A stretch of 64,000 bases of DNA from Coleofasciculus sp. FACHB-1120 (lineage in GTDB: Bacteria; Cyanobacteriota; Cyanobacteriia; Cyanobacteriales; FACHB-T130). Location of the stretch: NCBI RefSeq assembly GCF_014698845.1, contig NZ_JACJTV010000022.1, forward strand, positions 28,276 to 92,275, given 5' to 3'. The stretch's first letter is position 1, and the number at the start of each line of letters is the position of its first letter. The notes below the pieces were generated by a model. It was not told where the DNA came from, did no database searches, and saw only the letters and a program-made list of their open reading frames with translations. Made by a program: the position numbers and the translations under genes. Of this stretch, positions 1 through 64,000 are shown in pieces.

Positions 1-206
1 GGTCGTTCCAGCGTTTGACTGAGATTTTCTTCAACCAGCGGTGCTAACCGCTGGTGGACAAAAACCCACGCCCACCAGACCCCGCCAATTGTACTAAGCA
101 GCAGGATAATTCCCAGCCCAAGGCCGGTGCGGCTTAAGAGTACCCATAGACGCCGATTGGAACGGGTAGCTGCTGTTTCATTACCCGAATTTGGGGAGTT
201 CTTCAT
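1..206 (-). CDS. TamB-like translocation/assembly protein, N-terminal fragment
   Basis: Only the first 68 or so codons are in the window; the gene runs off the left edge. From the ATG at 204-206 the product begins with a short polar stretch (MKNSPNSGNETAATRS), a basic NRRLW segment and one long hydrophobic helix rich in Leu, Ile and Gly. It then reads WWAWVFVHQRLAPLVEENLSQ. A single N-terminal signal anchor followed by this phrase is how I remember cyanobacterial TamB/DUF490 proteins starting; these are large envelope proteins thought to move lipid or help insert outer-membrane proteins. The rest of the protein cannot be checked here, so the family is an inference from the N-terminus. Confidence 0.6.
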   Translation of the reverse strand, partial: MKNSPNSGNETAATRSNRRLWVLLSRTGLGLGIILLLSTIGGVWWAWVFVHQRLAPLVEENLSQTLER

Positions 207-546
207 AGAAAACTAGCAACGGCGGTAACGAGGGTTTCTTGAGACATGATTGCAGGCTTCTACCGATGAATACTATCGGCTTGTCCTCTGTAAGTGTCAA
301 CTCTGGTCCTTACATCTGTTCCTTACACCACACCTGTATCATCTGTGGGAATTTTCCCACACTCGCGTACTCAGAATGAGACTTGCTTTGAAAGGGTCTG
401 CTTGCGATCGCGTCGGTGACACCAGAATCCTACGCTCAAGGCATAATCAAACAGACTTGAGCGGCGCTGATATGTTTCACCAATCTGTCAATTGCCTAAA
501 ACTCATACCATTTTAGATTTTTGATTCCCAATTTTGGGTTAGAGAA

Positions 547-599
547 GATTGGCTGCGATCGCGAAGTGCTGACTTGTCAGTTCGCGATCGCAGCCAATC
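547..599. terminator. Perfect 19-bp inverted repeat containing HIP1 in each arm
   Basis: The arms 547-565 and 581-599 are exact reverse complements, each containing GCGATCGC. The 15-nt loop holds a further CTGAC/GTCAG pair. It lies in the otherwise empty 207-655 interval, between the 3' end of the membrane-protein gene and the 5' end of the TamB-like gene, both on the minus strand. It could end transcription of the upstream gene, although no clear T-run follows. I see no gene in the rest of this interval. Confidence 0.55.
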
Positions 600-655
600 G
601 CCACTGACTACCCTTTACTTGTAACTACCTTAAGTTGAAATGATTTCAGTAGTAT

Positions 656-2446
656 TTAATCGGGGGTAGCTTTAATCATACATTTGGCTTCCAGTACAAC
701 CAGCTCCCCTGTCTCCAAAACCGAACAGCGTTGCATCAAACCAGACATAGCTGGAATACTTCCCCGCTCCAGCATTCCTAAAACCTCTTTCGCTAGCGGT
801 TGCCACTGTATAAACCAAGGATTGCTGGCGATATATTTAGGGGTAAATGCAGCTCGATCCAGCAAGAAAAAATCTACACCATAGGCTTGAATAAAATTTT
901 TTATTTCTGCAAAATCTTGAGTGTACTGAGTGTGGATTAAATCGGTAGCTCGTTTGCGAATTTCACGTTCGTATTCCACGTGATAAGGATTTGCATATTC
1001 CCAGCCGACTAAAATAGCTCTGTTTGAAAAAGTAGGTAGGTTATCTACCTCTTCTGATAAGGAAGCAATGAGAGTGTCTTTAGGTTGTTTTTGAAAGAAT
1101 TCATATAGTGCTGGTGCCTTTCCAACCACGTAATTACTGTTTGGGAATTTCTCCAACAGGTATGGATAAAAAACCAAGATTGTTCCTAGTAGAGTTGTTA
1201 ACCCTAAGGCGGTAAACTGCCGCCGGATAAAAAATTCATCCTGCTGACTTGCCCACTGAAAAGCTGAATCTAGGAGCGCTAATAACACGATTCCTGCGCT
1301 CAATATCATCACCAATTTGAAGCTATATCGCGTGTAACGGGCAGGAGCAAAAAGCTTGTAGAGCATGGCATGAGCAGCCACAAATATCCCGAAAGAGCCT
1401 AGCGCAATCTGAGGCAAAATTATCACGTTGCTGGTAACTTGCCTAATTAAAGGGAACTTATCGGGATATCGCATCAGAATTGGCAATAACAATCCCATCA
1501 GAGATAGGGGATGTTCAAACACATTAGGCAGAAGACCACTATGTTGTCCAAACAGCCAAAACCCTAGGGGATTATTGTTATCAAAAAACGGAATTCTTCC
1601 TGTTTGAGAAAATGCTGGTAACGATCTTAGCTCCATCCCTGCGATCGCTGGGCCAACTTCAGCAGATTTCAAGGCATAGGGCAAGATCGCTAGCAGGCAA
1701 AGTCCCAGCCCAGTAGCGCCGAACAGATAATCAAGCCGATTCTTAGATAGAAGGGGTCGCTGTCCGTCCCAGCGCCACAGTCGCAAGATTAAGATTCCGG
1801 CTAAAATGAACAACAACGGGGGATAAAACAATCCAGCCAAAGCGATCGCGCCTAGACATAAAAATAAAGAGCGCCGCAGCAAATAGTACAAAAAGGCTAG
1901 AAAAAACAAATAAATAAAAGACCGGGGAGTGCTAGAAACTAAATCATCCCTCATAGAGAGATTTTGATTGAGCAGCAGCGTGCTAATAAATCCCACTGTG
2001 GGTACCGGAAATATTTCCATGCAGACTGCAAAACCGTAGGCGGTTGTCAGTAGTGTCAAAAAGACTGGTAGTAATTTACTCAAGCCAAGTGGCTCAATCC
2101 CCACAAATGCTATTAGTCGATAAAAAGTAGCATATCCAGAGGGGGTTATGGCTTGAAAATAGTCGGCAATGAAATCATTCGGAAACAAGCCTGAGTCTAC
2201 AAATCGCTGCATCCAAAACACATATACCCGTGCATCATCTTGCACAACATAAGAGCTACTAAAAGCCTGCTTGAGTCCTAAAAAACTATAAATGAGGGCG
2301 AAAGTTAAGCTTAAAGTAAACCAAAATATCATCTGAGATTTAGAAGTTTTGGCAGTTGGGGTTGTTAAAAATTTGTGCAGGTGAGTGATTACCATACGTA
2401 AGGTGACAGACTCAGTTAGAAGGGCAAAATGAAACAGAATAGACAA
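656..2446 (-). CDS. Polytopic membrane protein, possible GT-C glycosyltransferase
   Basis: A 596-residue protein with roughly ten to twelve predicted membrane helices and a soluble C-terminal region of about 130 residues. After the first strong helix (near residues 40-60) comes SSYVVQDDARVYVFWMQRFVD. Paired acidic residues in the first extracytoplasmic loop are a hallmark of GT-C enzymes, which use polyprenyl-phosphate sugars. I do not recognise a named family. The first 17 residues look unlike a membrane-protein start, and the Met at residue 18 (MVITHLHKF) is an equally good start. Its position at the edge of a polysaccharide locus fits a role in sugar transfer to a surface polymer or lipid, but that is inference. 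Confidence 0.6.
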   Translation of the reverse strand: MSILFHFALLTESVTLRMVITHLHKFLTTPTAKTSKSQMIFWFTLSLTFALIYSFLGLKQAFSSSYVVQDDARVYVFWMQRFVDSGLFPNDFIADYFQAITPSGYATFYRLIAFVGIEPLGLSKLLPVFLTLLTTAYGFAVCMEIFPVPTVGFISTLLLNQNLSMRDDLVSSTPRSFIYLFFLAFLYYLLRRSLFLCLGAIALAGLFYPPLLFILAGILILRLWRWDGQRPLLSKNRLDYLFGATGLGLCLLAILPYALKSAEVGPAIAGMELRSLPAFSQTGRIPFFDNNNPLGFWLFGQHSGLLPNVFEHPLSLMGLLLPILMRYPDKFPLIRQVTSNVIILPQIALGSFGIFVAAHAMLYKLFAPARYTRYSFKLVMILSAGIVLLALLDSAFQWASQQDEFFIRRQFTALGLTTLLGTILVFYPYLLEKFPNSNYVVGKAPALYEFFQKQPKDTLIASLSEEVDNLPTFSNRAILVGWEYANPYHVEYEREIRKRATDLIHTQYTQDFAEIKNFIQAYGVDFFLLDRAAFTPKYIASNPWFIQWQPLAKEVLGMLERGSIPAMSGLMQRCSVLETGELVVLEAKCMIKATPD

Positions 2447-2592
2447 ACCCTGTAATCCGACATTAAGCAGAATTAAACTTAAAGCTTTTCATCAGACTAG
2501 GCACGGCTGGGATAGTTCCCTGTTTCAGGAAAGCAGGAGCGTCTCCTAGGCAGCAGATAGCAGGTGAAGGATTAGCCGCATTTAGCAGCATA

Positions 2593-2642
2593 CGCTATGC
2601 GAGGAGTGCGGGTACACGCGCCGCACGCTACGCGAGGAGCGC
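2593..2642. repeat. Two copies of a 17-bp GC-rich dispersed repeat
   Basis: Copies at 2593-2609 and 2626-2642 match at 15 of 17 bases (CGCTAYGCGAGGAGYGC), with a GC-rich spacer. This is the kind of small dispersed repeat common in filamentous cyanobacterial intergenic DNA. The gap from 2447 to 2912 otherwise contains only the hairpin at 2675-2712 and presumably the promoter of the epimerase gene. Confidence 0.5.
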
Positions 2643-2674
2643 TTTTCGCTCTCATCAACAAAATTCTCCCGGCT

Positions 2675-2712
2675 AGCTGCCTTGAGGTATCCTGTATAAC
2701 CTCAAGGCAGCT
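2675..2712. terminator. 14-bp perfect stem-loop upstream of epimerase gene
   Basis: AGCTGCCTTGAGGT at 2675-2688 pairs exactly with 2699-2712 around a 10-nt loop. It lies about 200 bases upstream of the epimerase start codon and about 230 bases upstream of the minus-strand membrane-protein gene, so it lies between divergent genes and is not an obvious end of either. It could be a leader hairpin or a dispersed repeat. Confidence 0.4.
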
Positions 2713-2912
2713 TTCATGAGTTTGGTGGGGTTGTAAGGGCACATGAACCCTTGGCGTTACCAGTGCAGCTTGTACGGAACTATGGCATTTCCCTGAGTAG
2801 TTGGGCTAGACTTTGGACTTGAACGCCTTTGGATTTGTCGCGCTCATCGCGATTATTTGTCAATGACGGTACATCAATTACTAACCTGCTAACAGCGAGT
2901 AGAAACAAAAAT

Positions 2913-3923
2913 ATGGGGAAAATTTTAGTGACTGGTGCCGCTGGTTTTGTTGGTTTTTACTTATGTAAATTGCTGCTGGATAGAGGACAAGAGGTCATTG
3001 GCATCGATAATCTCAATGATTATTATGATGTCAATTTAAAACAAGCTCGTCTGGAGCAACTGAAGAAAAAAAATAATTTTCAGTTTTCCAAACTTGAATT
3101 GGCTGACCGTCAAGGAATCGCTGAGTTATTCGCGAATTCCCAGATTGAACGAGTGCTACACATGGCTGCCCAGGCCGGTGTACGTTACTCTCTGCAAAAT
3201 CCCCATGCTTATGTCGATAGCAATTTGGTGGGATTTATGAATATCTTGGAGGGTTGTCGGCATTCGCAAGTTAAACATTTGGTATTTGCCTCTTCTAGTT
3301 CGGTTTATGGGGCAAATAAGAAAATGCCCTTTTCGGTACATGACAATGTAGACCATCCGGTCAGCTTGTATGCAGCTAGTAAAAAGGCAAATGAACTGAT
3401 GGCACATACCTACAGTCATTTGTATGGTTTACCAACGACTGGCTTGCGCTTTTTTACAGTGTATGGGCCGTGGGGTCGTCCAGATATGGCGATGTTTTTG
3501 TTTACCAAAGCCATTTTAGAAGGGCGTCCGATTGATGTTTTTAATCATGGTAAGATGCGGCGCGATTTTACCTACATTGATGACATTGCAGAAGGAGTTT
3601 TACGAGTAGCTGATAAAATTCCACAGCCAAATCCTGATTTAACAGGAACTGACTCCGATCCAGGAGTGAGTGCCGCACCTTATAAAATTTACAATATTGG
3701 CAATAATACGCCGGTTGAATTAGGGCGCTTTATTGAGGTTTTGGAAGATTGTCTGGGTATGAAGGCAGTGAAAAATATGCTGCCAATGCAACCGGGGGAT
3801 GTTCCTGAAACTTATGCCGATATTAGTGATTTACAAAGAGATGTTGGCTTCAAGCCTAGTACATCCATTGAGGTTGGAATTCCCCGTTTTGTTGAGTGGT
3901 ATCGCTCTTTTTATGGGACGTAG
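2913..3923 (+). CDS. NAD-dependent epimerase, UDP-glucuronate 4-epimerase type
   Basis: A 336-residue extended short-chain dehydrogenase/reductase, the normal length for this family. The Rossmann nucleotide loop GAAGFVG is at residues 8-14, the SSSSVYG strand near 127-133, and the catalytic YAASK at Y153/K157. [19 protein letters not shown] and [17 protein letters not shown] are strongly characteristic of enzymes that interconvert UDP-glucuronate and UDP-galacturonate. The ATG at 2913 is chosen because the Rossmann strand begins right after it; the upstream in-frame extension to 2829 adds 28 residues with no homology character. The product would supply uronic-acid donors to the polysaccharide made by the neighbouring locus. 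The exact sugar substrate is inferred. Confidence 0.88.
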
Positions 3924-3934
3924 CCTTTAGTTGT

Positions 3935-3985
3935 GAGCCATTAGTTTCTAGTCATTAGTTTTTAATGACTAGAAACTAATGGCTC
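3935..3985. terminator. Bidirectional terminator, 23-bp perfect stem
   Basis: GAGCCATTAGTTTCTAGTCATTA at 3935-3957 is an exact inverted repeat of 3963-3985, with a 5-nt loop of G and T only. It sits between the convergent epimerase and Wzc-like genes, where a shared terminator is expected. The perfect arms make it one of the strongest hairpins in the window. Confidence 0.8.
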
Positions 3986-4010
3986 ATCCTTAACAATTAA
4001 TCACTAACGC

Positions 4011-6383
4011 CTAGCGCAATCCAAGTTTCTTTTGCAAAAGTTTTTTGGCATTTTCTACTTCTGATTCTTGGTTAGAAGTGTAGTAGCGATCGTAGTAATA
4101 GTACGATCCACCGGCGTTTCTTCTCACACCGTTGGCAACCATACCCAAGACGGGGGCACTAGAGATTTTTAATGCATCTATCGCTTGTAGCAGGATAGAG
4201 CGATCAGTTTTGCCCAGTCTCGCTACCATGATCACGCCATTGGTATGGACAGCCAGGAGTCTGCCATCTGCCAGACCCAGTATCGGTGGGGTGTCATAAA
4301 TTACTAAGTCAAAAACAGCGTTCAACTGCTCCATCAAATACTGCATTCGCTTAGAGGAAAGCAGTCTAGTGGGATCTGGTGGGATTTGTCCAGCAGTTAG
4401 CACGTAGAGATTGTCCCAGGAGGGCAAGCGTTGGATAGCTTCTCTGGGAGTTAGACCTGTGGCAATGACGTTGCTCAGTCCCTGGTGATTCTCTAAACCG
4501 AGGACGTTATGAACCTGAGGACGCCGTAAATCAGCATCTACCAGCAAAACTCGCTGCCCCATTGCCGCAGCCGCCTGCGCTAGGTGTACGGAAACAGTGG
4601 ATTTACCATCGCCTGGGGAGGCTGAGCTAACCACTAGCGAGTGGATGGGGGTATCAGAACCGAGAAAACGAATATTGGTATGGAGAGAACGGAAGGATTC
4701 TAAGAAGGGAGAAGCATTGTACCAGCTAGCTTTGCGAGTGGTGGCACGCTCTTTGGATGGGGTATCTCCGTTTTGGTTTTTGGCTGAGGCTCCGTTTCCA
4801 TTTGGCTGGGCGAAGTTGGTGAGTTCTGCGATGGGTTTGAATAGCTTGAGTTCTTTGTGATGGGGAATCAAGCCGAGAATGGGCAGTCGGGTGCTGTCTT
4901 TGAGTTCTTCGGGGGAGTGGAAGACATTGTCGAGTCGCTCTGCTAATAAGGCAGATGCCACCCCTAACAGTACCCCAGCGATCGCGCCTAATATCAGATT
5001 TCGCTTTGGCTTGGGAAAGATGGGATCTTCTGGCTTTTGGGGTTTGGCGATCAGCTGCCAGGGGAGAGCTTTCTGTGCTGCTTCAATTTGCAAGGTTTCC
5101 CGAACGGCTAGAAAGCGGTTTAAACTCTCGGTTGCGACGTTGAGTTCCCGCTGTAAATCTGTGTACTGACGGGCAATCAGGGGCAGTAGTCTAACTTGTT
5201 GATTTAAGCGCTTTTCGGCTTGCGCGATCGCATTGCCGCGAACTTCCAGAACCTGCACTTGGTTTGCCGCATCCACAAATTGCTGAATCAGCTCCAGGCG
5301 TACCGTGCTGGGGGAAGACAAATATTGCCGTTCGCTGAGACCAGATAGATTATTTCCTAATACTGCCGCCGCTTCTTGTTGCAACAGGGGCAGCAAATTT
5401 TGCTGCTGCTCTTTGAGTGACTGAATCGTGGGGCTTTCTTCCAGAAACCGGGCTGACTCGGTGGCAAGCTTTGTTTCGACTTCCTTAAGTTTATTGAGTA
5501 ACTGTTGGTAGCGCGGTGCTTCCGAGAGAGCTGCGGCAGCGATCGCTTGATTGGGGGGTAGCCCTAACTGTTTTTGTAGCGTTACATACAGCGACCGGAC
5601 TTCATTATGTTTTAGTTGGTTATCGAGTTTTTGTTCCTCAACATTAGACACCAGGGTGGCAAGTTGTTTGGCTTGTTCTTCCGGATCGAGGATGTTGTAC
5701 CGTTGCCGAAATGCTTGCAGTTGTCCCTGGAGTTTGTCCACCCGTTGCTGAAGTCCAGGAAGTTGACCGTCTACAAACTTAATTCCCTGGTTGAGGTTAG
5801 TTTGCCGCTCCTGAAGACTGTATCTCAGGTAAACTTTAGCCAACTCAAATAATACGTACTTAATTTTATCGGGATTGGTATCTCTGTAACGTACTTCTAA
5901 AATTTTTGTTTTATCTAACTGGGTAATTGTCAGGTTGTTTTCAAGAATTAGTGACTCATAGTTGATATCGGGATAGCGATTTTGGATCTGAGCGATGAAT
6001 GCCGCCATCCGTTCGGAACTGAGTAAAACTTTAATTTGAGTTTCGTAATCCAGACTAGAGTCGTTTAGAGCTGGCTCGATTGCCTGCAATTGAGTGAGTT
6101 TAGTCAGCTTATTTTCAGCCGTGACGGGTTCCACTAGGAGTTGAAACTTTCCTTCATACTTGGGTGTCTGGCTGAATGTCCATAAGCCGATTCCAGTCGT
6201 GACAACGATCGCCACTCCCGCAATCACCAAAGCACGGCGACGCACCACATTCAAGAGCTGACGAGCATTCAAGTCGTCCTGGCTGTTTTCCAGAAACTGA
6301 GTTTCGTCGGTTAGCGGCAATGGCTGGAATTGCTTGCCATTCCCTTTCGGCGATGACGGTTGAGAAAATTGCCCCGCTTCCAT
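4011..6383 (-). CDS. Wzc-like tyrosine autokinase / polysaccharide co-polymerase
   Basis: A 790-residue fusion of a Wzz chain-length domain and a BY-kinase. A membrane helix near residues 48-70 is followed by a long periplasmic coiled-coil region rich in Gln and Leu (about 190-450) and a second helix near 475-495. The cytoplasmic kinase has Walker A SASPGDGKST near 587, Walker A' VLLVDADLRRP, and Walker B LVIYDTPP. The tail has a tyrosine cluster, GSYYYYDRYY, typical of the autophosphorylated C-terminus. The protein should control chain length and export of a Wzx/Wzy polysaccharide together with the Wza-like protein encoded just upstream on the same strand, 161 bases away. The start at 6383 follows an AGGGG-type ribosome site. 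Confidence 0.92.
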   Translation of the reverse strand: MEAGQFSQPSSPKGNGKQFQPLPLTDETQFLENSQDDLNARQLLNVVRRRALVIAGVAIVVTTGIGLWTFSQTPKYEGKFQLLVEPVTAENKLTKLTQLQAIEPALNDSSLDYETQIKVLLSSERMAAFIAQIQNRYPDINYESLILENNLTITQLDKTKILEVRYRDTNPDKIKYVLFELAKVYLRYSLQERQTNLNQGIKFVDGQLPGLQQRVDKLQGQLQAFRQRYNILDPEEQAKQLATLVSNVEEQKLDNQLKHNEVRSLYVTLQKQLGLPPNQAIAAAALSEAPRYQQLLNKLKEVETKLATESARFLEESPTIQSLKEQQQNLLPLLQQEAAAVLGNNLSGLSERQYLSSPSTVRLELIQQFVDAANQVQVLEVRGNAIAQAEKRLNQQVRLLPLIARQYTDLQRELNVATESLNRFLAVRETLQIEAAQKALPWQLIAKPQKPEDPIFPKPKRNLILGAIAGVLLGVASALLAERLDNVFHSPEELKDSTRLPILGLIPHHKELKLFKPIAELTNFAQPNGNGASAKNQNGDTPSKERATTRKASWYNASPFLESFRSLHTNIRFLGSDTPIHSLVVSSASPGDGKSTVSVHLAQAAAAMGQRVLLVDADLRRPQVHNVLGLENHQGLSNVIATGLTPREAIQRLPSWDNLYVLTAGQIPPDPTRLLSSKRMQYLMEQLNAVFDLVIYDTPPILGLADGRLLAVHTNGVIMVARLGKTDRSILLQAIDALKISSAPVLGMVANGVRRNAGGSYYYYDRYYTSNQESEVENAKKLLQKKLGLR

Positions 6384-6544
6384 CTAGACCCCTGCACCTT
6401 GTTGGCTTGGTTGACGCGATCGCCAGAGATATTCCTGGTTCTTGCCTCATTTTGTACCATCAACGTGCAGGATGCTAGATCCCAACGACCAAATTTTTTC
6501 CTCAGCTCTTGATTGCGGCTCTCCAGACCTAGCTAGCCACGTTT

Positions 6545-8065
6545 CTACTCAAAGATTCTAAAGAAGTTGAATAAGCTGAAAACTCCTCCCAGCGGACTCA
6601 ACACCGTCCCCAGTGTGTCTGAGAAATTAGCGAGGTTAGAGCGGTTCACCACCACCACGTCATTATTTCGTAAAATCGGATTGTTTTGATCGTTGATGCC
6701 CTGAGCAAAATTGACCTGGACGTTCCGCTTAGAAATAGTGCCGTTGGCGTTGAGACGAATCAACTCTACCGAACTCCTCCGGGCACGATTGTTAAATCCT
6801 CCGGCTGCCAAAACCGCTTGATTCAAGGTCGTATTGGGTGGCACTTCAATCGTCCCTGCATTGGCAACTTCCCCGACTACATTGACCCGAATGATATTGG
6901 GAGAGAAACTAGCTGTCGCGATTTGCGGTACCTCAGAGGGGTCGATATTGCTGGCAGTGGGCACCACCACGGTATCTCCTTCCTGCAAGATGACATCTTG
7001 AGTGACATCCCCAGACTGTAAAAGTTGCCAGAGGTTGATATCAAGGACTTTTTCGGGACCCGAACGGGCGGAACGACGGATTTGAACCTGGCGAATATCC
7101 GCTAAGGGGGTAATTCCTCCAGCGACTTGAATGGCTTGTGTCACCGTGGCAGGAGTGCTGCTGGAAGACGCAGCCCTATTCGCCTCAGGGGGAGTATTTG
7201 CAGTGGCAACGGTGGTTGGTGACACGATATAAGGCCCTGGACGGGAGACTTCTCCGACCACGACAATTTTGATCGGCCCAGTGTTTTGGGGTGCAAAGCT
7301 GGCATCCGCTAGGGTACGGGATTCATCGGCGTTGATTTGGGGGCTGGTGGGGATAAACAGCGAGTCTCCATCTCGCAAAGTGAGGTCTTGACTCAAATCG
7401 CCGTTGTTGAGTAATTCCCAGAGATTGACGGCGATGACATCCGAGGAACCGGGTGAAAGGCGGCGCAGTTCTACTTGGCGGATGTTGGCGGCTTGGGTAA
7501 TGCCTCCAGCCAATTGCACTGCTTGCGTAACGGTGGGAAATTGCGTGCCTTCGGTGAGGTTAACGGTGTAGGAACCCGGACGATTGACTTCCCCAGCGAC
7601 TGCGATTTTGACCGGACGGGGTGCCAACAGCGTCAGGGTTAGTAGGGGTCGTCGGATGTAACGAGCATATCTACTGGAGATTTCACTGGTTGCTCTTTCG
7701 AGGCTTAGATCCTGAACGGATACGCTGCCAATGATTGGCAGGTTGAGCGTGCCATCGATTAGCACTTGGTACTCACCGCTATATTCGGGAACCTCAAAAA
7801 TATCCAGCCGGACGCGATCGCCTGCTCCTAGAGTATACGGGGCATCCGCTCCACGCCTTACAGATGTTCCTGCTGGGGCAGCAGAAGGTCGCAATCCGGG
7901 GAGTTGCGCGATCGCAGATGGAGGTAAAATCATCAGGGTCGTAACGCTAAGGAGCGTGAACCCCGCAACGGTTCGGGTAGCCAGTGTCGGAAAACCAACG
8001 CTCTTCGTCCAAAAATTACAGCTTGTTTCACGATGCCTTTTGGCGCTCAACTTAGCACTCTCCAT
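6545..8065 (-). CDS. Wza-like polysaccharide export protein with SLBB domains
   Basis: A 506-residue outer-membrane polysaccharide export (OPX) protein. After an N-terminal hydrophobic segment (residues about 30-53, ending PPSAIAQ) the polysaccharide export domain starts at YTLGAGDRVRLDIFEVPEYSG. Three SLBB-type repeats follow, visible as recurring VAGEVNRPGSYTV, VVGEVSRPGPYIV and VVGEVANAGTIEV phrases, each ahead of TVTQAVQLAGG-like text. The final residues are hydrophobic and could be the membrane-spanning helix. It should form the export channel paired with the Wzc-like protein encoded downstream. The N-terminus is long before the hydrophobic segment, so a downstream start is possible. Confidence 0.9.
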   Translation of the reverse strand: MESAKLSAKRHRETSCNFWTKSVGFPTLATRTVAGFTLLSVTTLMILPPSAIAQLPGLRPSAAPAGTSVRRGADAPYTLGAGDRVRLDIFEVPEYSGEYQVLIDGTLNLPIIGSVSVQDLSLERATSEISSRYARYIRRPLLTLTLLAPRPVKIAVAGEVNRPGSYTVNLTEGTQFPTVTQAVQLAGGITQAANIRQVELRRLSPGSSDVIAVNLWELLNNGDLSQDLTLRDGDSLFIPTSPQINADESRTLADASFAPQNTGPIKIVVVGEVSRPGPYIVSPTTVATANTPPEANRAASSSSTPATVTQAIQVAGGITPLADIRQVQIRRSARSGPEKVLDINLWQLLQSGDVTQDVILQEGDTVVVPTASNIDPSEVPQIATASFSPNIIRVNVVGEVANAGTIEVPPNTTLNQAVLAAGGFNNRARRSSVELIRLNANGTISKRNVQVNFAQGINDQNNPILRNNDVVVVNRSNLANFSDTLGTVLSPLGGVFSLFNFFRIFE

Positions 8066-8221
8066 TCCAAATTCTGTTAAACCTCGTTACACAAAGTCAC
8101 GCCATTGACGGATACAATCCGTAAAAAGTTGCACTATAAATTTTAATCACCAACGTAATTTTCCCAAACTCGTGTACCTTTGAGGTGGCAAGGAATTTTT
8201 GGGTATGAGGAGGATAAGGTT

Positions 8222-9964
8222 ATGACGCCAGCAACAGGTAGGAATCGTGTCAGTGCCAGCAAAAAGAAATTGTGGTACCGGGTAAACATCCTACTAAGTT
8301 CCATCTTTTTGGGCAGTACGCTCCTCTATGCGGCTGCCAGTCTGGCTACCACGAAGGCAAGTTCTACCAACGGGAACGCTTCAGCACCAGCCAAGGGTAG
8401 CGGTTCAATGGGTGACGCACTCTTAAAAACGATGCTAGGGGCTGAGGCGCTGCGTTCTAACAATCCTCCTCCAACCACCACACGTTCTAGCTCTTCGCTG
8501 CCAGCGATTCGCAATCCAGCTATCCCAGGAAGCAGTGTACAACAACCTGGAGCTGTCAGGACGCCATCGCAATTGGCTCAAGCTAGCACCTTCCCCGATG
8601 TACAGGGTAGCTGGGCGCAGACTTTTATTGAAGCACTCGCACAGCGAGATGTGATCGTAGGCTTTCCAGATGGCTCCTTCCGCCCTGACGAGCCGGTGAC
8701 ACGCGCTCAGTTTGCCGCCATGATCCGGAAGGCTTTTCAAAGACCTGCCACTCGCCAAGCGATCGATTTTGTGGATGTGCCTGCCAATTACTGGGGTTAC
8801 ACAGCCATTCAGGAAGCTTATCAGACAGGATTTTTAGAAGGATACCCCAACCAGGTTTTCCAACCGAATCAAAATATCCCCCGTGTCCAAGTCTTGGTAT
8901 CTTTGGTCAGTGGACTTAACCTGTCTCCAACAGCAGACACCGCCTCGATTTTAAATGGTTTATTTCAGGATGCTGGCAGCATTCCTAGTTATGCTCGTAC
9001 CAGTATTGCGGCTGCCTCACAAAATCAACTGGTTGTCAACTATCCAGATGTGGCGCTGTTAAATCCCAATCAGTTAGCCACTCGTGCTGACGTGGCGGCG
9101 TTTATTTACCAAGCTTTAGTGAATGCGGGGCAAGCGCCTCAGATTCCAGCAACGGATGTTGCCGCTCGTTACGTTGTTGGCTACGAACCAGTTGCGACAA
9201 CACCGCCTCCCCCTACAGCAGAACAAGTTGCAGCCTTGCGCCAACAGTATCGACTTCCTGCACCACCGATAGTAGAACAGCTACGGCGCTTAATTGGAGG
9301 AAATTCCAGTATTACAACACCCACGGCTTTCGGGGCTGACCGGGGTCAGGCTTTTATCGGAGGGGGCTTCCAAGAAAGAACTCGCAACAGCAATAAGGCA
9401 GACGGGGTAATCGCCGCAGGTATCGGTCTGGGCGATGCTCGCAAAGCAGTGGGTGTAGAAGGAGTTATCTCAATTTATGACCTCTTCGGCGATGATAGCT
9501 TTGAAGATGGTGGGATTAGCTTCAAGATTCACCGTCAGTTTGCCAATGACCTAGCTGTAGCGGTTGGGGTGGAAAATATCGATACCTTTGGAAATCCCGA
9601 TCCGGGATACAGCACCGTTTATGGTGTCGTCAGTAAAGTTTTTCCGCTAGGATCGCAGACAACGGCAGGTTTCACCCCCTCGGTTACTGCCTCTGTGGGT
9701 TTGGGCGGGGGTCGCTTTCGGTCAGTACCTGATATTGTGGCTGGTAGAGACTCGGTCAATCCGTTTGGCAGTATTGGTGTGCGCGTCGCTCAGCCGATAT
9801 CTGTCATTGCCGAATGGAGCGGTCAAGATTTGAATGTGGGTGCTTCGATCGCCCCGTTCGAGAATATACCGCTGATCATCACTCCAGCGCTTGCTGATGT
9901 AACTGGAAATGCTGGTGATGGGGCGCGTTTCATCCTAGGCGTCGGTTACGGCATTACTTTCTAA
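8222..9964 (+). CDS. SLH-domain outer-membrane protein with C-terminal barrel-like domain
   Basis: The ATG at 8222 is preceded by a strong AGGAGG at 8208-8213, so it is preferred over the TTG at 8180. The 580-residue product has a basic N-terminus and a hydrophobic export segment near residues 15-40. An Ala/Ser/Pro-rich spacer follows, then S-layer homology repeats (TFPDVQGSWAQTFIEALAQRDVIVGFPDGSFRPDEPVTRAQFA). The last 230 residues are Gly-rich with alternating hydrophobic residues and end in GVGYGITF, an aromatic-ending pattern expected of an outer-membrane beta-barrel. SLH domains tie cyanobacterial outer-membrane proteins to the cell wall. It is divergent from the Wza gene and upstream of a small secreted protein; a role in anchoring or releasing the polysaccharide is inference. 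Confidence 0.8.
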   Translation: MTPATGRNRVSASKKKLWYRVNILLSSIFLGSTLLYAAASLATTKASSTNGNASAPAKGSGSMGDALLKTMLGAEALRSNNPPPTTTRSSSSLPAIRNPAIPGSSVQQPGAVRTPSQLAQASTFPDVQGSWAQTFIEALAQRDVIVGFPDGSFRPDEPVTRAQFAAMIRKAFQRPATRQAIDFVDVPANYWGYTAIQEAYQTGFLEGYPNQVFQPNQNIPRVQVLVSLVSGLNLSPTADTASILNGLFQDAGSIPSYARTSIAAASQNQLVVNYPDVALLNPNQLATRADVAAFIYQALVNAGQAPQIPATDVAARYVVGYEPVATTPPPPTAEQVAALRQQYRLPAPPIVEQLRRLIGGNSSITTPTAFGADRGQAFIGGGFQERTRNSNKADGVIAAGIGLGDARKAVGVEGVISIYDLFGDDSFEDGGISFKIHRQFANDLAVAVGVENIDTFGNPDPGYSTVYGVVSKVFPLGSQTTAGFTPSVTASVGLGGGRFRSVPDIVAGRDSVNPFGSIGVRVAQPISVIAEWSGQDLNVGASIAPFENIPLIITPALADVTGNAGDGARFILGVGYGITF

Positions 9965-9989
9965 GTTCTTTGCTCGCAAAACAAAAGCC

Positions 9990-10553
9990 ATGAACATCAA
10001 ACGTCTTTCTTTAAATCTCAGTTTAGGTTTAGCTTTAGGTTCTTCTCTACTGTTTTCGGAAACAGCATTTGCTCAAACTCCCGGCTTCAGTTCAGATGTC
10101 ACCGGCCCGATTATGACGACTAGCGACGTTGTCAACGGAGCCTTCATACCCGACAGAGGCGGACGGGGAAGACTCGCTTTCAGAACGGAGGCGATCGCCT
10201 CTGCTGTCAATCAGGCAGCAGCCTCAGTCAACTCCCAGACCGCAAACAACAGCTTGGGGAACGTTTTGACGGGGACTGGAAATGTTGCTGCTAGCGCTAG
10301 CCAGCTAGAAAGCGGTCTGGTGAATGCTACTGAAGGCATTAATCCGACCCTAGCTCGTAACGTGGTTGCCAATTTGCAAGGGCTAACAACAAATGGTAGG
10401 GTCGATGCGGTTAGGCTGGCGGCGGCTGTTGAAGCCTACAATGCTCTCATCAACTCCAGTAGTGGCGTATTTTTGAGCGAGCCTCCCGATGAGCTGCTGG
10501 CAATTCAATCCGTCCTGGCTGCACTATTGAATGCGGCTTTTGGAGCAGGTTAA
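9990..10553 (+). CDS. Small secreted protein of unknown function
   Basis: A 187-residue protein with a clear signal peptide (MNIKRLSLNLSLGLALGSSLLFSETAFA, cleavage expected before QTPG). The mature part is rich in Ala, Asn, Ser and Val, has no Cys, and contains a short GGRGRL segment. I do not recognise a family. The gene starts 26 bases after the SLH-protein gene on the same strand, so the two are probably co-transcribed and both act outside the inner membrane. The 213 bases downstream hold no gene and separate it from the glycosyltransferase run. Confidence 0.6.
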   Translation: MNIKRLSLNLSLGLALGSSLLFSETAFAQTPGFSSDVTGPIMTTSDVVNGAFIPDRGGRGRLAFRTEAIASAVNQAAASVNSQTANNSLGNVLTGTGNVAASASQLESGLVNATEGINPTLARNVVANLQGLTTNGRVDAVRLAAAVEAYNALINSSSGVFLSEPPDELLAIQSVLAALLNAAFGAG

Positions 10554-10766
10554 CGCTACCTGCAAGTTTTGATGTCAGTAGGGAAGGCTTTATGAGGCGA
10601 TCGCCTTGTTGCTCGGATTCTTAAAACCAGTGGCGGAGTGTTTTTCTGTTCCCTGACTCCCGGCTACCTGGTGACGAGCGATCGCTTATACTGCCTCGTG
10701 TCATAGATATTAGTTTTAAGCACATCTTAGACACGGTTTTTTTTTGACTGTTGTGCGTAATTCCGT

Positions 10767-11750
10767 ATGTCCAAAGATATAAGCATTGGCATCGTAATTC
10801 CCTCGTATAATGAGGGTCAAGATTTGATCGATACGCTTAAAAGCATATTTAATCAGAGTTCACCATTTACAGAAGTTATCGTTGTAGATGATTCCTCTGA
10901 TGGCACCGACCAATTAGTTGCAGATACTTTTGGCGAGAAGGTAAAGTTAATTCACCGCAGCAGTCTCTTAGGACGATCTTCGGCTCGTAATTTAGGCATA
11001 AAACTTTCCTCATCTGAAGTGGTGGTAATTCTGAATGCTGATGTCAGCTTGCCACCTAATTTTTGCGAATATTTACGAAAAAAATATAAAGACGAAGATT
11101 GTGATGCCTTCGGAGTTGGTCTAACAATTACTAACACTCAGCATCCATATCCCCGTTATCGCTATGCTATCTATTTAACCCATGTCTATCGCCGAAAAGT
11201 TTGGACGGAAGGCTTTTCTGTCCGTCGTTCAACTTTCTTCAAAACTCAAGGTTTTCCGACTGGGTATCCTCTAGCTATCTTAGCAGGCGAAGATACAGAG
11301 TTCGTTTTTGACCTACAACGAATAGGAGCCAATATTTGCTTTGACTTTGAGTATAAAGTTACTACAGTAATGCCGGAAGATGCAGAAACTATCGAAAGTC
11401 AATTGCGAGGACGAGGCTCTCTGCGTACTTTACACTTTGTTTATGACAAATCGTTGGGAGAATTAGTACCTCGTTGCATTCTTAAGCAGATTCGGCGGCT
11501 AGTCGTTGTAGCCACAGTTCTACCATTTTGTTATCAGATAATCCGGTTATGGCTCCATTTTAATCAGGGATGGAAAGATTTAGGCAATTATGCTAAGTAT
11601 GAACTGTATGACAAGTGGTTGCGATCACATCAAGAATGGCTAGATATGGCAAACTTTCTCAGCATATACAGAGACAAGGGTTATAACTTACTTGATATTT
11701 TTCTCAAGCGGCCTTCTCAACTGCTGAAAATAAGTCAAAAATTTCAATAA
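10767..11750 (+). CDS. Family 2 glycosyltransferase
   Basis: A 327-residue GT-A-fold enzyme. The N-terminus SIGIVIPSYNEGQDLIDTLKSIFNQ and the VVDDSSDGT strand bind the nucleotide sugar. LNADVSLPPNF takes the place of the usual DxD metal site. AGEDTEFVFDLQRIG corresponds to the acceptor and catalytic acidic region. A hydrophobic stretch near residue 250 suggests membrane association of the C-terminus. It is the first gene of the plus-strand polysaccharide run and ends 2 bases before the next start. Sugar donor and acceptor cannot be told from sequence. Confidence 0.82.
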   Translation: MSKDISIGIVIPSYNEGQDLIDTLKSIFNQSSPFTEVIVVDDSSDGTDQLVADTFGEKVKLIHRSSLLGRSSARNLGIKLSSSEVVVILNADVSLPPNFCEYLRKKYKDEDCDAFGVGLTITNTQHPYPRYRYAIYLTHVYRRKVWTEGFSVRRSTFFKTQGFPTGYPLAILAGEDTEFVFDLQRIGANICFDFEYKVTTVMPEDAETIESQLRGRGSLRTLHFVYDKSLGELVPRCILKQIRRLVVVATVLPFCYQIIRLWLHFNQGWKDLGNYAKYELYDKWLRSHQEWLDMANFLSIYRDKGYNLLDIFLKRPSQLLKISQKFQ

Positions 11751-11752
11751 TT

Positions 11753-11950
11753 ATGCTCGATACCACCGATCTCTCGCCAGTGGATTTTGCATTCGATCCT
11801 AATCTGGGGACTTCTGTTCGCGATCGCATTCGAGATGCTGCTGACCATCTAATTCGCCGCCCTTTTTATAAAATACTGTATAAAAAAAAATTGCTCAGCA
11901 ACCCTATCCTATTGATTTGGTACTTCCCGCAAAAGGGATGTCCACATTAG
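11753..11950 (+). pseudogene. N-terminal part of a frameshifted methyltransferase gene
   Basis: A 65-codon open frame starting 2 bases after the preceding stop. It reads MLDTTDLSPVDFAFDPNLG and continues through FYKILYKKK across a run of nine A at 11882-11890. After the run this frame gives unrelated residues and soon stops. The -1 frame continues directly into the methyltransferase of the next entry (QQPYPIDLVLPAKGMSTLAKRHW). The best reading is one gene whose frame is broken at the homopolymer, either by a base error, a real mutation, phase variation, or slippage during expression. Confidence 0.6.
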
Positions 11951-12690
11951 CAAAGCGACATTGGGTGGATCGATATCTTCGGATTCAAAATTCCCGAATA
12001 CTTGTAATTGGTTGTGGAACTGCTTGGGATTTTGGATCTTATCTCCGCTTCAAACCCAAAGAAATTGTCGGTATCGATTTATATAATTTTGGGGCTTGCT
12101 GGCAAAAAGTTCAAGAGTATGTTGCTAAAGCTGGGTTGCCAACTAAAGTAAGTTTTCATCAAGCAGATATTGCTGAACTCAATCCCAAAAATATAGGGGA
12201 GTTTGACATTATTTCCAGCGATGCGGTGTTTGAACATTGCCGAGACTTAGAAAGTGTACTAAAAACTCTGTATAACCTTCTGCGTCGCCAAGGCGTTATG
12301 TATGCCAGTTATGGACCACTGTGGTACTGTTGGAATGGAGACCACTTTTCAGGACGCGATCGCATTGAGGAGGGATACAACCATTTGCTACTCGATCCCG
12401 TTGCCTACCAAAATTATTACCATACCCATTTGCGAGATGCTGATTTTGAATTGCAAAATGGAGGCCGCTATATAGAATTAGATTTATTTAGTAAACTTTC
12501 GAGCCGAGAGTATTTTGAACTTTATAATCAATTGGGTTTTCGTACAAAATCAGTTATAGTTGACTTTAATATCAAAGCTAATTCCTTGCGTTCCACTCCT
12601 TTATTTAAACAACTAATTTCCAAGTTCCCCCATTTAACAGTAGAGGATTTTTTAATCAGAGGACATCTGATTATTTTAGAAAAACCTTAA
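11917..12690 (+). CDS. Class I SAM-dependent methyltransferase (frameshifted 5' end)
   Basis: The main body of a methyltransferase, up to 257 residues from a TTG at 11917; the ATG at 11938 (MSTLAKRHW) is the likelier start if translated alone. Motif I ILVIGCGTAWDFG binds SAM, IVGIDLY is the acidic motif II, and FDIISSDAVFEHC is the post-II motif. ILEKP closes the protein. In-frame coding similarity extends upstream to the A9 run, so the full gene probably began at 11753. It lies in a run of methyltransferase and glycosyltransferase genes and probably methylates a sugar or lipid-linked intermediate. The target is not known. Confidence 0.7.
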   Translation: MVLPAKGMSTLAKRHWVDRYLRIQNSRILVIGCGTAWDFGSYLRFKPKEIVGIDLYNFGACWQKVQEYVAKAGLPTKVSFHQADIAELNPKNIGEFDIISSDAVFEHCRDLESVLKTLYNLLRRQGVMYASYGPLWYCWNGDHFSGRDRIEEGYNHLLLDPVAYQNYYHTHLRDADFELQNGGRYIELDLFSKLSSREYFELYNQLGFRTKSVIVDFNIKANSLRSTPLFKQLISKFPHLTVEDFLIRGHLIILEKP

Positions 12691-12707
12691 AAATAACACA
12701 AAACTGT

Positions 12708-13415
12708 ATGGAGCCAATCAAATTTTACGAAAAATATGCAGTTGAGTATGCGAAAAATGCCTCGATACCTGAGCCGATAGCTTTTTCAGGAACATGGGGG
12801 AGCAAAACCAGGATTCAATTAGCTTATGAAATGCTGGCACCTTATGCACCTTTTGATAGTTTCTTTGATGTTGGTTGTGGGAATTTGAGCAATTTAGTAA
12901 CTTTGCAAAATCTATTTAACAAAGGTTTTGGAATAGATATAGTAGCTTATCCAACCTGGAAACTTTTGGAAGATAAGTTGAGTACCTATCAGCACAATCT
13001 CAATTCGGAATCTCTTCCCTTTCCGAATGAAATGTTTGATGCTGTTACCATCTTAATGGTTCTAGAACACGTATTCGATCCTTTTACTGTAATTGAGGAA
13101 ATTTCTAGAGTGACGAAAGTAAAAGGGTATTTAGTAATTAATGTTCCCAATATTGCTTATATTAAACATCGCCTAGGACTGTTAGTAGGTAAATTGCCAA
13201 TTACATCAACAGTCAAATGTTGGGAAATGCGAGAATGGGATGGCGGACATATTCACTACTTTACCCTAGAGAGACTAACTTGGTTACTAAATAAATTTGG
13301 AAACTATCAAGTCTTACAGGTGCAAGGAAGTGGTAAATTAGGGAAACTGAAGCGCCTATTGCCAGGGGTATTGTGCAGTGATTTGCAAATTTTGTGTCAG
13401 AAAGTAGGTGGATAA
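12708..13415 (+). CDS. Class I SAM-dependent methyltransferase
   Basis: A 235-residue enzyme with motif I FFDVGCGNLSNLVTL, GFGIDIV as the acidic loop, and AVTILMVLEHVFDPFTVIEEISRVTK as the region after the SAM pocket. GGHIHYFTLERLTWLLN is the common C-terminal phrase of the UbiE/COQ5-like Methyltransf_11 and 23 group. There is no transmembrane helix. It starts 17 bases after the preceding gene. It most likely modifies a sugar of the surface polymer or its lipid carrier, by context only. Confidence 0.8.
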   Translation: MEPIKFYEKYAVEYAKNASIPEPIAFSGTWGSKTRIQLAYEMLAPYAPFDSFFDVGCGNLSNLVTLQNLFNKGFGIDIVAYPTWKLLEDKLSTYQHNLNSESLPFPNEMFDAVTILMVLEHVFDPFTVIEEISRVTKVKGYLVINVPNIAYIKHRLGLLVGKLPITSTVKCWEMREWDGGHIHYFTLERLTWLLNKFGNYQVLQVQGSGKLGKLKRLLPGVLCSDLQILCQKVGG

Positions 13416-13464
13416 AAAGAATAAAACTCATTTCTTTTTGACGTAATATACAAAGATTATTCTC

Positions 13465-14181
13465 ATGGATGCTCAGGAATTACAAAGGCAATACTATCAA
13501 AACATTGCTTCTGATTATGAGAACATACATTTTCAAGAGGAAGACGAACATCTTATTGCCTGCAAATTTATTAGCTTGTTTTGCGCTGAACTAGAAGTAA
13601 CTAGCGTTTTAGATACCGGCTGTGGTACAGGGAGAAATGTTGCCTATCTGAAATCTTATTTCCCACAAGCGGAAGTGATGGGGAATGATGTTTCTGCCGA
13701 TTTATTGCAAGTCGCTACTAATAAACATGGCATACCGCCAGAAGATTTAGTTTGTTGTAGCAGCTATAAACTACCATTTCCTGATAACTCATTTGATATT
13801 GTGACAGAGTTTGCTATATTACACCACGTCGCCGAGCCAGATTGTGTTGTGGCGGAAATGTTACGGGTAGCGCGTAAGGGAATTTTTATCAGTGATAGCA
13901 ATCGTTTTGGACAAGGTAGTTTGTTGTCTCGCTTACTCAAGTTAATACTCTATAAAATAGGACTTTGGTGGCTGTTTCGGTGGGTAGCAAATGGAGGAAA
14001 AAGATGGAATTATTCAGAAGGAGATGGGGTTTACTACTCTTATAGCGTTTTTGATAATTTAAAACAGGTAGAAACAGCCTGTTCAAATGTGTTTGCTATA
14101 CCTACACGAGCAAGTCATGGTTCAGCAGTATCGCCATTGCTTTTTTCTCCTCAAATATTACTTTGTGGCTTTAAGAAATGA
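13465..14181 (+). CDS. Class I SAM-dependent methyltransferase
   Basis: A 238-residue Methyltransf_11-type protein. Motif I is VLDTGCGTGRNVAYL near residue 50, the acidic residue is in VMGNDVS, and FDIVTEFAILHHV follows at the expected distance. A hydrophobic patch (LLKLILYKIGLWWLFRWV) in the second half suggests membrane or lipid-substrate contact. Its stop codon overlaps the start of the next glycosyltransferase by 4 bases (ATGA), which indicates translational coupling in one operon. Confidence 0.8.
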   Translation: MDAQELQRQYYQNIASDYENIHFQEEDEHLIACKFISLFCAELEVTSVLDTGCGTGRNVAYLKSYFPQAEVMGNDVSADLLQVATNKHGIPPEDLVCCSSYKLPFPDNSFDIVTEFAILHHVAEPDCVVAEMLRVARKGIFISDSNRFGQGSLLSRLLKLILYKIGLWWLFRWVANGGKRWNYSEGDGVYYSYSVFDNLKQVETACSNVFAIPTRASHGSAVSPLLFSPQILLCGFKK

Positions 14182-15332
14182 AAGTCACTATCTCTGTATT
14201 CGGGCGTTTTCATGCCTTTAACTTAGCGCAACAATTGCAGCAAAAGCAATATCTAAAGGCTCTAATTTCTACCTATCCAACTTTTATAATTACCAAGTAT
14301 GGGATCGAGCATGACTTAATTCGTTCCATCTGGCATTTGGAGGTATTAGTTCGTGCTTGGCGGCAAGTACCTGTCTGGCTAAGAGGTTCTAATAATCTGC
14401 CATTTTTATTCCGCGATCGCTTTGATCGAGCCGCAAAAAATTATATATTATCTGGTTCTGATGTATTTGTAGGATGGTCAAGTTTATGTCTTTACTCTTT
14501 ACGCAGAGCGAAAAAGTTAGGAGCTTTAACCGTAGTCGATCACGGTAGTAGTCACAGGCAATACCAAACGCAAATTCTGCAAGAGGAATATGAACGCTGG
14601 GGAATCAAGTTTACTTCCCCCTCTCCAGAAATGTATGAGCGGGAATTACAAGAGTATGCAGAGGCCGATCGCATTGCCGTTCCTAGTTTATTTTCTAAAA
14701 AGACGTTTTTAGAAAAAGGTATTTCCGAAAAAAAACTAATTTATATTCCTTACGGTACTTCTTTGACAGAGTTTTATCCAGTACCAAAGCTAGATAAGGT
14801 ATTTCGAGTTATACACTGCGGTGGAATCATACTGCGGAAAGGAGTGCAATATTTAGTAAAAGCTTTTTATGAGTTGAAGTTGCCAGATGCAGAGTTGTGG
14901 CTGGTTGGTTCGCTGGCTCCAGAAATGAAGCCAATTTTAGCTAAGTATGAGAGTGATCACATTATCCTCAAAGGCAAACATCCTCAAAGTCAACTACACT
15001 GGTTTTATTCTCAATGCTCTGTGTTTTGTTTAGCCTCAATTGAAGACGGCTTTGGAATGGTGATTGCTCAAGCGATGGCTTGCGGTTTACCTGTAATTCA
15101 TACGACTAATACAGGCGGTGAGGATATTGTTAGAGATGGTGTAGATGGTTTTTGCATACCGATTCGGGATGTAGAAGCGCTCAAAGAGAAAATCTTGTTT
15201 TTCTATGAGAATCCCCAGAGGAGATCGCAAATGGGTCATAATGCCTTAAAAGAAGCTAGCAATTCTCTGTCTTGGAATGACTACGGTGAGAAAATAGTTG
15301 CTGCTTACTCTACTGCCTTGGCTGCAAAATAG
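14178..15332 (+). CDS. Family 4 glycosyltransferase
   Basis: A 384-residue GT-B retaining enzyme. The C-terminal half shows the GT4 signature: VIHCGGIILRKGVQYLVKAF for the donor-domain start, AELWLVGSL, and EDGFGMVIAQAMACGLPVIHT carrying the two conserved acidic residues that hold the nucleotide. TGGEDIVRDGVDGFCIP completes the family pattern. No membrane helices are seen, so it works on the cytoplasmic face on a lipid-linked acceptor. It overlaps the preceding methyltransferase gene by 4 bases. Confidence 0.87.
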   Translation: MKVTISVFGRFHAFNLAQQLQQKQYLKALISTYPTFIITKYGIEHDLIRSIWHLEVLVRAWRQVPVWLRGSNNLPFLFRDRFDRAAKNYILSGSDVFVGWSSLCLYSLRRAKKLGALTVVDHGSSHRQYQTQILQEEYERWGIKFTSPSPEMYERELQEYAEADRIAVPSLFSKKTFLEKGISEKKLIYIPYGTSLTEFYPVPKLDKVFRVIHCGGIILRKGVQYLVKAFYELKLPDAELWLVGSLAPEMKPILAKYESDHIILKGKHPQSQLHWFYSQCSVFCLASIEDGFGMVIAQAMACGLPVIHTTNTGGEDIVRDGVDGFCIPIRDVEALKEKILFFYENPQRRSQMGHNALKEASNSLSWNDYGEKIVAAYSTALAAK

Positions 15333-15341
15333 GTAAGGTTC

Positions 15342-16808
15342 TTGTCAAGCGTTACTAAATTTATCAAAGGAGGTTTACTCCTCGGTGTTGCCAGCATAGT
15401 AATGCGCCTATCGGGTGTATTGGTGCTAGTTCCGATAGCGCGGTTGCTGGGACCTAAGCATCTGGGAATCTACAGCTTGGTGTTTTCCCTAGTCCAAAGC
15501 GGCAATATATTAGGACGCTTAGGAATTGATGCCGCTATGCACCGCAATGGAGCGCACCTCTACAGTACCGATCCAGTTGCAACTGGACGTCTACTTGGAG
15601 TAGGTAGCACCTTGATTGGGCTAAGTTTTGCAGCTTTAACAGCAGCGATCTGGATAGGACGCGAACCTTTGGCAACATATTGGTTAGGTAATCCAGAGGC
15701 AGCAGCATGGTTTAGTTATGCTGCCGTAAATCTATTTATAGAAGGAATCAGTTGTGTAGCGATGACTGGGCTGTTGAGTCTCCACAACTTTAAAGCCCAT
15801 TCGCTGGCAACGTCTACTGGCAGTTTGGGGCGATTGCTGTTGTCACCGTTGTTGGCATGGTGCTATGGTTTATCGGGTGCATTTTTGGGGCTAATCGTAG
15901 CCTCTTTGTTGCAAGCTGGAGTCGGATTTGTCTACTTTCGCCGTAGTACCCAGCAACATCATATTTTGCTGAGGTTAGAGGGCTTCTGGCAAGAAAGTTA
16001 TCAGATTATGCGATTTGGCATTCCCTTTTATGCTGGAAACGCTTTAATTGGGTTAGTATTTCTACCGATGATGGGGGAAGTCGGGCGAGTAGCGGGATTA
16101 GAAACGCTAGGACAGATCAGGATCGGACAGTCTCTGAGTCAAATCGTGGGCTTTTTGCCGGGAGCGATCGCCCCTGTTACCATCTCCATTCTTTCGGAAG
16201 CCCATAGCAGTGAAGGAGAAGATTTTCAACGGTTGCGTTCAATCCATTTGCGGAGTAACTGGATACTTGCTTTGTCGCTAGTTACGTTCTTGAGTGTCAC
16301 GAGTTCAAGTGTAGTTAACCTGCTGTTTGGTAGTGCCTATCAAGCTGCTTTACCGCTTGTAATCGGTTTAAGTTGGTGGGCAGCCTTGACTGTCGTTGTA
16401 GAAAGTTTTAATCTTTACAGCCTGAGTGCCGGTTACACGAAAGCGATCGCTGTAGGAGCATTACTCCAAAAAATTGTCTTCATCAGTCTCACATTTTGGT
16501 TGCTACCGCAGTGGAAAGGCATGGCTTTTATTTTTGGTTTGCTTTTAGGTAGTGTCCTGCAACTAATTGTGATGCTTACGACCCTGTGGTCACAACTCGA
16601 AGCACTATTAAAGCAGCAAATTTGTATCCTTTGCTTGTGGAGTCTAGGTAGTATTGGATTAGTTTATGGGCTAGAACAGTTAAACTTACCAATATTGGCT
16701 AGTTGGTTAGTTGCATTGGTACTCCCTTTAACAATTGCCAGTTTAGGTACCTGGTCAATTTTTAGCTCAAATGAAAAGGAGCAGATGTGGGGTAGACTTT
16801 GTAAATAA
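15342..16808 (+). CDS. Wzx-type polysaccharide flippase (MATE/MOP superfamily)
   Basis: A 488-residue protein with about twelve to fourteen membrane helices. The N-terminus KFIKGGLLLGVASIVMRLSGVLVLVPIARLLGPKHLGIYSLVFSLV is the signature of lipid-linked oligosaccharide flippases (polysaccharide biosynthesis C/PST families). It should carry the lipid-linked repeat unit across the inner membrane. The start is a TTG at 15342, 9 bases after the previous stop, with AGGTAAGG as a possible ribosome site. With the Wzy-like gene that follows, it defines the Wzx/Wzy route. Confidence 0.85.
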   Translation: MSSVTKFIKGGLLLGVASIVMRLSGVLVLVPIARLLGPKHLGIYSLVFSLVQSGNILGRLGIDAAMHRNGAHLYSTDPVATGRLLGVGSTLIGLSFAALTAAIWIGREPLATYWLGNPEAAAWFSYAAVNLFIEGISCVAMTGLLSLHNFKAHSLATSTGSLGRLLLSPLLAWCYGLSGAFLGLIVASLLQAGVGFVYFRRSTQQHHILLRLEGFWQESYQIMRFGIPFYAGNALIGLVFLPMMGEVGRVAGLETLGQIRIGQSLSQIVGFLPGAIAPVTISILSEAHSSEGEDFQRLRSIHLRSNWILALSLVTFLSVTSSSVVNLLFGSAYQAALPLVIGLSWWAALTVVVESFNLYSLSAGYTKAIAVGALLQKIVFISLTFWLLPQWKGMAFIFGLLLGSVLQLIVMLTTLWSQLEALLKQQICILCLWSLGSIGLVYGLEQLNLPILASWLVALVLPLTIASLGTWSIFSSNEKEQMWGRLCK

Positions 16809-16927
16809 GCGATGCTCAAGCTAACCAGGAGCCTATCATTTTGCATTAAACAAAATAGCCAAATCCTATTGGTATTCGGTTCGCTATAAAGCTAGTTAAA
16901 ATTCAGTTTAAATTCAAGCGACTTTAT

Positions 16928-18466
16928 ATGTCACTTCAACCCTCTCGCTCACCTCTACTTTCTCGGAAGGTCAAAAAATCTCATCTATTCATATTGCCGT
17001 TTGTATTGATAGCAATAACTCTGCTGTGTATAGTTTTTTTTCCCGGCTCCATTCCTAGCGGCGATCGCTGGTTGGTTTTTGCCGATGGGTTGGGAATATG
17101 TATTCTCTGTAGTTGGGCTTTTCTGCGTTCTCCTCTCCAATCAATAGATATTTTCCAACCCCAATTATTATACAGAGCAATCATTTTTGTTTATTATGGC
17201 TTGCCTACGATTTTATTTGCATCTATGGGAAGTTATGGCCCAGAAAAAAAATTCTCTCTAATATTTGTTAGGAATGCAGAAATAGCTAAATATACTGGAA
17301 CTTACCTATTTTTATTTACTCTAGTAACTTTAGTGATGTTTGATCTAGGAATAAAAATAAGTCAGAAAAGCTTTAGGAAGATGGGGTTGCCCTTACAGGT
17401 TTCTTCTTCTTACTTGAAGTGGTTACTTTTTTTATACATATTACTGGTAATTCCTATCCGTTCCTTCCAAGTATTTAGTGGAGCTTATATTTTTGAGGCA
17501 GGAGCATTTAATAAAATCCCAGCTTGGTGGGCATTACTTAATTACCCAGCGATTCTTATCACTTTTGTCGCAGAAATGTACTGCTTAATCCTAGCTCACT
17601 CACCTCGTTACCGTACCTTGCCTCGTCTTAGCATAGCAGTATTAATGTTTATCGAACAGTACCTAGTTGCCTTTGTATCATCATCCAAGCAATCACTGCT
17701 TTTAGTCACTCTCAACCTATTATTAGTTTTATGGATAAGTAGAGCAATATCTTTCTTCCAAATCATTTTGCTGACGACGGGAACTGCTTTGGTATTTGCA
17801 CCTCTAACACTGATTATTCGCTATATGGATGTGCGTTACCTACGCTCGTTAAATCTTTTTGATGCTTTATCATTTGTTGGAAAAACTATGGTTGATACTA
17901 TTATAAATAACTATTTTTCTATAGGAGATTATTTAGCTTTGTCGATTACATCTTTGTCTAAAAGAATAGATGGTTTTCGCACAGCTGCCCGCTCAATAGA
18001 TATTGCAATGAATCACCTAGAACCAGCGGGAGGAGCAACAGTAATGGCTGGTTTTTACAATTTAGTTCCTTCCTTTCTTTGGCCTGAGAAAAACAAAATT
18101 ACTAGGGATGTAGTTCATTTTACTACTGTATTTTTTGATAGGACGGGTGAAGAGGCAAACATAGGAATTGCTATTAGTCAAGCTGCTGAATGGTATTATA
18201 ACTTTGGATATTATGGGGGATTAATTGCCTGTGCAGTTTTTGCTCTATCTATCGGTTTTCTCCTTGGGGCAATATATGGCTCTCCTGTTGAAGGCAAAGA
18301 AAATAATTGGTTCTTTTTTGGATTGGTTATCTATTTACCAACTTCTACGCAGTTTCTATTTCTCGACCTCCCATTATTTACAAGTTTAGCAAATGGTATT
18401 CGGTATACAATTATAGGCAGTATATTTTACTTTTTACTTTCCATAAACCAGAAAAAAAGACAGTGA
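16928..18466 (+). CDS. Wzy-like O-antigen/EPS polymerase
   Basis: A 512-residue polytopic protein with about eleven or twelve helices and one larger loop in the second half (near residues 330-420). Wzy proteins are poorly conserved in sequence, so this call rests on topology, length, the absence of transporter motifs, and position next to a flippase and glycosyltransferases. It would polymerise repeat units on the periplasmic side. The gap of 119 bases before it is AT-rich and could carry a promoter. The stop overlaps the GTG start of the next gene. Confidence 0.7.
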   Translation: MSLQPSRSPLLSRKVKKSHLFILPFVLIAITLLCIVFFPGSIPSGDRWLVFADGLGICILCSWAFLRSPLQSIDIFQPQLLYRAIIFVYYGLPTILFASMGSYGPEKKFSLIFVRNAEIAKYTGTYLFLFTLVTLVMFDLGIKISQKSFRKMGLPLQVSSSYLKWLLFLYILLVIPIRSFQVFSGAYIFEAGAFNKIPAWWALLNYPAILITFVAEMYCLILAHSPRYRTLPRLSIAVLMFIEQYLVAFVSSSKQSLLLVTLNLLLVLWISRAISFFQIILLTTGTALVFAPLTLIIRYMDVRYLRSLNLFDALSFVGKTMVDTIINNYFSIGDYLALSITSLSKRIDGFRTAARSIDIAMNHLEPAGGATVMAGFYNLVPSFLWPEKNKITRDVVHFTTVFFDRTGEEANIGIAISQAAEWYYNFGYYGGLIACAVFALSIGFLLGAIYGSPVEGKENNWFFFGLVIYLPTSTQFLFLDLPLFTSLANGIRYTIIGSIFYFLLSINQKKRQ

Positions 18467-19653
18467 AAGTTCTCCACGTCATACCTTCAATTGCTCCCGT
18501 GCATGGTGGAGCAAGTCGGGCAATCTTAGAAATGGCAAAAGCCTTACAAGAGCAAGGTGTAAAGGCTGAGATTGTTACGACTAACGACAATGGCTCCGAT
18601 TTGCTAGATGTCCCATTGCAGAAGCGTATAGAATACGAGCAAGTTCCTGTTTGGTTTTTTCCTCGCTTTTCGCTACCCATTGCTTCAGTGCGAACCTTTT
18701 GTTTTTCCAGTCAGCTAACAACTTGGTTGTGGAGACATATAGCTGAGTACGATATTTTACACGTCTATGGAATATATTCTTATGTCTCAACATTGGCGAT
18801 GGCGATCGCTCGCATCAAACATATTCCCTATATTATACGACCGCAGGGACAACTCGGTGAATGGGCTTTGCGACAAAGGACTTTCAAAAAACAAATTTAT
18901 ATAGGATTAATTCAACGTGCTAATTTAAACTGTAGTCGATATGTTCACTTTACATCTGAACAGGAGCAACAAGAAACTTCTAAACTAAATTTTAATTCAG
19001 CTAGTTTTGTTTTACGAAATGGCTTATTTATACCTCCTCCGATACCGGAAGCTCGTTATAAACTGCGGCAACTGCTGAAGGTTCCGCAAGATGAACCAGT
19101 CATCTTATTTTTATCTCGCTTACATCCGAAAAAAGGGTTGGATTATCTGATTCCGGCGCTGGGGAAGGTGGCAAATCGTCGCTTTACATTCGTAGTGGCG
19201 GGGAGTGGCTCTCCTGAGTACGAGGATACAATTGATGCCCTTTTAGTTTCGGCGGGAATTCGCGATCGCACTTATCGCGCTGGCTTCGTGTCTGGTGAAA
19301 GGAAAGACTTATTGTTGCAAGGTGCAGATTTATTTGCGCTGACTTCCCACTCAGAAAACTTTGGCATTGCGGTTTTAGAAGCAATGGCGGCGGGAAAGCC
19401 AGTTCTCGCCACCTCTGGCGTTGCTCTCGCTTCTGTAGTAAAACAGTATCAACTTGGTTATGTAGCAGAACTGGATGTGGAAGCGATATCGTCTGCTATT
19501 GAACACTGCCTAATCCATCCACAAGAAGCTGCACAAATGGGTGAATGCGCCCGTAAACTTATCTTAGAGCAGTATACTTGGAGTCCTATAGCCACCAAGA
19601 TGATTGAAATTTACACCTCGATTCTTAACCAACAGCCAATTTTTAAGGTATGA
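18463..19653 (+). CDS. Family 4 glycosyltransferase
   Basis: The GTG at 18463 overlaps the previous stop and opens directly on the family N-terminus MKVLHVIPSIAPVHGGASRAILEMAKAL, so it is preferred to the upstream in-frame start at 18307. The 396-residue GT-B enzyme has VILFLSRLHPKKGLDYLIPAL at the start of the donor domain. SENFGIAVLEAMAAGKPVLAT is the conserved acidic motif, and the C-terminus is a helical tail. It is coupled to the Wzy gene upstream and overlaps the next methyltransferase gene by 4 bases. Confidence 0.87.
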   Translation: MKVLHVIPSIAPVHGGASRAILEMAKALQEQGVKAEIVTTNDNGSDLLDVPLQKRIEYEQVPVWFFPRFSLPIASVRTFCFSSQLTTWLWRHIAEYDILHVYGIYSYVSTLAMAIARIKHIPYIIRPQGQLGEWALRQRTFKKQIYIGLIQRANLNCSRYVHFTSEQEQQETSKLNFNSASFVLRNGLFIPPPIPEARYKLRQLLKVPQDEPVILFLSRLHPKKGLDYLIPALGKVANRRFTFVVAGSGSPEYEDTIDALLVSAGIRDRTYRAGFVSGERKDLLLQGADLFALTSHSENFGIAVLEAMAAGKPVLATSGVALASVVKQYQLGYVAELDVEAISSAIEHCLIHPQEAAQMGECARKLILEQYTWSPIATKMIEIYTSILNQQPIFKV

Positions 19654-20297
19654 TCCTAACTTCTAACAAAGAATATCAATATCCTTATCGAGATAGTAAT
19701 TTAACAAATGCTCATGGCTTTTTAATGTCACCGCTGCTCTCAATGCTTCAGCAGGTTAATAAAAATAGTGACAAAAAGCTTCGGGTTCTAGATATAGGTT
19801 GTGGAAATGGAAGTCTTAGCCATGCGATCGCACAGCAAGGATATGAAGTGGTTGGAGTTGAGGAATCTGAACAGGGTGTTGCTATAGCTTCTAGTAACTT
19901 TTCGGATTGCCATTTTATTCAAGCTAGTATTTATGATTTACCTTATACTGAATTACAAAACTACTTTGATATTGTTATATCAGTAGAAGTAATTGAGCAT
20001 CTTTTTTACCCTAAAGAGTTAGTAAAAGCAGCTAAAAAATGTCTTAAACCTAATGGAACTTTAATTCTGACTACACCTTATCACGGCTATCTAAAAAATA
20101 TTGTGCTTGCTATTTCAGGAAAATTGGATAAGCACTTTCATGTTCTCTGGGATGGGGGTCATATTAAATTTTTTTCCGTGAAAACCCTAACTGAATTATT
20201 GAACTCAGAAGGATATACAGATATTCATTTCAAGTTTGCTGGTAGATTTCCCTACGTTTGGAAATCAATGCTGTGTTCTTGTTCTCCGATGCGGTAA
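19650..20297 (+). CDS. Class I SAM-dependent methyltransferase
   Basis: A 215-residue Methyltransf_23-type protein. VLDIGCGNGSLSHAIAQQGYEVVGVEES holds the SAM-binding glycine loop and acidic residue, and FDIVISVEVIEHLFYPKELVKAAKKCLKPNGTLILTTPYHGYLKN is typical of UbiG-like enzymes. The GGHIKFFSVKTLTELL phrase matches another methyltransferase in this run. It ends in a short Cys/Ser segment just before the next gene. The start overlaps the previous stop by 4 bases, and the substrate is probably a sugar. Confidence 0.82.
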   Translation: MILTSNKEYQYPYRDSNLTNAHGFLMSPLLSMLQQVNKNSDKKLRVLDIGCGNGSLSHAIAQQGYEVVGVEESEQGVAIASSNFSDCHFIQASIYDLPYTELQNYFDIVISVEVIEHLFYPKELVKAAKKCLKPNGTLILTTPYHGYLKNIVLAISGKLDKHFHVLWDGGHIKFFSVKTLTELLNSEGYTDIHFKFAGRFPYVWKSMLCSCSPMR

Positions 20298-20305
20298 GAA
20301 ACTTG

Positions 20306-21157
20306 ATGCGGCTTTCTGTAATTATTCTCACGAAAGATGAACAAGCAAATTTGCCAGATTGTTTAGCTAGTCTGCAAAAGCTGGATGCGGAAGTTTTTGT
20401 GGTTGATTCTGGAAGTAGCGATCGCACAATTGAAATCGCTAAAGAATTGGGCTGTCAAGTTTTTGAGCATCCTTTCGAGAATTATGCAAAGCAATTCAAC
20501 TGGGCTATAGAGAATCTGCCCATTATGACGCCTTGGATTATGCGCCTTGATGCGGATGAACGCCTGACCCCGAAATTATTGGAAGAGTTGAAGCTGATAT
20601 TACCTCAGACAGATGATGAGATTACCGGCTATCAAGTCAAACGCCGCGTGTTTTTCATGGGGCGGTGGATACGTCATGGCGGTTATTATCCCACTTGGCT
20701 GCTACGAATTTGGCGCACAGATTTTGGCGTTTGCGAACAGCGCTGGATGGATGAGCATATTGTTCTTAAACAGGGAAAAATCGCTAAGCTTCAGCACGAT
20801 ATCATTGATGAAAACAAAAAAGGCTTGAGTTTTTGGATAGACAAGCACAACCGTTATGCAGAGCGAGAAGTGAAAGATATGCTCAGCATCATCTCAGAAA
20901 AAGATGATGCTCTTTTGAAAAGCGGTCAATCTTCTCAAGCAATTCGGCGGCGCTGGGTTAAGAAAAATCTCTACACGCGATCGCCTCTTTTCCTCCGTGC
21001 CTTTCTCTACTTCTTCATGCGCTACATTATCGGCTTAGGTTTTCTGGATGGCATAGAAGGTTTAATCTTCCATTTTTTACAAGGCTTTTGGTATCGCTTC
21101 TTAGTCGATGCCAAAATTTATGAAAAACAAAAAAAGAAGCGATCGGCTCCTAGCTGA
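20306..21157 (+). CDS. Family 2 glycosyltransferase, WaaE/KdtX-like
   Basis: A 283-residue enzyme from the ATG at 20306, which opens on RLSVIILTKDEQANLPDCLASLQ; the upstream in-frame ATG at 20258 lies inside the previous gene. EVFVVDSGSSDRTIEIAKELG and WIMRLDADERLTPKLLEEL contain the nucleotide site and DxD motif. The pattern VFEHPFENYAKQFNWAIE is typical of the lipopolysaccharide core glucosyltransferase (WaaE-like) group. A C-terminal hydrophobic patch suggests membrane binding. It is the last glycosyltransferase of the run. Confidence 0.85.
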   Translation: MRLSVIILTKDEQANLPDCLASLQKLDAEVFVVDSGSSDRTIEIAKELGCQVFEHPFENYAKQFNWAIENLPIMTPWIMRLDADERLTPKLLEELKLILPQTDDEITGYQVKRRVFFMGRWIRHGGYYPTWLLRIWRTDFGVCEQRWMDEHIVLKQGKIAKLQHDIIDENKKGLSFWIDKHNRYAEREVKDMLSIISEKDDALLKSGQSSQAIRRRWVKKNLYTRSPLFLRAFLYFFMRYIIGLGFLDGIEGLIFHFLQGFWYRFLVDAKIYEKQKKKRSAPS

Positions 21158-21161
21158 AAGT

Positions 21162-21752
21162 ATGCCGCTATTTCATCACAAGCGTAAAAAGTACCGTTTT
21201 TTGTGTTTAGCAATCTCAGTCCTGATCGCGCTGTCGATTGGGATTATTCCGGTGCGAATAGCGATCGCTCATCTCCAAGCACCCGTGCCCCAAGTCATCC
21301 TTGCCTTAGGCGGTGGTCCAGACAGAGAAAAGTTCACCGCCCAATTTGCCCAAACTCATCGTTCCCTAGAAATCTGGGTTTCTTCCGGCACGCGCCCTGA
21401 CAAAGCTCGTGAGATTTTTCAAGCTGCGGGGATTCCAGATGATCGAGTACATCTCGACCGACGTGCGGTTGATACCGTAACTAACTTTACCTCTCTGGTC
21501 GCTGACTTTAAAAGTTTAAATATTCAACATCTCTATCTAATCACCTCTGACTTTCATATGCGTCGGGCAACCGCGATCGCTATCCTTGTTCTGGGCAGCC
21601 GAGGCATTGCTTTCACCCCTGTGCCGATTCCCTCCAATCAACCACTCGAATCCTGGCTCCACGTCCTCCGTGACTTCGGACGGGCGCTCTTTTGGATAGT
21701 AACTGGTCACACGGGTGCTAGTCTGAATCCTCCAAAATTAAACATCAAATAA
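21162..21752 (+). CDS. YdcF/DUF218 family membrane-anchored protein
   Basis: About 197 residues from the ATG at 21162, which follows GCTGAAAG; an ATG at 21120 inside the previous gene is a less likely start. A basic N-terminus and one membrane helix (LCLAISVLIALSIGIIPVRI) precede the DUF218 domain: VPQVILALGGG at its start, TVTNFTSL, and HLYLITSDFHMRRA with the conserved Ser, Asp and His. SanA/ElyC/YdcF relatives are linked to envelope integrity and to recycling of undecaprenyl-linked intermediates, which suits a polysaccharide locus. The function here is inferred. Confidence 0.82.
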   Translation: MPLFHHKRKKYRFLCLAISVLIALSIGIIPVRIAIAHLQAPVPQVILALGGGPDREKFTAQFAQTHRSLEIWVSSGTRPDKAREIFQAAGIPDDRVHLDRRAVDTVTNFTSLVADFKSLNIQHLYLITSDFHMRRATAIAILVLGSRGIAFTPVPIPSNQPLESWLHVLRDFGRALFWIVTGHTGASLNPPKLNIK

Positions 21753-21827
21753 TTTTAATCTTTACTTTTGGTAGTTCTCGATAAATCAAGTCTGTATTGT
21801 ATGAATGAATAAAGTCTCATCTCTGTA

Positions 21828-21850
21828 AGGGCGGATCTCAAACCCGCCCT
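21828..21850. terminator. Hairpin between convergent genes
   Basis: AGGGCGG at 21828-21834 pairs with CCGCCCT at 21844-21850 around a 9-nt AT-rich loop. It lies between the convergent YdcF-like and desA genes. The sequence resembles a GGGCGG...CCGCCC element often dispersed in cyanobacterial genomes, so it may be a repeat serving as terminator. Confidence 0.5.
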
Positions 21851-21856
21851 GGCTCC

Positions 21857-22906
21857 TCATTGAGCGTGATAGTCCTTAAAAGACTGGTAGTAGGAGTCTT
21901 CGGGATTGTACAGGTGACATTCGTCTGTAATCTGCTTCATTAAAGACCAAGAGAAGCGACATTCACGAATTGAGTCTCCCCACTTCTGTTGGATACTGCG
22001 ATGAGCGAGTCGCAAGTTATAGGAAGGAATTGCGGTAGAAATATGGTGGGGAATGTGAACGTTGATGTCGTGGCAGAGAAATTCCACCCAGCGTGGATAA
22101 TCGCAATGGACGGTTCCAAAGAGTTGCGCTTGAGCTTGATTCCACTCGTCGGCGGGGGTGAAGGGAATGTCTGGCGCTGTGTGGTGAACCAGGGTAAAGG
22201 TACTCATCCAGAAGTGGTACACCAGCCAGGGTAGAAGCCAAAATTTGACAAATCCCCAGATGCCGAGTGTGGTAATTAATAAAGGGAAGGCTACGCTAGC
22301 AAATACCAACACGACTAGCGCCGATAATTTCACCTTCTGGCGGTCTTTGCCTTTAAATTGCCACCAATTAAAATGCATAGCGCCCCAGTGGAGAATCGAA
22401 GCCACCCACCAAAATCGACCCCGCAGTAACCGATAGCCCCACTGTCCCAAGCTTCCTAAACTGTCATAAAACGCTGGTTGAAAGGGTTCCCAAGCGTTGT
22501 CTTCATTGAGTTTATTGGTGTGGGCATGATGGTAATTGTGCAGAATCCGCCAACTGTGGAAAGGATAAATTAGCGGCAGCATGAATAACTGCCCCACCAA
22601 ATCGTTCACCCAGCGCCGATTGGCAAAGGAGCGGTGTCCACAGTCATGGGCAATGACAAAAAAACCAGTCAACGCTGTGCCGGTAAAAATCCAGAGGGGA
22701 GGTAAAAGAAACCAGGGAGCGATCGCTAAACCCCAGTAGCCCAAGCCAACCATTAAAACGTTGAGCAGTGCTGTGAGCCAAGCTTTGGGGCGATTCTTGG
22801 TAAAAACCTCGCGCGGTAGACTTCTCACAATATCTCTTAAATACAGGCTGTCAGTCGTTGCAAATTCCGAGTTCGGGATCGTTGCTGGGATGGTCGATAA
22901 GGTCAT
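21857..22906 (-). CDS. desA: Delta-12 acyl-lipid desaturase
   Basis: A 349-residue membrane di-iron desaturase, full length for DesA. The three histidine boxes are HDCGH at 87-91, HNYHH at 123-127, and HIPHH in the C-terminal third. GFVKFWLLPWLVYHFWMSTFTLVHHT and FGTVHCDYPRWVEFLCHDINVHIPHH closely match my memory of the Synechocystis DesA text. The enzyme puts the delta-12 double bond into lipid-bound oleoyl chains, using ferredoxin, and is important in the cold. The ATG at 22906 is chosen because MTLSTIPATIP resembles known DesA starts; the upstream in-frame extension to 22963 is not conserved-looking. Confidence 0.95.
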   Translation of the reverse strand: MTLSTIPATIPNSEFATTDSLYLRDIVRSLPREVFTKNRPKAWLTALLNVLMVGLGYWGLAIAPWFLLPPLWIFTGTALTGFFVIAHDCGHRSFANRRWVNDLVGQLFMLPLIYPFHSWRILHNYHHAHTNKLNEDNAWEPFQPAFYDSLGSLGQWGYRLLRGRFWWVASILHWGAMHFNWWQFKGKDRQKVKLSALVVLVFASVAFPLLITTLGIWGFVKFWLLPWLVYHFWMSTFTLVHHTAPDIPFTPADEWNQAQAQLFGTVHCDYPRWVEFLCHDINVHIPHHISTAIPSYNLRLAHRSIQQKWGDSIRECRFSWSLMKQITDECHLYNPEDSYYQSFKDYHAQ

Positions 22907-22961
22907 GAAGAGATTAAAGTTCTCGGGGTTTTCGTTGAGTGCAGTGCATTTATACGCACAC

Positions 22962-23003
22962 AAAAATACTGCCCGATACAGATTTGTGGCAGGCAGTATT
23001 TTT
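22962..23003. terminator. Stem-loop upstream of desA
   Basis: AAAAATACTGCC at 22962-22973 and GGCAGTATTTTT at 22992-23003 are exact inverted repeats around an 18-nt loop. On the minus strand the second arm ends in T5, as a factor-independent terminator does. It would end the transcript of the small coiled-coil gene before the desA promoter, or act as an attenuator in the desA leader. Confidence 0.65.
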
Positions 23004-23100
23004 GCTCGGCTAATAATTTATCACTTCGGGCAAACGAAGCTAGCACCGAAGAGTTGCCGATGAGGTTACAAACAGCATTTCTAAGGATAAAAGCCTCTTC

Positions 23101-23373
23101 TTACGAACCTTGCGCGTTGGCGGTGCTGGATGTCACCGCCATTTCGCGATCCGATGCTAACCGCTGCTGTTTGATTGTTTGCAGCTGTTGCAAGAGAATT
23201 TCAACTTCCGCCTGCAAATGCAGGAATTTAACTTGCTGGTCGGCTTGATAGACAGCTTTGGTCACAGGCTTCAGATGCTTGTTACCAGTTAGGGCTGTCG
23301 AAAGATTGCTCAGCGGCTCGGAATTGCCAACAGAGTCTTGCGGACGGGTCAGTGTAGATGAACGAGTGGACAT
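23101..23373 (-). CDS. Small conserved cyanobacterial coiled-coil protein
   Basis: A 90-residue soluble protein. The first half is polar (STRSSTLTRPQDSVGNSEPLSNLSTALTGNKHLKPVTKAVYQADQQV). The second half is a heptad-like helix (KFLHLQAEVEILLQQLQTIKQQR). I recall very similar proteins annotated as hypothetical in other filamentous cyanobacteria, but no function. It has its own hairpin terminator downstream and a 260-base upstream gap, so it is probably a single-gene unit. The start ATG at 23371-23373 is the only sensible one. Confidence 0.65.
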   Translation of the reverse strand: MSTRSSTLTRPQDSVGNSEPLSNLSTALTGNKHLKPVTKAVYQADQQVKFLHLQAEVEILLQQLQTIKQQRLASDREMAVTSSTANAQGS

Positions 23374-23585
23374 CAGCTAAATAAATATTTCTGTGTACTC
23401 ACACCATCCAGTAATTTTAGCCTGAAGTGGTAACTAAGTTAAATTTTATGTGTCGCTTTTCCAATTGGCTAAAAAAATGCTGTGTGCCGTAGAAGTTGGG
23501 CGGTAATGCCACCTTTGTCGCTCTGGCGAGCGCAGGCTGCGCCTACGGGTCGAATACGGCTCGCGGTCTTCAATCACTCGGGACA

Positions 23586-23608
23586 CAATCGAGGCTGTGC
23601 CTCGATTG
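23586..23608. terminator. 10-bp perfect stem with 3-nt loop
   Basis: CAATCGAGGC at 23586-23595 pairs exactly with 23599-23608. It sits 23 bases beyond the stop of the minus-strand aldo/keto reductase gene, where a terminator is expected, though no T-run follows. GC-rich repeats (GCGCAGGCTGCGCC) lie next to it at about 23530. Confidence 0.5.
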
Positions 23609-23630
23609 CGAACCAAAATCTAAAATCGGT

Positions 23631-24587
23631 TTAATTTCGCCAAGGACGACTCACCTGTTCCAATTGGGCAACTTCCTCGTCGCTCAATTCCCAACCGAGC
23701 GCCCCAGCATTCTGTCGCGCCTGTTCGGCTGTCTTCGCGCCTGGAATCGGAATCACATCGTTCTGAGCAATTAACCAATTCAGGGCAACCTGAGCGGGTG
23801 TTTTTTGATACTTTTCCCCTAACTGGCTCAGCAAGGATGTCACCAGGGAGATTTTCTCCAAGCCGCTGCGGCTGAAGCGAGAGTCAAATCTGCGGGCACC
23901 TGTCGGTTCCTGGTACTTCTCAACGGTGTACTTGCCAGTGAGTAACCCTTGTGCTAAAGGGCTGTAAGCGAGGATCGTAATCCCCAGTTGACGCGCTGTG
24001 TCGAGAATGCCATTTGTTTCGACTTGTCGAGTTAGCAGAGAATAGCGCACTTGGTTCACCGCTAAAGGCACTCCTCGATCTGCTAGTTGTTGGTGCGCTT
24101 GTTTCATTTGTTCGGCGGAGTAGTTGCTGACGCCGACTGTCGCAATTCTGCCGCGCTTCACCTCATCGGCTAGGGCATTCATCAATGTCTCTTGACTCAT
24201 CAAGAAGGCAAAAGGCCAATGCACCTGATAAAGGGCGACTTGTTCGACCCGCAGACGTTTTAAACTTTCTGTTAAAGCATCGGAGACAGATTGAGCCGTG
24301 AATCGCCAAGGGGCAGGACCGTATTTAGTAGCAATTTGGGCAGGACAGCCAGTTTCTTGCATGAACTTTCCCAAAAGTGACTCTGACTCTCCGAACCCGT
24401 AAATCTCAGCGGTGTCAAAGAAGTTAACGCCGGCATTCAGAGTCGCTTCAAAGGCTTCTCGTAATTGGGCTTCGCCGTAATCGCTGCCATAATTCCAAAA
24501 CAGCTTGTCTCCCCAAGCCCAAGTGCCGATACCGAGTTGGGTGACAATCGGGCCATCGCGCCCTAAAGTAATCGTTTGTAAGCTCAA
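23631..24587 (-). CDS. Aldo/keto reductase
   Basis: A 318-residue NADPH-dependent (beta/alpha)8 oxidoreductase. The catalytic tetrad is visible as D58 and Y63 in FFDTAEIYG, K88 in ATKYG and H123 in YQVHWP. GVSNYSAEQM, LGITILAYSPLAQGLLTGKY and VIPIPGAKTAEQARQNAGALGWEL match the aldo/keto reductase group close to YajO/YghZ and the plant pyridoxal reductase-like enzymes. The natural substrate is not predictable. It is transcribed divergently from the PucC-like gene, with 113 bases between them. Confidence 0.9.
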   Translation of the reverse strand: MSLQTITLGRDGPIVTQLGIGTWAWGDKLFWNYGSDYGEAQLREAFEATLNAGVNFFDTAEIYGFGESESLLGKFMQETGCPAQIATKYGPAPWRFTAQSVSDALTESLKRLRVEQVALYQVHWPFAFLMSQETLMNALADEVKRGRIATVGVSNYSAEQMKQAHQQLADRGVPLAVNQVRYSLLTRQVETNGILDTARQLGITILAYSPLAQGLLTGKYTVEKYQEPTGARRFDSRFSRSGLEKISLVTSLLSQLGEKYQKTPAQVALNWLIAQNDVIPIPGAKTAEQARQNAGALGWELSDEEVAQLEQVSRPWRN

Positions 24588-24700
24588 AATTTTTACTCTT
24601 TACAAAACTTCATATTTTTCAGTTTAACGTCGCAGACAGTCGCAGATGAGTATGGTGAAATGAGAACAGCAAAAAATGTTTTCATTGACTTTTAAAAAAA

Positions 24701-26149
24701 ATGGCAACAGGTGATATATCAAATTTGCAACCAGAGGCATCAAAACCCCGCGAGTCATTTCCTCCCAAGGTGAATTTATTCACCATGTTCCGACTCGGCT
24801 TATTCCAGATGGGATTGGGGATGATGTCCGTTTTGGCATTGGGCATCCTCAACAGAGTCATGATTGGGGAGTTAGCAATTCCTGCCACCATTGCTGCGGG
24901 TGCCTTGGCAATGCACCAGTTTGTTGCCCCAGTGCGGGTGTGGTTTGGGCAAATGTCGGATGCGAAGCCGATATTGGGGTATCACCGCACGGGTTATGTG
25001 TGGATAGGTGCGACATTATTTGCGATCGCATCCTTCCTCGCCGTACAAGTAATGTGGCGGCTGGGCAATGTGGTGCAAGCTGCCGGGGGTTGGTCGTGGA
25101 CAACCCAAACCTACGGCTGGACTGGTTTGCTGGCACTTGTCTTCGTGTTTTATGGCGTGGCGCTGAGTATGAGTTCGACTCCCTTTGCCGCGATGTTGGT
25201 GGATGTTTCCGATGAAGATAATCGTTCTAAACTCGTCGGGATTGTCTGGTCTATGTTGATGGTGGGAATTGTTATCGGGGCAATTCTCGGCAGCAGTTTG
25301 CTCAAGCAAGTCGGCACAGACGCACCCCTATCAGCATTGCAAGCCTCGATCGACCGCTTGTTTATGATTGTACCGGCGACCGTGGTGGGTCTGGCATTGC
25401 TGGCGACAGTGGGCGTCGAGAAAAAATATTCCCGCTATACCTCTCGTTCCACTTTAGTAGAACGAGAAGATAGCATTACCTTGGGTAAGGCATTGCGAGT
25501 GTTAACCGCTAACCGGCAAACGGGAATCTTTTTTACGTTTTTGCTGGTGATGACGATTAGTTTGTTTATGCAGGAAGCAGTCTTAGAACCTTATGGGGGC
25601 GAGGTTTTCCGAATGCCAGTTTCGGAAACAACCAAGCTGAATGCTTACTGGGGACTGGGAACCCTGATTGGAATTAGCAGCACTGGTTTTTTGATTGTGC
25701 CGCGCCTAGGTAAGCAAAAAACCGCTAAGCTAGGCTGTCTGTTAGTAGCGGCTTGTTTTGTGTTAATTATCCTGTCAGGATTCAGCCAAAATCAAAAGTT
25801 ATTGCAAGGTGCGTTATTCTTGTTTGGTCTTGCCTCTGGCGTCACAACCACCGGCGCGATTAGCTTAATGCTGGATCTGACAGCAGCGGAAACGGCAGGT
25901 ACGTTTATCGGTGCTTGGGGATTGTCGCAGGCAATGGCACGGGCGCTGGCAACCGTGACAGGGGGTGCTGTTTTGGATTTGGGGAAACAGCTATTTGCAA
26001 ACCCGGTACTCTCTTATGGATTGGTATTTGCGCTGCAAGCCGTGGGGATGGTGCTAGCGGTTTGGTTCCTCAGTCGGGTAAATGTGTCAGAATTTCGCAC
26101 AGATGCCAAGAAAGCGATCGCAACTGTCCTGGAAGGTGAATTAGACTAA
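24701..26149 (+). CDS. PucC/BCH family major-facilitator protein
   Basis: A 482-residue protein with about twelve helices. The N-terminal text LFTMFRLGLFQMGLGMMSVLALGILNRVMIGELAIPATIAAG and the APVRVWFGQMSDAKPILGYHRTGYVWIG loop are typical of the PUCC family. In purple bacteria relatives (PucC, LhaA) deliver bacteriochlorophyll to light-harvesting complexes; the cyanobacterial members are thought to handle chlorophyll. It lies next to a monophosphatase gene, 74 bases upstream, probably in one unit. The function in this organism is inferred. Confidence 0.85.
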   Translation: MATGDISNLQPEASKPRESFPPKVNLFTMFRLGLFQMGLGMMSVLALGILNRVMIGELAIPATIAAGALAMHQFVAPVRVWFGQMSDAKPILGYHRTGYVWIGATLFAIASFLAVQVMWRLGNVVQAAGGWSWTTQTYGWTGLLALVFVFYGVALSMSSTPFAAMLVDVSDEDNRSKLVGIVWSMLMVGIVIGAILGSSLLKQVGTDAPLSALQASIDRLFMIVPATVVGLALLATVGVEKKYSRYTSRSTLVEREDSITLGKALRVLTANRQTGIFFTFLLVMTISLFMQEAVLEPYGGEVFRMPVSETTKLNAYWGLGTLIGISSTGFLIVPRLGKQKTAKLGCLLVAACFVLIILSGFSQNQKLLQGALFLFGLASGVTTTGAISLMLDLTAAETAGTFIGAWGLSQAMARALATVTGGAVLDLGKQLFANPVLSYGLVFALQAVGMVLAVWFLSRVNVSEFRTDAKKAIATVLEGELD

Positions 26150-26223
26150 CGAATTGCGAATAGATAATCCAAGAGTGGCTAATTGTATTGCCATTCGCCA
26201 TCAACCCCGAACCACGAACACAG

Positions 26224-27030
26224 ATGACAGATTTTTGGGAGAAGGTTTTAAGCTTTGCACAAGAGACGACGGTTAGACTCGGCAAGCAACTGCTGCAAGA
26301 TTTTGGGCAGATCCAGGCAGAACATAAAGCAGATGGGAGTTTGGTAACGCAGGCAGATAAGTGGGCGGATCGAGAAATTCGAGAAGCGATCGCGCGCACA
26401 TTCCCCAGCCACGATGTTTTGAGTGAAGAAGCAGAACATACCTTTTTCGGTTCTGAATGGTGCTGGATCATCGATCCGGTTGATGGCACCACCAATTTTA
26501 CGCGGGGAATTCCCATCTGGGGAATTTCAATGGGGTTGCTGTATCAAGGCACTCCGGTATTTGGGTACGTGTATTTTCCCCCCACCAGGCAATCTTTTCA
26601 CGGCTTTTGGCACGGAGAGGGCGGTAACAATGGTGCTTTTTTAAATCATCGCCCGATTCACACTAGCCCAGATGCTCCGAGTAATAGTCACTTCTTCTGC
26701 GTGTGTGCTAGAAGTACCTCGATCTTGCAGAAACCTTTCCCCTGCAAAATCCGGATGCTGGGCGTCACCACCTACAATTTCCTGGCAGTTGCTTCCGGTA
26801 CCAGCTTGGGCGGTGTTGAATCTACCCCCAAAATTTGGGATATTGCAGCAGTCTGGGCAATTTTGCAGGCAGCGGGTGGAGTTTGGATACCGCTAACTTC
26901 AAAACCTGTGTTTCCTTTGCAAAAAGGAGTAAATTATGGCAGTATTTCTTTCCCTACTTTAGTGGTGAGTCGTCCCGAACTCGTCCCCACTTTTCAACCT
27001 TTAGTGGAATTTTTGGGGAAGAACAATTGA
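26224..27030 (+). CDS. Inositol monophosphatase family protein
   Basis: A 268-residue enzyme from the ATG at 26224 (MTDFWEKVL); the upstream in-frame ATG at 26188 adds 12 unconvincing residues. The metal site is made by LSEEAEH (E68/E69), WIIDPVDGTTNFTRGIP (D84, D87) and WDIAAVWAILQAAGG near the C-terminus. These are the two Prosite-type motifs of Mg-dependent, Li-sensitive phosphatases. Possible substrates include inositol phosphate, histidinol phosphate or a sugar phosphate. It follows the PucC-like gene on the same strand. Confidence 0.88.
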   Translation: MTDFWEKVLSFAQETTVRLGKQLLQDFGQIQAEHKADGSLVTQADKWADREIREAIARTFPSHDVLSEEAEHTFFGSEWCWIIDPVDGTTNFTRGIPIWGISMGLLYQGTPVFGYVYFPPTRQSFHGFWHGEGGNNGAFLNHRPIHTSPDAPSNSHFFCVCARSTSILQKPFPCKIRMLGVTTYNFLAVASGTSLGGVESTPKIWDIAAVWAILQAAGGVWIPLTSKPVFPLQKGVNYGSISFPTLVVSRPELVPTFQPLVEFLGKNN

Positions 27031-27066
27031 CAGTTGCCTCTGTTTAAGGGAAGTGTCAACCATTCC

Positions 27067-28812
27067 TTAATAACCGCTTGGGGCACCTTCCCCGCGAGGA
27101 TCGGCAGCCCCTTCTAATAAGCCTTCAGGGGTGACGACGATCGCGTTCGCATTTCCCCAAGGCGATCGCTCTTCGATTTTGTGCCCTCGACGGCGAAGTT
27201 CTGCAAGCGTAGCGGCGTCTAAACCGTAAGGTTCCACGTTCAGCTTATCAGGAAGCCATTGATGATGAATGCGGGGGGCAGAAACGGCGGCACCGGCATC
27301 CCTGCCGTATTCTAGGACGTTGAGGACAACTTGCATCACGGTCGTAATGATCGTGCTACCCCCAGGCGCACCGACAGCCATCCGCAGCTTGCCATTTTCG
27401 GTGACGATAGTTGGGGTCATACTGGAGAGGGGAATTTTACCCGGAGCGATCGCATTCGCTTCACCACCCACTAATCCAAAAACGTTGGGAACTCCCGGCG
27501 CAGCGGCAAAATCGTCCATCTCGTCATTTAGCAGAATCCCCGTTCCCGGCACCACCACACCCGATCCAAAGCCGTAGTTAATCGTAAACGTGAGGCTGAC
27601 GGTATTGCGATCCTCATCGACTACCGTTAAATGAGACGTATCTTGCGATTCCTTGGGCTTACCAAAGCCCTGTAACGTCTCCTGATTCCCTGCCTTTACC
27701 TCAGTGGAAGCTCGTGCCCGTTGCAGACTAATTTCCTGGCGTCTTTTGGCAGCGTATGCCGGATCGATCAGAGCGTTAACCGGAACTTTCACAAAAGCCG
27801 GATCGCCCAAATGCACCGCCCGATCTGCATAAGCGATCCGCATGGCTTCCACCATGAGATGTAGGGTGTCAGGGTGGTGCCATCCTTTGGATTTTAAATC
27901 GGTTTCCCCGATAATATTTAACATTTGCAGCAGGTGAACGCCTCCCGAAGAAGGGGGCGGCATCGAGCAAATCCGAGCAGCGCGGAAATTGCCACAGACG
28001 GGGGCGCGCCAGGTAGTTTTGTAAGATTTGAGGTCTTCAAGGGAAATCAAACCCCCATTTTTTGCCATATCGCTAGCGATCGCGCGGGCAATGTCGCCAG
28101 TGTAGAAGTCCTGAGGATTGAGGGCGATCGCTTGTAAGGTTTTGGCTAAATCTTTTTGTACCAGCTTCTCTCCCGGTGCAAACAAAGTGCCGTTCGGCGC
28201 GAAAATTTGTCGGGCTGCGGGATTATTGAGAATGGCATCCTTGCGGTTTCCAGCAACTTGGGCGAAACGGGAGGTAGGGTTAATCGTAGAGCCTTCGTTA
28301 GCAAAACGAATGGCGGGTGCGATTGTTTCTTTCCAGGGAAGTTTGCCATACTGGCGATGAAGTTCATACAGTCCCGCCACCGTTCCGGGCACCGCTACTG
28401 ACAAATAACCAGTGACACTAGCATTGGGACGCACCTTCCCCGCTGCATCCAGGTACATATCCCGTGTTGCCTTCAGGGGAGCGCGTTCGCGGAAGTCCAG
28501 CGCTTTGATTTCGCCAGTTTTCTCCAAGCGTACCAGGGCAAAACCCCCGCCGCCGATCCCCGCCGAAAAAGGCTCGACAACGGAAATGGCAAAAGCAGTT
28601 GCCACGGCTGCATCGACTGCATTGCCTCCCTTGCGTAACATACTCAACCCCGCGTCACTCGCCAGTTGGTGAGCGGAGACAACCATCCCCCGCTTACTTC
28701 TGAGGGGCTGTATAAATGCTGCGGGTGCTTTGTCGCACCAAGACACGGAAACAGAGACAAGAACTGTCACCAGTGCTAGGGAAAAACGCTTAGACCTTAG
28801 AGAAATAGGCAT
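27067..28812 (-). CDS. ggt: Gamma-glutamyltransferase precursor
   Basis: A 581-residue secreted N-terminal-nucleophile hydrolase. A signal peptide covers about residues 1-32. SAHQLASDAGLSMLRKGGNAVDAAVATAFAISVVEPFSAGIGGGGF is the classical opening of the large subunit, and R108 in DFRERAP matches the glutamate-binding arginine. Autocleavage should occur before T392 in DTSHLTVVD, which becomes the nucleophile of the small subunit. PPPSSGG and GSTIITTVMQVVLNVLE are further family motifs. It hydrolyses or transfers the gamma-glutamyl group of glutathione in the periplasm. It is convergent with the phosphatase gene. Confidence 0.94.
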   Translation of the reverse strand: MPISLRSKRFSLALVTVLVSVSVSWCDKAPAAFIQPLRSKRGMVVSAHQLASDAGLSMLRKGGNAVDAAVATAFAISVVEPFSAGIGGGGFALVRLEKTGEIKALDFRERAPLKATRDMYLDAAGKVRPNASVTGYLSVAVPGTVAGLYELHRQYGKLPWKETIAPAIRFANEGSTINPTSRFAQVAGNRKDAILNNPAARQIFAPNGTLFAPGEKLVQKDLAKTLQAIALNPQDFYTGDIARAIASDMAKNGGLISLEDLKSYKTTWRAPVCGNFRAARICSMPPPSSGGVHLLQMLNIIGETDLKSKGWHHPDTLHLMVEAMRIAYADRAVHLGDPAFVKVPVNALIDPAYAAKRRQEISLQRARASTEVKAGNQETLQGFGKPKESQDTSHLTVVDEDRNTVSLTFTINYGFGSGVVVPGTGILLNDEMDDFAAAPGVPNVFGLVGGEANAIAPGKIPLSSMTPTIVTENGKLRMAVGAPGGSTIITTVMQVVLNVLEYGRDAGAAVSAPRIHHQWLPDKLNVEPYGLDAATLAELRRRGHKIEERSPWGNANAIVVTPEGLLEGAADPRGEGAPSGY

Positions 28813-28915
28813 TATTGTGGCGCAACAGAGCGATCGCTTTTGCCCCTAAAGATATCACTTACCACTGGCGATGATTGTTTTTTTTCTTGAACCAATCGCT
28901 TTTCCTTACCACCAT

Positions 28916-31900
28916 TCAAGCTTGGATGCGTCCGGTGAGGTTAGCGATCGCCGTCGCTAACTCCGCTGGGTTCACAGGCTTAGGAATGTGTACCTGGAAG
29001 CCTGCTTGGAGAGCCTTTGTACGGTCTTCAGCGCTGGCGTAGGCACTTAAGCACACAGCCGGAATTTTTCCGCTTTGTGTATCCAGCGCCCTGACTTTAC
29101 GAATTAAGGCGTAGCCATCTTCTCCGGGCATCCCAATATCGCTTACCAAGATATCTGTCTGCAAGCGGTGAAGCGCTTCCAGTGCTTCGCCTGCACCCGT
29201 TACAGCGGTGACTTGAGCCTGATATTGCTCCAAGATAGCAATTAGCACTTCGCGGGCGTCGGCTTCATCATCCACGATTAGCACTCGCAAGCCATCCAGA
29301 CTGACGGGAGAAGCAAAGTTGCCGGAGGAGAGAGGAAGGTGAGAATCGAGTTCATCCTTCCGCTTTCTGACTTCATCCGTCCGCAACGGTAGATTCACAA
29401 TAAAGGTTGTGCCTAACCCCAGTCCAGGGCTTTGAGCGCAGACAGTTCCCCCTTGCAATTCTACGAGGTGGCGCACGATCGCGAGTCCGAGTCCGAGTCC
29501 GCCATGCGATCGCGTCGTTGTACCATCGGCTTGACGAAAGCGTTCAAATACATAAGGGAGAAAGTCGGCACTAATTCCCTGTCCCGTATCAGTTACTCTG
29601 ATTTGGGCATAGTTGGAAATCGGGTGTTCATTCCCATTCCCGATTTCCACAGAAAGTTTTACCTCGATTCGCCCCCCCTTGGGGGTAAACTTGACCGCGT
29701 TAGAAAGCAGATTCCAGAAAACTTGCTGCAAACGAGCGGAATCGCCCAAAATGATTCCGGCTGAGCGATCGCATCTAGCGTCAATTTGAATATTTTTTGC
29801 TTCTGCTGCGGGTAGCACCGTATCAATAGCCGCCTCAATCACGGGTACAAGTTCGATGGGGCGCACATTTAGGCGCAGCTTGCCAGTAATAATCCGCGAG
29901 ACATCTAAAACATCCTCAATCAGTTGAGACAGTGCCCTTGTATTCCGGTCGATGGTTTCTAGGGCGCGGGCAACCGTGGCTGCGTCAAACTTCCGGGTAC
30001 GGAGGAGTTGAGTCCATCCCAGCATGGCGTTGAGAGGCGTTCGCAGTTCGTGGGAAAGGGTCGCTAAAAACTCATCTTTGGTGCGGTTTGCTTCTTGGGC
30101 TTCCCGGTAAAGACGTGCATTCTCAACCGCGACGGAAGCCATCTGTGCTAGCTGGACGAAGATGGCTTCATCTTGTTCGCTGAAGTCACCCTCGTATTTA
30201 TCCGACAGGTGAATCAAACCGATATTGTTCCCGTTGTGTCCTATCAGCGGTGCGGCTAGCCAGCCTCGCATCGGTGAATTATCCGCAGTGCCAAATTCTT
30301 TCCAAGCGGGATGTGCCTCCAGTTCAGCTTGCGTCAGCCGCATCGGGCGGTTCCTCTGACAGACAAGCGAGTAGATGCCGGTGCCATCGAGTTTTTCAAG
30401 GAATTCGCGCCTGGGGGCATATTTGTCCGAGAGGGAGATGGCATTGATAGACTGCGCCCAGTCTTGATTTACCTTCAGGTTGGCGTGTGACTGGTGGGCA
30501 CCGATGATTGTACGCGCTTGCTCGGCGATCGCTTGCAACCGCTGCTCGATCGAGAGTGTGGAGTTGATGGCTAAAGCCGCATCCGCCAAGCCTCGAAGTT
30601 GGGTTGCCCGTTGTTGTTCGTTGAGCAAAAGTTGGTTGCGTTCTTGCTCTAACTGCTTGCGATCGCTAATATCGGCAACAATGGACATACAGCTAAGATT
30701 TCCTTGAGCGTCACGCACCGGACAAGCCCAGACGCTGATATCAACCAGTGAACCGTCCTTCTTTCGCCGACGTGTTTCGATAGCCGTTAATGTTCTGCCA
30801 TGCTCGATAGCATCAAGTTGTGCTAGGAACTCGTCTCGCTTATCTTCTAGGATGCTAGGAAGAAAACGGCCGACTACCTCTTGTTCGCTCCAACCGAAGA
30901 TCCGCTCATCTGCTGGATTCCACAGTTTTACGGTTCCATCCTCAAGACTAAGAACTGTAATCCCTAGGGGACAAGCTTGAATCAGGCTGTCCAGAGTTTG
31001 GTTCGTTGCTTGCAGCGCTTCCTCAGTTCGCTTGCGTAGCGTAGCGTGCCGCCGGCTTTCGCTGATATCTTCAACCATGCCCAATCCATAGCAGGCTTTT
31101 CCTTCTCGATCAAAAATTGCCGTAGCTGTGAGATTTATCCATAAAATTTCTCCATTTTTCTTGATGTAACGTTTTTCTATTTGGTAGCTGGCTACCTCAC
31201 CTTTAAATATTTGCTCTATATAACGCCAATCTTTTTCAACATCTTCGGGGTGGGTAATATCTGCAAAAGTCAATTGACTGAGTTCTTGTTCGGGATATCC
31301 CAACATCTCACAGTAGGTTTTATTTATCTTGACAAACCGACCGTTTAAGTCAACAACGGAGATGCCAATGGGTGCTTCTTCAAAAAATGTGCGGAATCGT
31401 TCCTCGCTTTCCCGAAGCGCTTCCTCTACCCGGATGTGTTCTGTAATATCTTCGTGTACCAGAACCACTTCGCAAATATTTCCAGCTTCATCTTTTACAG
31501 GATAGATGAAAGCCTGCGTCCAGCGTTCTTGGTCTTGGTAATCTCCTAGCTCCGCAACATCATATACGATGGGTGGCATCTCTACCGCCTCGCCAGCAAA
31601 TGCCCTTTGAATGTATGGCATGATGCCTTTAGCGACTAATTGGTGATCCTGCAACAGGTTGTATTCTGGAATTTGGTCAAGCGTGATTCCCCAAAGTTTT
31701 TCCCAAGCTCGGTTTACTTGAATAATCCGACCATCGGGAGCCATAATTTGCGTACTCAAGGGGGACTGATCCACCAAAGCCCGGAAGCGAGTTTCTGATA
31801 TTCGCAACTCCTGCTCAGCGCGTTTGCGTAGCGTAGCGTGCCGCAGGCTTTCGCTTAAGTCAATTGCAAAACCCACACCCGATTGGTTAGAGCCGCCCAG

Positions 31901-34165
31901 ATAGCCTGTCCCTACTAAGACGGGAACCCTGGTGCCGTCTTTGCGGATATATTCCTTCTCGAAAGGAGTGTGCGATCCTTTCTGCTGCATCTCCTCCATC
32001 GCCTGCATATCTAGATGCCGATATTCTGGCGGCGTCATTTCCGCCCAGTTCGCTTTTCCAGACAGCACTTCCTCCTGCGTATAACCGACAATGTTACAAA
32101 AGACATCGTTTGCCTCCAGGATATTGCCAGAAAAGTCCGCAATGATGACCCCGATGATATTTGACTCAATCAAGCGTCTCGCCCGTGTTTCGCTCTCTCT
32201 GAGAGCCGCTTCGGCTTGTTTGCGCTGGGTAATGTCGCGGGAAATGACCACGAGCCCTTTGATGCTTTTATCCTGATTGTGCAGTGGGGCTACGATATAT
32301 TCGTAGTGTTGCAAGCCGCTAGCCGTTAAGAATTCATTTTCCTTCCTAATCGGTTCTCCGGTAGCGATTACTTCTTCTCTATGAGCATCGAATCGGCTCA
32401 TAATTTCTTCTGGCAAGCCGATATCTCTCCAAGTTTTGCCTACTAGCTCGCTTGGCTCGAAGCCCACGACTTGGGCACCGCCTGTGCTTACATATTTGTA
32501 GCGACCTTCCCGATCGAAGATGTAGATGTGATCGACAGATGCCGAAAGAATCGCATCCAGCGTACTGGCTTGTTCTTGAAGCTCGTTTGCAAGTTGCCGA
32601 GAGTTTTCTTCCGCTTGTTTGCGTAGCGTAGCCTGCCGCAGGCTTTCGCTAATGTCCCGTTGACTTCCCCAAGCTCGTACTAAAAAACCATTTTCCACAA
32701 TTCCCACGAGATTGTTTAAGAAATATTTGGAATTTCCTTCTTTATCCACCTCATAGGATTCGGCATCGTTGAGTCGGTAGCCAGACTGAATAAACGCACG
32801 TAAATATTCAAGATTATGTGGCTCTGAGGGAATCAGAAAAGTTTCTAATCTTACTCCAATAATTTCTTCTGTGCTATTAAAACCATACATTTGAGCCATA
32901 ACCCGATTACATTCAGCTAAGTATCCATATTGGTAGAAATGCTTAATTTGTTCATCTTCTGAAAGTTCTATGGGAATCGGCTGCTCAAGTTCAAACCGCC
33001 AAATCCCCTCGGAACTCTGCTCAATAAAAGCGCGGTAGCGCTCTTCGCTGTTCCTCAACAAGGCTTCAGCTTGCTTGCGCTCAGTAATGTCTCGAATAAT
33101 ACTCAAAACTATTTTTCTGTCGCCAATTAATAAGCTCTGGGCACTCACTTCTACCGGAAAGAAAGTCCCATTTTTGCGGCAGTGAATCGTTTCAAACAAA
33201 ATACCTTGCTTGTCTGCTTGCTTAAGTTGACTATCTATTAAATCCAGAGTTTCTGGCGCTCGTAAATTGTTTATTTTTAGGGAAAGCAACTCTGATTTAG
33301 AATACCCATATGCTTGAATAGCAGCCTGATTGGCTTCAATAATTTGACCATCAAGCTGCACATATAAAACAATGTCACGACTGTGTTGAGAAAGAAGTTG
33401 ATATCGTTTTAATTCTTCCTCAGCTGCTTTGCGCTCAGTGACATCAGTTAACATCGCGATCGCTTTTGGCATCGCTTCGCCTTTGGCGTCGCTGATACCG
33501 CCTTCATTAAAAATAAGATTTGTGGAGACAATTGCCCAAAGCGTCGAACCGTCTTTGCGGCGGTAACGGAAGTCAAACTGCTCTTTAATGCCGGGGTTCC
33601 CGCGCTCCAAAGATTGCTCTATCTGAATGCGAGCCTCTTCATCCATGAAGTCAAAAATTGAACGCCCGAGCATCTCTTCGACACCGTAACCGAACATCTC
33701 GGCTAACCGTTGATTGACATACTCTATCCGCAGTTGGGCATCCAATAACCAAATGCCCTCGTTAGCCGTCTCGACAATGCTACGATATCGCTCCTCGCTA
33801 GCTCGTACTTTTAATCTGTTCCTCTCGGCTCGTTGCTTGGCAGCCTTTAATTCCGCACCGATCCAACTAATAAATAATGCCACCAACCCAAACACCGCCA
33901 GTCGCAGGATGTCCCCCCCACCAAATAAAACTGAATGGAACGGAGAGATAAAAAAATAAGAAATCGTTAAAGTAGACAAAACGGTAGCTAGCAGTCCCGG
34001 TTTTAAGCCGCCGTACCAAGAACTCAACATTACAGCAGCAAAAAAAAGTGGGGAAATGTGCGGCTGAATGTGTGGAAATAACCACAGTGTCAGTACCCCG
34101 GCGCTAGCAACAGCGAGTACAGCAACACCGTAGCGCCGTAATCGAGGATCTATTTTTTTTAACAT
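28916..34165 (-). CDS. Multi-PAS hybrid sensor histidine kinase
   Basis: A very large kinase (about 1749 residues). The ATG at 34165 has AGGAG eight bases upstream and is preferred over 34225. Order: a DUF4118-type membrane module (about residues 10-110), about eight PAS/PAC units, a GAF domain (LAQMASVAVENARLYREAQ at its end), HisKA with phospho-accepting His in [20 protein letters not shown], HATPase with VFWNLLSNAVKFTPKGG and HGGLGLGLAIVRHLVELQGG, and a C-terminal receiver with DILVSDIGMPGEDG. It should phosphorylate its own receiver and pass phosphate onward. Three PAS linkers carry an inserted seven-residue segment encoded by a small DNA repeat. No cognate regulator is adjacent. The 450 bases upstream hold no gene I can support. 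Confidence 0.93.
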   Translation of the reverse strand: MLKKIDPRLRRYGVAVLAVASAGVLTLWLFPHIQPHISPLFFAAVMLSSWYGGLKPGLLATVLSTLTISYFFISPFHSVLFGGGDILRLAVFGLVALFISWIGAELKAAKQRAERNRLKVRASEERYRSIVETANEGIWLLDAQLRIEYVNQRLAEMFGYGVEEMLGRSIFDFMDEEARIQIEQSLERGNPGIKEQFDFRYRRKDGSTLWAIVSTNLIFNEGGISDAKGEAMPKAIAMLTDVTERKAAEEELKRYQLLSQHSRDIVLYVQLDGQIIEANQAAIQAYGYSKSELLSLKINNLRAPETLDLIDSQLKQADKQGILFETIHCRKNGTFFPVEVSAQSLLIGDRKIVLSIIRDITERKQAEALLRNSEERYRAFIEQSSEGIWRFELEQPIPIELSEDEQIKHFYQYGYLAECNRVMAQMYGFNSTEEIIGVRLETFLIPSEPHNLEYLRAFIQSGYRLNDAESYEVDKEGNSKYFLNNLVGIVENGFLVRAWGSQRDISESLRQATLRKQAEENSRQLANELQEQASTLDAILSASVDHIYIFDREGRYKYVSTGGAQVVGFEPSELVGKTWRDIGLPEEIMSRFDAHREEVIATGEPIRKENEFLTASGLQHYEYIVAPLHNQDKSIKGLVVISRDITQRKQAEAALRESETRARRLIESNIIGVIIADFSGNILEANDVFCNIVGYTQEEVLSGKANWAEMTPPEYRHLDMQAMEEMQQKGSHTPFEKEYIRKDGTRVPVLVGTGYLGGSNQSGVGFAIDLSESLRHATLRKRAEQELRISETRFRALVDQSPLSTQIMAPDGRIIQVNRAWEKLWGITLDQIPEYNLLQDHQLVAKGIMPYIQRAFAGEAVEMPPIVYDVAELGDYQDQERWTQAFIYPVKDEAGNICEVVLVHEDITEHIRVEEALRESEERFRTFFEEAPIGISVVDLNGRFVKINKTYCEMLGYPEQELSQLTFADITHPEDVEKDWRYIEQIFKGEVASYQIEKRYIKKNGEILWINLTATAIFDREGKACYGLGMVEDISESRRHATLRKRTEEALQATNQTLDSLIQACPLGITVLSLEDGTVKLWNPADERIFGWSEQEVVGRFLPSILEDKRDEFLAQLDAIEHGRTLTAIETRRRKKDGSLVDISVWACPVRDAQGNLSCMSIVADISDRKQLEQERNQLLLNEQQRATQLRGLADAALAINSTLSIEQRLQAIAEQARTIIGAHQSHANLKVNQDWAQSINAISLSDKYAPRREFLEKLDGTGIYSLVCQRNRPMRLTQAELEAHPAWKEFGTADNSPMRGWLAAPLIGHNGNNIGLIHLSDKYEGDFSEQDEAIFVQLAQMASVAVENARLYREAQEANRTKDEFLATLSHELRTPLNAMLGWTQLLRTRKFDAATVARALETIDRNTRALSQLIEDVLDVSRIITGKLRLNVRPIELVPVIEAAIDTVLPAAEAKNIQIDARCDRSAGIILGDSARLQQVFWNLLSNAVKFTPKGGRIEVKLSVEIGNGNEHPISNYAQIRVTDTGQGISADFLPYVFERFRQADGTTTRSHGGLGLGLAIVRHLVELQGGTVCAQSPGLGLGTTFIVNLPLRTDEVRKRKDELDSHLPLSSGNFASPVSLDGLRVLIVDDEADAREVLIAILEQYQAQVTAVTGAGEALEALHRLQTDILVSDIGMPGEDGYALIRKVRALDTQSGKIPAVCLSAYASAEDRTKALQAGFQVHIPKPVNPAELATAIANLTGRIQA
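31031..31063. repeat. Small palindromic repeat in PAS-kinase gene, copy 1
   Basis: A 33-bp element with core TGCGTAGCGTAGCG and GGCTTTCGCT, differing from the other two copies by a few bases. It lies inside the kinase coding frame and encodes SESRRHATLRK on the minus strand, at the linker after a PAS/PAC unit. Confidence 0.7.
31823..31855. repeat. Small palindromic repeat in PAS-kinase gene, copy 2
   Basis: The second copy, in the same frame and same linker position, encodes SESLRHATLRK. It differs from copy 3 at one base within the 33 bp (G/C in GCGTGCC versus GCCTGCC). Confidence 0.7.
32618..32650. repeat. Small palindromic repeat in PAS-kinase gene, copy 3
   Basis: The third copy encodes SESLRQATLRK. 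It holds the best hairpin, GCCTGC/GCAGGC with a one-base loop. Other PAS linkers in the same gene lack the element and read TERKQAE or similar at this point. Confidence 0.7.
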
Positions 34166-34629
34166 ATTCTGTTCTCCTGGTGAGTTCAGCATTTCGAGCG
34201 CTTCCCACGATCTAAATACCAACACCGATTCTTAATGTGAAAAATGAAAAACGAATCTCCCACACCAGCGCGATCGCGTTAACCTAGCGCTAAAAGAGTC
34301 AGTTCGCTGGTTCGCACATCTACCCTAGTAGCCCCTCGATCCGTATCATAGCCAGATGTCAAAGTTTAGCCCCTCTATATTTCAAAATTTCAAAATACTG
34401 ATGATGCTACCACCAGACACAGAAATCGGCTCCAATTGGTCTGTGGCACAAGATTGCGCCATACTGTAACAATTTTGCGCGGTTGGGTTGTGAGGTTGGG
34501 AGTATTTCTTGGCTACCCCCGATGCGTTCATTTTTTCATTGGGGAAAGCTCCAATTCCTGCAAGGGTTTAATCGAATTGTGCAATAACTCTCCTAAAATT
34601 ATCGGGGGATTAAGGATTTTAAAAAAATA

Positions 34630-36183
34630 ATGGCTCGTAGCCCTACTTTATCTTTTGATCGCGGCACCTTAATATTGCATCCACCTCCTAGGGGGAAAGC
34701 TTGGGTGGAATATGCGACTTGGGACGATCGCGTGGAAAAGTTCCGTATTCCGGCGATTCACTATCGTCAACTGGTGGAAGCACTACAAGCGGAAGAAACA
34801 AATTTTATCGACGAAGCGAAGGATTTTCAAGCGTTGGAACTCGTCGCCAGTATGGAAATGGAACCCTACCCGCATCAAACCGAGGCGCTGATGGCTTGGA
34901 AGCAAGCGGGGCGTCAGGGGGTGGTGGTGCTGCCGACGGCGGCTGGAAAGACTTATCTGGCTCAACTGGCGATGCAGGCAACGCCGCGCAGTACGTTGAT
35001 TGTGGTGCCAACGTTGGATTTGATGCACCAGTGGTATGCCCACTTGACAGCGGCATTTCCGGATGCGGAGGTGGGATTGCTGGGAGGGGGTTCGCGGGAT
35101 AGAACAGCAATTCTGGTTGCCACTTACGACAGTGCGGCAATTCATGCTGAAAACTTGGGCAATCGCTATGCAATGCTCGTGTTTGATGAGTGCCACCACT
35201 TACCGACTGACTTTAATCGGGTGATTGCCGAATATGCGATCGCTCCCTACCGACTCGGACTCAGTGCAACTCCAGAGCGTTCTGATGGCAAACACGCCGA
35301 TTTAAATCTTCTCATTGGTTCCGAAGTTTACCGCAAAACAGCAGAAGAACTTTCTGGTTCGGCACTCGCTGAGCATGAGATCGTACAGATTAAAGTCAAG
35401 TTATCGCAACTAGAACGCGATCGCTACAACGAGTTAATTCAACTCCGCAACAACTTTTTGCGAGAATCCAATATTTCTCTAGGCAGCATACAAGGCTGGC
35501 AGCAGTTTGTGATGAGAAGTGCCGGTTCGCCAGCAGGACGTCGGGCAATGCTAGCCCATCGGGAAGCGAAAGATATCGCCTTGGGTACAGACGGCAAACT
35601 GCGAATTCTCGCCAATTTGATCGCCGAACACCACCCAGAACGAATTCTAATTTTTACCGCTGATAACGCGACCGTTTATCGGATCTCTCAAGATTTCTTA
35701 ATCCCAGCGATTACCCATCAAACGCCGGTCAAGGAACGCCACGAGATACTAACCCGCTTTCGGGAGGGAGAATACAAAACTCTGATTGCTTCCCACGTCC
35801 TCAATGAAGGGGTGGATGTCCCTGCTGCTAGCATCGCAATTATCTTATCCGGCACAGGTTCGCAGCGTGAGTTTATTCAGCGCATGGGGCGGGTTTTGCG
35901 GAAAAGTCAGGATAAAAATAAACGCGCTATTCTCTATGAGGTGGTGGCGGAAAATACCAGCGAAGAAGGTACATCCCAACGGCGGCGGGGCGATCGCAGA
36001 AACGAACCGCCAAGGCACTCTAGCGAAGCGGGGCAAAGTCCAAAACGCAGAGGAACAAAAGAGGCAAAAGGTAAGCAATTGGAGATTTTACCGTCTCCAC
36101 CTACTATTTACGGAAAAAAGTCTAATGTCACCAAAAAAGCAGCAGAGTCTTCAGAAAAATGGCAAGAAGATGACAAAGATTGA
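34630..36183 (+). CDS. XPB-like superfamily 2 DNA helicase
   Basis: A 517-residue helicase. An N-terminal domain with a WVEYATWDDRVEKFRIP segment precedes the ATPase core. Motif I is LPTAAGKTYLA (GKT 106-108), motif II is VFDECHH (186-190), motif III LSATPERSDG, motif IV-V ILIFTADN and SHVLNEGVDVP, and motif VI QRMGRVLRK. The order and the compact size match archaeal/bacterial XPB (Rad25) rather than UvrB or RecG. It lies 134 bases upstream of a DUF790 nuclease gene, the known XPB partner (Bax1). The last 80 residues are basic and low in complexity and appear to be built partly from intergenic repeat DNA. The role is probably DNA repair, by homology. Confidence 0.85.
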   Translation: MARSPTLSFDRGTLILHPPPRGKAWVEYATWDDRVEKFRIPAIHYRQLVEALQAEETNFIDEAKDFQALELVASMEMEPYPHQTEALMAWKQAGRQGVVVLPTAAGKTYLAQLAMQATPRSTLIVVPTLDLMHQWYAHLTAAFPDAEVGLLGGGSRDRTAILVATYDSAAIHAENLGNRYAMLVFDECHHLPTDFNRVIAEYAIAPYRLGLSATPERSDGKHADLNLLIGSEVYRKTAEELSGSALAEHEIVQIKVKLSQLERDRYNELIQLRNNFLRESNISLGSIQGWQQFVMRSAGSPAGRRAMLAHREAKDIALGTDGKLRILANLIAEHHPERILIFTADNATVYRISQDFLIPAITHQTPVKERHEILTRFREGEYKTLIASHVLNEGVDVPAASIAIILSGTGSQREFIQRMGRVLRKSQDKNKRAILYEVVAENTSEEGTSQRRRGDRRNEPPRHSSEAGQSPKRRGTKEAKGKQLEILPSPPTIYGKKSNVTKKAAESSEKWQEDDKD

Positions 36184-36262
36184 TGATTTAAAGTGGGCAT
36201 TTTTCAACGCTTTCGTAGTGCCAAGGATTCTGAAAAATCACGCCGAGTAACCCTATATCTTT

Positions 36263-36300
36263 GCGTACCTCTGCGCTTACCTTAGCGTACCTCTGCGTTT
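36263..36300. repeat. Two direct copies of GCGTACCTCTGCG repeat
   Basis: GCGTACCTCTGCGCTT at 36263-36278 and GCGTACCTCTGCGTTT at 36285-36300 are near-identical direct copies in the gap between the helicase and nuclease genes. The reverse complement of its last 11 bases also occurs within the helicase coding tail at 36043-36053. Confidence 0.6.
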
Positions 36301-36317
36301 AAAAAATCTACCGTTTT

Positions 36318-37532
36318 ATGTTACCTACTGACCTTTTAATCCACCGCCAAAATGGCGAAACAATCGTCCCAAAGCGCTTAAATATTGATGATAAGCATCT
36401 GGAGATTGCATCCGATTTGATTACCTGTTTTCAGGAAGCGCTTGGTTGTACACAGGGCGAACTCGATCGCCAGTTGCTGGAATTAGAAGGAGATAGTCCA
36501 GATTATCGTCTGAAGCGAGGACTTGCCCACATTCTCAAAAGCAGTTTGTGTACGTTTGAAGTCGTCAGTCCCTTGGAACCGCCAGAATTGCGGGAACGAG
36601 TCTTTGCACTAGCGGCTCAATCTGTTCCCAGCCCCCAAGCGTCGGCGCAGACACTAAGCTTATTAGCGGACAAACTCAGCCAGGAACTCGATCGAGAAGT
36701 GCTGGCGAGTCAAATTCGCATGGGACTTTACGCAGATTTAGCTGAGAATCGCATCCTCACCCAGTTTGACACTCCCACGCCCGAAAATTTGTTGCACCGA
36801 TACAATTTATCCCAGGTGCAGGGTGTCTTCTATCGAGCGAGTCAAATTACTCTGAATGCTCACCGCAACGTTCCGGGTGAATATAAGCTGTTATTCCGCT
36901 ATCTCAAATTATTTCAACTGATGGCATATATTGAGGGCGATGCGGATCACGGTTTCACAATAACAGTGGATGGCCCTACCAGTTTATTTAAACCGAGTAC
37001 CCGCTATGGGTTAGCGATCGCTAAACTCCTCCCAGCTTTACTCCACGTAACTAAATGGAGTCTCAGCGCCACGCTGCAAAACCGCGACGCCTTCACTGGT
37101 AACTGGAAAACCGGACGCTTTACGCTGAATTCTGAGTGTGGTTTGGTTTCCCACTACCCACCGGGCAAGCCTTATGACAGTATGTTAGAGGCGTCTTTTG
37201 CTGACCGCTGGGACGCGCTGAAAAGTGAATGGATATTAGAAAGAGAAGTTGACCTTATCCCTATTCCAGGCAGTGTCATGATTCCCGATTTTCGCCTCGT
37301 TCATCCCGATGGTCGCACGTTCTTACTAGAAATTGTTGGCTACTGGCGTCCCGAATACTTGCAAAAGAAGTTTTCTCAGGTGCGTCGCGCTGAATGCGAT
37401 AACCTAATTTTAGCGATTTCGGAGCGGCTAAATTTAGAGAAAGCCGGGGTTAAATTGAACGATGTACCGGCAAGAATTGTTTGGTTTAAAGATAAATTAG
37501 CGCCCAAGGCGGTGTTAGCTGCAATGGATTAA
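36318..37532 (+). CDS. DUF790 (Bax1-like) nuclease
   Basis: A 404-residue soluble protein that begins MLPTDLLIHRQNGETIVPKRL, the usual DUF790 start. The N-terminal half is helical. The C-terminal part has MIPDFRLVHPDGRTFLLEIVGYW, a PD-(D/E)xK nuclease pattern with Asp in PDF and Glu in LEIVG, and a following Lys-rich helix. Archaeal Bax1 is a structure-specific endonuclease that binds XPB and cuts near DNA bubbles. Here it follows an XPB-like helicase gene in the same direction, so the two proteins very likely work as one repair module. The 407-base downstream gap is AT-rich and holds only the promoter region of the next gene. Confidence 0.85.
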   Translation: MLPTDLLIHRQNGETIVPKRLNIDDKHLEIASDLITCFQEALGCTQGELDRQLLELEGDSPDYRLKRGLAHILKSSLCTFEVVSPLEPPELRERVFALAAQSVPSPQASAQTLSLLADKLSQELDREVLASQIRMGLYADLAENRILTQFDTPTPENLLHRYNLSQVQGVFYRASQITLNAHRNVPGEYKLLFRYLKLFQLMAYIEGDADHGFTITVDGPTSLFKPSTRYGLAIAKLLPALLHVTKWSLSATLQNRDAFTGNWKTGRFTLNSECGLVSHYPPGKPYDSMLEASFADRWDALKSEWILEREVDLIPIPGSVMIPDFRLVHPDGRTFLLEIVGYWRPEYLQKKFSQVRRAECDNLILAISERLNLEKAGVKLNDVPARIVWFKDKLAPKAVLAAMD

Positions 37533-37939
37533 TATCCACTTGCTTTCAGAAGAGCGGATTAGATAGTTGACAGCTCGTTAGGCAATTTGTTACTAGCGCT
37601 ATCGAAATCCAGTTAATCTACTTTTAAAGGTTTTCTGCCTTCTATTTAGCTTTCCAATTCTCGACTTGCCTAGAATCTCAAAGAATAACTTTTTAGGGTA
37701 GGTACTGTCCCAATATTGCTTCGTGACAAATAATATTTCAACTTGAGTTTAGTAGCAAAAAAAACAATACCTGCGAATCTTAGTGGTTTTAGCTCTAGCT
37801 AAATCTTATTAAATAGTAACCACTACGTAAATACTGAGTATACATTACTTCTACTTCTACCGAAAGTAGGAAGACGATTACAGAGGAATGAGTTTTAATC
37901 TAGTGCATCCCAATTTTAGGAGAAACCAAGTAGACACCG

Positions 37940-38341
37940 ATGAATAAAGAACTTAAAACTCAAATTAAAACACGAGTTGGCATGATGTTGGTTGTGAGTG
38001 CTGGAATTTTACTAAGTTTTCCAGCTACTGCACTAATTAGTAACTCTAATAATCCCTCTAATGCTGGTAGTGGCTCCGAGCAAGCTGATTTAACTGTGAG
38101 TCGCCAAGAGTTATTAGCTCAAGATGCGCCAGCTAGTCCTGAAGAGAGTCCCGAAGCTAGTCCTGAAGCCAGTCCCGAAGCTAGCCCTGAAGAGAGTCCC
38201 GAAGCCAGCCCTGAAGCTAGTCCCGCAGCTAGTCCTTCACCCACAAGTACGATGAACAACAACAACACCGATCTCATGCCAGGGATTTGGCTATGTTTAA
38301 ATAATCCTAGTCCGCAGTGTGGTAATCCCCCAAGACCTTAA
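37940..38341 (+). CDS. Secreted Pro/Glu repeat protein of unknown function
   Basis: A 133-residue protein with a signal peptide (TRVGMMLVVSAGILLSFPATALIS) and a mature part dominated by SPEA/SPEE tetrapeptides. It ends with a short segment containing two Cys (GIWLCLNNPSPQCGNPP) that could form a disulphide. AGGAG lies about 15 bases before the ATG. The repeat region is probably disordered and extended, as in cell-wall spacers. I do not know a function. It is convergent with the RRM gene. Confidence 0.6.
   Translation: MNKELKTQIKTRVGMMLVVSAGILLSFPATALISNSNNPSNAGSGSEQADLTVSRQELLAQDAPASPEESPEASPEASPEASPEESPEASPEASPAASPSPTSTMNNNNTDLMPGIWLCLNNPSPQCGNPPRP
38132..38238. repeat. 12-bp in-frame tandem repeat coding SPEA
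   Basis: About nine units of a degenerate 12-mer (GCTAGTCCTGAA and variants with GCCAGTCCCGAA) lie end to end inside the coding region. The third-base variation shows the repeat is old or selected at protein level. The unit number is likely to vary between strains. Confidence 0.75.
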
Positions 38342-38405
38342 ACTCTCCGCCTATCTGTAGTGTGAAGGGAGCGCAATCGCGATCGCACTCCCGTGACCAA
38401 TAAAA

Positions 38406-38427
38406 AAGCCCCCATTTCTGGGGGCTT
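38406..38427. terminator. Bidirectional factor-independent terminator
   Basis: AAGCCCCC at 38406-38413 pairs with GGGGGCTT at 38420-38427. It is flanked by A6 on the left and a T-rich tail on the right, so it can work in both directions. It lies between the convergent Pro/Glu repeat and RRM genes. Confidence 0.85.
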
Positions 38428-38436
38428 CTTTATGCT

Positions 38437-38739
38437 TTAGTAGCGACGAGAGAAACTGTTGTTTCTCCGACCGCCACCATCAGACGAACCTCTGTCTTCG
38501 CGGGGCTTGGCTTTATTCACTTTCATGTCACGACCCATCCATTCAGCACCATCCAGGGCTTCGATGGCAGCCGTTTCTTCAGCCTCGGTAGACATTTCCA
38601 CAAAACCAAAGCCGCGCGGACGACCTGTTTCGCGGTCAGTGGGTAGCTGAACCCGCTTTACAGAACCATATTCTGCAAAAACGCCGGTCAGATCGGCTTC
38701 GGTAACGTCGTAGGACAGATTACCTACATAAATAGACAT
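38437..38739 (-). CDS. Single-RRM RNA-binding protein (cyanobacterial Rbp)
   Basis: A 100-residue protein consisting of one RNA recognition motif with a short tail. RNP2 is IYVGNL (3-8) and RNP1 is RGFGFVEM (42-49). The C-terminus is Gly/Arg/Ser-rich (SSDGGGRRNNSFSRRY), as in the cold-induced Rbp proteins. Family members bind RNA, and several localise photosynthesis mRNAs or respond to cold. The 576-base upstream gap is empty of genes and long enough to hold an extended 5' leader, which rbp genes in Anabaena are known to use for cold control. No leader element was proven here. Confidence 0.93.
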   Translation of the reverse strand: MSIYVGNLSYDVTEADLTGVFAEYGSVKRVQLPTDRETGRPRGFGFVEMSTEAEETAAIEALDGAEWMGRDMKVNKAKPREDRGSSDGGGRRNNSFSRRY

Positions 38740-39315
38740 AGATCGACTCCAAAATCATAGGAACGTGGAGATTGAGATTTCGGAGAGGAGTCTGTTAAGA
38801 CCAAGACGAAAAAGCCAGTCAATAAAAACAAAACCTTGCAACCGAATCAACTCTCATTTGAGATGATAACATCTTAAGAATTGATCTGTAAAAGAGCCAT
38901 AAAAGTATTACAAAACGCAATATTGAGGATGATGTGGGGGCAAAAGGCGATCGCATACTTGGATCGGCAGTTCTCTCCTCTTCTCTCCACTTAACCCAGG
39001 ATAACGGTACGCGATCGCATCAAAAGAGTCAGTACCCGCATGGGCGAGGAGACCTCACCCCTACGACCCTATTTTCCAGTGAAATAATATAGCGCTGAGT
39101 GCTGACAAAATGTATCTTCAACAACACGTTAAGCTGCATAGAAACTGTAAGTAAGTTTGGGTTGTTTGGAATCAGCAACCAGAAGCACAGAATTTGAACG
39201 GGTCTACGTGCTTAAACAAAAAGCCATGTCTTCAGCTTTGCAGCCAGAATCAGATAGCTACTGACAACAGATGCGATAACCGCAAGTCTTCTACAACTCA
39301 AAACCTAAAATGGGA

Positions 39316-42081
39316 TTAGTGTTGTGGATCGACGCGATTGATAAAGGCGGCTACGGCAATCATTGGCAAGCCCACCAGCAGGCAAATGAGCCATTGATTT
39401 AAGTTCAGCGGTGTTGTAGAGAATAAGCGATTCATTAGGTTCCACTGACTGAAAATTACTTGCAAAATCACAGTGCAGGTAATCCCGATCGCCAGGGCTG
39501 GGGAATGGCGAAGGCGTCCGATGCCACGAATTTTGGCAATTACAGCATTTCCAAAGTGGCTAATGCTTAAAAGATAAAAGATTCTCCCGACCACTAAAGC
39601 CTGGATTGCCATTGTACGGGCTAAATCAATATTCCCGGTTGTTTGTTTCATCCATTCAAATACGCCAAAAATTACAATCCAGTTAAAAGCAGAAATTACT
39701 AAGATCCGCTTTAACAGACTGCCAGACAGCAAGGGTTCATTCGGGTTGCGTGGAGGCTGTTGCATCACCTGCTGAGATTTAGGCTCAAAGGCTAAGGGAA
39801 CAGTCATGGCAATAGAATTAACCATATTTAGCCAGAGAACTTGTAAAGATAAGATGGGCAATTCTCTAGCGAGTAACACGCTAATCAAAATCGTCATCGA
39901 TTCGCCACCATTAACGGGGAGAATGAAGGCGATCGCTTTCAGGAGATTTCGGTAAACGGTACGACCTTCCTCCACAGCTGCTTCTATCGAGGCAAAGTTA
40001 TCATCGGTCAAAATCATATCGGCGGCTTCTTTCGCCACCTCAGTCCCCGCACCTCCCATTGCAATCCCAATATCTGCTTGCTTGAGTGCAGGCGCATCGT
40101 TAACCCCATCCCCCGTCATCGCGACAACTTCGCCTTTAAGTTGTAAAGCTTCAACAAGACGGAGTTTTTGTTCCGGTGCGACGCGGGCAAATACGACTCC
40201 ATCTTCTACCGCCGTCGCCAGTTCTTGTTCATTCATTTGAGCAAGTTCTTGCCCGGTAAACGCCAGAACTTCCCCATGCCTTTTCAATTCCATGCGAGAA
40301 GCGATCGCTGCTGCGGTGACAGCATGATCGCCCGTAATCATCTTGACTTGAATCCCCGCTTCTTGACAGGCTTGCACGGCAGCGATCGCTTCTTTTCGGG
40401 GCGGATCGATCATCCCCTGCAATCCAATGAAAATTAGATTCTTTTCAATATCAGCATGATCTACTGATTTTTGGTTGCCAGACATCGGCTTCTTCGCCAA
40501 TGCCAGCACTCGTAGCCCCTGTTCTGCCATTGCATCAACTTCCTGATGCACCCTTTCTCCATCCACAGGGATCAAACCCCCATCAGCATCTAGCATCTGC
40601 TGACAGCGTTGGAGAATTGCCTCTACCGAACCCTTGACGTAAATTGTTGTAGACCTTGTAGATCCGGGGGTTCGCCGCCCGTCCCCATCGCTTTTACCTT
40701 CATGCACCGTTGCCATGTACTGAAATTCAGACTCAAACGGAATAACATCCAACCTAGGCATTTCTCGCTCTAAGTTTGACTGATTTAATCCCACTTTATT
40801 GGCAACTGCAATTAACGCTCCCTCTGTCGGATCGCCAATAACAACCCATTGCTCGTCCTTGACTTCCAGGTGAGAGTCATTGCATAACAATCCAGCTTTT
40901 AAACACTCTAGAAGAACGGGGAAATTGTTCAGGTTAATCGGCTTTTCTTGTAACAGGATTTCCCCTGCCGGATTGTAGCCGCTACCGCTGGCTGTATAGT
41001 GCTGACCTCCGGCATAAATAGCTTGTACCGTCATCTGGTTTTCAGTCAAGGTGCCGGTTTTGTCAGAACAAATAACGGTGGCACCACCCAGAGTTTCAAC
41101 GGCTGGCAACTTGCGGACAATGGCGTGACGACGAGCCATGCGGGAAACGCCAATCGCCAACGTCACCGTCACAACGGCGGGTAATCCTTCGGGAATCGCA
41201 CTCACTGCCAAGGCTACGGCAGCTTCAAACATTTTTACCCAGGAATTGCCGTACCCCCACCCCACGGCAAACGTCAGCGCCGCGACTCCCAGAATCACGT
41301 ACAGCAATTTTCGACTGAATTTATCAAATTTGCGAGTTAAAGGGGTTGTCAGGCTGCTTCCCCGATCCATTAACTGGGAGATTCGTCCGGTTTCAGTCGC
41401 TTCCCCAATTGCCACCACAACGCCGGTGCCAGTACCAAATGTCACGAAGCTGCCAGCATAAGCCATGTTGGTTCGCTCCGCCAAGGGTGCGTTTAGTTGC
41501 AAAAGCGGGGCTTCTGTTCCCCCCTCTTTTTGCACTGCAACCGACTCGCCGGTGAGTGCAGATTCATTCACTTGCAAGTTACGCACCTTCATCAGTCGCA
41601 AATCGGCGGGTACTTTGTCTCCAGAAGCCAGGAGTACGAGATCGCCCGGTACTAACTCAGTCGAAGGAACTTGTAATTTTTGACCTTCGCGCAGTACATT
41701 TGCATCTGTTCGGACTGAAGAAGCTAGGGTAGCGATCGCGCTTTCAGCTTTTGATTCTTGGACAAATCCGATAATGGCGTTAATCAGCGTCACGCCCCAA
41801 ATTACCCAAGCATTCACCCATTCCCCTAGAAATGCCTTAACTGCACCAGCAATTAGCAAGATATACAGGAGCGGTTGATTAAATTGCTGAAGAAATCTCA
41901 CTAAGGGGCTTTTTCCGGCTTTACCCTTGAGTTCGTTCGCTCCAAACCGTTCCTGTCGCTTTGCTACTTCAGCGGATATCAAACCTGTTTTTAGGTTGCT
42001 GTCTAAATTCTGAGCAACTTCTCCCACAGGTAGATGATGCCACTGATTTTCCACTGATTTTTCTTTCGCTGTTGCTGTCAT
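39316..42081 (-). CDS. P2-type cation-transporting ATPase
   Basis: A 921-residue P-type ATPase. The ATG at 42081 is preceded by AGAGGAG, so it is preferred over the upstream TTG at 42126. The actuator loop TGES is at 177-180, IPEGLP in M4 at 296-301, and the phosphorylated Asp is D340 in CSDKTGTLT. MTGDGVNDAPALKQADIG is the hinge motif. The IPEGLP motif and ten-helix plan put it with Ca2+ pumps or Na+/K+-like bacterial P2 pumps; the ion cannot be fixed by eye. It stands alone, divergent from a CAP-domain gene 218 bases away. Confidence 0.92.
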   Translation of the reverse strand: MTATAKEKSVENQWHHLPVGEVAQNLDSNLKTGLISAEVAKRQERFGANELKGKAGKSPLVRFLQQFNQPLLYILLIAGAVKAFLGEWVNAWVIWGVTLINAIIGFVQESKAESAIATLASSVRTDANVLREGQKLQVPSTELVPGDLVLLASGDKVPADLRLMKVRNLQVNESALTGESVAVQKEGGTEAPLLQLNAPLAERTNMAYAGSFVTFGTGTGVVVAIGEATETGRISQLMDRGSSLTTPLTRKFDKFSRKLLYVILGVAALTFAVGWGYGNSWVKMFEAAVALAVSAIPEGLPAVVTVTLAIGVSRMARRHAIVRKLPAVETLGGATVICSDKTGTLTENQMTVQAIYAGGQHYTASGSGYNPAGEILLQEKPINLNNFPVLLECLKAGLLCNDSHLEVKDEQWVVIGDPTEGALIAVANKVGLNQSNLEREMPRLDVIPFESEFQYMATVHEGKSDGDGRRTPGSTRSTTIYVKGSVEAILQRCQQMLDADGGLIPVDGERVHQEVDAMAEQGLRVLALAKKPMSGNQKSVDHADIEKNLIFIGLQGMIDPPRKEAIAAVQACQEAGIQVKMITGDHAVTAAAIASRMELKRHGEVLAFTGQELAQMNEQELATAVEDGVVFARVAPEQKLRLVEALQLKGEVVAMTGDGVNDAPALKQADIGIAMGGAGTEVAKEAADMILTDDNFASIEAAVEEGRTVYRNLLKAIAFILPVNGGESMTILISVLLARELPILSLQVLWLNMVNSIAMTVPLAFEPKSQQVMQQPPRNPNEPLLSGSLLKRILVISAFNWIVIFGVFEWMKQTTGNIDLARTMAIQALVVGRIFYLLSISHFGNAVIAKIRGIGRLRHSPALAIGITCTVILQVIFSQWNLMNRLFSTTPLNLNQWLICLLVGLPMIAVAAFINRVDPQH

Positions 42082-42299
42082 TTTGTTGGCTCCTCTAGAG
42101 GCAAGAAGTCTATCTGTTGCAGACAAAAAACCAAAGGGGATTAGTTTCTTGCATAGATTCTGTTTTCTTCAGTGTCAGTAACAAATGTGACTAGAAAATG
42201 ACAGCGATCGCAAACAAAGTCGAATGTGCCGATTGTCATCCAGCACAGCTATCTCGGTTCTCGCTAAGCTGAGAATACCTAGCTCAAGCATGATGGCTG

Positions 42300-42986
42300 A
42301 TGCCAGCAGCGATGAATCACAAAAGGATTTTTCGATTGATTCAGATTCAACAAACTAAAACAGCAACCAGCGGAAGCATACCTGCTCAAAATTTAAAGGC
42401 AGCCATCAGGCGTCAGCGACGACCAAGGATAGCTTGGATATTCTGGATACCGATGGCTCTAGGATTGGTGGGGTGCGAATCTGCCGCAGAGTTATTGCGG
42501 CAATTGCCAGGACAGGATGTACCCGAAGTACCGCAATTGCCTAACAGCGAGGCTCAATCCTCCACCAGTGCCCAGATGGAAGCTTCTGTCCGTCAGCGGA
42601 TTAATGAAGTCCGCCAAAAGAATGGCTTAAATCCACTTCAAAACAACGAAAAATTAGCACGGGTTGCTCGCAAATACAGTCAAAAGATGGCTCGTGAGAA
42701 CTTCTTCAGCCACGATAGTCCAGATGGCAGCACTTTGACTAAACGGGTTCGTGCGGGGGGAATCTCTTACTGGATGGTCGGGGAGAATTTGTTTAAAAGT
42801 GTTAATGCTCCCCAACCCGTACCGTTAGCTGTTGAGGGATGGATGAATAGTCCCGGACATCGTGCAAATATTTTGCAAGCCGAATACGCGGAGACGGGTA
42901 TCGGAGTTTGGCGGCAAGGAAACACTTGTTACATTACGCAGTTATTCTTGCGATCGCAATTTTCACCCAAAGATTTATTCAAGTGA
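42300..42986 (+). CDS. CAP/SCP-domain lipoprotein
   Basis: A 228-residue protein. After a basic N-terminus, a hydrophobic segment ends in LGLVGC, a good lipobox (Cys near residue 60). The start could therefore be internal, which would make the signal peptide a normal length. The CAP domain runs from RINEVRQKNGLNPLQNNEKLARVARKYSQKMA to the end. It has the NFFSHDSPDGSTLTKRV, GENLF and WMNSPGHRANIL motifs, with His and Glu of the cavity present. Bacterial CAP proteins are secreted and of mostly unknown role. It has a strong terminator downstream. Confidence 0.87.
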   Translation: MPAAMNHKRIFRLIQIQQTKTATSGSIPAQNLKAAIRRQRRPRIAWIFWIPMALGLVGCESAAELLRQLPGQDVPEVPQLPNSEAQSSTSAQMEASVRQRINEVRQKNGLNPLQNNEKLARVARKYSQKMARENFFSHDSPDGSTLTKRVRAGGISYWMVGENLFKSVNAPQPVPLAVEGWMNSPGHRANILQAEYAETGIGVWRQGNTCYITQLFLRSQFSPKDLFK

Positions 42987-43039
42987 TTGTGACAACACTT
43001 TGCTTGACGATGATCTAGAGCTACTGTAATTAAAAAAAA

Positions 43040-43067
43040 AGCCCTCTTGCTGTTGAACAAGAGGGCT
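43040..43067 (+). terminator. Factor-independent terminator
   Basis: AGCCCTCTTG at 43040-43049 pairs with CAAGAGGGCT at 43058-43067. An A9 run precedes it and GTATTTTA follows it. It lies 54 bases after the CAP-protein stop codon. Confidence 0.85.
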
Positions 43068-43238
43068 GTATTTTATGGTGTGAGGAGTAGAACTTTGCAG
43101 TTCTTACTATCAGCCTACTCAGGGAATGTGACGTTTTGATGACTATCAGATGACATTTCTTACACCATCAGCATTGGCTGCCATCCATCAATTAGAAGAA
43201 GCATCGCATCCGCTGCATCCCCAGATTTAGAAGGATGA

Positions 43239-43430
43239 TGCATTGCTAACTGTTTAGAAAGCTGCCTGTGTCGAGTTAGCCGAAAAACCTATTGCATCGT
43301 TCAGGCACTCGCCAATGCAGCGGGTGGCGATGTAGAGAACGGCTTAATCTTTTTCGGAGCAGACGCCGGACGCGCAGAGCCAATTATGTCTGTCGCTGAG
43401 GTGATGGCTGAGTTAACCGAAACGTGTTGA
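43239..43430 (+). pseudogene. Remnant of a nitronate monooxygenase gene (3' end)
   Basis: An open stretch after a TGA at 43236 reads CRVSRKTYCIVQALANAAGGDVENGLIFFGADAGRAEPIMSVAEVMAEL and then stops. This is the expected C-terminal text of nitronate monooxygenase/2-nitropropane dioxygenase family proteins (SRKTYCIVQALANA and DVENGLIF). The first several hundred residues, with the FMN site, are missing and no start codon fits. The remnant suggests deletion after loss of function. The rest of the 42987-43615 interval holds the terminator at 43040 and nothing else I can identify. Confidence 0.6.
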
Positions 43431-43615
43431 AATCGAATCGGGTGCGTACCTGCCTGTAGTGGGATCTCTTTTAGCGATCGCGTTTCCTGACAAGTTCCTC
43501 AAATTGTGTTTCTATAATGAGACTAAGGAATAATACCTATCTTGAACGGTGATGGCTGAACGAACCCCTTTTCAAGAGAAGGCCCCTACAGTTGCAACAT
43601 TTAAAGGCAACAGAG

Positions 43616-44329
43616 ATGACTATTGAAGAGATCCTGAATCGGTATGCCGAAGGGAAAAGAAGCTTTCAAAGGGTCAACCTGCGAGAGGTTGATTTGCAGA
43701 ATGCTCACCTTCATGGTGTGAACTTCAATCAAGCAGATTTACGGCAAGCGCGATTGGGTAAAACGGACTTTAGTCGAGCCAGCTTCCGGGAGGCAGACCT
43801 CAGCGAAGCGCTCTTGTGCGGAGCTGATTTGAGCGAAGCTGATTTGGATCGAGCCATTCTACGAGGGGCAGATTTGAGTGGTGCCGAGCTGAGTTACGCC
43901 AATCTGGAGCGAGCGAACTTGAGTAAAGCAACCTTAGGAGGTGCGAATTTAGTCCGCGCCAGATTATTTCGTGCCAATTTGTTTGAAGCTAATTTGCGTC
44001 CTATGTCTGACCAAGCGACGGATCTGAGTCATGCGATTTTAAGCGATGCAGACCTATGCTACGCCAATTTAAGTGGAGCTGTTTTGTATCGGGCAAATCT
44101 AAATGGTGCAAAGCTCTGCCGCGCTCATTTAAATGGAACGCCGCAACAGGGAATCAAGCCAACCGATTTAAGTGAAGCTAACTTGCGAGGAGCTGACTTG
44201 AGTTATGCCGATCTCACGGGTGCGATTCTACACAAGGCAAATTTGAGAGATGCCGATTTAACGGGTACTGTGCTGACGGATGTTGATTTGCAGGGAGCCA
44301 TTATGCCGGATGGCTCGGTACATGAGTGA
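43616..44329 (+). CDS. Pentapeptide-repeat protein
   Basis: About 237 residues from the ATG at 43616, which opens MTIEEILNRYAEGKRSFQRV; the TTG at 43592 is a weaker start. From residue 30 the sequence is a run of A(D/N)LXX pentapeptides, interrupted near residues 130-140 and 170-180. It should fold as a right-handed quadrilateral beta-helix. It ends AIMPDGSVHE, a cap-like tail shared with the larger pentapeptide protein at 62.5-63.3 kb. The N-terminal helix resembles those found in many cyanobacterial proteins of this kind. Function unknown; it is soluble and without a signal peptide. Confidence 0.87.
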   Translation: MTIEEILNRYAEGKRSFQRVNLREVDLQNAHLHGVNFNQADLRQARLGKTDFSRASFREADLSEALLCGADLSEADLDRAILRGADLSGAELSYANLERANLSKATLGGANLVRARLFRANLFEANLRPMSDQATDLSHAILSDADLCYANLSGAVLYRANLNGAKLCRAHLNGTPQQGIKPTDLSEANLRGADLSYADLTGAILHKANLRDADLTGTVLTDVDLQGAIMPDGSVHE

Positions 44330-44474
44330 GAGCGATCGCACGCTTGAAGTTAGCAATTAACGAGTGACAAATTCCGATGGGCGATCTTGCTTTTACTGGA
44401 TTAGCGATCGGCTTACAATCCAGAGAGATGTCATTGCGAGATTTTTAAGAAATACGCCAATTTCGAGAAGCGAA

Positions 44475-44933
44475 TCAAGCGACCTTTTTCGTCATAAATA
44501 CGCTGTTCGGGTCATCAATGTAGTTAGCGAAGGGGCCTCGGTACTCAAACCCATACTGCGCGTACAATGCTCGTGCTGGAGCGAACTCAGACATTGCTCC
44601 TGTTTCTAAATTTAGACAATTATAAGTACGCCGTTCGGCTTCTTTAATGATGTGTTCAAGAATCCTTGAGGCGACACCCCTACGACGGTGAGCCTTGGCG
44701 GTACGCATTGATTTGACTTCACCACTTCTTGAATCTATTTCTTTGAGTGCCCCACATCCGAGTAATTCATCACCCTCCCAAGCCGTCCAGAAAGTAATTT
44801 CGGGCGATCGCAATGCCTCTAAATCAAGAGCATGAACGCTTTCAGGCGGCGTAATTTCATGCATATCTTCGAGATGTTCTCGGAGAAAATCAGCAATCTT
44901 TTTACCTGTCAGGTCATCTTTGCGAATCTGCAA
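44475..44933 (-). CDS. GNAT-family N-acetyltransferase
   Basis: A 152-residue enzyme. The acetyl-CoA loop is visible as RTAKAHRRRGVASRILEHII (R/Q-x-x-G-x-A), after ELLGCGALKEI and VKSMRT strands. YNCLNLETGAMSEFAPARALYAQYGFEYRGPF is the usual last part of the fold. The order EIDSRSGEVKSMRT is close to the YsnE/PhnO-like group. Acceptor unknown. The neighbouring DNA contains gene remnants, so it may lie in a region of turnover. Confidence 0.87.
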   Translation of the reverse strand: MQIRKDDLTGKKIADFLREHLEDMHEITPPESVHALDLEALRSPEITFWTAWEGDELLGCGALKEIDSRSGEVKSMRTAKAHRRRGVASRILEHIIKEAERRTYNCLNLETGAMSEFAPARALYAQYGFEYRGPFANYIDDPNSVFMTKKVA

Positions 44934-44971
44934 TCAACTCATCTCCTTAATTTACTAGGAAATTTTACTCT

Positions 44972-45157
44972 CATGAGGGTCAACAGCCGGGAGAGGTTGT
45001 TAACGCAATTACTGCAAAGCTTCCTGTAAAGCGAATAGTGAAACCAGAAGAGATTGCTGATACGGTTTTATTTCTCATGGGTAACGATTTCATGACAGGA
45101 GCTACTTTACTCGTTTTTGAGAGGTGTCCCTACCCATTATCGAACCGTTTCCAGTAG
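44972..45157 (+). pseudogene. Remnant of a short-chain dehydrogenase gene (3' end)
   Basis: The plus-strand frame reads GEVVNAITAKLPVKRIVKPEEIADTVLFLMGNDFMTGATLLVFE and stops at 45155-45157. LP(L/V)KRI.KPEEIA..V.FL....FMTGATL is the C-terminal signature of short-chain dehydrogenases. The Rossmann part and YxxxK are absent, because the GNAT gene start lies only 40 bases upstream. It is a truncated leftover. The 3' flank to 45570 holds no gene I can support. Confidence 0.6.
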
Positions 45158-45460
45158 AGCCTCGGATCGCTCGCAGAAATCTTTAAATTGAGAGCGAAAT
45201 AGCAATGTAAACGGCGGACAAACTCCGGATGTTCTGTAGAAAAAAGCGGCTCTACAAGCGAGATTTCCAGGTTTGCCAGAGTTGAGGATGCGATCGCATC
45301 CTCACTGCTCACCCACCGATCCCCTGAATTCCCACTGCCAGACGAATCTTCTCCGGCAGAAAATTAAAATCGTCTCAATTACAAAAATTTACTTAAAACT
45401 CTCTCACTTCAAGCGCAAGCAGGGGAAGATAAGGATGAGTTTTTCTTTGCGACGGTTTGG

Positions 45461-45495
45461 ATTGGGTTCGGGACTCCCGGAATCGAGAACCCAAT
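45461..45495. other. 9-bp stem-loop with nested palindrome
   Basis: ATTGGGTTC at 45461-45469 pairs with GAACCCAAT at 45487-45495. The loop contains CGGGACTCCCG, itself able to pair. It lies in the gap before the regulatory element at 45571; its role is not known. Confidence 0.35.
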
Positions 45496-45570
45496 TGATT
45501 CGGTTTTCCCCGGCGCGATTTGCTTGTTTCCAAGGCTGGTTATTCAGCCAATCCTGAATTCCAGGGTTAC

Positions 45571-45609
45571 TGTCACTTTTTGGTCACATTTATTGATGAC
45601 CCTGAAGAT
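45571..45609 (+). promoter_or_regulatory. Putative OmpR-family binding site, copy A
   Basis: TGTCAC is repeated as GGTCAC exactly 11 bases later, the spacing used by OmpR/PhoB-class regulators to bind as tandem dimers. The 39-base block matches the block at 55030-55068 at 32 positions without gaps, ending in CTGAAGAT in both. It ends 52 bases upstream of the holin-like gene start. That it is bound by the regulator encoded 1.1 kb downstream is inference. Confidence 0.55.
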
Positions 45610-45661
45610 AGAAACTTGCCCGACCTTGCAGCAAAACGATTGATGATAAGGAGTTTTGGTT

Positions 45662-46015
45662 ATGGTTGGAATCCTCATCACCTGGTTAGTAACCACTATC
45701 AGTTTTTTAATTATTTCCCGGCTGCCCATTGGCGTGGAAATTGATACGCTTGGAAAAGCCGCAATTTCCGCAGCAGTTTTTGGAATTTTGAATGCTCTCT
45801 TAAAACCCGTCTTAGGGTTCTTTACCTTTCCATTCATTCTTTTGTCATTTGGTTTATTCCTGTTTGTCTTAAATGCAGTTATTTTCGGTTTAGCCGCTTG
45901 GTTAGTGACAGGATTTCGGTTACGGTGGGGTTTTTGGAGTGCTTTGCTTGGCTCCCTAGCGCTGAGTATTGTTAATTCTGTACTTTTCCATCTACTAGCA
46001 TCGCTCAGATTGTAA
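45662..46015 (+). CDS. Holin-like four-helix membrane protein (phage_holin_4_2 family)
   Basis: The ATG at 45662 is preceded by AAGGAG at 45648-45653 and is preferred to the TTG at 45656. The 117-residue product is almost entirely four membrane helices, with IDTLGKAAISAAVFGILNALLKPVL between helices one and two. That phrase is the signature of the widespread bacterial phage-holin-4-superfamily-2 proteins. Despite the name these are chromosomal membrane proteins of unknown role. The upstream element suggests control by an OmpR-type regulator. Confidence 0.8.
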   Translation: MVGILITWLVTTISFLIISRLPIGVEIDTLGKAAISAAVFGILNALLKPVLGFFTFPFILLSFGLFLFVLNAVIFGLAAWLVTGFRLRWGFWSALLGSLALSIVNSVLFHLLASLRL

Positions 46016-46102
46016 GTGCAGGTTTGTTCTGAGCGGGGAAAGAGAACCAGAAGTAGAGGGTTCAGACAGTTCGGATTGAGTGAGAGCAACTGTCTAGAAG
46101 GA

Positions 46103-46492
46103 TTAGTTTTTCAATTGGTAACGCACTAGCGTCCTAACATCTTCAGCAGACAGTCCTAATTCTTGTGCGATCGCAGCTTCCACCTGGCTGAATTCTGTTA
46201 CTGGAAACTCAAATTCTAACTTTTTGAGAGTCGAATCTGTCGTTTTGACCTGTACTTTGGTAAATCCCTGCTCTTTGTCAATTTCTGCTTTGATGATCAG
46301 CAAGGTGACTGAAAGTTGCACTTCCAACTGTGTATCAGCTTGAAGCTTATCAACCGTATCGTAGGAGCGACTTAATGCTTGGTCTGTTACCAGTCCACCC
46401 CCAACCCAAAAAATAATTCCCAGCAGGGGTAGAGGCAACCAAAATTCTAGCCCTAAAAAATGTAATCTTTGTAACCAACGAGGAGAGGACAT
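46103..46492 (-). CDS. Small single-pass membrane protein of unknown function
   Basis: A 129-residue protein with a basic N-terminus, one helix (FWLPLPLLGIIFWVGGGLV) and a soluble part of about 90 residues with mixed strands and helices. It ends with an acidic helix, EAAIAQELGLSAEDVRTLVRYQLKN. I recall this layout in cyanobacterial hypothetical proteins but not a function. It is convergent with the holin-like gene. The 258 bases between its start and the response-regulator gene hold no other gene. Confidence 0.6.
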   Translation of the reverse strand: MSSPRWLQRLHFLGLEFWLPLPLLGIIFWVGGGLVTDQALSRSYDTVDKLQADTQLEVQLSVTLLIIKAEIDKEQGFTKVQVKTTDSTLKKLEFEFPVTEFSQVEAAIAQELGLSAEDVRTLVRYQLKN

Positions 46493-46750
46493 AGGAAGAG
46501 GTGAGGAGTTTTAGCTTTACAGCCAATTGAGTTTAAGGGAAAAAACAATCGAATTCTACATCAAAAGTCAAAATTTAAAAGATAAAAAAAGAGAAGATTC
46601 ACTGTTGCCCCTTGATTTTCTTCGGCACCAGAAAAAATCTGACTGGTGGAAGACGTGCGATCGCCTTAGGCTTCCCTACTATGAGCAGCGATATCTATAA
46701 GCAGCGATATCGTCGATTCTCCGATAAAAAAGGTTTCACTAAAATGTCTT

Positions 46751-47434
46751 ATGAGAATTTTACTGGTAGAAGACGACCCCGAACAATTAGAGCCACTAAA
46801 CGCAGCTTTGTTGCAAGCTGGACATATTGTCGATGGCATTGAGGATGGGGAAACTGCACGATGGCTGATCTCTCAAAAAGACTATGACTTGTTAATTTTG
46901 GACTGGATGTTGCCGACAGTCAGCGGTTTGAGCCTTTGTCGCCAGTATCGACAAGCAGGGAAAACCTCGCCGGTGCTGATGCTGACTGCCAAAGACACGA
47001 CTGTGGATAAAGTTACGAGTTTGGATGCCGGTGCCGATGATTATCTGGTTAAACCGACTGATATTATCGAACTCTTGGCGCGGGTGCGGGCATTGGGAAG
47101 GCGATCGCCTCTATGGCAGGGAGATATCCTCCGCATAGAAGATTTACAACTGCACTTGAATAGCTTGACTGTTGAACGGGGAGAAACAACTGTCCAATTA
47201 TCTGCCCGCGAGTTTCAACTGTTAGAATACTTCCTGCGCCATCCCTATCAGGTCTTAACCCGCGATCAAATTGAACAAGCCTTGTGGGAGTGGGGTACAG
47301 AACCAGAAAGCAATGCTGTAACTACGCTAGTCCGGAGGCTGCGGCAGCGTTTGCAGTTAGTTGGTGCGGCAGATTGGATTGAAACAGTCTATGGCATGGG
47401 ATATCGCCTCAATCCTTCGGGAAGCCAAAAGTAA
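46751..47434 (+). CDS. OmpR-family response regulator
   Basis: A 227-residue two-domain regulator. In the receiver the acidic pocket is EDD (7-9), phospho-acceptor D51 in LILDWMLP, T79 and K101 in YLVKP. The winged-helix DNA-binding domain covers about 125-222 and includes LSAREFQLLEYFLRHPYQVLTRDQI and ETVYGMGYRL. It resembles the RppA group of cyanobacterial regulators. No kinase is adjacent; the sensor kinase at 53719 is the nearest candidate partner. Two 11-bp-spaced direct-repeat elements nearby are plausible targets. Confidence 0.92.
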   Translation: MRILLVEDDPEQLEPLNAALLQAGHIVDGIEDGETARWLISQKDYDLLILDWMLPTVSGLSLCRQYRQAGKTSPVLMLTAKDTTVDKVTSLDAGADDYLVKPTDIIELLARVRALGRRSPLWQGDILRIEDLQLHLNSLTVERGETTVQLSAREFQLLEYFLRHPYQVLTRDQIEQALWEWGTEPESNAVTTLVRRLRQRLQLVGAADWIETVYGMGYRLNPSGSQK

Positions 47435-47906
47435 AAAGAGAAGAAATTTACCCTAGAGAAAATAACCAAATATAACGGTTCTCATTTATGTCGCAATACA
47501 CTCGGAACCTTGCCCCCAAAGTCTCCACCTTTACGGCTATGGTTTCCCCACATCTCTTGAAATCCTGTAGGGGCTTTCGCATTCGCGCAGCAATACTTGG
47601 AGATGACCAACCCGATTACAATGCGAAGGCTTCTCTCGATCATGCAATTGCCGGGAAGGGCAGGGATGGGGTTATTTAGAGCATCTAATAGAGAATTACT
47701 ATATTCGCTGGAGCTGGCATCCCTCTTAAGTTTTGTCTTATCAAACATAAAGTTTTACGACAGGTAGTTGATTTGATCGGCAAAAATTCCGTAGCATTTG
47801 TTACAGAAATGTTTTGAAAATAGCTTATCAGTGGAGGCTCTTAACTGCGACGGAGAGCAGTCAGCCAACTCTGAGTGCTGTTATTGCTATCGGAGGGGAA
47901 ATAGAT
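47435..47906. other. Intergenic stretch without recognisable gene
   Basis: A 472-base interval between the response regulator and the next small gene. Short open frames on both strands (for example a minus-strand frame at 47482-47748) show no recognisable motif and no ribosome-binding site. I see no strong hairpin or repeat. Confidence 0.5.
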
Positions 47907-48155
47907 ATGACATTGAATTATTGCGTACTTCCTTTGCTGTCCCGGACTAGAAGCTGGGCACCTCAACCCAATCGAACCCAGTCTCAGATGGAGTATCAAG
48001 ATTCGACTTGGGTACAGTTGCTAGAACTTCCCAACCCCTATAGCCATGATGAAGCATTGCTACTTTGCCAGCAGTCTGAGGACGAATGGGTAGCATGGAT
48101 TCCGGATCATGGTGAAGCGGTGCTGCATACGAGTCAGTTTTATCGAGTTCGTTAG
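47907..48155 (+). CDS. Small conserved cyanobacterial protein
   Basis: The ATG at 47907 has a strong GGAGGGG about 8 bases upstream, so the 82-residue product MTLNYCVLPLLSRTRSW is preferred over the longer frame from 47814. WVQLLELPNPYSHDEALLLCQQSEDEWVAWIPDHGEAVLHTSQF is distinctive, and I recall it in hypothetical proteins of other cyanobacteria. The protein is soluble and acidic, with no domain I can name. Confidence 0.6.
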   Translation: MTLNYCVLPLLSRTRSWAPQPNRTQSQMEYQDSTWVQLLELPNPYSHDEALLLCQQSEDEWVAWIPDHGEAVLHTSQFYRVR

Positions 48156-48232
48156 AGAGATGCGAGTAGAGCGATCGCTACGCTTTATGCAACGCAACTC
48201 GACAGCGATCGCATCACCCCCAACTCCTCTGT

Positions 48233-48958
48233 TTATGGCACGAACCGCCCTAAAATGCCTTTAGCAATCTTTCTATCCCTCGGATTGGAAGAGAGCAAGC
48301 GCAACAACAATTGACGAAAAACCCAACGCCTCAGCAAGGGCAAAAATAACAGTAGCAGACGCTTAAAGCCTACTTGCAACAACCATGCCATTGCCATCGA
48401 TGCTAACAGCATCCATAAATTCAGGTGCTGTAAGCTAGAGATAACTGTCGCTGCCGTAGTTAGCAACGAGAGCATCCAAGATAGCCCATTTAACCATAAG
48501 GCAATCTTGAGCTGTAGCTGATTGAGCAGTTGATCGATTAGCCAGTGGTGGGCAGTTGCGATCGCTAAACACCAAATAGAATCTTTAAGACAATCGTGGC
48601 GGATTTGGTGAATGATATCTCCATCGAGAGCGATCGCACTCTGCATGACAAAGTTTTCCGCTACTGAGTCTCTACTCTCCGCTTTATTATAGTGAGTACA
48701 GAAAATCAGCCCAGGCTGTAAGCACCTTCCCGCATCTACTAGCGCATAAGAACGCAACTCTGCTAGTAAACGCCGGGAGATAGATAAGTTTTGTCCATTG
48801 GTTCTAGCTTGCAAAATTTGATCGAGGATGTTTTCATCTAAGTTGAATCTGATGAAATGAGACACTAACTGTCCTTTCGCGTCTTTGACTTCCTCGATTT
48901 GAATATATGAATCTAAATGAAGGGGTTTCCTAGAGGAACCTGATAGATTATTTCCCAC
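48233..48958 (-). CDS. Membrane-anchored member of the DGDI-motif cluster
   Basis: A 241-residue protein. A soluble N-terminal half (about 120 residues) ends in VMQSAIALDGDIIHQIRHDCL. This is followed by two hydrophobic helices (about 150-190) and a very basic Leu/Arg-rich tail that would face the cytoplasm. The ALDGDII phrase aligns with similar phrases in the three upstream genes. It is the last gene of the set, 62 bases behind its neighbour, so co-transcription is likely. I do not recognise a family. It could be the membrane anchor of a complex made with the other three proteins. Confidence 0.6.
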   Translation of the reverse strand: MGNNLSGSSRKPLHLDSYIQIEEVKDAKGQLVSHFIRFNLDENILDQILQARTNGQNLSISRRLLAELRSYALVDAGRCLQPGLIFCTHYNKAESRDSVAENFVMQSAIALDGDIIHQIRHDCLKDSIWCLAIATAHHWLIDQLLNQLQLKIALWLNGLSWMLSLLTTAATVISSLQHLNLWMLLASMAMAWLLQVGFKRLLLLFLPLLRRWVFRQLLLRLLSSNPRDRKIAKGILGRFVP

Positions 48959-49020
48959 TCCTTCTCAGCTCATCTTTCCTATTTTTTTGACCTGTTTTTT
49001 TGGGTTAGTTTTATCGGTAA

Positions 49021-49839
49021 TTAATTACGGTTTTTGAATAAATTCTTCATTGAGGAACTGCCTTGATTGACCAGCGATTCCACTAAATTTACCATAAACT
49101 CTAATAACCCGTGCCACTGTTTTTCACCCGCAGTAACCCCCTGTCTGTGGATATCTAAGATGATATCTTTATGCTCGTGTTCAAAAAGTCTTTGATGATA
49201 GCGGTTGATAATATCTCCATCTAACTGAATAATCGACTGGGCATAAATCATATCGGTTGTTACTTCTCCAACCGGATCGGTTGCTTGAGATTCTTCACTT
49301 TTTTGCAAAGATTTATTCCGACTATCCAAAGCTGCTTTCAGCTCATCAACCTTCCGCAAGCTCCGTAAAAATCTACTGTCGTCGAGTAAGTTTTGAATCT
49401 TGTTAATCTCAACAGCCGGATTCGCAGCAGGACTCAACGGGTTAGGCAATTTTGTTCTTTGAATATCCAGTTCTGCTGTAGGATCGCTGAGGATTCGGAC
49501 ATATTCTCTGAGTTGTGAAGCATCCTGTTCTAAAAGTTTCTCCTCAAGGCAATATAGGCAATACTCTGTCTCGATTTGTTTACGTAGACTCAGATACCGA
49601 GACCATAGAGATGGATGGATTCCTGTCCTTTCTAGATAGGTTGTGGAAATTGGGTAAATATCTCGATATGCTTCCCAGGGAATAAACTTAGTCCCGCTAA
49701 TGTGATCCACGACCATTGTATTCACTTCGAGAGCCGTGATGTCGATTAGTACATCGGTTAGAGACTGCAAAAAGTTGTTGAAATTTTTCCGCAGGTTGGG
49801 ATTAATTTCGTTGCTGTTAGTATCTGGCGTATTGACCAT
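49021..49839 (-). CDS. Soluble protein of unknown function, DGDI-motif cluster
   Basis: A 272-residue protein with no membrane helix or signal peptide. The N-terminus (FNNFLQSLTDVLIDITALEVNTMVV) follows the same pattern as the other two soluble members (ALSEAIELEITTWV). A helical, charged middle part follows. The C-terminal module IYAQSIIQLDGDIINRYHQRLFEH then leads to an amphipathic helix, WHGLLEFMVNLVESLVNQ. The middle part contains CLYCLEEKLLE, one CxxC pair. It starts 30 bases after the acidic gene upstream, so both are in one operon. No known family was recognised. Confidence 0.6.
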   Translation of the reverse strand: MVNTPDTNSNEINPNLRKNFNNFLQSLTDVLIDITALEVNTMVVDHISGTKFIPWEAYRDIYPISTTYLERTGIHPSLWSRYLSLRKQIETEYCLYCLEEKLLEQDASQLREYVRILSDPTAELDIQRTKLPNPLSPAANPAVEINKIQNLLDDSRFLRSLRKVDELKAALDSRNKSLQKSEESQATDPVGEVTTDMIYAQSIIQLDGDIINRYHQRLFEHEHKDIILDIHRQGVTAGEKQWHGLLEFMVNLVESLVNQGSSSMKNLFKNRN

Positions 49840-49869
49840 CGTTATATGAATCCAGTTTGGGTTTAATGA

Positions 49870-51102
49870 TTATTTGGATGGTGGCGGAGGCGATGGATTT
49901 TCAAATTCATCTTCATCAAATTCATCAAATTCATCAAACGGCTTTGGTGGTGTTTGTGAAGGTGTTGTTTGTGAAAATAAAGCCTCTTCAATGTTGACAG
50001 GCGATCGCGTATCCTCTGACATCGGTGGAGAAGGCTGGGTTGGCTCCACAGGGCTATCTCCAAACAAAACCGCTATGGGATCTGAAATGCGATCGCTAGG
50101 ATTGCTGCTGATATCAGGCGTCGTTGACGCCTCCTCATCTTCTTCCCAGCCATCGTCATTCTCATCCCAGGCCTCATCTTCTTCAACAGGCGCAAACCCT
50201 TCCGAGAAAAGGTTTGTCGGTTCCTCCTCGACTTCGACTTCTTCCCACTCCTCCTCCGTTCCCCAGTTCACTGCCGAGCCGAATTCGGGCGTCCACCCTG
50301 GCTCAAATGGTGGTTCCTGCATGACGGCTTCTTCCCGCTCCTGGGAACTCACAGATAGCTCTACAGGGGTTTCTTGTGCCGTTGGGGGAAGGAAATCGGA
50401 GGGAAGCGCCGAGCCGAATTCGGGCGTCCATCCTGGCTCAAACGGTGGTTCCTGCATGACGACTTCTTCCCCTTCCCATTCTTGGGCACTCACGGCTGGC
50501 TCTACAGGGGTTTCTGGGGTTGCTGGGGGAAGGAAATCGGGTATGACGGGTGGTGGAATGGGTGCAGTGTCAGTAACCGTGTTAATCTCCACGCGGGGGT
50601 CAAATGCGATCGCATTTGTTGGCGATCCCTCAACCAGTGACACTTCAGGCTCAATCGTCACGCGGGAAGCTGCGGTTTCGTCAGGCGGTAGACGAGGACT
50701 CTTAACTCCAGACAATTCTGGAGGAATCGGGGCAGCCTTAGGATTCTGGTACCCCACTCTTCCCAACATCCCAAATAACTTTTGCAAACTTTTGAGGTTG
50801 TCGTTGATAATCTCGCGGCTTTGCTGAACTTGCTCTAGATGGAATTGCCGCAGTTCGCTATAAGGGCCATTGTTGAGAAAGCGATCGCCAATCTCGTTGG
50901 TGATGTCGCCCTCGACAATATTAATCCGAGTCTGCATCCGCGAACCTGGTTGAGGCTGTTCTTCGCTTCTGTTGTCATCTATGTCGGCAGAGCTAACCCA
51001 GGTGGTGATTTCTAACTCAATCGTCTCACTGAGTGCCGTAGAAAGTGCCTCAACAATTTTGCCAGCTTTGAGTTGTTGTTTGAATTTGTCGCTTGCCGTC
51101 AT
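49870..51102 (-). CDS. Acidic linker protein of unknown function, DGDI-motif cluster
   Basis: The ATG at 51102 matches the start of the paralogue upstream, so it is preferred to the TTG at 51120. The first 125 of about 410 residues (KFKQQLKAGKIVEALSTALSETIELEITTWVSS ... TRINIVEGDITNEIGDRFL) are a close paralogue of the next gene upstream. The remainder is Pro/Glu/Asp-rich and probably disordered. It contains a direct duplication of a segment with MQEPPFEPGWTPEFGSA and ends in a highly acidic FDEFDEFDEDEFE tail. The plan suggests a folded domain with a long acidic arm, as in scaffold or partner-recruiting proteins. No function is known to me. Confidence 0.65.
   Translation of the reverse strand: MTASDKFKQQLKAGKIVEALSTALSETIELEITTWVSSADIDDNRSEEQPQPGSRMQTRINIVEGDITNEIGDRFLNNGPYSELRQFHLEQVQQSREIINDNLKSLQKLFGMLGRVGYQNPKAAPIPPELSGVKSPRLPPDETAASRVTIEPEVSLVEGSPTNAIAFDPRVEINTVTDTAPIPPPVIPDFLPPATPETPVEPAVSAQEWEGEEVVMQEPPFEPGWTPEFGSALPSDFLPPTAQETPVELSVSSQEREEAVMQEPPFEPGWTPEFGSAVNWGTEEEWEEVEVEEEPTNLFSEGFAPVEEDEAWDENDDGWEEDEEASTTPDISSNPSDRISDPIAVLFGDSPVEPTQPSPPMSEDTRSPVNIEEALFSQTTPSQTPPKPFDEFDEFDEDEFENPSPPPPSK
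50273..50540. repeat. In-gene tandem duplication of about 130 bp
   Basis: Copies at 50273-50399 and 50408-50540 are closely similar, differing by scattered substitutions and a two-codon length difference. Both run in the same reading frame and encode DFLPP...MQEPPFEPGWTPEFGSA. The spacer is 8 bp, so it looks like a recent segmental duplication lengthening the disordered arm. Confidence 0.75.
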
Positions 51103-51376
51103 AACCAGATTTCCAGCCAATTGTGAGTTGTCAATAGAAAGAGGACTGAGGTTTGAGGAATTAGATTTGAGGGCTTAGATTTGAGGTTTGAAGTAACTAG
51201 GGTACAAGCCTTTCCAAACCTAAAATTAGAGGCACAATTTGTTTCAATTAGATGTAGCCAGGAGATACAAAAGGGACTGATTTCAAGCCCAATTTTTTAA
51301 GTTTGGGATTTACTCAGCGCTCAGAACTCAGTCCTGAAACGAAGCATTGACCTTTGACTTGCATTTATTGTGACTC

Positions 51377-51808
51377 TTAAGGGTTTTCTGGATCGACGGA
51401 AGGTAATACTTGTTGCGGATTTGAACGTAAACGCGACCCAGGCATCTCAGACAGCGTGTTCGTTAGAACTGTAAACAACTGTTGTAAGTTTGCCAGGTTT
51501 TCCTGAATAATTTCCCGACCTTCGTGAACTTGCTGGAGGTGAAATTCCCGCAATTCGTTGTAGGGGCCACTATTGAGAAATTCGCTGCCGACTTCATTTT
51601 CAATATCACCATCCACAATGTTAATGCGGGTTCGCATAGAGTGACCGGCTAAAGGTTGGTCTGTTCTCACACCAGGCGAGGTGTCTGAATTAGCCGATGA
51701 AACCCAAGTAGTGATTTCTAACTCAATGGCTTCGCTGAGTGCCAAGGTGAGTGCCTCAACAATTTTGCCAGCCTTGAGTTGTGCTTTAAACTCGTTACTT
51801 ACTCCCAT
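51377..51808 (-). CDS. Conserved soluble protein, DGDI-motif cluster, short paralogue
   Basis: A 143-residue protein starting at an ATG with GGAGGG upstream. It matches the N-terminal domain of the acidic protein downstream through most of its length: FKAQLKAGKIVEALTLALSEAIELEITTWVSSA, TRINIVDGDIENEVGSEFLNSGPYNELREFHLQQV and EIIQENLANLQQLF. I recall close relatives in other filamentous cyanobacteria annotated as hypothetical. The product looks like a compact alpha/beta domain without membrane segments. A 256-base gap separates it from the rest of the set. Confidence 0.65.
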   Translation of the reverse strand: MGVSNEFKAQLKAGKIVEALTLALSEAIELEITTWVSSANSDTSPGVRTDQPLAGHSMRTRINIVDGDIENEVGSEFLNSGPYNELREFHLQQVHEGREIIQENLANLQQLFTVLTNTLSEMPGSRLRSNPQQVLPSVDPENP

Positions 51809-52043
51809 GAAGAAAAGCCCTCCAAAAGCTTTGCCTTAGCCAATATTAGACAAGCAGATCCTTTGCCTTGATCAAAAATCTAGGAACCTTAACAAATTCC
51901 GGAGCAAATTAAGAAAAAGGCACAAATCAATTGTCAGTCGTTTGTTGTTACTAGCAACGGAAAATAACTACCCGCTTGTTCTGCAACCCACTCACCCCTA
52001 ATAGCTCCTCCTCGATACCTACTACCTAAAGAATAGGGAAGTT

Positions 52044-52087
52044 TATAGCCCCTCCTCGTTAACGGGGAGGGGTTGGGGTGGGGTTCC
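52044..52087. repeat. Dispersed CCCCTC...GAGGGG hairpin repeat, copy 1
   Basis: CCCCTCC at 52049-52055 pairs with GGAGGGG at 52066-52072 and is followed by a G-rich tail TTGGGGTGGGGTTC. The same layout occurs at 61541-61582. This is a familiar dispersed intergenic element of cyanobacteria. It lies in the 51809-52157 gap, just beyond the stop of the minus-strand maf gene, and could act as its terminator. The rest of that gap shows no gene. Confidence 0.65.
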
Positions 52088-52157
52088 GCTATCCTCTGAA
52101 ACTGCCCCGCTTGACACTATCCCACCGGAAACAAGTAGCCCGAAAAACAGACCTTTT

Positions 52158-52754
52158 TCATCCTTGCCAAAAATCGGTGACATCGTATCCCAGTTCACCG
52201 AACATCTGACGAAGTAGTGGCAAGCTCAGACCAATGACATTCGTATGGCAACCTTCCAGTTTGTCTACAAATAGTCCCCCTTTCCCTTCCAAGGCAAAGC
52301 AGCCAGCACATTTGAGGGGTTCGCCAGTGGCGACATAGGCTTCAATCTGGCGATCGCTAGCATCGGCAAAATAAACTTTTGTGATACCGTAGCGTACCAC
52401 CGTTTTGTCTTGCTGCTGGTCAATTAAAGCATGACCCGTATAGAGTTCACCGATTTGAGAGCGCATTTTTTGCCAACGGGCGATCGCTTGTGCTGCATCT
52501 GCTGGTTTCCCATGAATCTCACCGTTAACCAGCAATACCGAATCGCATCCCAATATCAAAGCCTCTGGAAATTGACTCGCAACCGTTTCAGCTTTCCGCA
52601 GCGCCAAAGTTTGCACCAATTCGGATGCAACGCTAGTTGAGACTTGGGACTCATCAAAATCACTAGGGCAAACCACCGGCTCGATTCCGGCACTTTGCAA
52701 CAGGCGGCGGCGGGCTGGAGAGGCGGATGCTAAGACTAAAGTAGGAAGGTTCAT
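52158..52754 (-). CDS. maf: Maf nucleoside-triphosphate pyrophosphatase
   Basis: A 198-residue protein, normal length for Maf/YhdE/YceF. The N-terminus [19 protein letters not shown] is the signature (S-x-S-x-R-R-x-x-L). [22 protein letters not shown] holds the catalytic Asp, and [33 protein letters not shown] completes the family. It hydrolyses non-canonical or modified nucleoside triphosphates and has been linked to septum control. It stands alone between hypothetical genes and the CyanoP gene, 134 bases from the latter. Confidence 0.94.
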
Positions 52755-52888
52755 CGTTATGTTATCAGTGGCGAATTGCTAATCGTCAAAAAGTTTTGAG
52801 TGTTGAGTTTGAATTAAAAATTCTCTTTTCGCCTCAATCCTCATCACTTCATCACTTTTATTAGCCATTAGCCATCAGATGATCGCTA

Positions 52889-53434
52889 TCAATAGACGGA
52901 AAATGAACTGACAACTTGCTGCAACAACGGCTTCAACTTGTTCCAGCGTTTTTCTGTGGTAGAAGCGTTGAAGGTGACGAGCTTACCGCGACTGATGGCG
53001 ATAGACGCAAGATTGTGGCGTTGCTGATTGGGGAGTTTGACGGTGTATTCCAGTATGTAATAAATCTTAGAGTTAGATTCCAGCTTTTCAGCGTTCACTA
53101 ATTCTGCCTCGCGTCCCGATCCTGGGGGTGCGATCGCGCTTTTTGATAATTTGTATCCTACTTCCGTCGGTGTCCCCAACTCAGTAAGGCTTTTCCCTGC
53201 CCCAACTGGGTTAATGACGACGGACACATTTTCAGAAGGCTCAATGATATCGTGGAACACCACATCGGCTTCACCTTTCACCTCGACTGGAAGCCAGCCG
53301 TTGGGATATAGGAACTGATAACCATCGGTGCTATCTACATAGCTTTTTAAGCCACTGGTGGCACTGGCGACAGTGCAACTTTGCAAACTTACGGTTAATA
53401 CCACGAGTATTAGTGCAGCAATCCGTTTTAGCAT
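52889..53434 (-). CDS. CyanoP, PsbP-like photosystem II lipoprotein
   Basis: A 181-residue protein from the ATG at 53434, which follows AGAGGG; nine upstream in-frame residues are unlikely to be used. The signal peptide ends in VSLQSC, so the mature protein is probably lipid-anchored in the thylakoid lumen, as CyanoP is. GLKSYVDSTDGYQFLYPNGWLPVEVKG is the PsbP domain start. VFHDIIEPSENVSVVINPV and YYILEYTVKLPNQQRHNLASIAISRGKLVTFNAST follow. CyanoP helps photosystem II assembly. It is divergent from the sensor kinase gene. Confidence 0.92.
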   Translation of the reverse strand: MLKRIAALILVVLTVSLQSCTVASATSGLKSYVDSTDGYQFLYPNGWLPVEVKGEADVVFHDIIEPSENVSVVINPVGAGKSLTELGTPTEVGYKLSKSAIAPPGSGREAELVNAEKLESNSKIYYILEYTVKLPNQQRHNLASIAISRGKLVTFNASTTEKRWNKLKPLLQQVVSSFSVY

Positions 53435-53718
53435 TTCCCTCTTTCCTTGCAATTTTGTCACTAAGCGCCATTTGTCTCATTTTCCCACTTCCGGGGAACT
53501 TCAGAAGAAACAGCACTACAGACCAAATAACCCGGTTTACAGTTGAATCCTACACCTGCCTCCTGACAGAGAGAGAGGCAGGGGCGGGGTTAAAATGTGC
53601 TGCATCCAAACGAGAATTGTTATAAGTCTTTCTTCTGCTTTGTGCTTGTCTTCCCCTAAATTCGGGTTTAGCTTTGCTTTCCCAAGTATCAGGGAGCTTT
53701 TTAACTTTGCTTTTTTCC

Positions 53719-54978
53719 ATGTTTGGTCGTAGCCGTCGGAATCTAGCTCGCTGGTTCACCCTATCGATGGGAAGTATTTTAGTGATTTTTGCAGGAGTCA
53801 TTTACTACGTAGCAGTTGCAGACGCGCTCTTAGCATTGGATCGATTACTCTACCAACAAACCAAAGTGATGGCAGCGAGCGTAAATTATGAGCGTCGTAA
53901 TGGTCAATGGCAGGTAGAGCTGGAAAATGTGCCGCTTTTGGGAAATAACCCACAGCCGTTGGATAGTGGGCTGGTGTATGGGCGTTGGTACAATGCCAAA
54001 GGGCAATTGGTGCAATTTTTTGGTACGCCTCCTCCAGAGAAGCTGACGGTGACAGGTGGATTTCAAACCATCAAAACTGCTAACAGTCCTGTCCGTTGGC
54101 TGCGTCAGGTAACGCTGCCTGTCTACGAGAAAAGTTTATTAATTGGTTATCTCCAGGTTGCGACTTCCCTGACATCCACTCAAGAGGCTTTGTCTGAGTT
54201 GCGGCTGGTTTTGACGCTTTTGGTGCCAGTCACCTTGGGGGTAATTAGCCTGGCTGGGTGGTTTTTGGGAGGGCTGGCGATGCAACCGATTCGTCATGCT
54301 TACGAGCAACTGCATCGCTTCACCGCAGATGCTTCCCATGAATTGCGGACACCGTTGACGGCGATTCTTAGCAATGCACAAGTCGGATTGCTGTCTGACG
54401 ATAATTCACAGCAACGGCTTCGGCTAGAAAAGATTGTGAATGCTGCTAAGTCAATGAATTCGCTAGTGAGTAATCTGCTGTTTTTGGCTCGGAATGATGG
54501 GTCATTACCCCCTGAATCTTGGAGAGAGATTAATCTGACTCGTTTGCTACAGGAGTTAGCAGAGAATTCTGCAACGCAAGCAGCCGCCAAAAATCTCAGT
54601 TTTGTTAGTAATCTGCCGACTGACAGCTTGGAGGTGCAAGCCGATCCAGAGTTGCTACGTCAGGCGGTGATGAACCTGCTGAGTAATGCTTGCAAATATA
54701 CCCCGGAGGGCGGTGAAGTTCAACTGCGATTGTTTACGCGATCGCGTCTGGCGATTATTCAAGTTTCAGACACTGGGATGGGGATTGCGGCGACTGATTT
54801 GCCCCATATTTTTGAACGGTTTTATCGGGTGAATCGCGATCGCTCTCGCACTACAGGAGGTTTTGGTTTGGGATTAGCGATCGCTGAGCAAATCGTCAAA
54901 GCTCATGGAGGTGGGATCGCCGTCACCAGTGTAGTCGGTCAAGGCTCAACTTTTCAAATTGAGCTGCCACTCCAATAA
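53719..54978 (+). CDS. Two-helix sensor histidine kinase
   Basis: About 419 residues from the ATG at 53719 ([13 protein letters not shown]); an in-frame start at 53674 adds 15 residues. One helix at 13-32, a sensor loop of about 130 residues outside, and a second helix at 163-185 lead to HisKA with phospho-accepting H207 in [18 protein letters not shown]. HATPase motifs are [13 protein letters not shown] (N box), [20 protein letters not shown] and [19 protein letters not shown]. It looks like the RppB group. No regulator is adjacent; the OmpR-type regulator at 46751 is a reasonable partner. Confidence 0.92.
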
Positions 54979-55029
54979 CATTGCCCGATCGCTACGATTT
55001 GGGAACTTTTCTAATTATTGTCTTGCCAT

Positions 55030-55068
55030 TGTCACTTTCTAGTCACATTTGTTGCCAACACTGAAGAT
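55030..55068 (+). promoter_or_regulatory. Putative OmpR-family binding site, copy B
   Basis: TGTCAC and AGTCAC start 11 bases apart, as in the element at 45571. The ungapped match is 32 of 39 bases and includes the shared ACATTT and CTGAAGAT at identical distances. It lies 84 bases before the beta-barrel gene start and right behind the sensor kinase gene, so it may mark a regulated promoter there. CTGAAGAT could be part of a -10 region. Confidence 0.55.
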
Positions 55069-55151
55069 GGCAGGAGCAAAAGATTCTCGCTCCTGAATCA
55101 TTTTTCTTCTTTTGTTTTCAACACTTTTTTTAGGGAGTTACTGTAAATCCA

Positions 55152-56117
55152 ATGTTGTTCAGAGGTACTTCTTCTCTTCTGTGCCTTGCTGCTCTGGCTG
55201 TTGTTTGTAGTGGGTTATCAGCTCAAGCTGAAACTGACGACTTCACTCTTAAGGCAGATGCGCTTGCCAAGACACCTAATCATAATTTTGAATCAAATAA
55301 GACTCCAATCAAATCTGACCAAACGACAACTTTTTTCGTACAAAAAGAAGTGAATGTAGCGAACTCAGGTTTGCCTGATTCTGTTGCCAAGACACTGACA
55401 GAATCAACAATTCAAGAGCAAGATTTGTCCCCAATTAATTTACCAACTGCCACTGCATCAGCCGAGGCAAATCAATCTCCATCTAACCTTTCTAGGGAGA
55501 CAAAGCAGGAAAGCCCTGAGCAAACAGCGATCGCTGATTCTGTAAACCCAGACCAGATTGTAGACAAAAGGGTGATAACTTCTGCTTCAGCTTTATCTAC
55601 GTCGGCTTTGACAGTTGAACCTTCAACGCCGCAACTTCCAGAAACAGCGACGACTGAAACAGCAGCGCCTGAAATCGCTCAAGTCAATGTAACCCCTGGT
55701 AGAGCCACTCGCTCTGGCCCAAGTTATATCGGGGTTGCAGGCAACATTGGGTTGGGTGGCGATACGACATTAAGTGAAGGTGCGTTTGCCGTCATTAGCA
55801 AAATTGGACTCACCAGGAATTTCTCTGTACGACCCGCAGCTTTATTTGGCGATAATACAGTTTTTCTGGTTCCGCTCACTTACGATTTCCCCTCTCAAGG
55901 AGTGGAACAAATAAGATACCGTGTAGCCCCTTATGTTGGAGGTGGAGTAGCGATTTCAACAGGTGACGATAGCACGATTGGGGCACTGATTACGGGTGGG
56001 GTGGATGTTCCTTTATCATCCCAATTTACCGCAACGGCTGCCGTGAATGTCGGTTTTGTTGATGAAACAGAGGTGGGATTGTTAATCGGAGTTGGTTACA
56101 CTTTCTCAGGACTTTAA
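55152..56117 (+). CDS. Secreted protein with C-terminal outer-membrane barrel-like domain
   Basis: A 321-residue protein with a signal peptide (residues 1-26, ending LSAQA). A polar Ser/Thr/Gln-rich spacer runs to about residue 180. The last 135 residues contain alternating Gly and hydrophobic strands (SYIGVAGNIGLGG, FAVISKIGLTRNFSVRPAALFG, YRVAPYVGGGVAI) ending in GVGYTFSGL. The strands and final aromatic pattern suggest an 8- to 10-stranded barrel. It belongs to a group of cyanobacterial envelope proteins I cannot name. The upstream element suggests two-component control. Confidence 0.7.
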   Translation: MLFRGTSSLLCLAALAVVCSGLSAQAETDDFTLKADALAKTPNHNFESNKTPIKSDQTTTFFVQKEVNVANSGLPDSVAKTLTESTIQEQDLSPINLPTATASAEANQSPSNLSRETKQESPEQTAIADSVNPDQIVDKRVITSASALSTSALTVEPSTPQLPETATTETAAPEIAQVNVTPGRATRSGPSYIGVAGNIGLGGDTTLSEGAFAVISKIGLTRNFSVRPAALFGDNTVFLVPLTYDFPSQGVEQIRYRVAPYVGGGVAISTGDDSTIGALITGGVDVPLSSQFTATAAVNVGFVDETEVGLLIGVGYTFSGL

Positions 56118-56187
56118 ACCGATTTTGCTTTAATCTTTTCACATCTCAACTCAAAGAAAATACGATCGCAACGGTGAAGGTGCCAGA

Positions 56188-57552
56188 ATGAGCAGACGGG
56201 TAAACGACAGTCTCCCAAATCAAGTCTTCGCGGTAAGCAAAACAGCAGCACCCAAGCCAGCACTGGCTTTCATAGACGCGATCGCTCTAATTGTCGGTAT
56301 CGTGATTGGTGCCGGGATTTTCGAGACACCGTCCCGAGTCGCCGCTGCTGCCGGGAGTGAAGCGGTTGCACTTTCCCTGTGGATTCTGGGTGGGGGAATG
56401 TCCTTAGTTGGTGCATTGTGCTACGCAGAATTGGCAACGGCATATCCCCACGCCGGGGGCAATTACTATTACTTGATGCGTGCCTTCGGCAAAAACACCG
56501 CCTTCTTTTTTGCTTGGGCGCGAATGACGGTGATTCAAACAGGTTCGATTGCCCTGTTGGCGTTCGTATTCGGCGACTATGCCTCGCAATTACTGCGCCT
56601 GGGGAATTATTCATCCTCAATTTACGCAGGGATCGCGATCGCTCTGTTAACAGGTTTAAATATCATCGGCGTTCAGCAAGGAAAGTTGGCGCAGAATTGG
56701 CTAACAGTTGCTAAAGTGGGTGGCTTGCTGTTGGTGGTGATTGGGGGTTTAGCCTTTGCCGTTCCCAGTCTCCCGGCGGTGCCTGCTGCACCAGCGACAT
56801 CCCAAACAAACTTTGGGATGGCGATGCTTTTCGTGCTGTTGTCCTATGGCGGCTGGAATGAAGCGGCTTATATCTCAGCCGAGTTACGCAACGTCAACCG
56901 AAATATGGTGCGATCGCTGCTAGTGAGTATCGGCATCATCACGGCGATTTACTTAGCGATAAACTTCGCTTACATCCACGGTTTAGGATTGGCGAATATG
57001 GCAGCCTCAAAAGCCGTAGCAGCGGATTTGATGCGTCGTGCAGTTGGCGAACCCGGTGCTTGGTTTATCAGCTTCCTGATTGCCATTTCCACCTTAGGGG
57101 CGATCAACGCCACTATTTTCACCGGCGCACGTACTAACTATGCCCTCGGACAAGATTTTTCCGGGTTCAGCTTCCTCGGACGCTGGCACCATCGCGCCAG
57201 TACACCAGCCAATGCCTTGCTCGTGCAGAGTGCGATCGCGTTAGCCCTCGTGTTCCTGGGAACCCTGACCCGCGAAGGCTTTAAAACGATGGTGGACTAC
57301 ACCGCGCCGGTGTTCTGGTTTTTCTTCCTGCTAACGGGTGTCTCGCTGTTAGTGTTACGGGTTCGAGAACCGCAAGTAGTGCGACCCTTTCGCGTCCCTC
57401 TCTATCCTCTGACGCCCCTACTTTTCTGTGCAATCTGCGCTTATTTACTCTACTCCAGCGTTGCCTATACAGGAATTGGGGCATTTGTCGGAGTGGCTGT
57501 AGCGATCGCTGGCGCACCGCTATTGCTGTTATCTCGCCGTCGGCAAATTTGA
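56188..57552 (+). CDS. APC-family amino-acid permease
   Basis: A 454-residue transporter with about twelve helices. ALAFIDAIALIVGIVIGAGIFETPSRVAAAAGS is the substrate-binding unwound TM1 region, and CYAELATAYPHAGGNYYYLMRAFG is the TM2-3 signature of the amino acid/polyamine/cation superfamily. It is a uniporter or antiporter for amino acids; the substrate is unknown. It is followed by a methyltransferase-like gene 34 bases downstream in the same direction. Confidence 0.9.
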   Translation: MSRRVNDSLPNQVFAVSKTAAPKPALAFIDAIALIVGIVIGAGIFETPSRVAAAAGSEAVALSLWILGGGMSLVGALCYAELATAYPHAGGNYYYLMRAFGKNTAFFFAWARMTVIQTGSIALLAFVFGDYASQLLRLGNYSSSIYAGIAIALLTGLNIIGVQQGKLAQNWLTVAKVGGLLLVVIGGLAFAVPSLPAVPAAPATSQTNFGMAMLFVLLSYGGWNEAAYISAELRNVNRNMVRSLLVSIGIITAIYLAINFAYIHGLGLANMAASKAVAADLMRRAVGEPGAWFISFLIAISTLGAINATIFTGARTNYALGQDFSGFSFLGRWHHRASTPANALLVQSAIALALVFLGTLTREGFKTMVDYTAPVFWFFFLLTGVSLLVLRVREPQVVRPFRVPLYPLTPLLFCAICAYLLYSSVAYTGIGAFVGVAVAIAGAPLLLLSRRRQI

Positions 57553-57586
57553 GCAAAACGTAAACAACTCAAAAGGAGAAGATGCA

Positions 57587-58273
57587 ATGCAATTACAACA
57601 AATGAAGCTGTTGCTGGTTGCAAGTTTGAGTGCAGGTAGCTTCTTATTCGCAGGCTGCACCCAACAACGCCAGTTTGAGGCACAAACTCAACCCGATCTT
57701 CAAGCCCAAGCGCCCACCACACCAACCACACCGAGTGTTCAAGTCGAAGCACCCGCAAACGACGTTCAAACCCAAGAACGTGTAGCAGATGTGCCCTTTG
57801 TACCAACGCCCGAAGTCGTTGTCGCCCAAATGCTAAAACTGGGGCAAGTGAAAGGGGACGATATACTCTACGACCTCGGTAGTGGCGATGGACGAATCGT
57901 GATTACCGCCGCAAAACAATTTGGCACTCGCGGTACTGGTGTAGATATCAATCCGCAGCTTGTCCAAGAAAGTCGAGAAAATGCCCAAAAAGCTGGTATA
58001 AGCGATCGCGTGCGGTTTTTACAACAAGATTTATTCACCACTGACCTCAGCGATGCCACGGTAGTGACGCTGTATCTGCTTCCAGATGTTAACTTGCGCC
58101 TACGACCCAAGCTACTCAAGGAACTCAAACCAGGCACTCGCATTGTTTCACACAACTACGACATGGGTGAATGGAAACCTGAACAAGTGGTGCAGGTAGA
58201 AAGTAGTCCCGGTCGCCAGCATACTATTTACTCCTGGGTTGTGCCTGAAACTGTCCCGGATAATTTGAAATAA
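57587..58273 (+). CDS. Methyltransferase-fold protein with lipoprotein signal
   Basis: A 228-residue protein. The N-terminus has a signal-like helix ending LFAGC (Cys24), followed by a Gln/Thr/Pro spacer to residue 70, so it should be lipid-anchored outside the cytoplasm. The rest is a class I methyltransferase fold: ILYDLGSGDGRIVITAA holds the SAM glycine loop, GTGVDINPQLV the acidic residue, and FTTDLSDATVVTLYLLPDVNLRLRPKLLKEL the following strands. Having a SAM domain behind an export signal is odd because SAM is cytoplasmic; the family is widespread but its function is unknown. A strong ribosome site (AGGAG) precedes it. Confidence 0.75.
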   Translation: MQLQQMKLLLVASLSAGSFLFAGCTQQRQFEAQTQPDLQAQAPTTPTTPSVQVEAPANDVQTQERVADVPFVPTPEVVVAQMLKLGQVKGDDILYDLGSGDGRIVITAAKQFGTRGTGVDINPQLVQESRENAQKAGISDRVRFLQQDLFTTDLSDATVVTLYLLPDVNLRLRPKLLKELKPGTRIVSHNYDMGEWKPEQVVQVESSPGRQHTIYSWVVPETVPDNLK

Positions 58274-58375
58274 ACGGGATATCCTGTTGCAAGTTCCATC
58301 CAGCAGAACTAATCTTGCTGATACTGTTTCACGAATAATCTGCAACAGATTCCCCAACCTCCTTTTTTGCGGTTC

Positions 58376-58409
58376 AGATACCCGACTTCGGAAGAGAAGT
58401 CGGGTATCT
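58376..58409. terminator. 14-bp perfect stem-loop terminator
   Basis: AGATACCCGACTTC at 58376-58389 pairs exactly with 58396-58409 around a 6-nt loop. It lies about 100 bases after the methyltransferase-like gene and before the NTF2-like gene. The arms contain the ACCCGACTTC element often dispersed in cyanobacteria. Confidence 0.7.
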
Positions 58410-58521
58410 CTCGTTCATGAATCCTTTAAGACTGCTATATACAAACCTATCTGTTTTGTATAAGCTTAAACGTCATCCCAATCCTATTTACTTAAAATTA
58501 ATCAACAGGAGGAATCTCAAA

Positions 58522-58938
58522 ATGTCATCCCCGATTCGTCCCCCATTTACGCAAGAAACTGCACTCGCCAAAGTAAAAGCAGCCGAAGACGCTTGGAATA
58601 CTTGCGATCCTGAACGAGTAGCTAATGCCTATACAGTTGATTCTCAATGGCGAAATCGTACCGAATTTTTTACAGGTCGAGAAGCCATCAAAGAGTTTCT
58701 GAAGCGCAAATGGGCAAAAGAACTAGACTATCGCCTTATGAAAGAATTATGGGCTTACACGGATAATCGGATTTCTGTACGCTTTGAGTACGAATGGCGT
58801 GATGCAGAGACTAATCAATGGTTCCGCACTCATGGAAATGAACACTGGGAATTTGACGCTGATGGGCTGATGAGAAGGCGCGATATGAGTGCTAATGACT
58901 ACCCGATTCAAGAACAAGAGCGTCGTTACCAATTTTAA
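58522..58938 (+). CDS. DUF1348 / NTF2-like protein
   Basis: A 138-residue protein. The ATG at 58522 is placed behind AGGAGG and is strongly preferred to the longer frame from 58417. [58 protein letters not shown] and [40 protein letters not shown] are the DUF1348 pattern, a SnoaL/NTF2-like cone fold with a small-molecule pocket. These proteins are often near redox genes and may be enzymes on unknown substrates. Just downstream is a minus-strand ArsR gene (convergent). Confidence 0.9.
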
Positions 58939-59020
58939 GTGAATCCTCGAAAACTTTGCATCAATTCGTTGTGACGGGCTTTTGCCCAGCCTACATTAAT
59001 TAGAGAAAATAGAAGAGGAA

Positions 59021-59419
59021 TTAATGCTTGAGTTGGATCGCGTTAGCCTCTTTAGAATTATTTTCATTTGGGATGGTTTCACCGGGGATTGTTTCTAGCT
59101 GTTTGGGCGTAAAACTGGCGAAGCAATCAAGTAATAACTCTCGTTTCAGCGAGTTGTACTTGGTTTGACCTTCTTTTCGGATCTGGATTAATCCTGCTTC
59201 CGCCAGTGTCTTGGAGTGGTGACAGAAGAGAGCTAAACTAATCCCTAAATAATTGGCTATCTCGCTTCCGCTCATTTCCTCGCAAGAAGCTAACATCTCC
59301 ACAATCCTCAAACGTGTGGGATCGGAGAGAGCTGCAAAGATTTTAGCCCGAAGTTCGATGTCTTGAACGGCAGCTTGAGACGCAGAGGGCAGTTGAACGC
59401 TATGGTTGTTATCAATCAT
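59021..59419 (-). CDS. ArsR-family transcriptional repressor
   Basis: A 132-residue winged-helix protein. ELRAKIFAALSDPTRLRIVEMLASCEEMSGSEIANYLGISLALFCHHSKTLAEAGLIQIRKEGQTKYNSL is the complete HTH of the ArsR/SmtB family. It has no CxC metal motif in the recognition helix; a single C and paired HH lie in LALFCHHSK. The inducer is therefore not obvious and may be a redox signal or other ligand. It is divergent from thioredoxin and an Old Yellow Enzyme gene, with a strong inverted repeat in between that is probably its operator. Confidence 0.9.
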   Translation of the reverse strand: MIDNNHSVQLPSASQAAVQDIELRAKIFAALSDPTRLRIVEMLASCEEMSGSEIANYLGISLALFCHHSKTLAEAGLIQIRKEGQTKYNSLKRELLLDCFASFTPKQLETIPGETIPNENNSKEANAIQLKH

Positions 59420-59603
59420 GGGAAGTAGGGGTTACTAAAAGAAGCCACGAGAAAGCCCCAACAGGACTCTGCATTACTCCTAATGTCAACGCTAAATAGA
59501 AGGTTGAACGACGGTATAGGCGTGTCTAACGCTCTGGATGTATGCCGTTGGCGAAAACTCACCGTCTTATTTCTATTTTACGTCTTGGCGCTCAGTATTG
59601 AAA

Positions 59604-59671
59604 TAGTTAAACAACTACTTGACTATTTGAGAAAGATTGTTCTAGTATTTAGTCAAATGGTTGTTTAACTA
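59604..59671. promoter_or_regulatory. 22-bp inverted repeat, probable ArsR operator
   Basis: TAGTTAAACAACTACTTGACTA at 59604-59625 and its partner at 59650-59671 are reverse complements at 20 of 22 positions. The spacing between arm centres (46 bp) would put two dimers on one face of the helix. The repeat lies between the divergent ArsR and thioredoxin genes, 150 bp before the latter. ArsR repressors bind such inverted repeats; binding here is inferred. Confidence 0.65.
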
Positions 59672-59820
59672 CTAAACCCCTGAGGGAATTGAAACCAGAT
59701 TGGTAACTTTTAGCAGCCAGTTGAGTGGATGCAATCGCATGAAATGATGCAATGCGCTTTCTGCAACAGCTGCTAGCACTCTCCTCACCTTGATCTACAG
59801 CCTGAAGGAGGCTGGAAACC

Positions 59821-60186
59821 ATGTCAGACAACGCGAAATATGTCACCTTGACCGAAGACAACTTTGAAACCGAAGTCCTCGCCAGTTCAGTTCCAGTTGT
59901 GGTAGATTTCTGGGCAGCTTGGTGTGGCCCTTGTCGGATGCTCAACCCATTGGTTGCAGAATTAGCTGCCAATTTTGAAGGAAGTGCCAAGGTTGGCAAG
60001 CTGAATATTGACAACTATGGACACATCGCTACGCAATACAACATCCAAGCCGTGCCAACGCTTCTGTTCTTTAAAGATGGAGTGGTGGTGGATCGAGCTA
60101 CTGGCGTAACTTCTGTGGAAGTGCTTGCTGACAAACTTCAGGCTTTACTTCCACAGAACAATGTAACCACAAAGTCAGTGGGATAA
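59821..60186 (+). CDS. Thioredoxin
   Basis: A 121-residue thioredoxin with active site WCGPC (C35, C38) and the conserved cis-proline in AVPTLLFF. VVVDFWAAWCGPCRMLNPLVAELA and KLNIDNYGHIATQYNIQAVPTLLFFKDG match the cytosolic m-type. A ribosome site AAGGAGG lies 9 bases upstream. The C-terminal tail of about 12 residues is a little longer than usual. It probably reduces the following flavin enzyme or other targets; it sits in an ArsR-controlled unit, suggesting stress induction. Confidence 0.94.
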   Translation: MSDNAKYVTLTEDNFETEVLASSVPVVVDFWAAWCGPCRMLNPLVAELAANFEGSAKVGKLNIDNYGHIATQYNIQAVPTLLFFKDGVVVDRATGVTSVEVLADKLQALLPQNNVTTKSVG

Positions 60187-60313
60187 ACAAACTGGACAGT
60201 TTGTTTCTGGTACGGGTAACTCTTATCCGCACCGCTCATATACTAGCTAGCGTTCCTGATGTCTGCGTTGTGCAATCAAAAAGTGTAATGTCGTTCCAAT
60301 GGAGATTAAGTCA

Positions 60314-61420
60314 ATGAGCGAGAGTATCAATCTTTTCTCACCTGTTCAGCTAGGTTCCTTAGAACTTCCCAATCGAATCGTGATGGCTCCCTTAACCCGG
60401 ATGCGTGCGGGAGCGGGAAATGTTCCTAGAGCCATGAATGTGACTTATTATGCACAACGGGCATCGGCGGGGTTAATTATCGCAGAAGCCACTCAAGTAT
60501 CGCCTCAAGGACAAGGATATGCGAATACCCCAGGCATTCACTCAGCAGAACAAGTGGCAGGATGGCGGCTGGTAACAGATGCAGTTCATGCTCATGGCGG
60601 GCGGATTTTCTTACAACTGTGGCACGTTGGGCGGATTTCTCATCCATCACTGCAACCAGGAGGAGAACTGCCAGTAGCGCCCAGCGCGATCGCACCCGAA
60701 GGTGACGCACTAACTAATGAAGGGCCAAAACCTTTCGTCACACCTCGCGCCTTAGAAACAGAAGAAATTCCCGGAATCGTCGAACAATACCGCAAAGGGG
60801 CAGAAAATGCCTTAGCTGCTGGATTTGACGGGGTTGAAATTCATAGTGCTAACGGTTATCTACTTGACCAGTTTCTGGAGGATGGAACAAACAAACGCAC
60901 CGACCAATATGGCGGTTCAATTGAGAACCGCGCCCGACTTTTGATGGAAGTCACTGAAGCGGTTGTCAATGTTTGGGGCGGACAACGGGTAGGAATTCGC
61001 CTCTCCCCAAGCGGTACATATAATAGTATGTCCGACTCAAATCCATCTGCTTTGTTCAGTTATGTAGCTGATTCGCTCAACCGTTTTAACCTCGCTTATC
61101 TCCACATCGTTGAGCCAAGAACCGATGGCAATACTAGCCTCGATAACTCTACAGGAGGCTTATTTACCGAATACTTCCGTCCTATCTTTAAAGGTACTTT
61201 AATCGCAGCAGGAGGATATGACCGTGACTTAGGGAATGCTGTTTTGGCTTCTGGCAATGCAGATTTGGTTGCTTATGGCAGGCTGTATATCGCCAATCCA
61301 GATTTACCAGAACGTTTTGCACTCAATGCTTCCCTAAATAAGCCAGATCGCTCTACCTTTTATGGTGGCGATGAGAAGGGCTATATCGACTATCCAAGCC
61401 TTGAATTACAAACGGCTTGA
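60314..61420 (+). CDS. Old Yellow Enzyme family alkene reductase
   Basis: A 368-residue FMN enzyme from the ATG at 60314, chosen because GGAG lies 9 bases upstream; five extra residues from 60299 are possible. NLFSPVQLGSLELPNRIVMAPLTRMRA begins the barrel. H177 and N180 in EIHSANGYLLDQFLEDGTNKRTDQYGGSIENR are the substrate-binding pair, and the Tyr/phosphate motifs follow. It reduces activated C=C bonds of enones and nitro-compounds with NADPH. It follows thioredoxin by 128 bases and is probably co-induced under the ArsR repressor. Confidence 0.93.
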   Translation: MSESINLFSPVQLGSLELPNRIVMAPLTRMRAGAGNVPRAMNVTYYAQRASAGLIIAEATQVSPQGQGYANTPGIHSAEQVAGWRLVTDAVHAHGGRIFLQLWHVGRISHPSLQPGGELPVAPSAIAPEGDALTNEGPKPFVTPRALETEEIPGIVEQYRKGAENALAAGFDGVEIHSANGYLLDQFLEDGTNKRTDQYGGSIENRARLLMEVTEAVVNVWGGQRVGIRLSPSGTYNSMSDSNPSALFSYVADSLNRFNLAYLHIVEPRTDGNTSLDNSTGGLFTEYFRPIFKGTLIAAGGYDRDLGNAVLASGNADLVAYGRLYIANPDLPERFALNASLNKPDRSTFYGGDEKGYIDYPSLELQTA

Positions 61421-61540
61421 GTTAATTTATTTCCTCACAGAGAACCTCTTCCACAACTCCTCCTCCAAAGAGCGTGTACACACAAGTGACTTGTTTTACT
61501 CCTCCTCTTCCCTATGCAGGAATTGAGGGGCATATTCAAA

Positions 61541-61582
61541 GCCCCTCTCTGTTTACGGAGAGGGGTTGGGGGTGAGGTTCCG
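61541..61582. repeat. Dispersed CCCCTC...GAGGGG hairpin repeat, copy 2
   Basis: CCCCTCTC at 61543-61550 pairs with GAGAGGGG at 61559-61566 and is followed by TTGGGGGTGAGGTTC, as in the copy at 52044. A short palindrome GAGTGTA...TACACTC comes right after. It lies between the convergent OYE and SDR genes and can serve as terminator. Confidence 0.65.
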
Positions 61583-61681
61583 AGTGTATATTACACTCAA
61601 GGGAGAACCCCTATAGGACAAACAGAAGTCAAGTTTATTTCTGTCTTTAATTCTCGTTCATAGATTAACCGCACAGTAATG

Positions 61682-62365
61682 TTATGAGGGAACTGTCAGC
61701 GGCACACCATTGTCCTTTGGTGCTATTTGCAGTAAAAACGGAACCGCTTTTTTAACCCAGTCTTTCACCGCTGTGTAAGCAGCCGCCTCTTCTCCAAAAC
61801 AAACCTCTAACATATCAGTATGAATAATGCCTGGGTTGAGGGGAATCGCCGCCATTCCCGAAGGTAATTCTTGAGCCAACGACTGAGTTAATCCTTCAAT
61901 TGCCCACTTGGAAGCACAGTAAGGTGCAAATTCAGGCGAGGTGGAGCGACCCCAAGTTGAACTCAAGTTAACAATAATGCCACTTTTCTTTTTAATCATC
62001 GCTGGAACAAAATAGCGAATTACATTAGCGACTCCTTTAATATTTACATCAATGAGCCGAGAAAATTCCTCATTCTCGACTTTCCAAAGTGGGGCGGGTT
62101 GATTAATTAATGCAGCATTATTAATCAATAAATCCGGCGGTGAGTAGTTAGCTAACAATTGCTCAGCCCAGGCTTTCACTTGAGGTTCGTCCGCAACATC
62201 CACGCTGGCAAAATGATGGGGCGTTCCAAACTTCTGATTAAGGTTCTGTGCTGCTTCTGTGGAACGAGCGCACCCACAAACTGTATGCCCCAGCTCAATA
62301 AAATTTTCGGTCATGGCAAGACCCAGACCCCGGCTTACCCCTGTAATTACAATCAGTTTTTTCAT
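61682..62365 (-). CDS. Short-chain dehydrogenase/reductase
   Basis: A 227-residue classical SDR. The cofactor loop TGVSRGLG is at 8-15, NNA at 82-84, catalytic Ser136 in LSS, and Y149xxxK153 in YCASK. ARS after the second strand suggests NADP(H). The C-terminus LLQIAPKDNGVPLTVPS is short, giving a small protein for the family. Substrate unknown. It stands alone, convergent with the OYE gene. Confidence 0.9.
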   Translation of the reverse strand: MKKLIVITGVSRGLGLAMTENFIELGHTVCGCARSTEAAQNLNQKFGTPHHFASVDVADEPQVKAWAEQLLANYSPPDLLINNAALINQPAPLWKVENEEFSRLIDVNIKGVANVIRYFVPAMIKKKSGIIVNLSSTWGRSTSPEFAPYCASKWAIEGLTQSLAQELPSGMAAIPLNPGIIHTDMLEVCFGEEAAAYTAVKDWVKKAVPFLLQIAPKDNGVPLTVPS

Positions 62366-62464
62366 AAGTCAGAGCAATTTTGGATTTTAGATTTGGGATT
62401 TTGGAATGGTCAGACGGCTAGACGCGATTAATCACATTTCTACGACCCCAAATTTAATTGTTCG

Positions 62465-63316
62465 CTAAGGGTGAATGGTGCCATCAGGCATCATTGCCCT
62501 TTGGAGTATCGTCCGCGTCAGGTTAGTGCCGGTGAGGTTCGCGCCAGTAAGATTAGCCTCACTGAGGTTCGCGCCGGAGAGATTAGCGCCCCGAAGGTTC
62601 ACTTTGTTCAAATTAGCGCCAGTAAGGTTCGCCTTGCTGAGGTTCGCCCATCGGAAGTCAGCCTGAGTCATGTTAGCTTCGCTCAGGTTAGCTCTGAATA
62701 GATAAGCATCATTGAAGTGAGCCTCGATTAAGTTTGCTTTGTGCAGGTCAGCTTTGTAAAGGTAAGCTCCCAGTAGTTCAGCATTGTAAAGATTCGCATT
62801 GCTGAGATCGACAGCAATGAGGTTAGCTGCCATCAAGTTAGCTTCGCTGAGGTTCGTTCTAGCCAGCTTTGCTGCACCGAGATCGGCTTTGTGAAGGTTA
62901 GCGCTTCTGAGATCGGTGCCGATCAGGTTCGCATGACTTAGATTTGCTCTTCTTAGGTTAGCGCCTCTAAGGTCAGCCCCGATCAGGTTCGCATCGCCCA
63001 GATCGGCATCGCTGAGGTTGGCTTTACTGAGGTTTGCAATGCTGAGGTTCGCTTCACTCAGGTTCGCTTCCATCAGGGAAGCAGAGTGGAGATTTGCATC
63101 GCTGAGGGTAGCATGGCTGAGGTTAGCGGCGATGAGTAAACTATTGCACAGATCCGCCCTTCTTAGGTTAGCGCCTGTGAGGATTGCCCCTCTGAGGTTC
63201 ACCCCTCTGAGGTTAGCTTCGCTTAAGTCTGGTTCTATTTGTTGGTTTCTTCTTCTCCACTCAATCCATTTCACTGCACCGTTCTGAAGTAGTGCAAGAT
63301 GCTCTAGATTTGCCAT
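62465..63316 (-). CDS. Long pentapeptide-repeat protein
   Basis: A 283-residue protein made almost entirely of A(N/D)LXX repeats (about 45) from residue 32 to the end, without large interruption, so a long right-handed beta-helix is expected. The tail AMMPDGTIHP matches the smaller pentapeptide protein (AIMPDGSVHE). The N-terminus NLEHLALLQNGAVKWIEWRRRNQQIEPDLSEANL is the usual cyanobacterial start with a Trp-rich helix. No signal peptide or membrane helix, so cytosolic. The long open frames on the opposite strand are produced by the repeat and are not genes. Confidence 0.9.
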   Translation of the reverse strand: MANLEHLALLQNGAVKWIEWRRRNQQIEPDLSEANLRGVNLRGAILTGANLRRADLCNSLLIAANLSHATLSDANLHSASLMEANLSEANLSIANLSKANLSDADLGDANLIGADLRGANLRRANLSHANLIGTDLRSANLHKADLGAAKLARTNLSEANLMAANLIAVDLSNANLYNAELLGAYLYKADLHKANLIEAHFNDAYLFRANLSEANMTQADFRWANLSKANLTGANLNKVNLRGANLSGANLSEANLTGANLTGTNLTRTILQRAMMPDGTIHP

Positions 63317-63439
63317 TTGGATTTCCTTTGCTTAACCCACCAGTGCTAACGCATTGACTTTAATCTGAAGTGGCTTTCTTTGAAAGCAAGCGATCGCTCT
63401 TTACAAATTAGGGTAGTCCTAAATACGTAAGGATACCTG

Positions 63440-63855
63440 AGTTCGGGATAAGGAAAGGAGGAGCCGTGTAAGAGCTGATTTATAAAGTTGAGACTAAGAG
63501 GCGAGACAGCTGAGCATCAGTCGTACCATAGCACCATAAATCATGGCTTCACTGACCTCTGGCAGTAGTTCATAATCCTTACTGAGACGGCGATAACGTC
63601 CTAACCAACCAAAAGTACGTTCTACTACCCAGCGTCTTGGCAAAACCTTAAACTCAGATTCCGTACGCTTGACCACCTCTACCTTGGCAAAGCAAAGGCT
63701 GGCTACAGCATAAGCGAAGCGTTGACCACTATAGCCCTGGTCAACCCAAATTAATTCCAAACTAGTAGCGCGGCAAGCTTAATTTGCTGGGTTAGCCCTC
63801 TTCTGTCACTTTCCGGAATAAGCAAGTAGTAAATAACTGAAATTATCCCGAAGCC
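63440..63855. mobile_element. Internally deleted insertion sequence, IS5-like
   Basis: TTCGGGATAA at 63442-63451 and its exact complement TTATCCCGAA at 63843-63852 face inward as short terminal repeats about 410 bp apart. Between them is only the last 88 codons of a DDE transposase. A full IS5-family element would be about 800-1300 bp. This is therefore an internal-deletion derivative. No target duplication could be fixed by eye. Confidence 0.5.
63494..63760 (-). pseudogene. IS5-family transposase, C-terminal remnant
   Basis: Reads ELIWVDQGYSGQRFAYAV ... PRRWVVERTFGWLGRYRRLSKDYELLPEVSEAMIYGAMVRLML, the C-terminal third of an IS5/IS1182-type DDE transposase: the second catalytic Asp is in WVDQGYSG and the last Glu in VVERTFGWLGRYRRL. 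The frame is closed upstream by a TAA a few codons before the first TTG, so the N-terminal part, including the first Asp, is gone. It is not functional. Confidence 0.85.
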
Positions 63856-64000
63856 AAAAAAGGTTTAAATTGGTTCATAGTAGAAATTAGGTGATTAAAT
63901 CCCAACAATAAATGAGAATTCGGAAAAACATCTAGCCAGGGATGAATCAACCAAAATAGCAAGAGAGGTTGGACAATTAAGCGAAGATTATTTAAAGTAT
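63843..64000 (-). CDS. C-terminal fragment of an unknown hydrophobic protein
   Basis: The minus-strand frame from the right edge reads LNNLRLIVQPLLLFWLIHPWLDVFPNSHLLLGFNHLISTMNQFKPFLASG and stops in the right terminal repeat of the mobile element. The mixed Leu/Pro/Trp text looks like real protein, perhaps membrane-associated. The gene is cut by the window edge, and its own 3' end may have been replaced by the insertion sequence. Family not recognised. Confidence 0.4.
   Translation of the reverse strand, partial: TLNNLRLIVQPLLLFWLIHPWLDVFPNSHLLLGFNHLISTMNQFKPFLASG

Follow-up and report, generated by a model that had tools for sequence, protein, structure and literature searches.

Proteins of the YbaB/EbfC family (PF02575) are built on a canonical topology of a helix, three strands and a helix, and YbaB is described as dimerising through its sheets and binding DNA as a tweezer dimer (PMC9610160). 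A role with protein partners has been put forward for YbaB-like proteins of the mycobacterial ESX-1 system. EspH is predicted to be YbaB-like, binds EspE and is proposed to act as an EspE chaperone (PMC6107294), and EspL is reported to stabilise EspE, EspF and EspH (PMC6319747). According to these two reports, EspH, EspD and EspL provide a precedent for a YbaB-like arrangement serving protein partners in a role other than DNA binding, although these proteins are mycobacterial and tied to type VII secretion. Here we describe an operon of Coleofasciculus sp. FACHB-1120, located in a 64,000-nucleotide stretch of DNA (the window), whose four products carry diverged copies of one module.

The operon consists of genes A, B, C and D in order of transcription, all on the minus strand, with gaps of 256 (A/B), 30 (B/C) and 62 bases (C/D) between the listed frames; the co-oriented four-gene cluster reported in a preliminary description of the locus was confirmed frame by frame. 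Gene A (51377..51808) encodes a stand-alone module of 143 aa, arranged as a helix, three strands and a long helix. The product of gene B (49870..51120, 416 aa) combines an A-like module with an acidic arm, and because of its alignment with A the ATG at 51102 is more likely to be the start than the TTG at 51120. In C (49021..49839, 272 aa), a helical insert is placed between strand 1 and strand 2 of the module, and in D (48233..48958, 241 aa) predicted membrane segments and then a basic tail come after the module. The GDI segment can be read directly in A (D66-G67-D68-I69, 51602..51613, minus strand), is present as D207-G208-D209-I210 in C (49210..49221, minus strand), is placed by sequence and alignment in D (D112-G113-D114-I115, 48614..48625, minus strand) and takes the form EGDI in B. 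None of the four proteins reaches a curated family, which agrees with the initial view that no described family accommodates them. The operon is real, absent from the libraries searched and moderately surprising.

Structure prediction gave a helix, three strands and a helix for A (pLDDT 82) and the YbaB topology plus the insert for C (pLDDT 78), with an identical order of elements in the two folds. In A the GDI segment turns the chain from predicted strand 57-63 to predicted strand 68-73, and in C it makes a predicted hairpin turn; the two predicted folds have it at an equivalent position, as expected if the fold around this segment is a common one. The predicted helix, strand, strand, strand, helix order is that of YbaB/EbfC, and the five solved YbaB structures that a 2022 review lists (1j8b, 1pug, 1ybx, 3f42 and 5yrx) occupy ranks 1, 3, 4, 5 and 8 in the structure-search list of A. 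In the list of C, 3f42 is first and 1pug fifth, with the alignment running across the insert. The operon differs from YbaB/EbfC in the helical insert of C, the membrane segments of D, the acidic arm of B and the absence of a sequence match. PF02575 did not match A, B, C or D at E up to 5, and at E up to 10 it matched none of 25 A-family members and was absent among the 25 of 29 matched families listed for 24 D members. When aligned by hhalign to 18 cyanobacterial YbaB domains, A, C and D reached ranks 3, 42 and 41 of 42, respectively, the rank of A reflecting a 19-column helix. A true YbaB is encoded elsewhere in the window's genome (G000:C4).

Plain pairwise alignment secures only A and B, the sole obvious pair (score 359 versus a shuffled maximum of 44), and hence the similarity of all four proteins is not established by the window alone. 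The C-D alignment is marginal (49 versus a shuffled maximum of 48, with 0 of 300 shuffles reaching 49), and the remaining pairs are no better than shuffles, 20 (A-C), 30 (B-C), 170 (A-D) and 150 (B-D) of 300 each reaching the score. Family profiles were more informative. Those of A, C and D comprised 25, 21 and 24 relatives, respectively, and each was run in a single, non-iterated search against 8792 open frames of the collected loci. Sister families accounted for 57 of the 60 best non-family frames of profile A (37 C, 20 D; 6110 candidates), 50 of 60 for profile C (39 D, 11 A; 5924 candidates) and all 60 for profile D (58 C, 2 A; 6985 candidates); since these matches include close relatives and are not independent, they represent an enrichment and not separate proofs. 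The scores are modest, with A finding C at best at 14.0 bits and D finding C at 25.7 bits, and the top 60 of profile C include ten unrelated frames, the best at 11.8 bits. Profile-profile comparison by hhalign gave E-values of 9e-5 (A-D), 1.2e-3 (A-C) and 8.6e-7 (C-D), with probabilities of 59, 20 and 92, respectively, and all scores among the three families were higher than those of 39 decoy families. The A-C alignment spans the N-terminal helix and one strand and does not include GDI, while A-D and C-D cover both GDI and the conserved histidine. As judged by these comparisons, the modules of A to D are shown to share common descent. Both the GDI-centred module and its duplication and specialisation, as put forward in the preliminary description, are thereby supported.

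Conservation was calculated from 139 A-module, 100 C and 94 D rows, the window's protein being one row in each. In the A module H90 and N104 (1.00) and G67 and T34 (0.99) are near-invariant; the corresponding values are 1.00 for T41, 0.99 for H231 and 0.98 for G208 in C, and 1.00 for G113 and 0.99 for H137 in D. The near-invariant histidine (H90/H231/H137 in A/C/D) and glycine (G67/G208/G113) stand at aligned places and are superposed by hhalign.

The modules of D and B carry different extensions. The window's D has one hydrophobic segment above threshold (residues 188-206, 48341..48397, minus strand), and not the two membrane helices first described; of 93 D open frames, 70 have at least two segments, 89 at least one and 4 none. 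The basic tail was confirmed, the part beyond the last segment having a median charge of +4 in 89 D open frames. The arm of B (residues about 123-416, 49873..50754, minus strand), presumably disordered to judge by its composition, is acidic and contains two copies of a protein repeat of about 45 residues, at residues about 195-239 (50404..50538, minus strand) and 242-285 (50266..50397, minus strand), so that the initial account of an acidic, repeat-containing arm holds. Tandem Repeats Finder detected only short DNA repeats. Among 55 armed proteins, which include near-copies and two genomes counted twice (L032/L074 and L036/L097), the arms range from 154 residues (L078, partly masked) to 1813 residues and have a median net charge of -24.8 per 100. 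The motif [DN]P[LIFMV]..LF, represented in the window by DPIAVLF (50062..50082, minus strand), occurs in 18 of 55 arms versus a mean of 0.41 and a maximum of 3 in 100 shuffles, and DPF or NPF in 37 of 55 versus 12.5 in shuffles. One B relative (L034:1835-7666) is a 1944-residue open frame whose arm has repeated SLWEETPATPSLELVEETEEE-type units.

In a survey of 194 genomes from 110 genera of the window's class, the A module was found in 40 genomes and C and D in 31 each (20, 14 and 14 genera, respectively); every genome with C also has D and vice versa, all of them being A-module genomes, and 14 of the 31 C-D genomes belong to one genus (g38). Nine of the 40 A-module genomes lack C and D: seven (G005, G007, G010, G014, G045, G059 and G081) have an armed module only, G157 has two tandem modules, and G093 has a fragment at a contig end. 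At the G157 locus (L053), psbP and maf are accompanied by A and a diverged second module arranged in tandem; neither C nor D was matched there, and this is possibly a system in decay; this second module is also the best non-classed match of profile A (24.0 bits). A C-profile scan of named genomes recovered loci in Trichocoleus, Symploca, Moorena, Coleofasciculus, Spirulina, Roseofilum, Hormoscilla, Prochloron, Nostoc, Anabaena and others. In the best 80 of 100 loci, the detected members share a strand in every case and are mostly closely spaced, ordered ACD in 37 (one corrected) and ABCD in 28, the rest being partial and in some cases at contig ends. The linkage suggested at the outset is thus supported, but it is not strict. 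D is present in 75 of these 80 loci and absent from L073, L075, L076, L077 and L082; a genome search covering L073, L075 and L082 found D elsewhere in the two Moorena genomes (L073 and L075) and no D in the MAG L082. In Moorena bouillonii (L073, G210), the genes are spread over positions near 1.82 Mb (A), 2.03 Mb (B and C) and 1.19 Mb (D), so that all four genes are retained despite the broken operon; a second partial D match lies directly beside D. In G021 a distance of about 9 kb separates A/B from C/D. No A module was detected at E up to 0.01 in four Nostoc genomes with C and D (G206-G209), and A-C-D also persists in loci without B. C and D are thus the constant pair and A and B the variable part.

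Based on these observations, we tentatively propose that the four diverged module copies form a cytoplasmic hetero-oligomeric scaffold on the predicted anchor of D, to which partners are recruited by the acidic arm of B, a reading that is quite possible and falls short of probable. C and D would be the core pair at the membrane, the modules would pair through their strand sheets by analogy with YbaB dimers, and A and B may be peripheral, exchangeable subunits. The arm might act as a fishing line, catching a client by its DP(L/I)xxLF and DPF motifs. The common descent of the modules, the conserved set and order of the genes, their linkage and the composition of the proteins are observed and the fold and membrane segments predicted, whereas we infer the assembly, the recruiting and the cytoplasmic face. 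We favour the scaffold because sister profiles find each other first and beat the decoys, because the histidine and glycine are kept at aligned places and the same 31 of 194 genomes share C and D, and because one-strand linkage is the rule and M. bouillonii retains the full set. It is further favoured because the predicted folds of A and C agree, with YbaB heading both structure-search lists, and because D has membrane-type segments (89/93) and a basic tail and the arms are acidic and motif-enriched. If the scaffold reading is true, this conserved gene set, derived from a single module by duplication, would bring a new membrane scaffold into the cell biology of cyanobacteria and would show a YbaB-like fold employed in hetero-oligomers at a membrane. 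A more specific version, which seems unlikely, is that duplication of the nucleoid-protein fold gave rise to a tweezer complex of four subunits that D fixes to a membrane, with an acidic line of up to 1.8 thousand residues on B extending into the cytoplasm and gathering DNA or clients at the membrane; if true, this would be a previously unrecognised cyanobacterial machine.

It is rather unlikely that the modules retain the DNA binding of YbaB, forming a nucleoid clamp in which D ties DNA to the membrane and the arm of B serves as a DNA mimic or brake. The predicted arrangement of A and C and the tweezer dimer described for YbaB (PMC9610160) would fit, as would the basic residues of C kept in over 90% of 100 rows, including R159, R162, K163 and K168 of the insert, and its slightly basic last helix (+4.8 per 100). 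However, the operon's proteins give no YbaB sequence match, and in A no position is basic in 90% of rows (position 57 at 0.80, R87 at 0.75 and K8 at 0.71) and the helices are neutral to acidic. YbaB helices are likewise slightly acidic, and hence helix charge does not exclude DNA binding. The ESX-1 precedent raises another role, in which A and C would hold or stabilise B or another client and pass the client to D at the membrane. The EspE-binding YbaB-like EspH, a proposed chaperone (PMC6107294), and the stabilising action reported for EspL (PMC6319747) speak for such a chaperone set, but no type VII gene is among the nine recurrent neighbours of the operon tested with Pfam, and A-C-D is kept where B is absent, which makes this role improbable.

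The flanking genes bear on a possible function in photosynthesis. In the window, maf (52158-52754, minus strand) and psbP (52889-53461, minus strand) lie upstream of A. Counted over 108 stretches (L032-L138 plus the window, with near-copies), maf is present in 22 and psbP in 17, directly upstream in many non-Nostocales, and within three genes upstream they are co-directional in 22 and 16, respectively. If this position is functional, the operon could encode a photosynthesis regulator or assembly factor, as might also be read from the armed gene of family f21 near prk- and petH-cluster genes. Nostoc-group loci are flanked instead by ftsH, an aminotransferase and ackA, in opposite orientation among the rows listed, and other clades have other flanks around an unchanged core, so that we consider this function quite improbable; the operon core is kept and the flanks vary between clades. 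An anti-phage or mobile element module, to which the patchy distribution (40/194 genomes) and the variable arm of B would be suited, is very improbable given flanks that recur within clades, 0 PADLOC families for the four proteins at E up to 1 and only insignificant PHROG matches.

Several other genes occur near the operon. Convergent with the 3' end of D, at 47814-48155 on the plus strand of the window, is a gene for a small protein of approximately 88-113 residues, found in 7 stretches including the window; no Pfam family matched this protein or its L032 relative. DUF4327 (PF14217) likewise comprises small proteins of unknown function but is a separate family and an inconstant neighbour, its cluster occurring near the operon or an armed single gene in 5 of 108 stretches (L037, L041, L045, L054 and L056), from genomes of different families. 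PF14217 was confirmed for the copies in L037 and L054, and the DUF4327 protein end DPVSELLAVE resembles the motif of the B arm. Neighbours of the armed gene or of B-C-D in L038, L052, L054, L055 and L056 include prk- and petH-cluster genes, of which the L038 copies were examined with Pfam, and what we take to be fbp- and carbonic-anhydrase-like genes.
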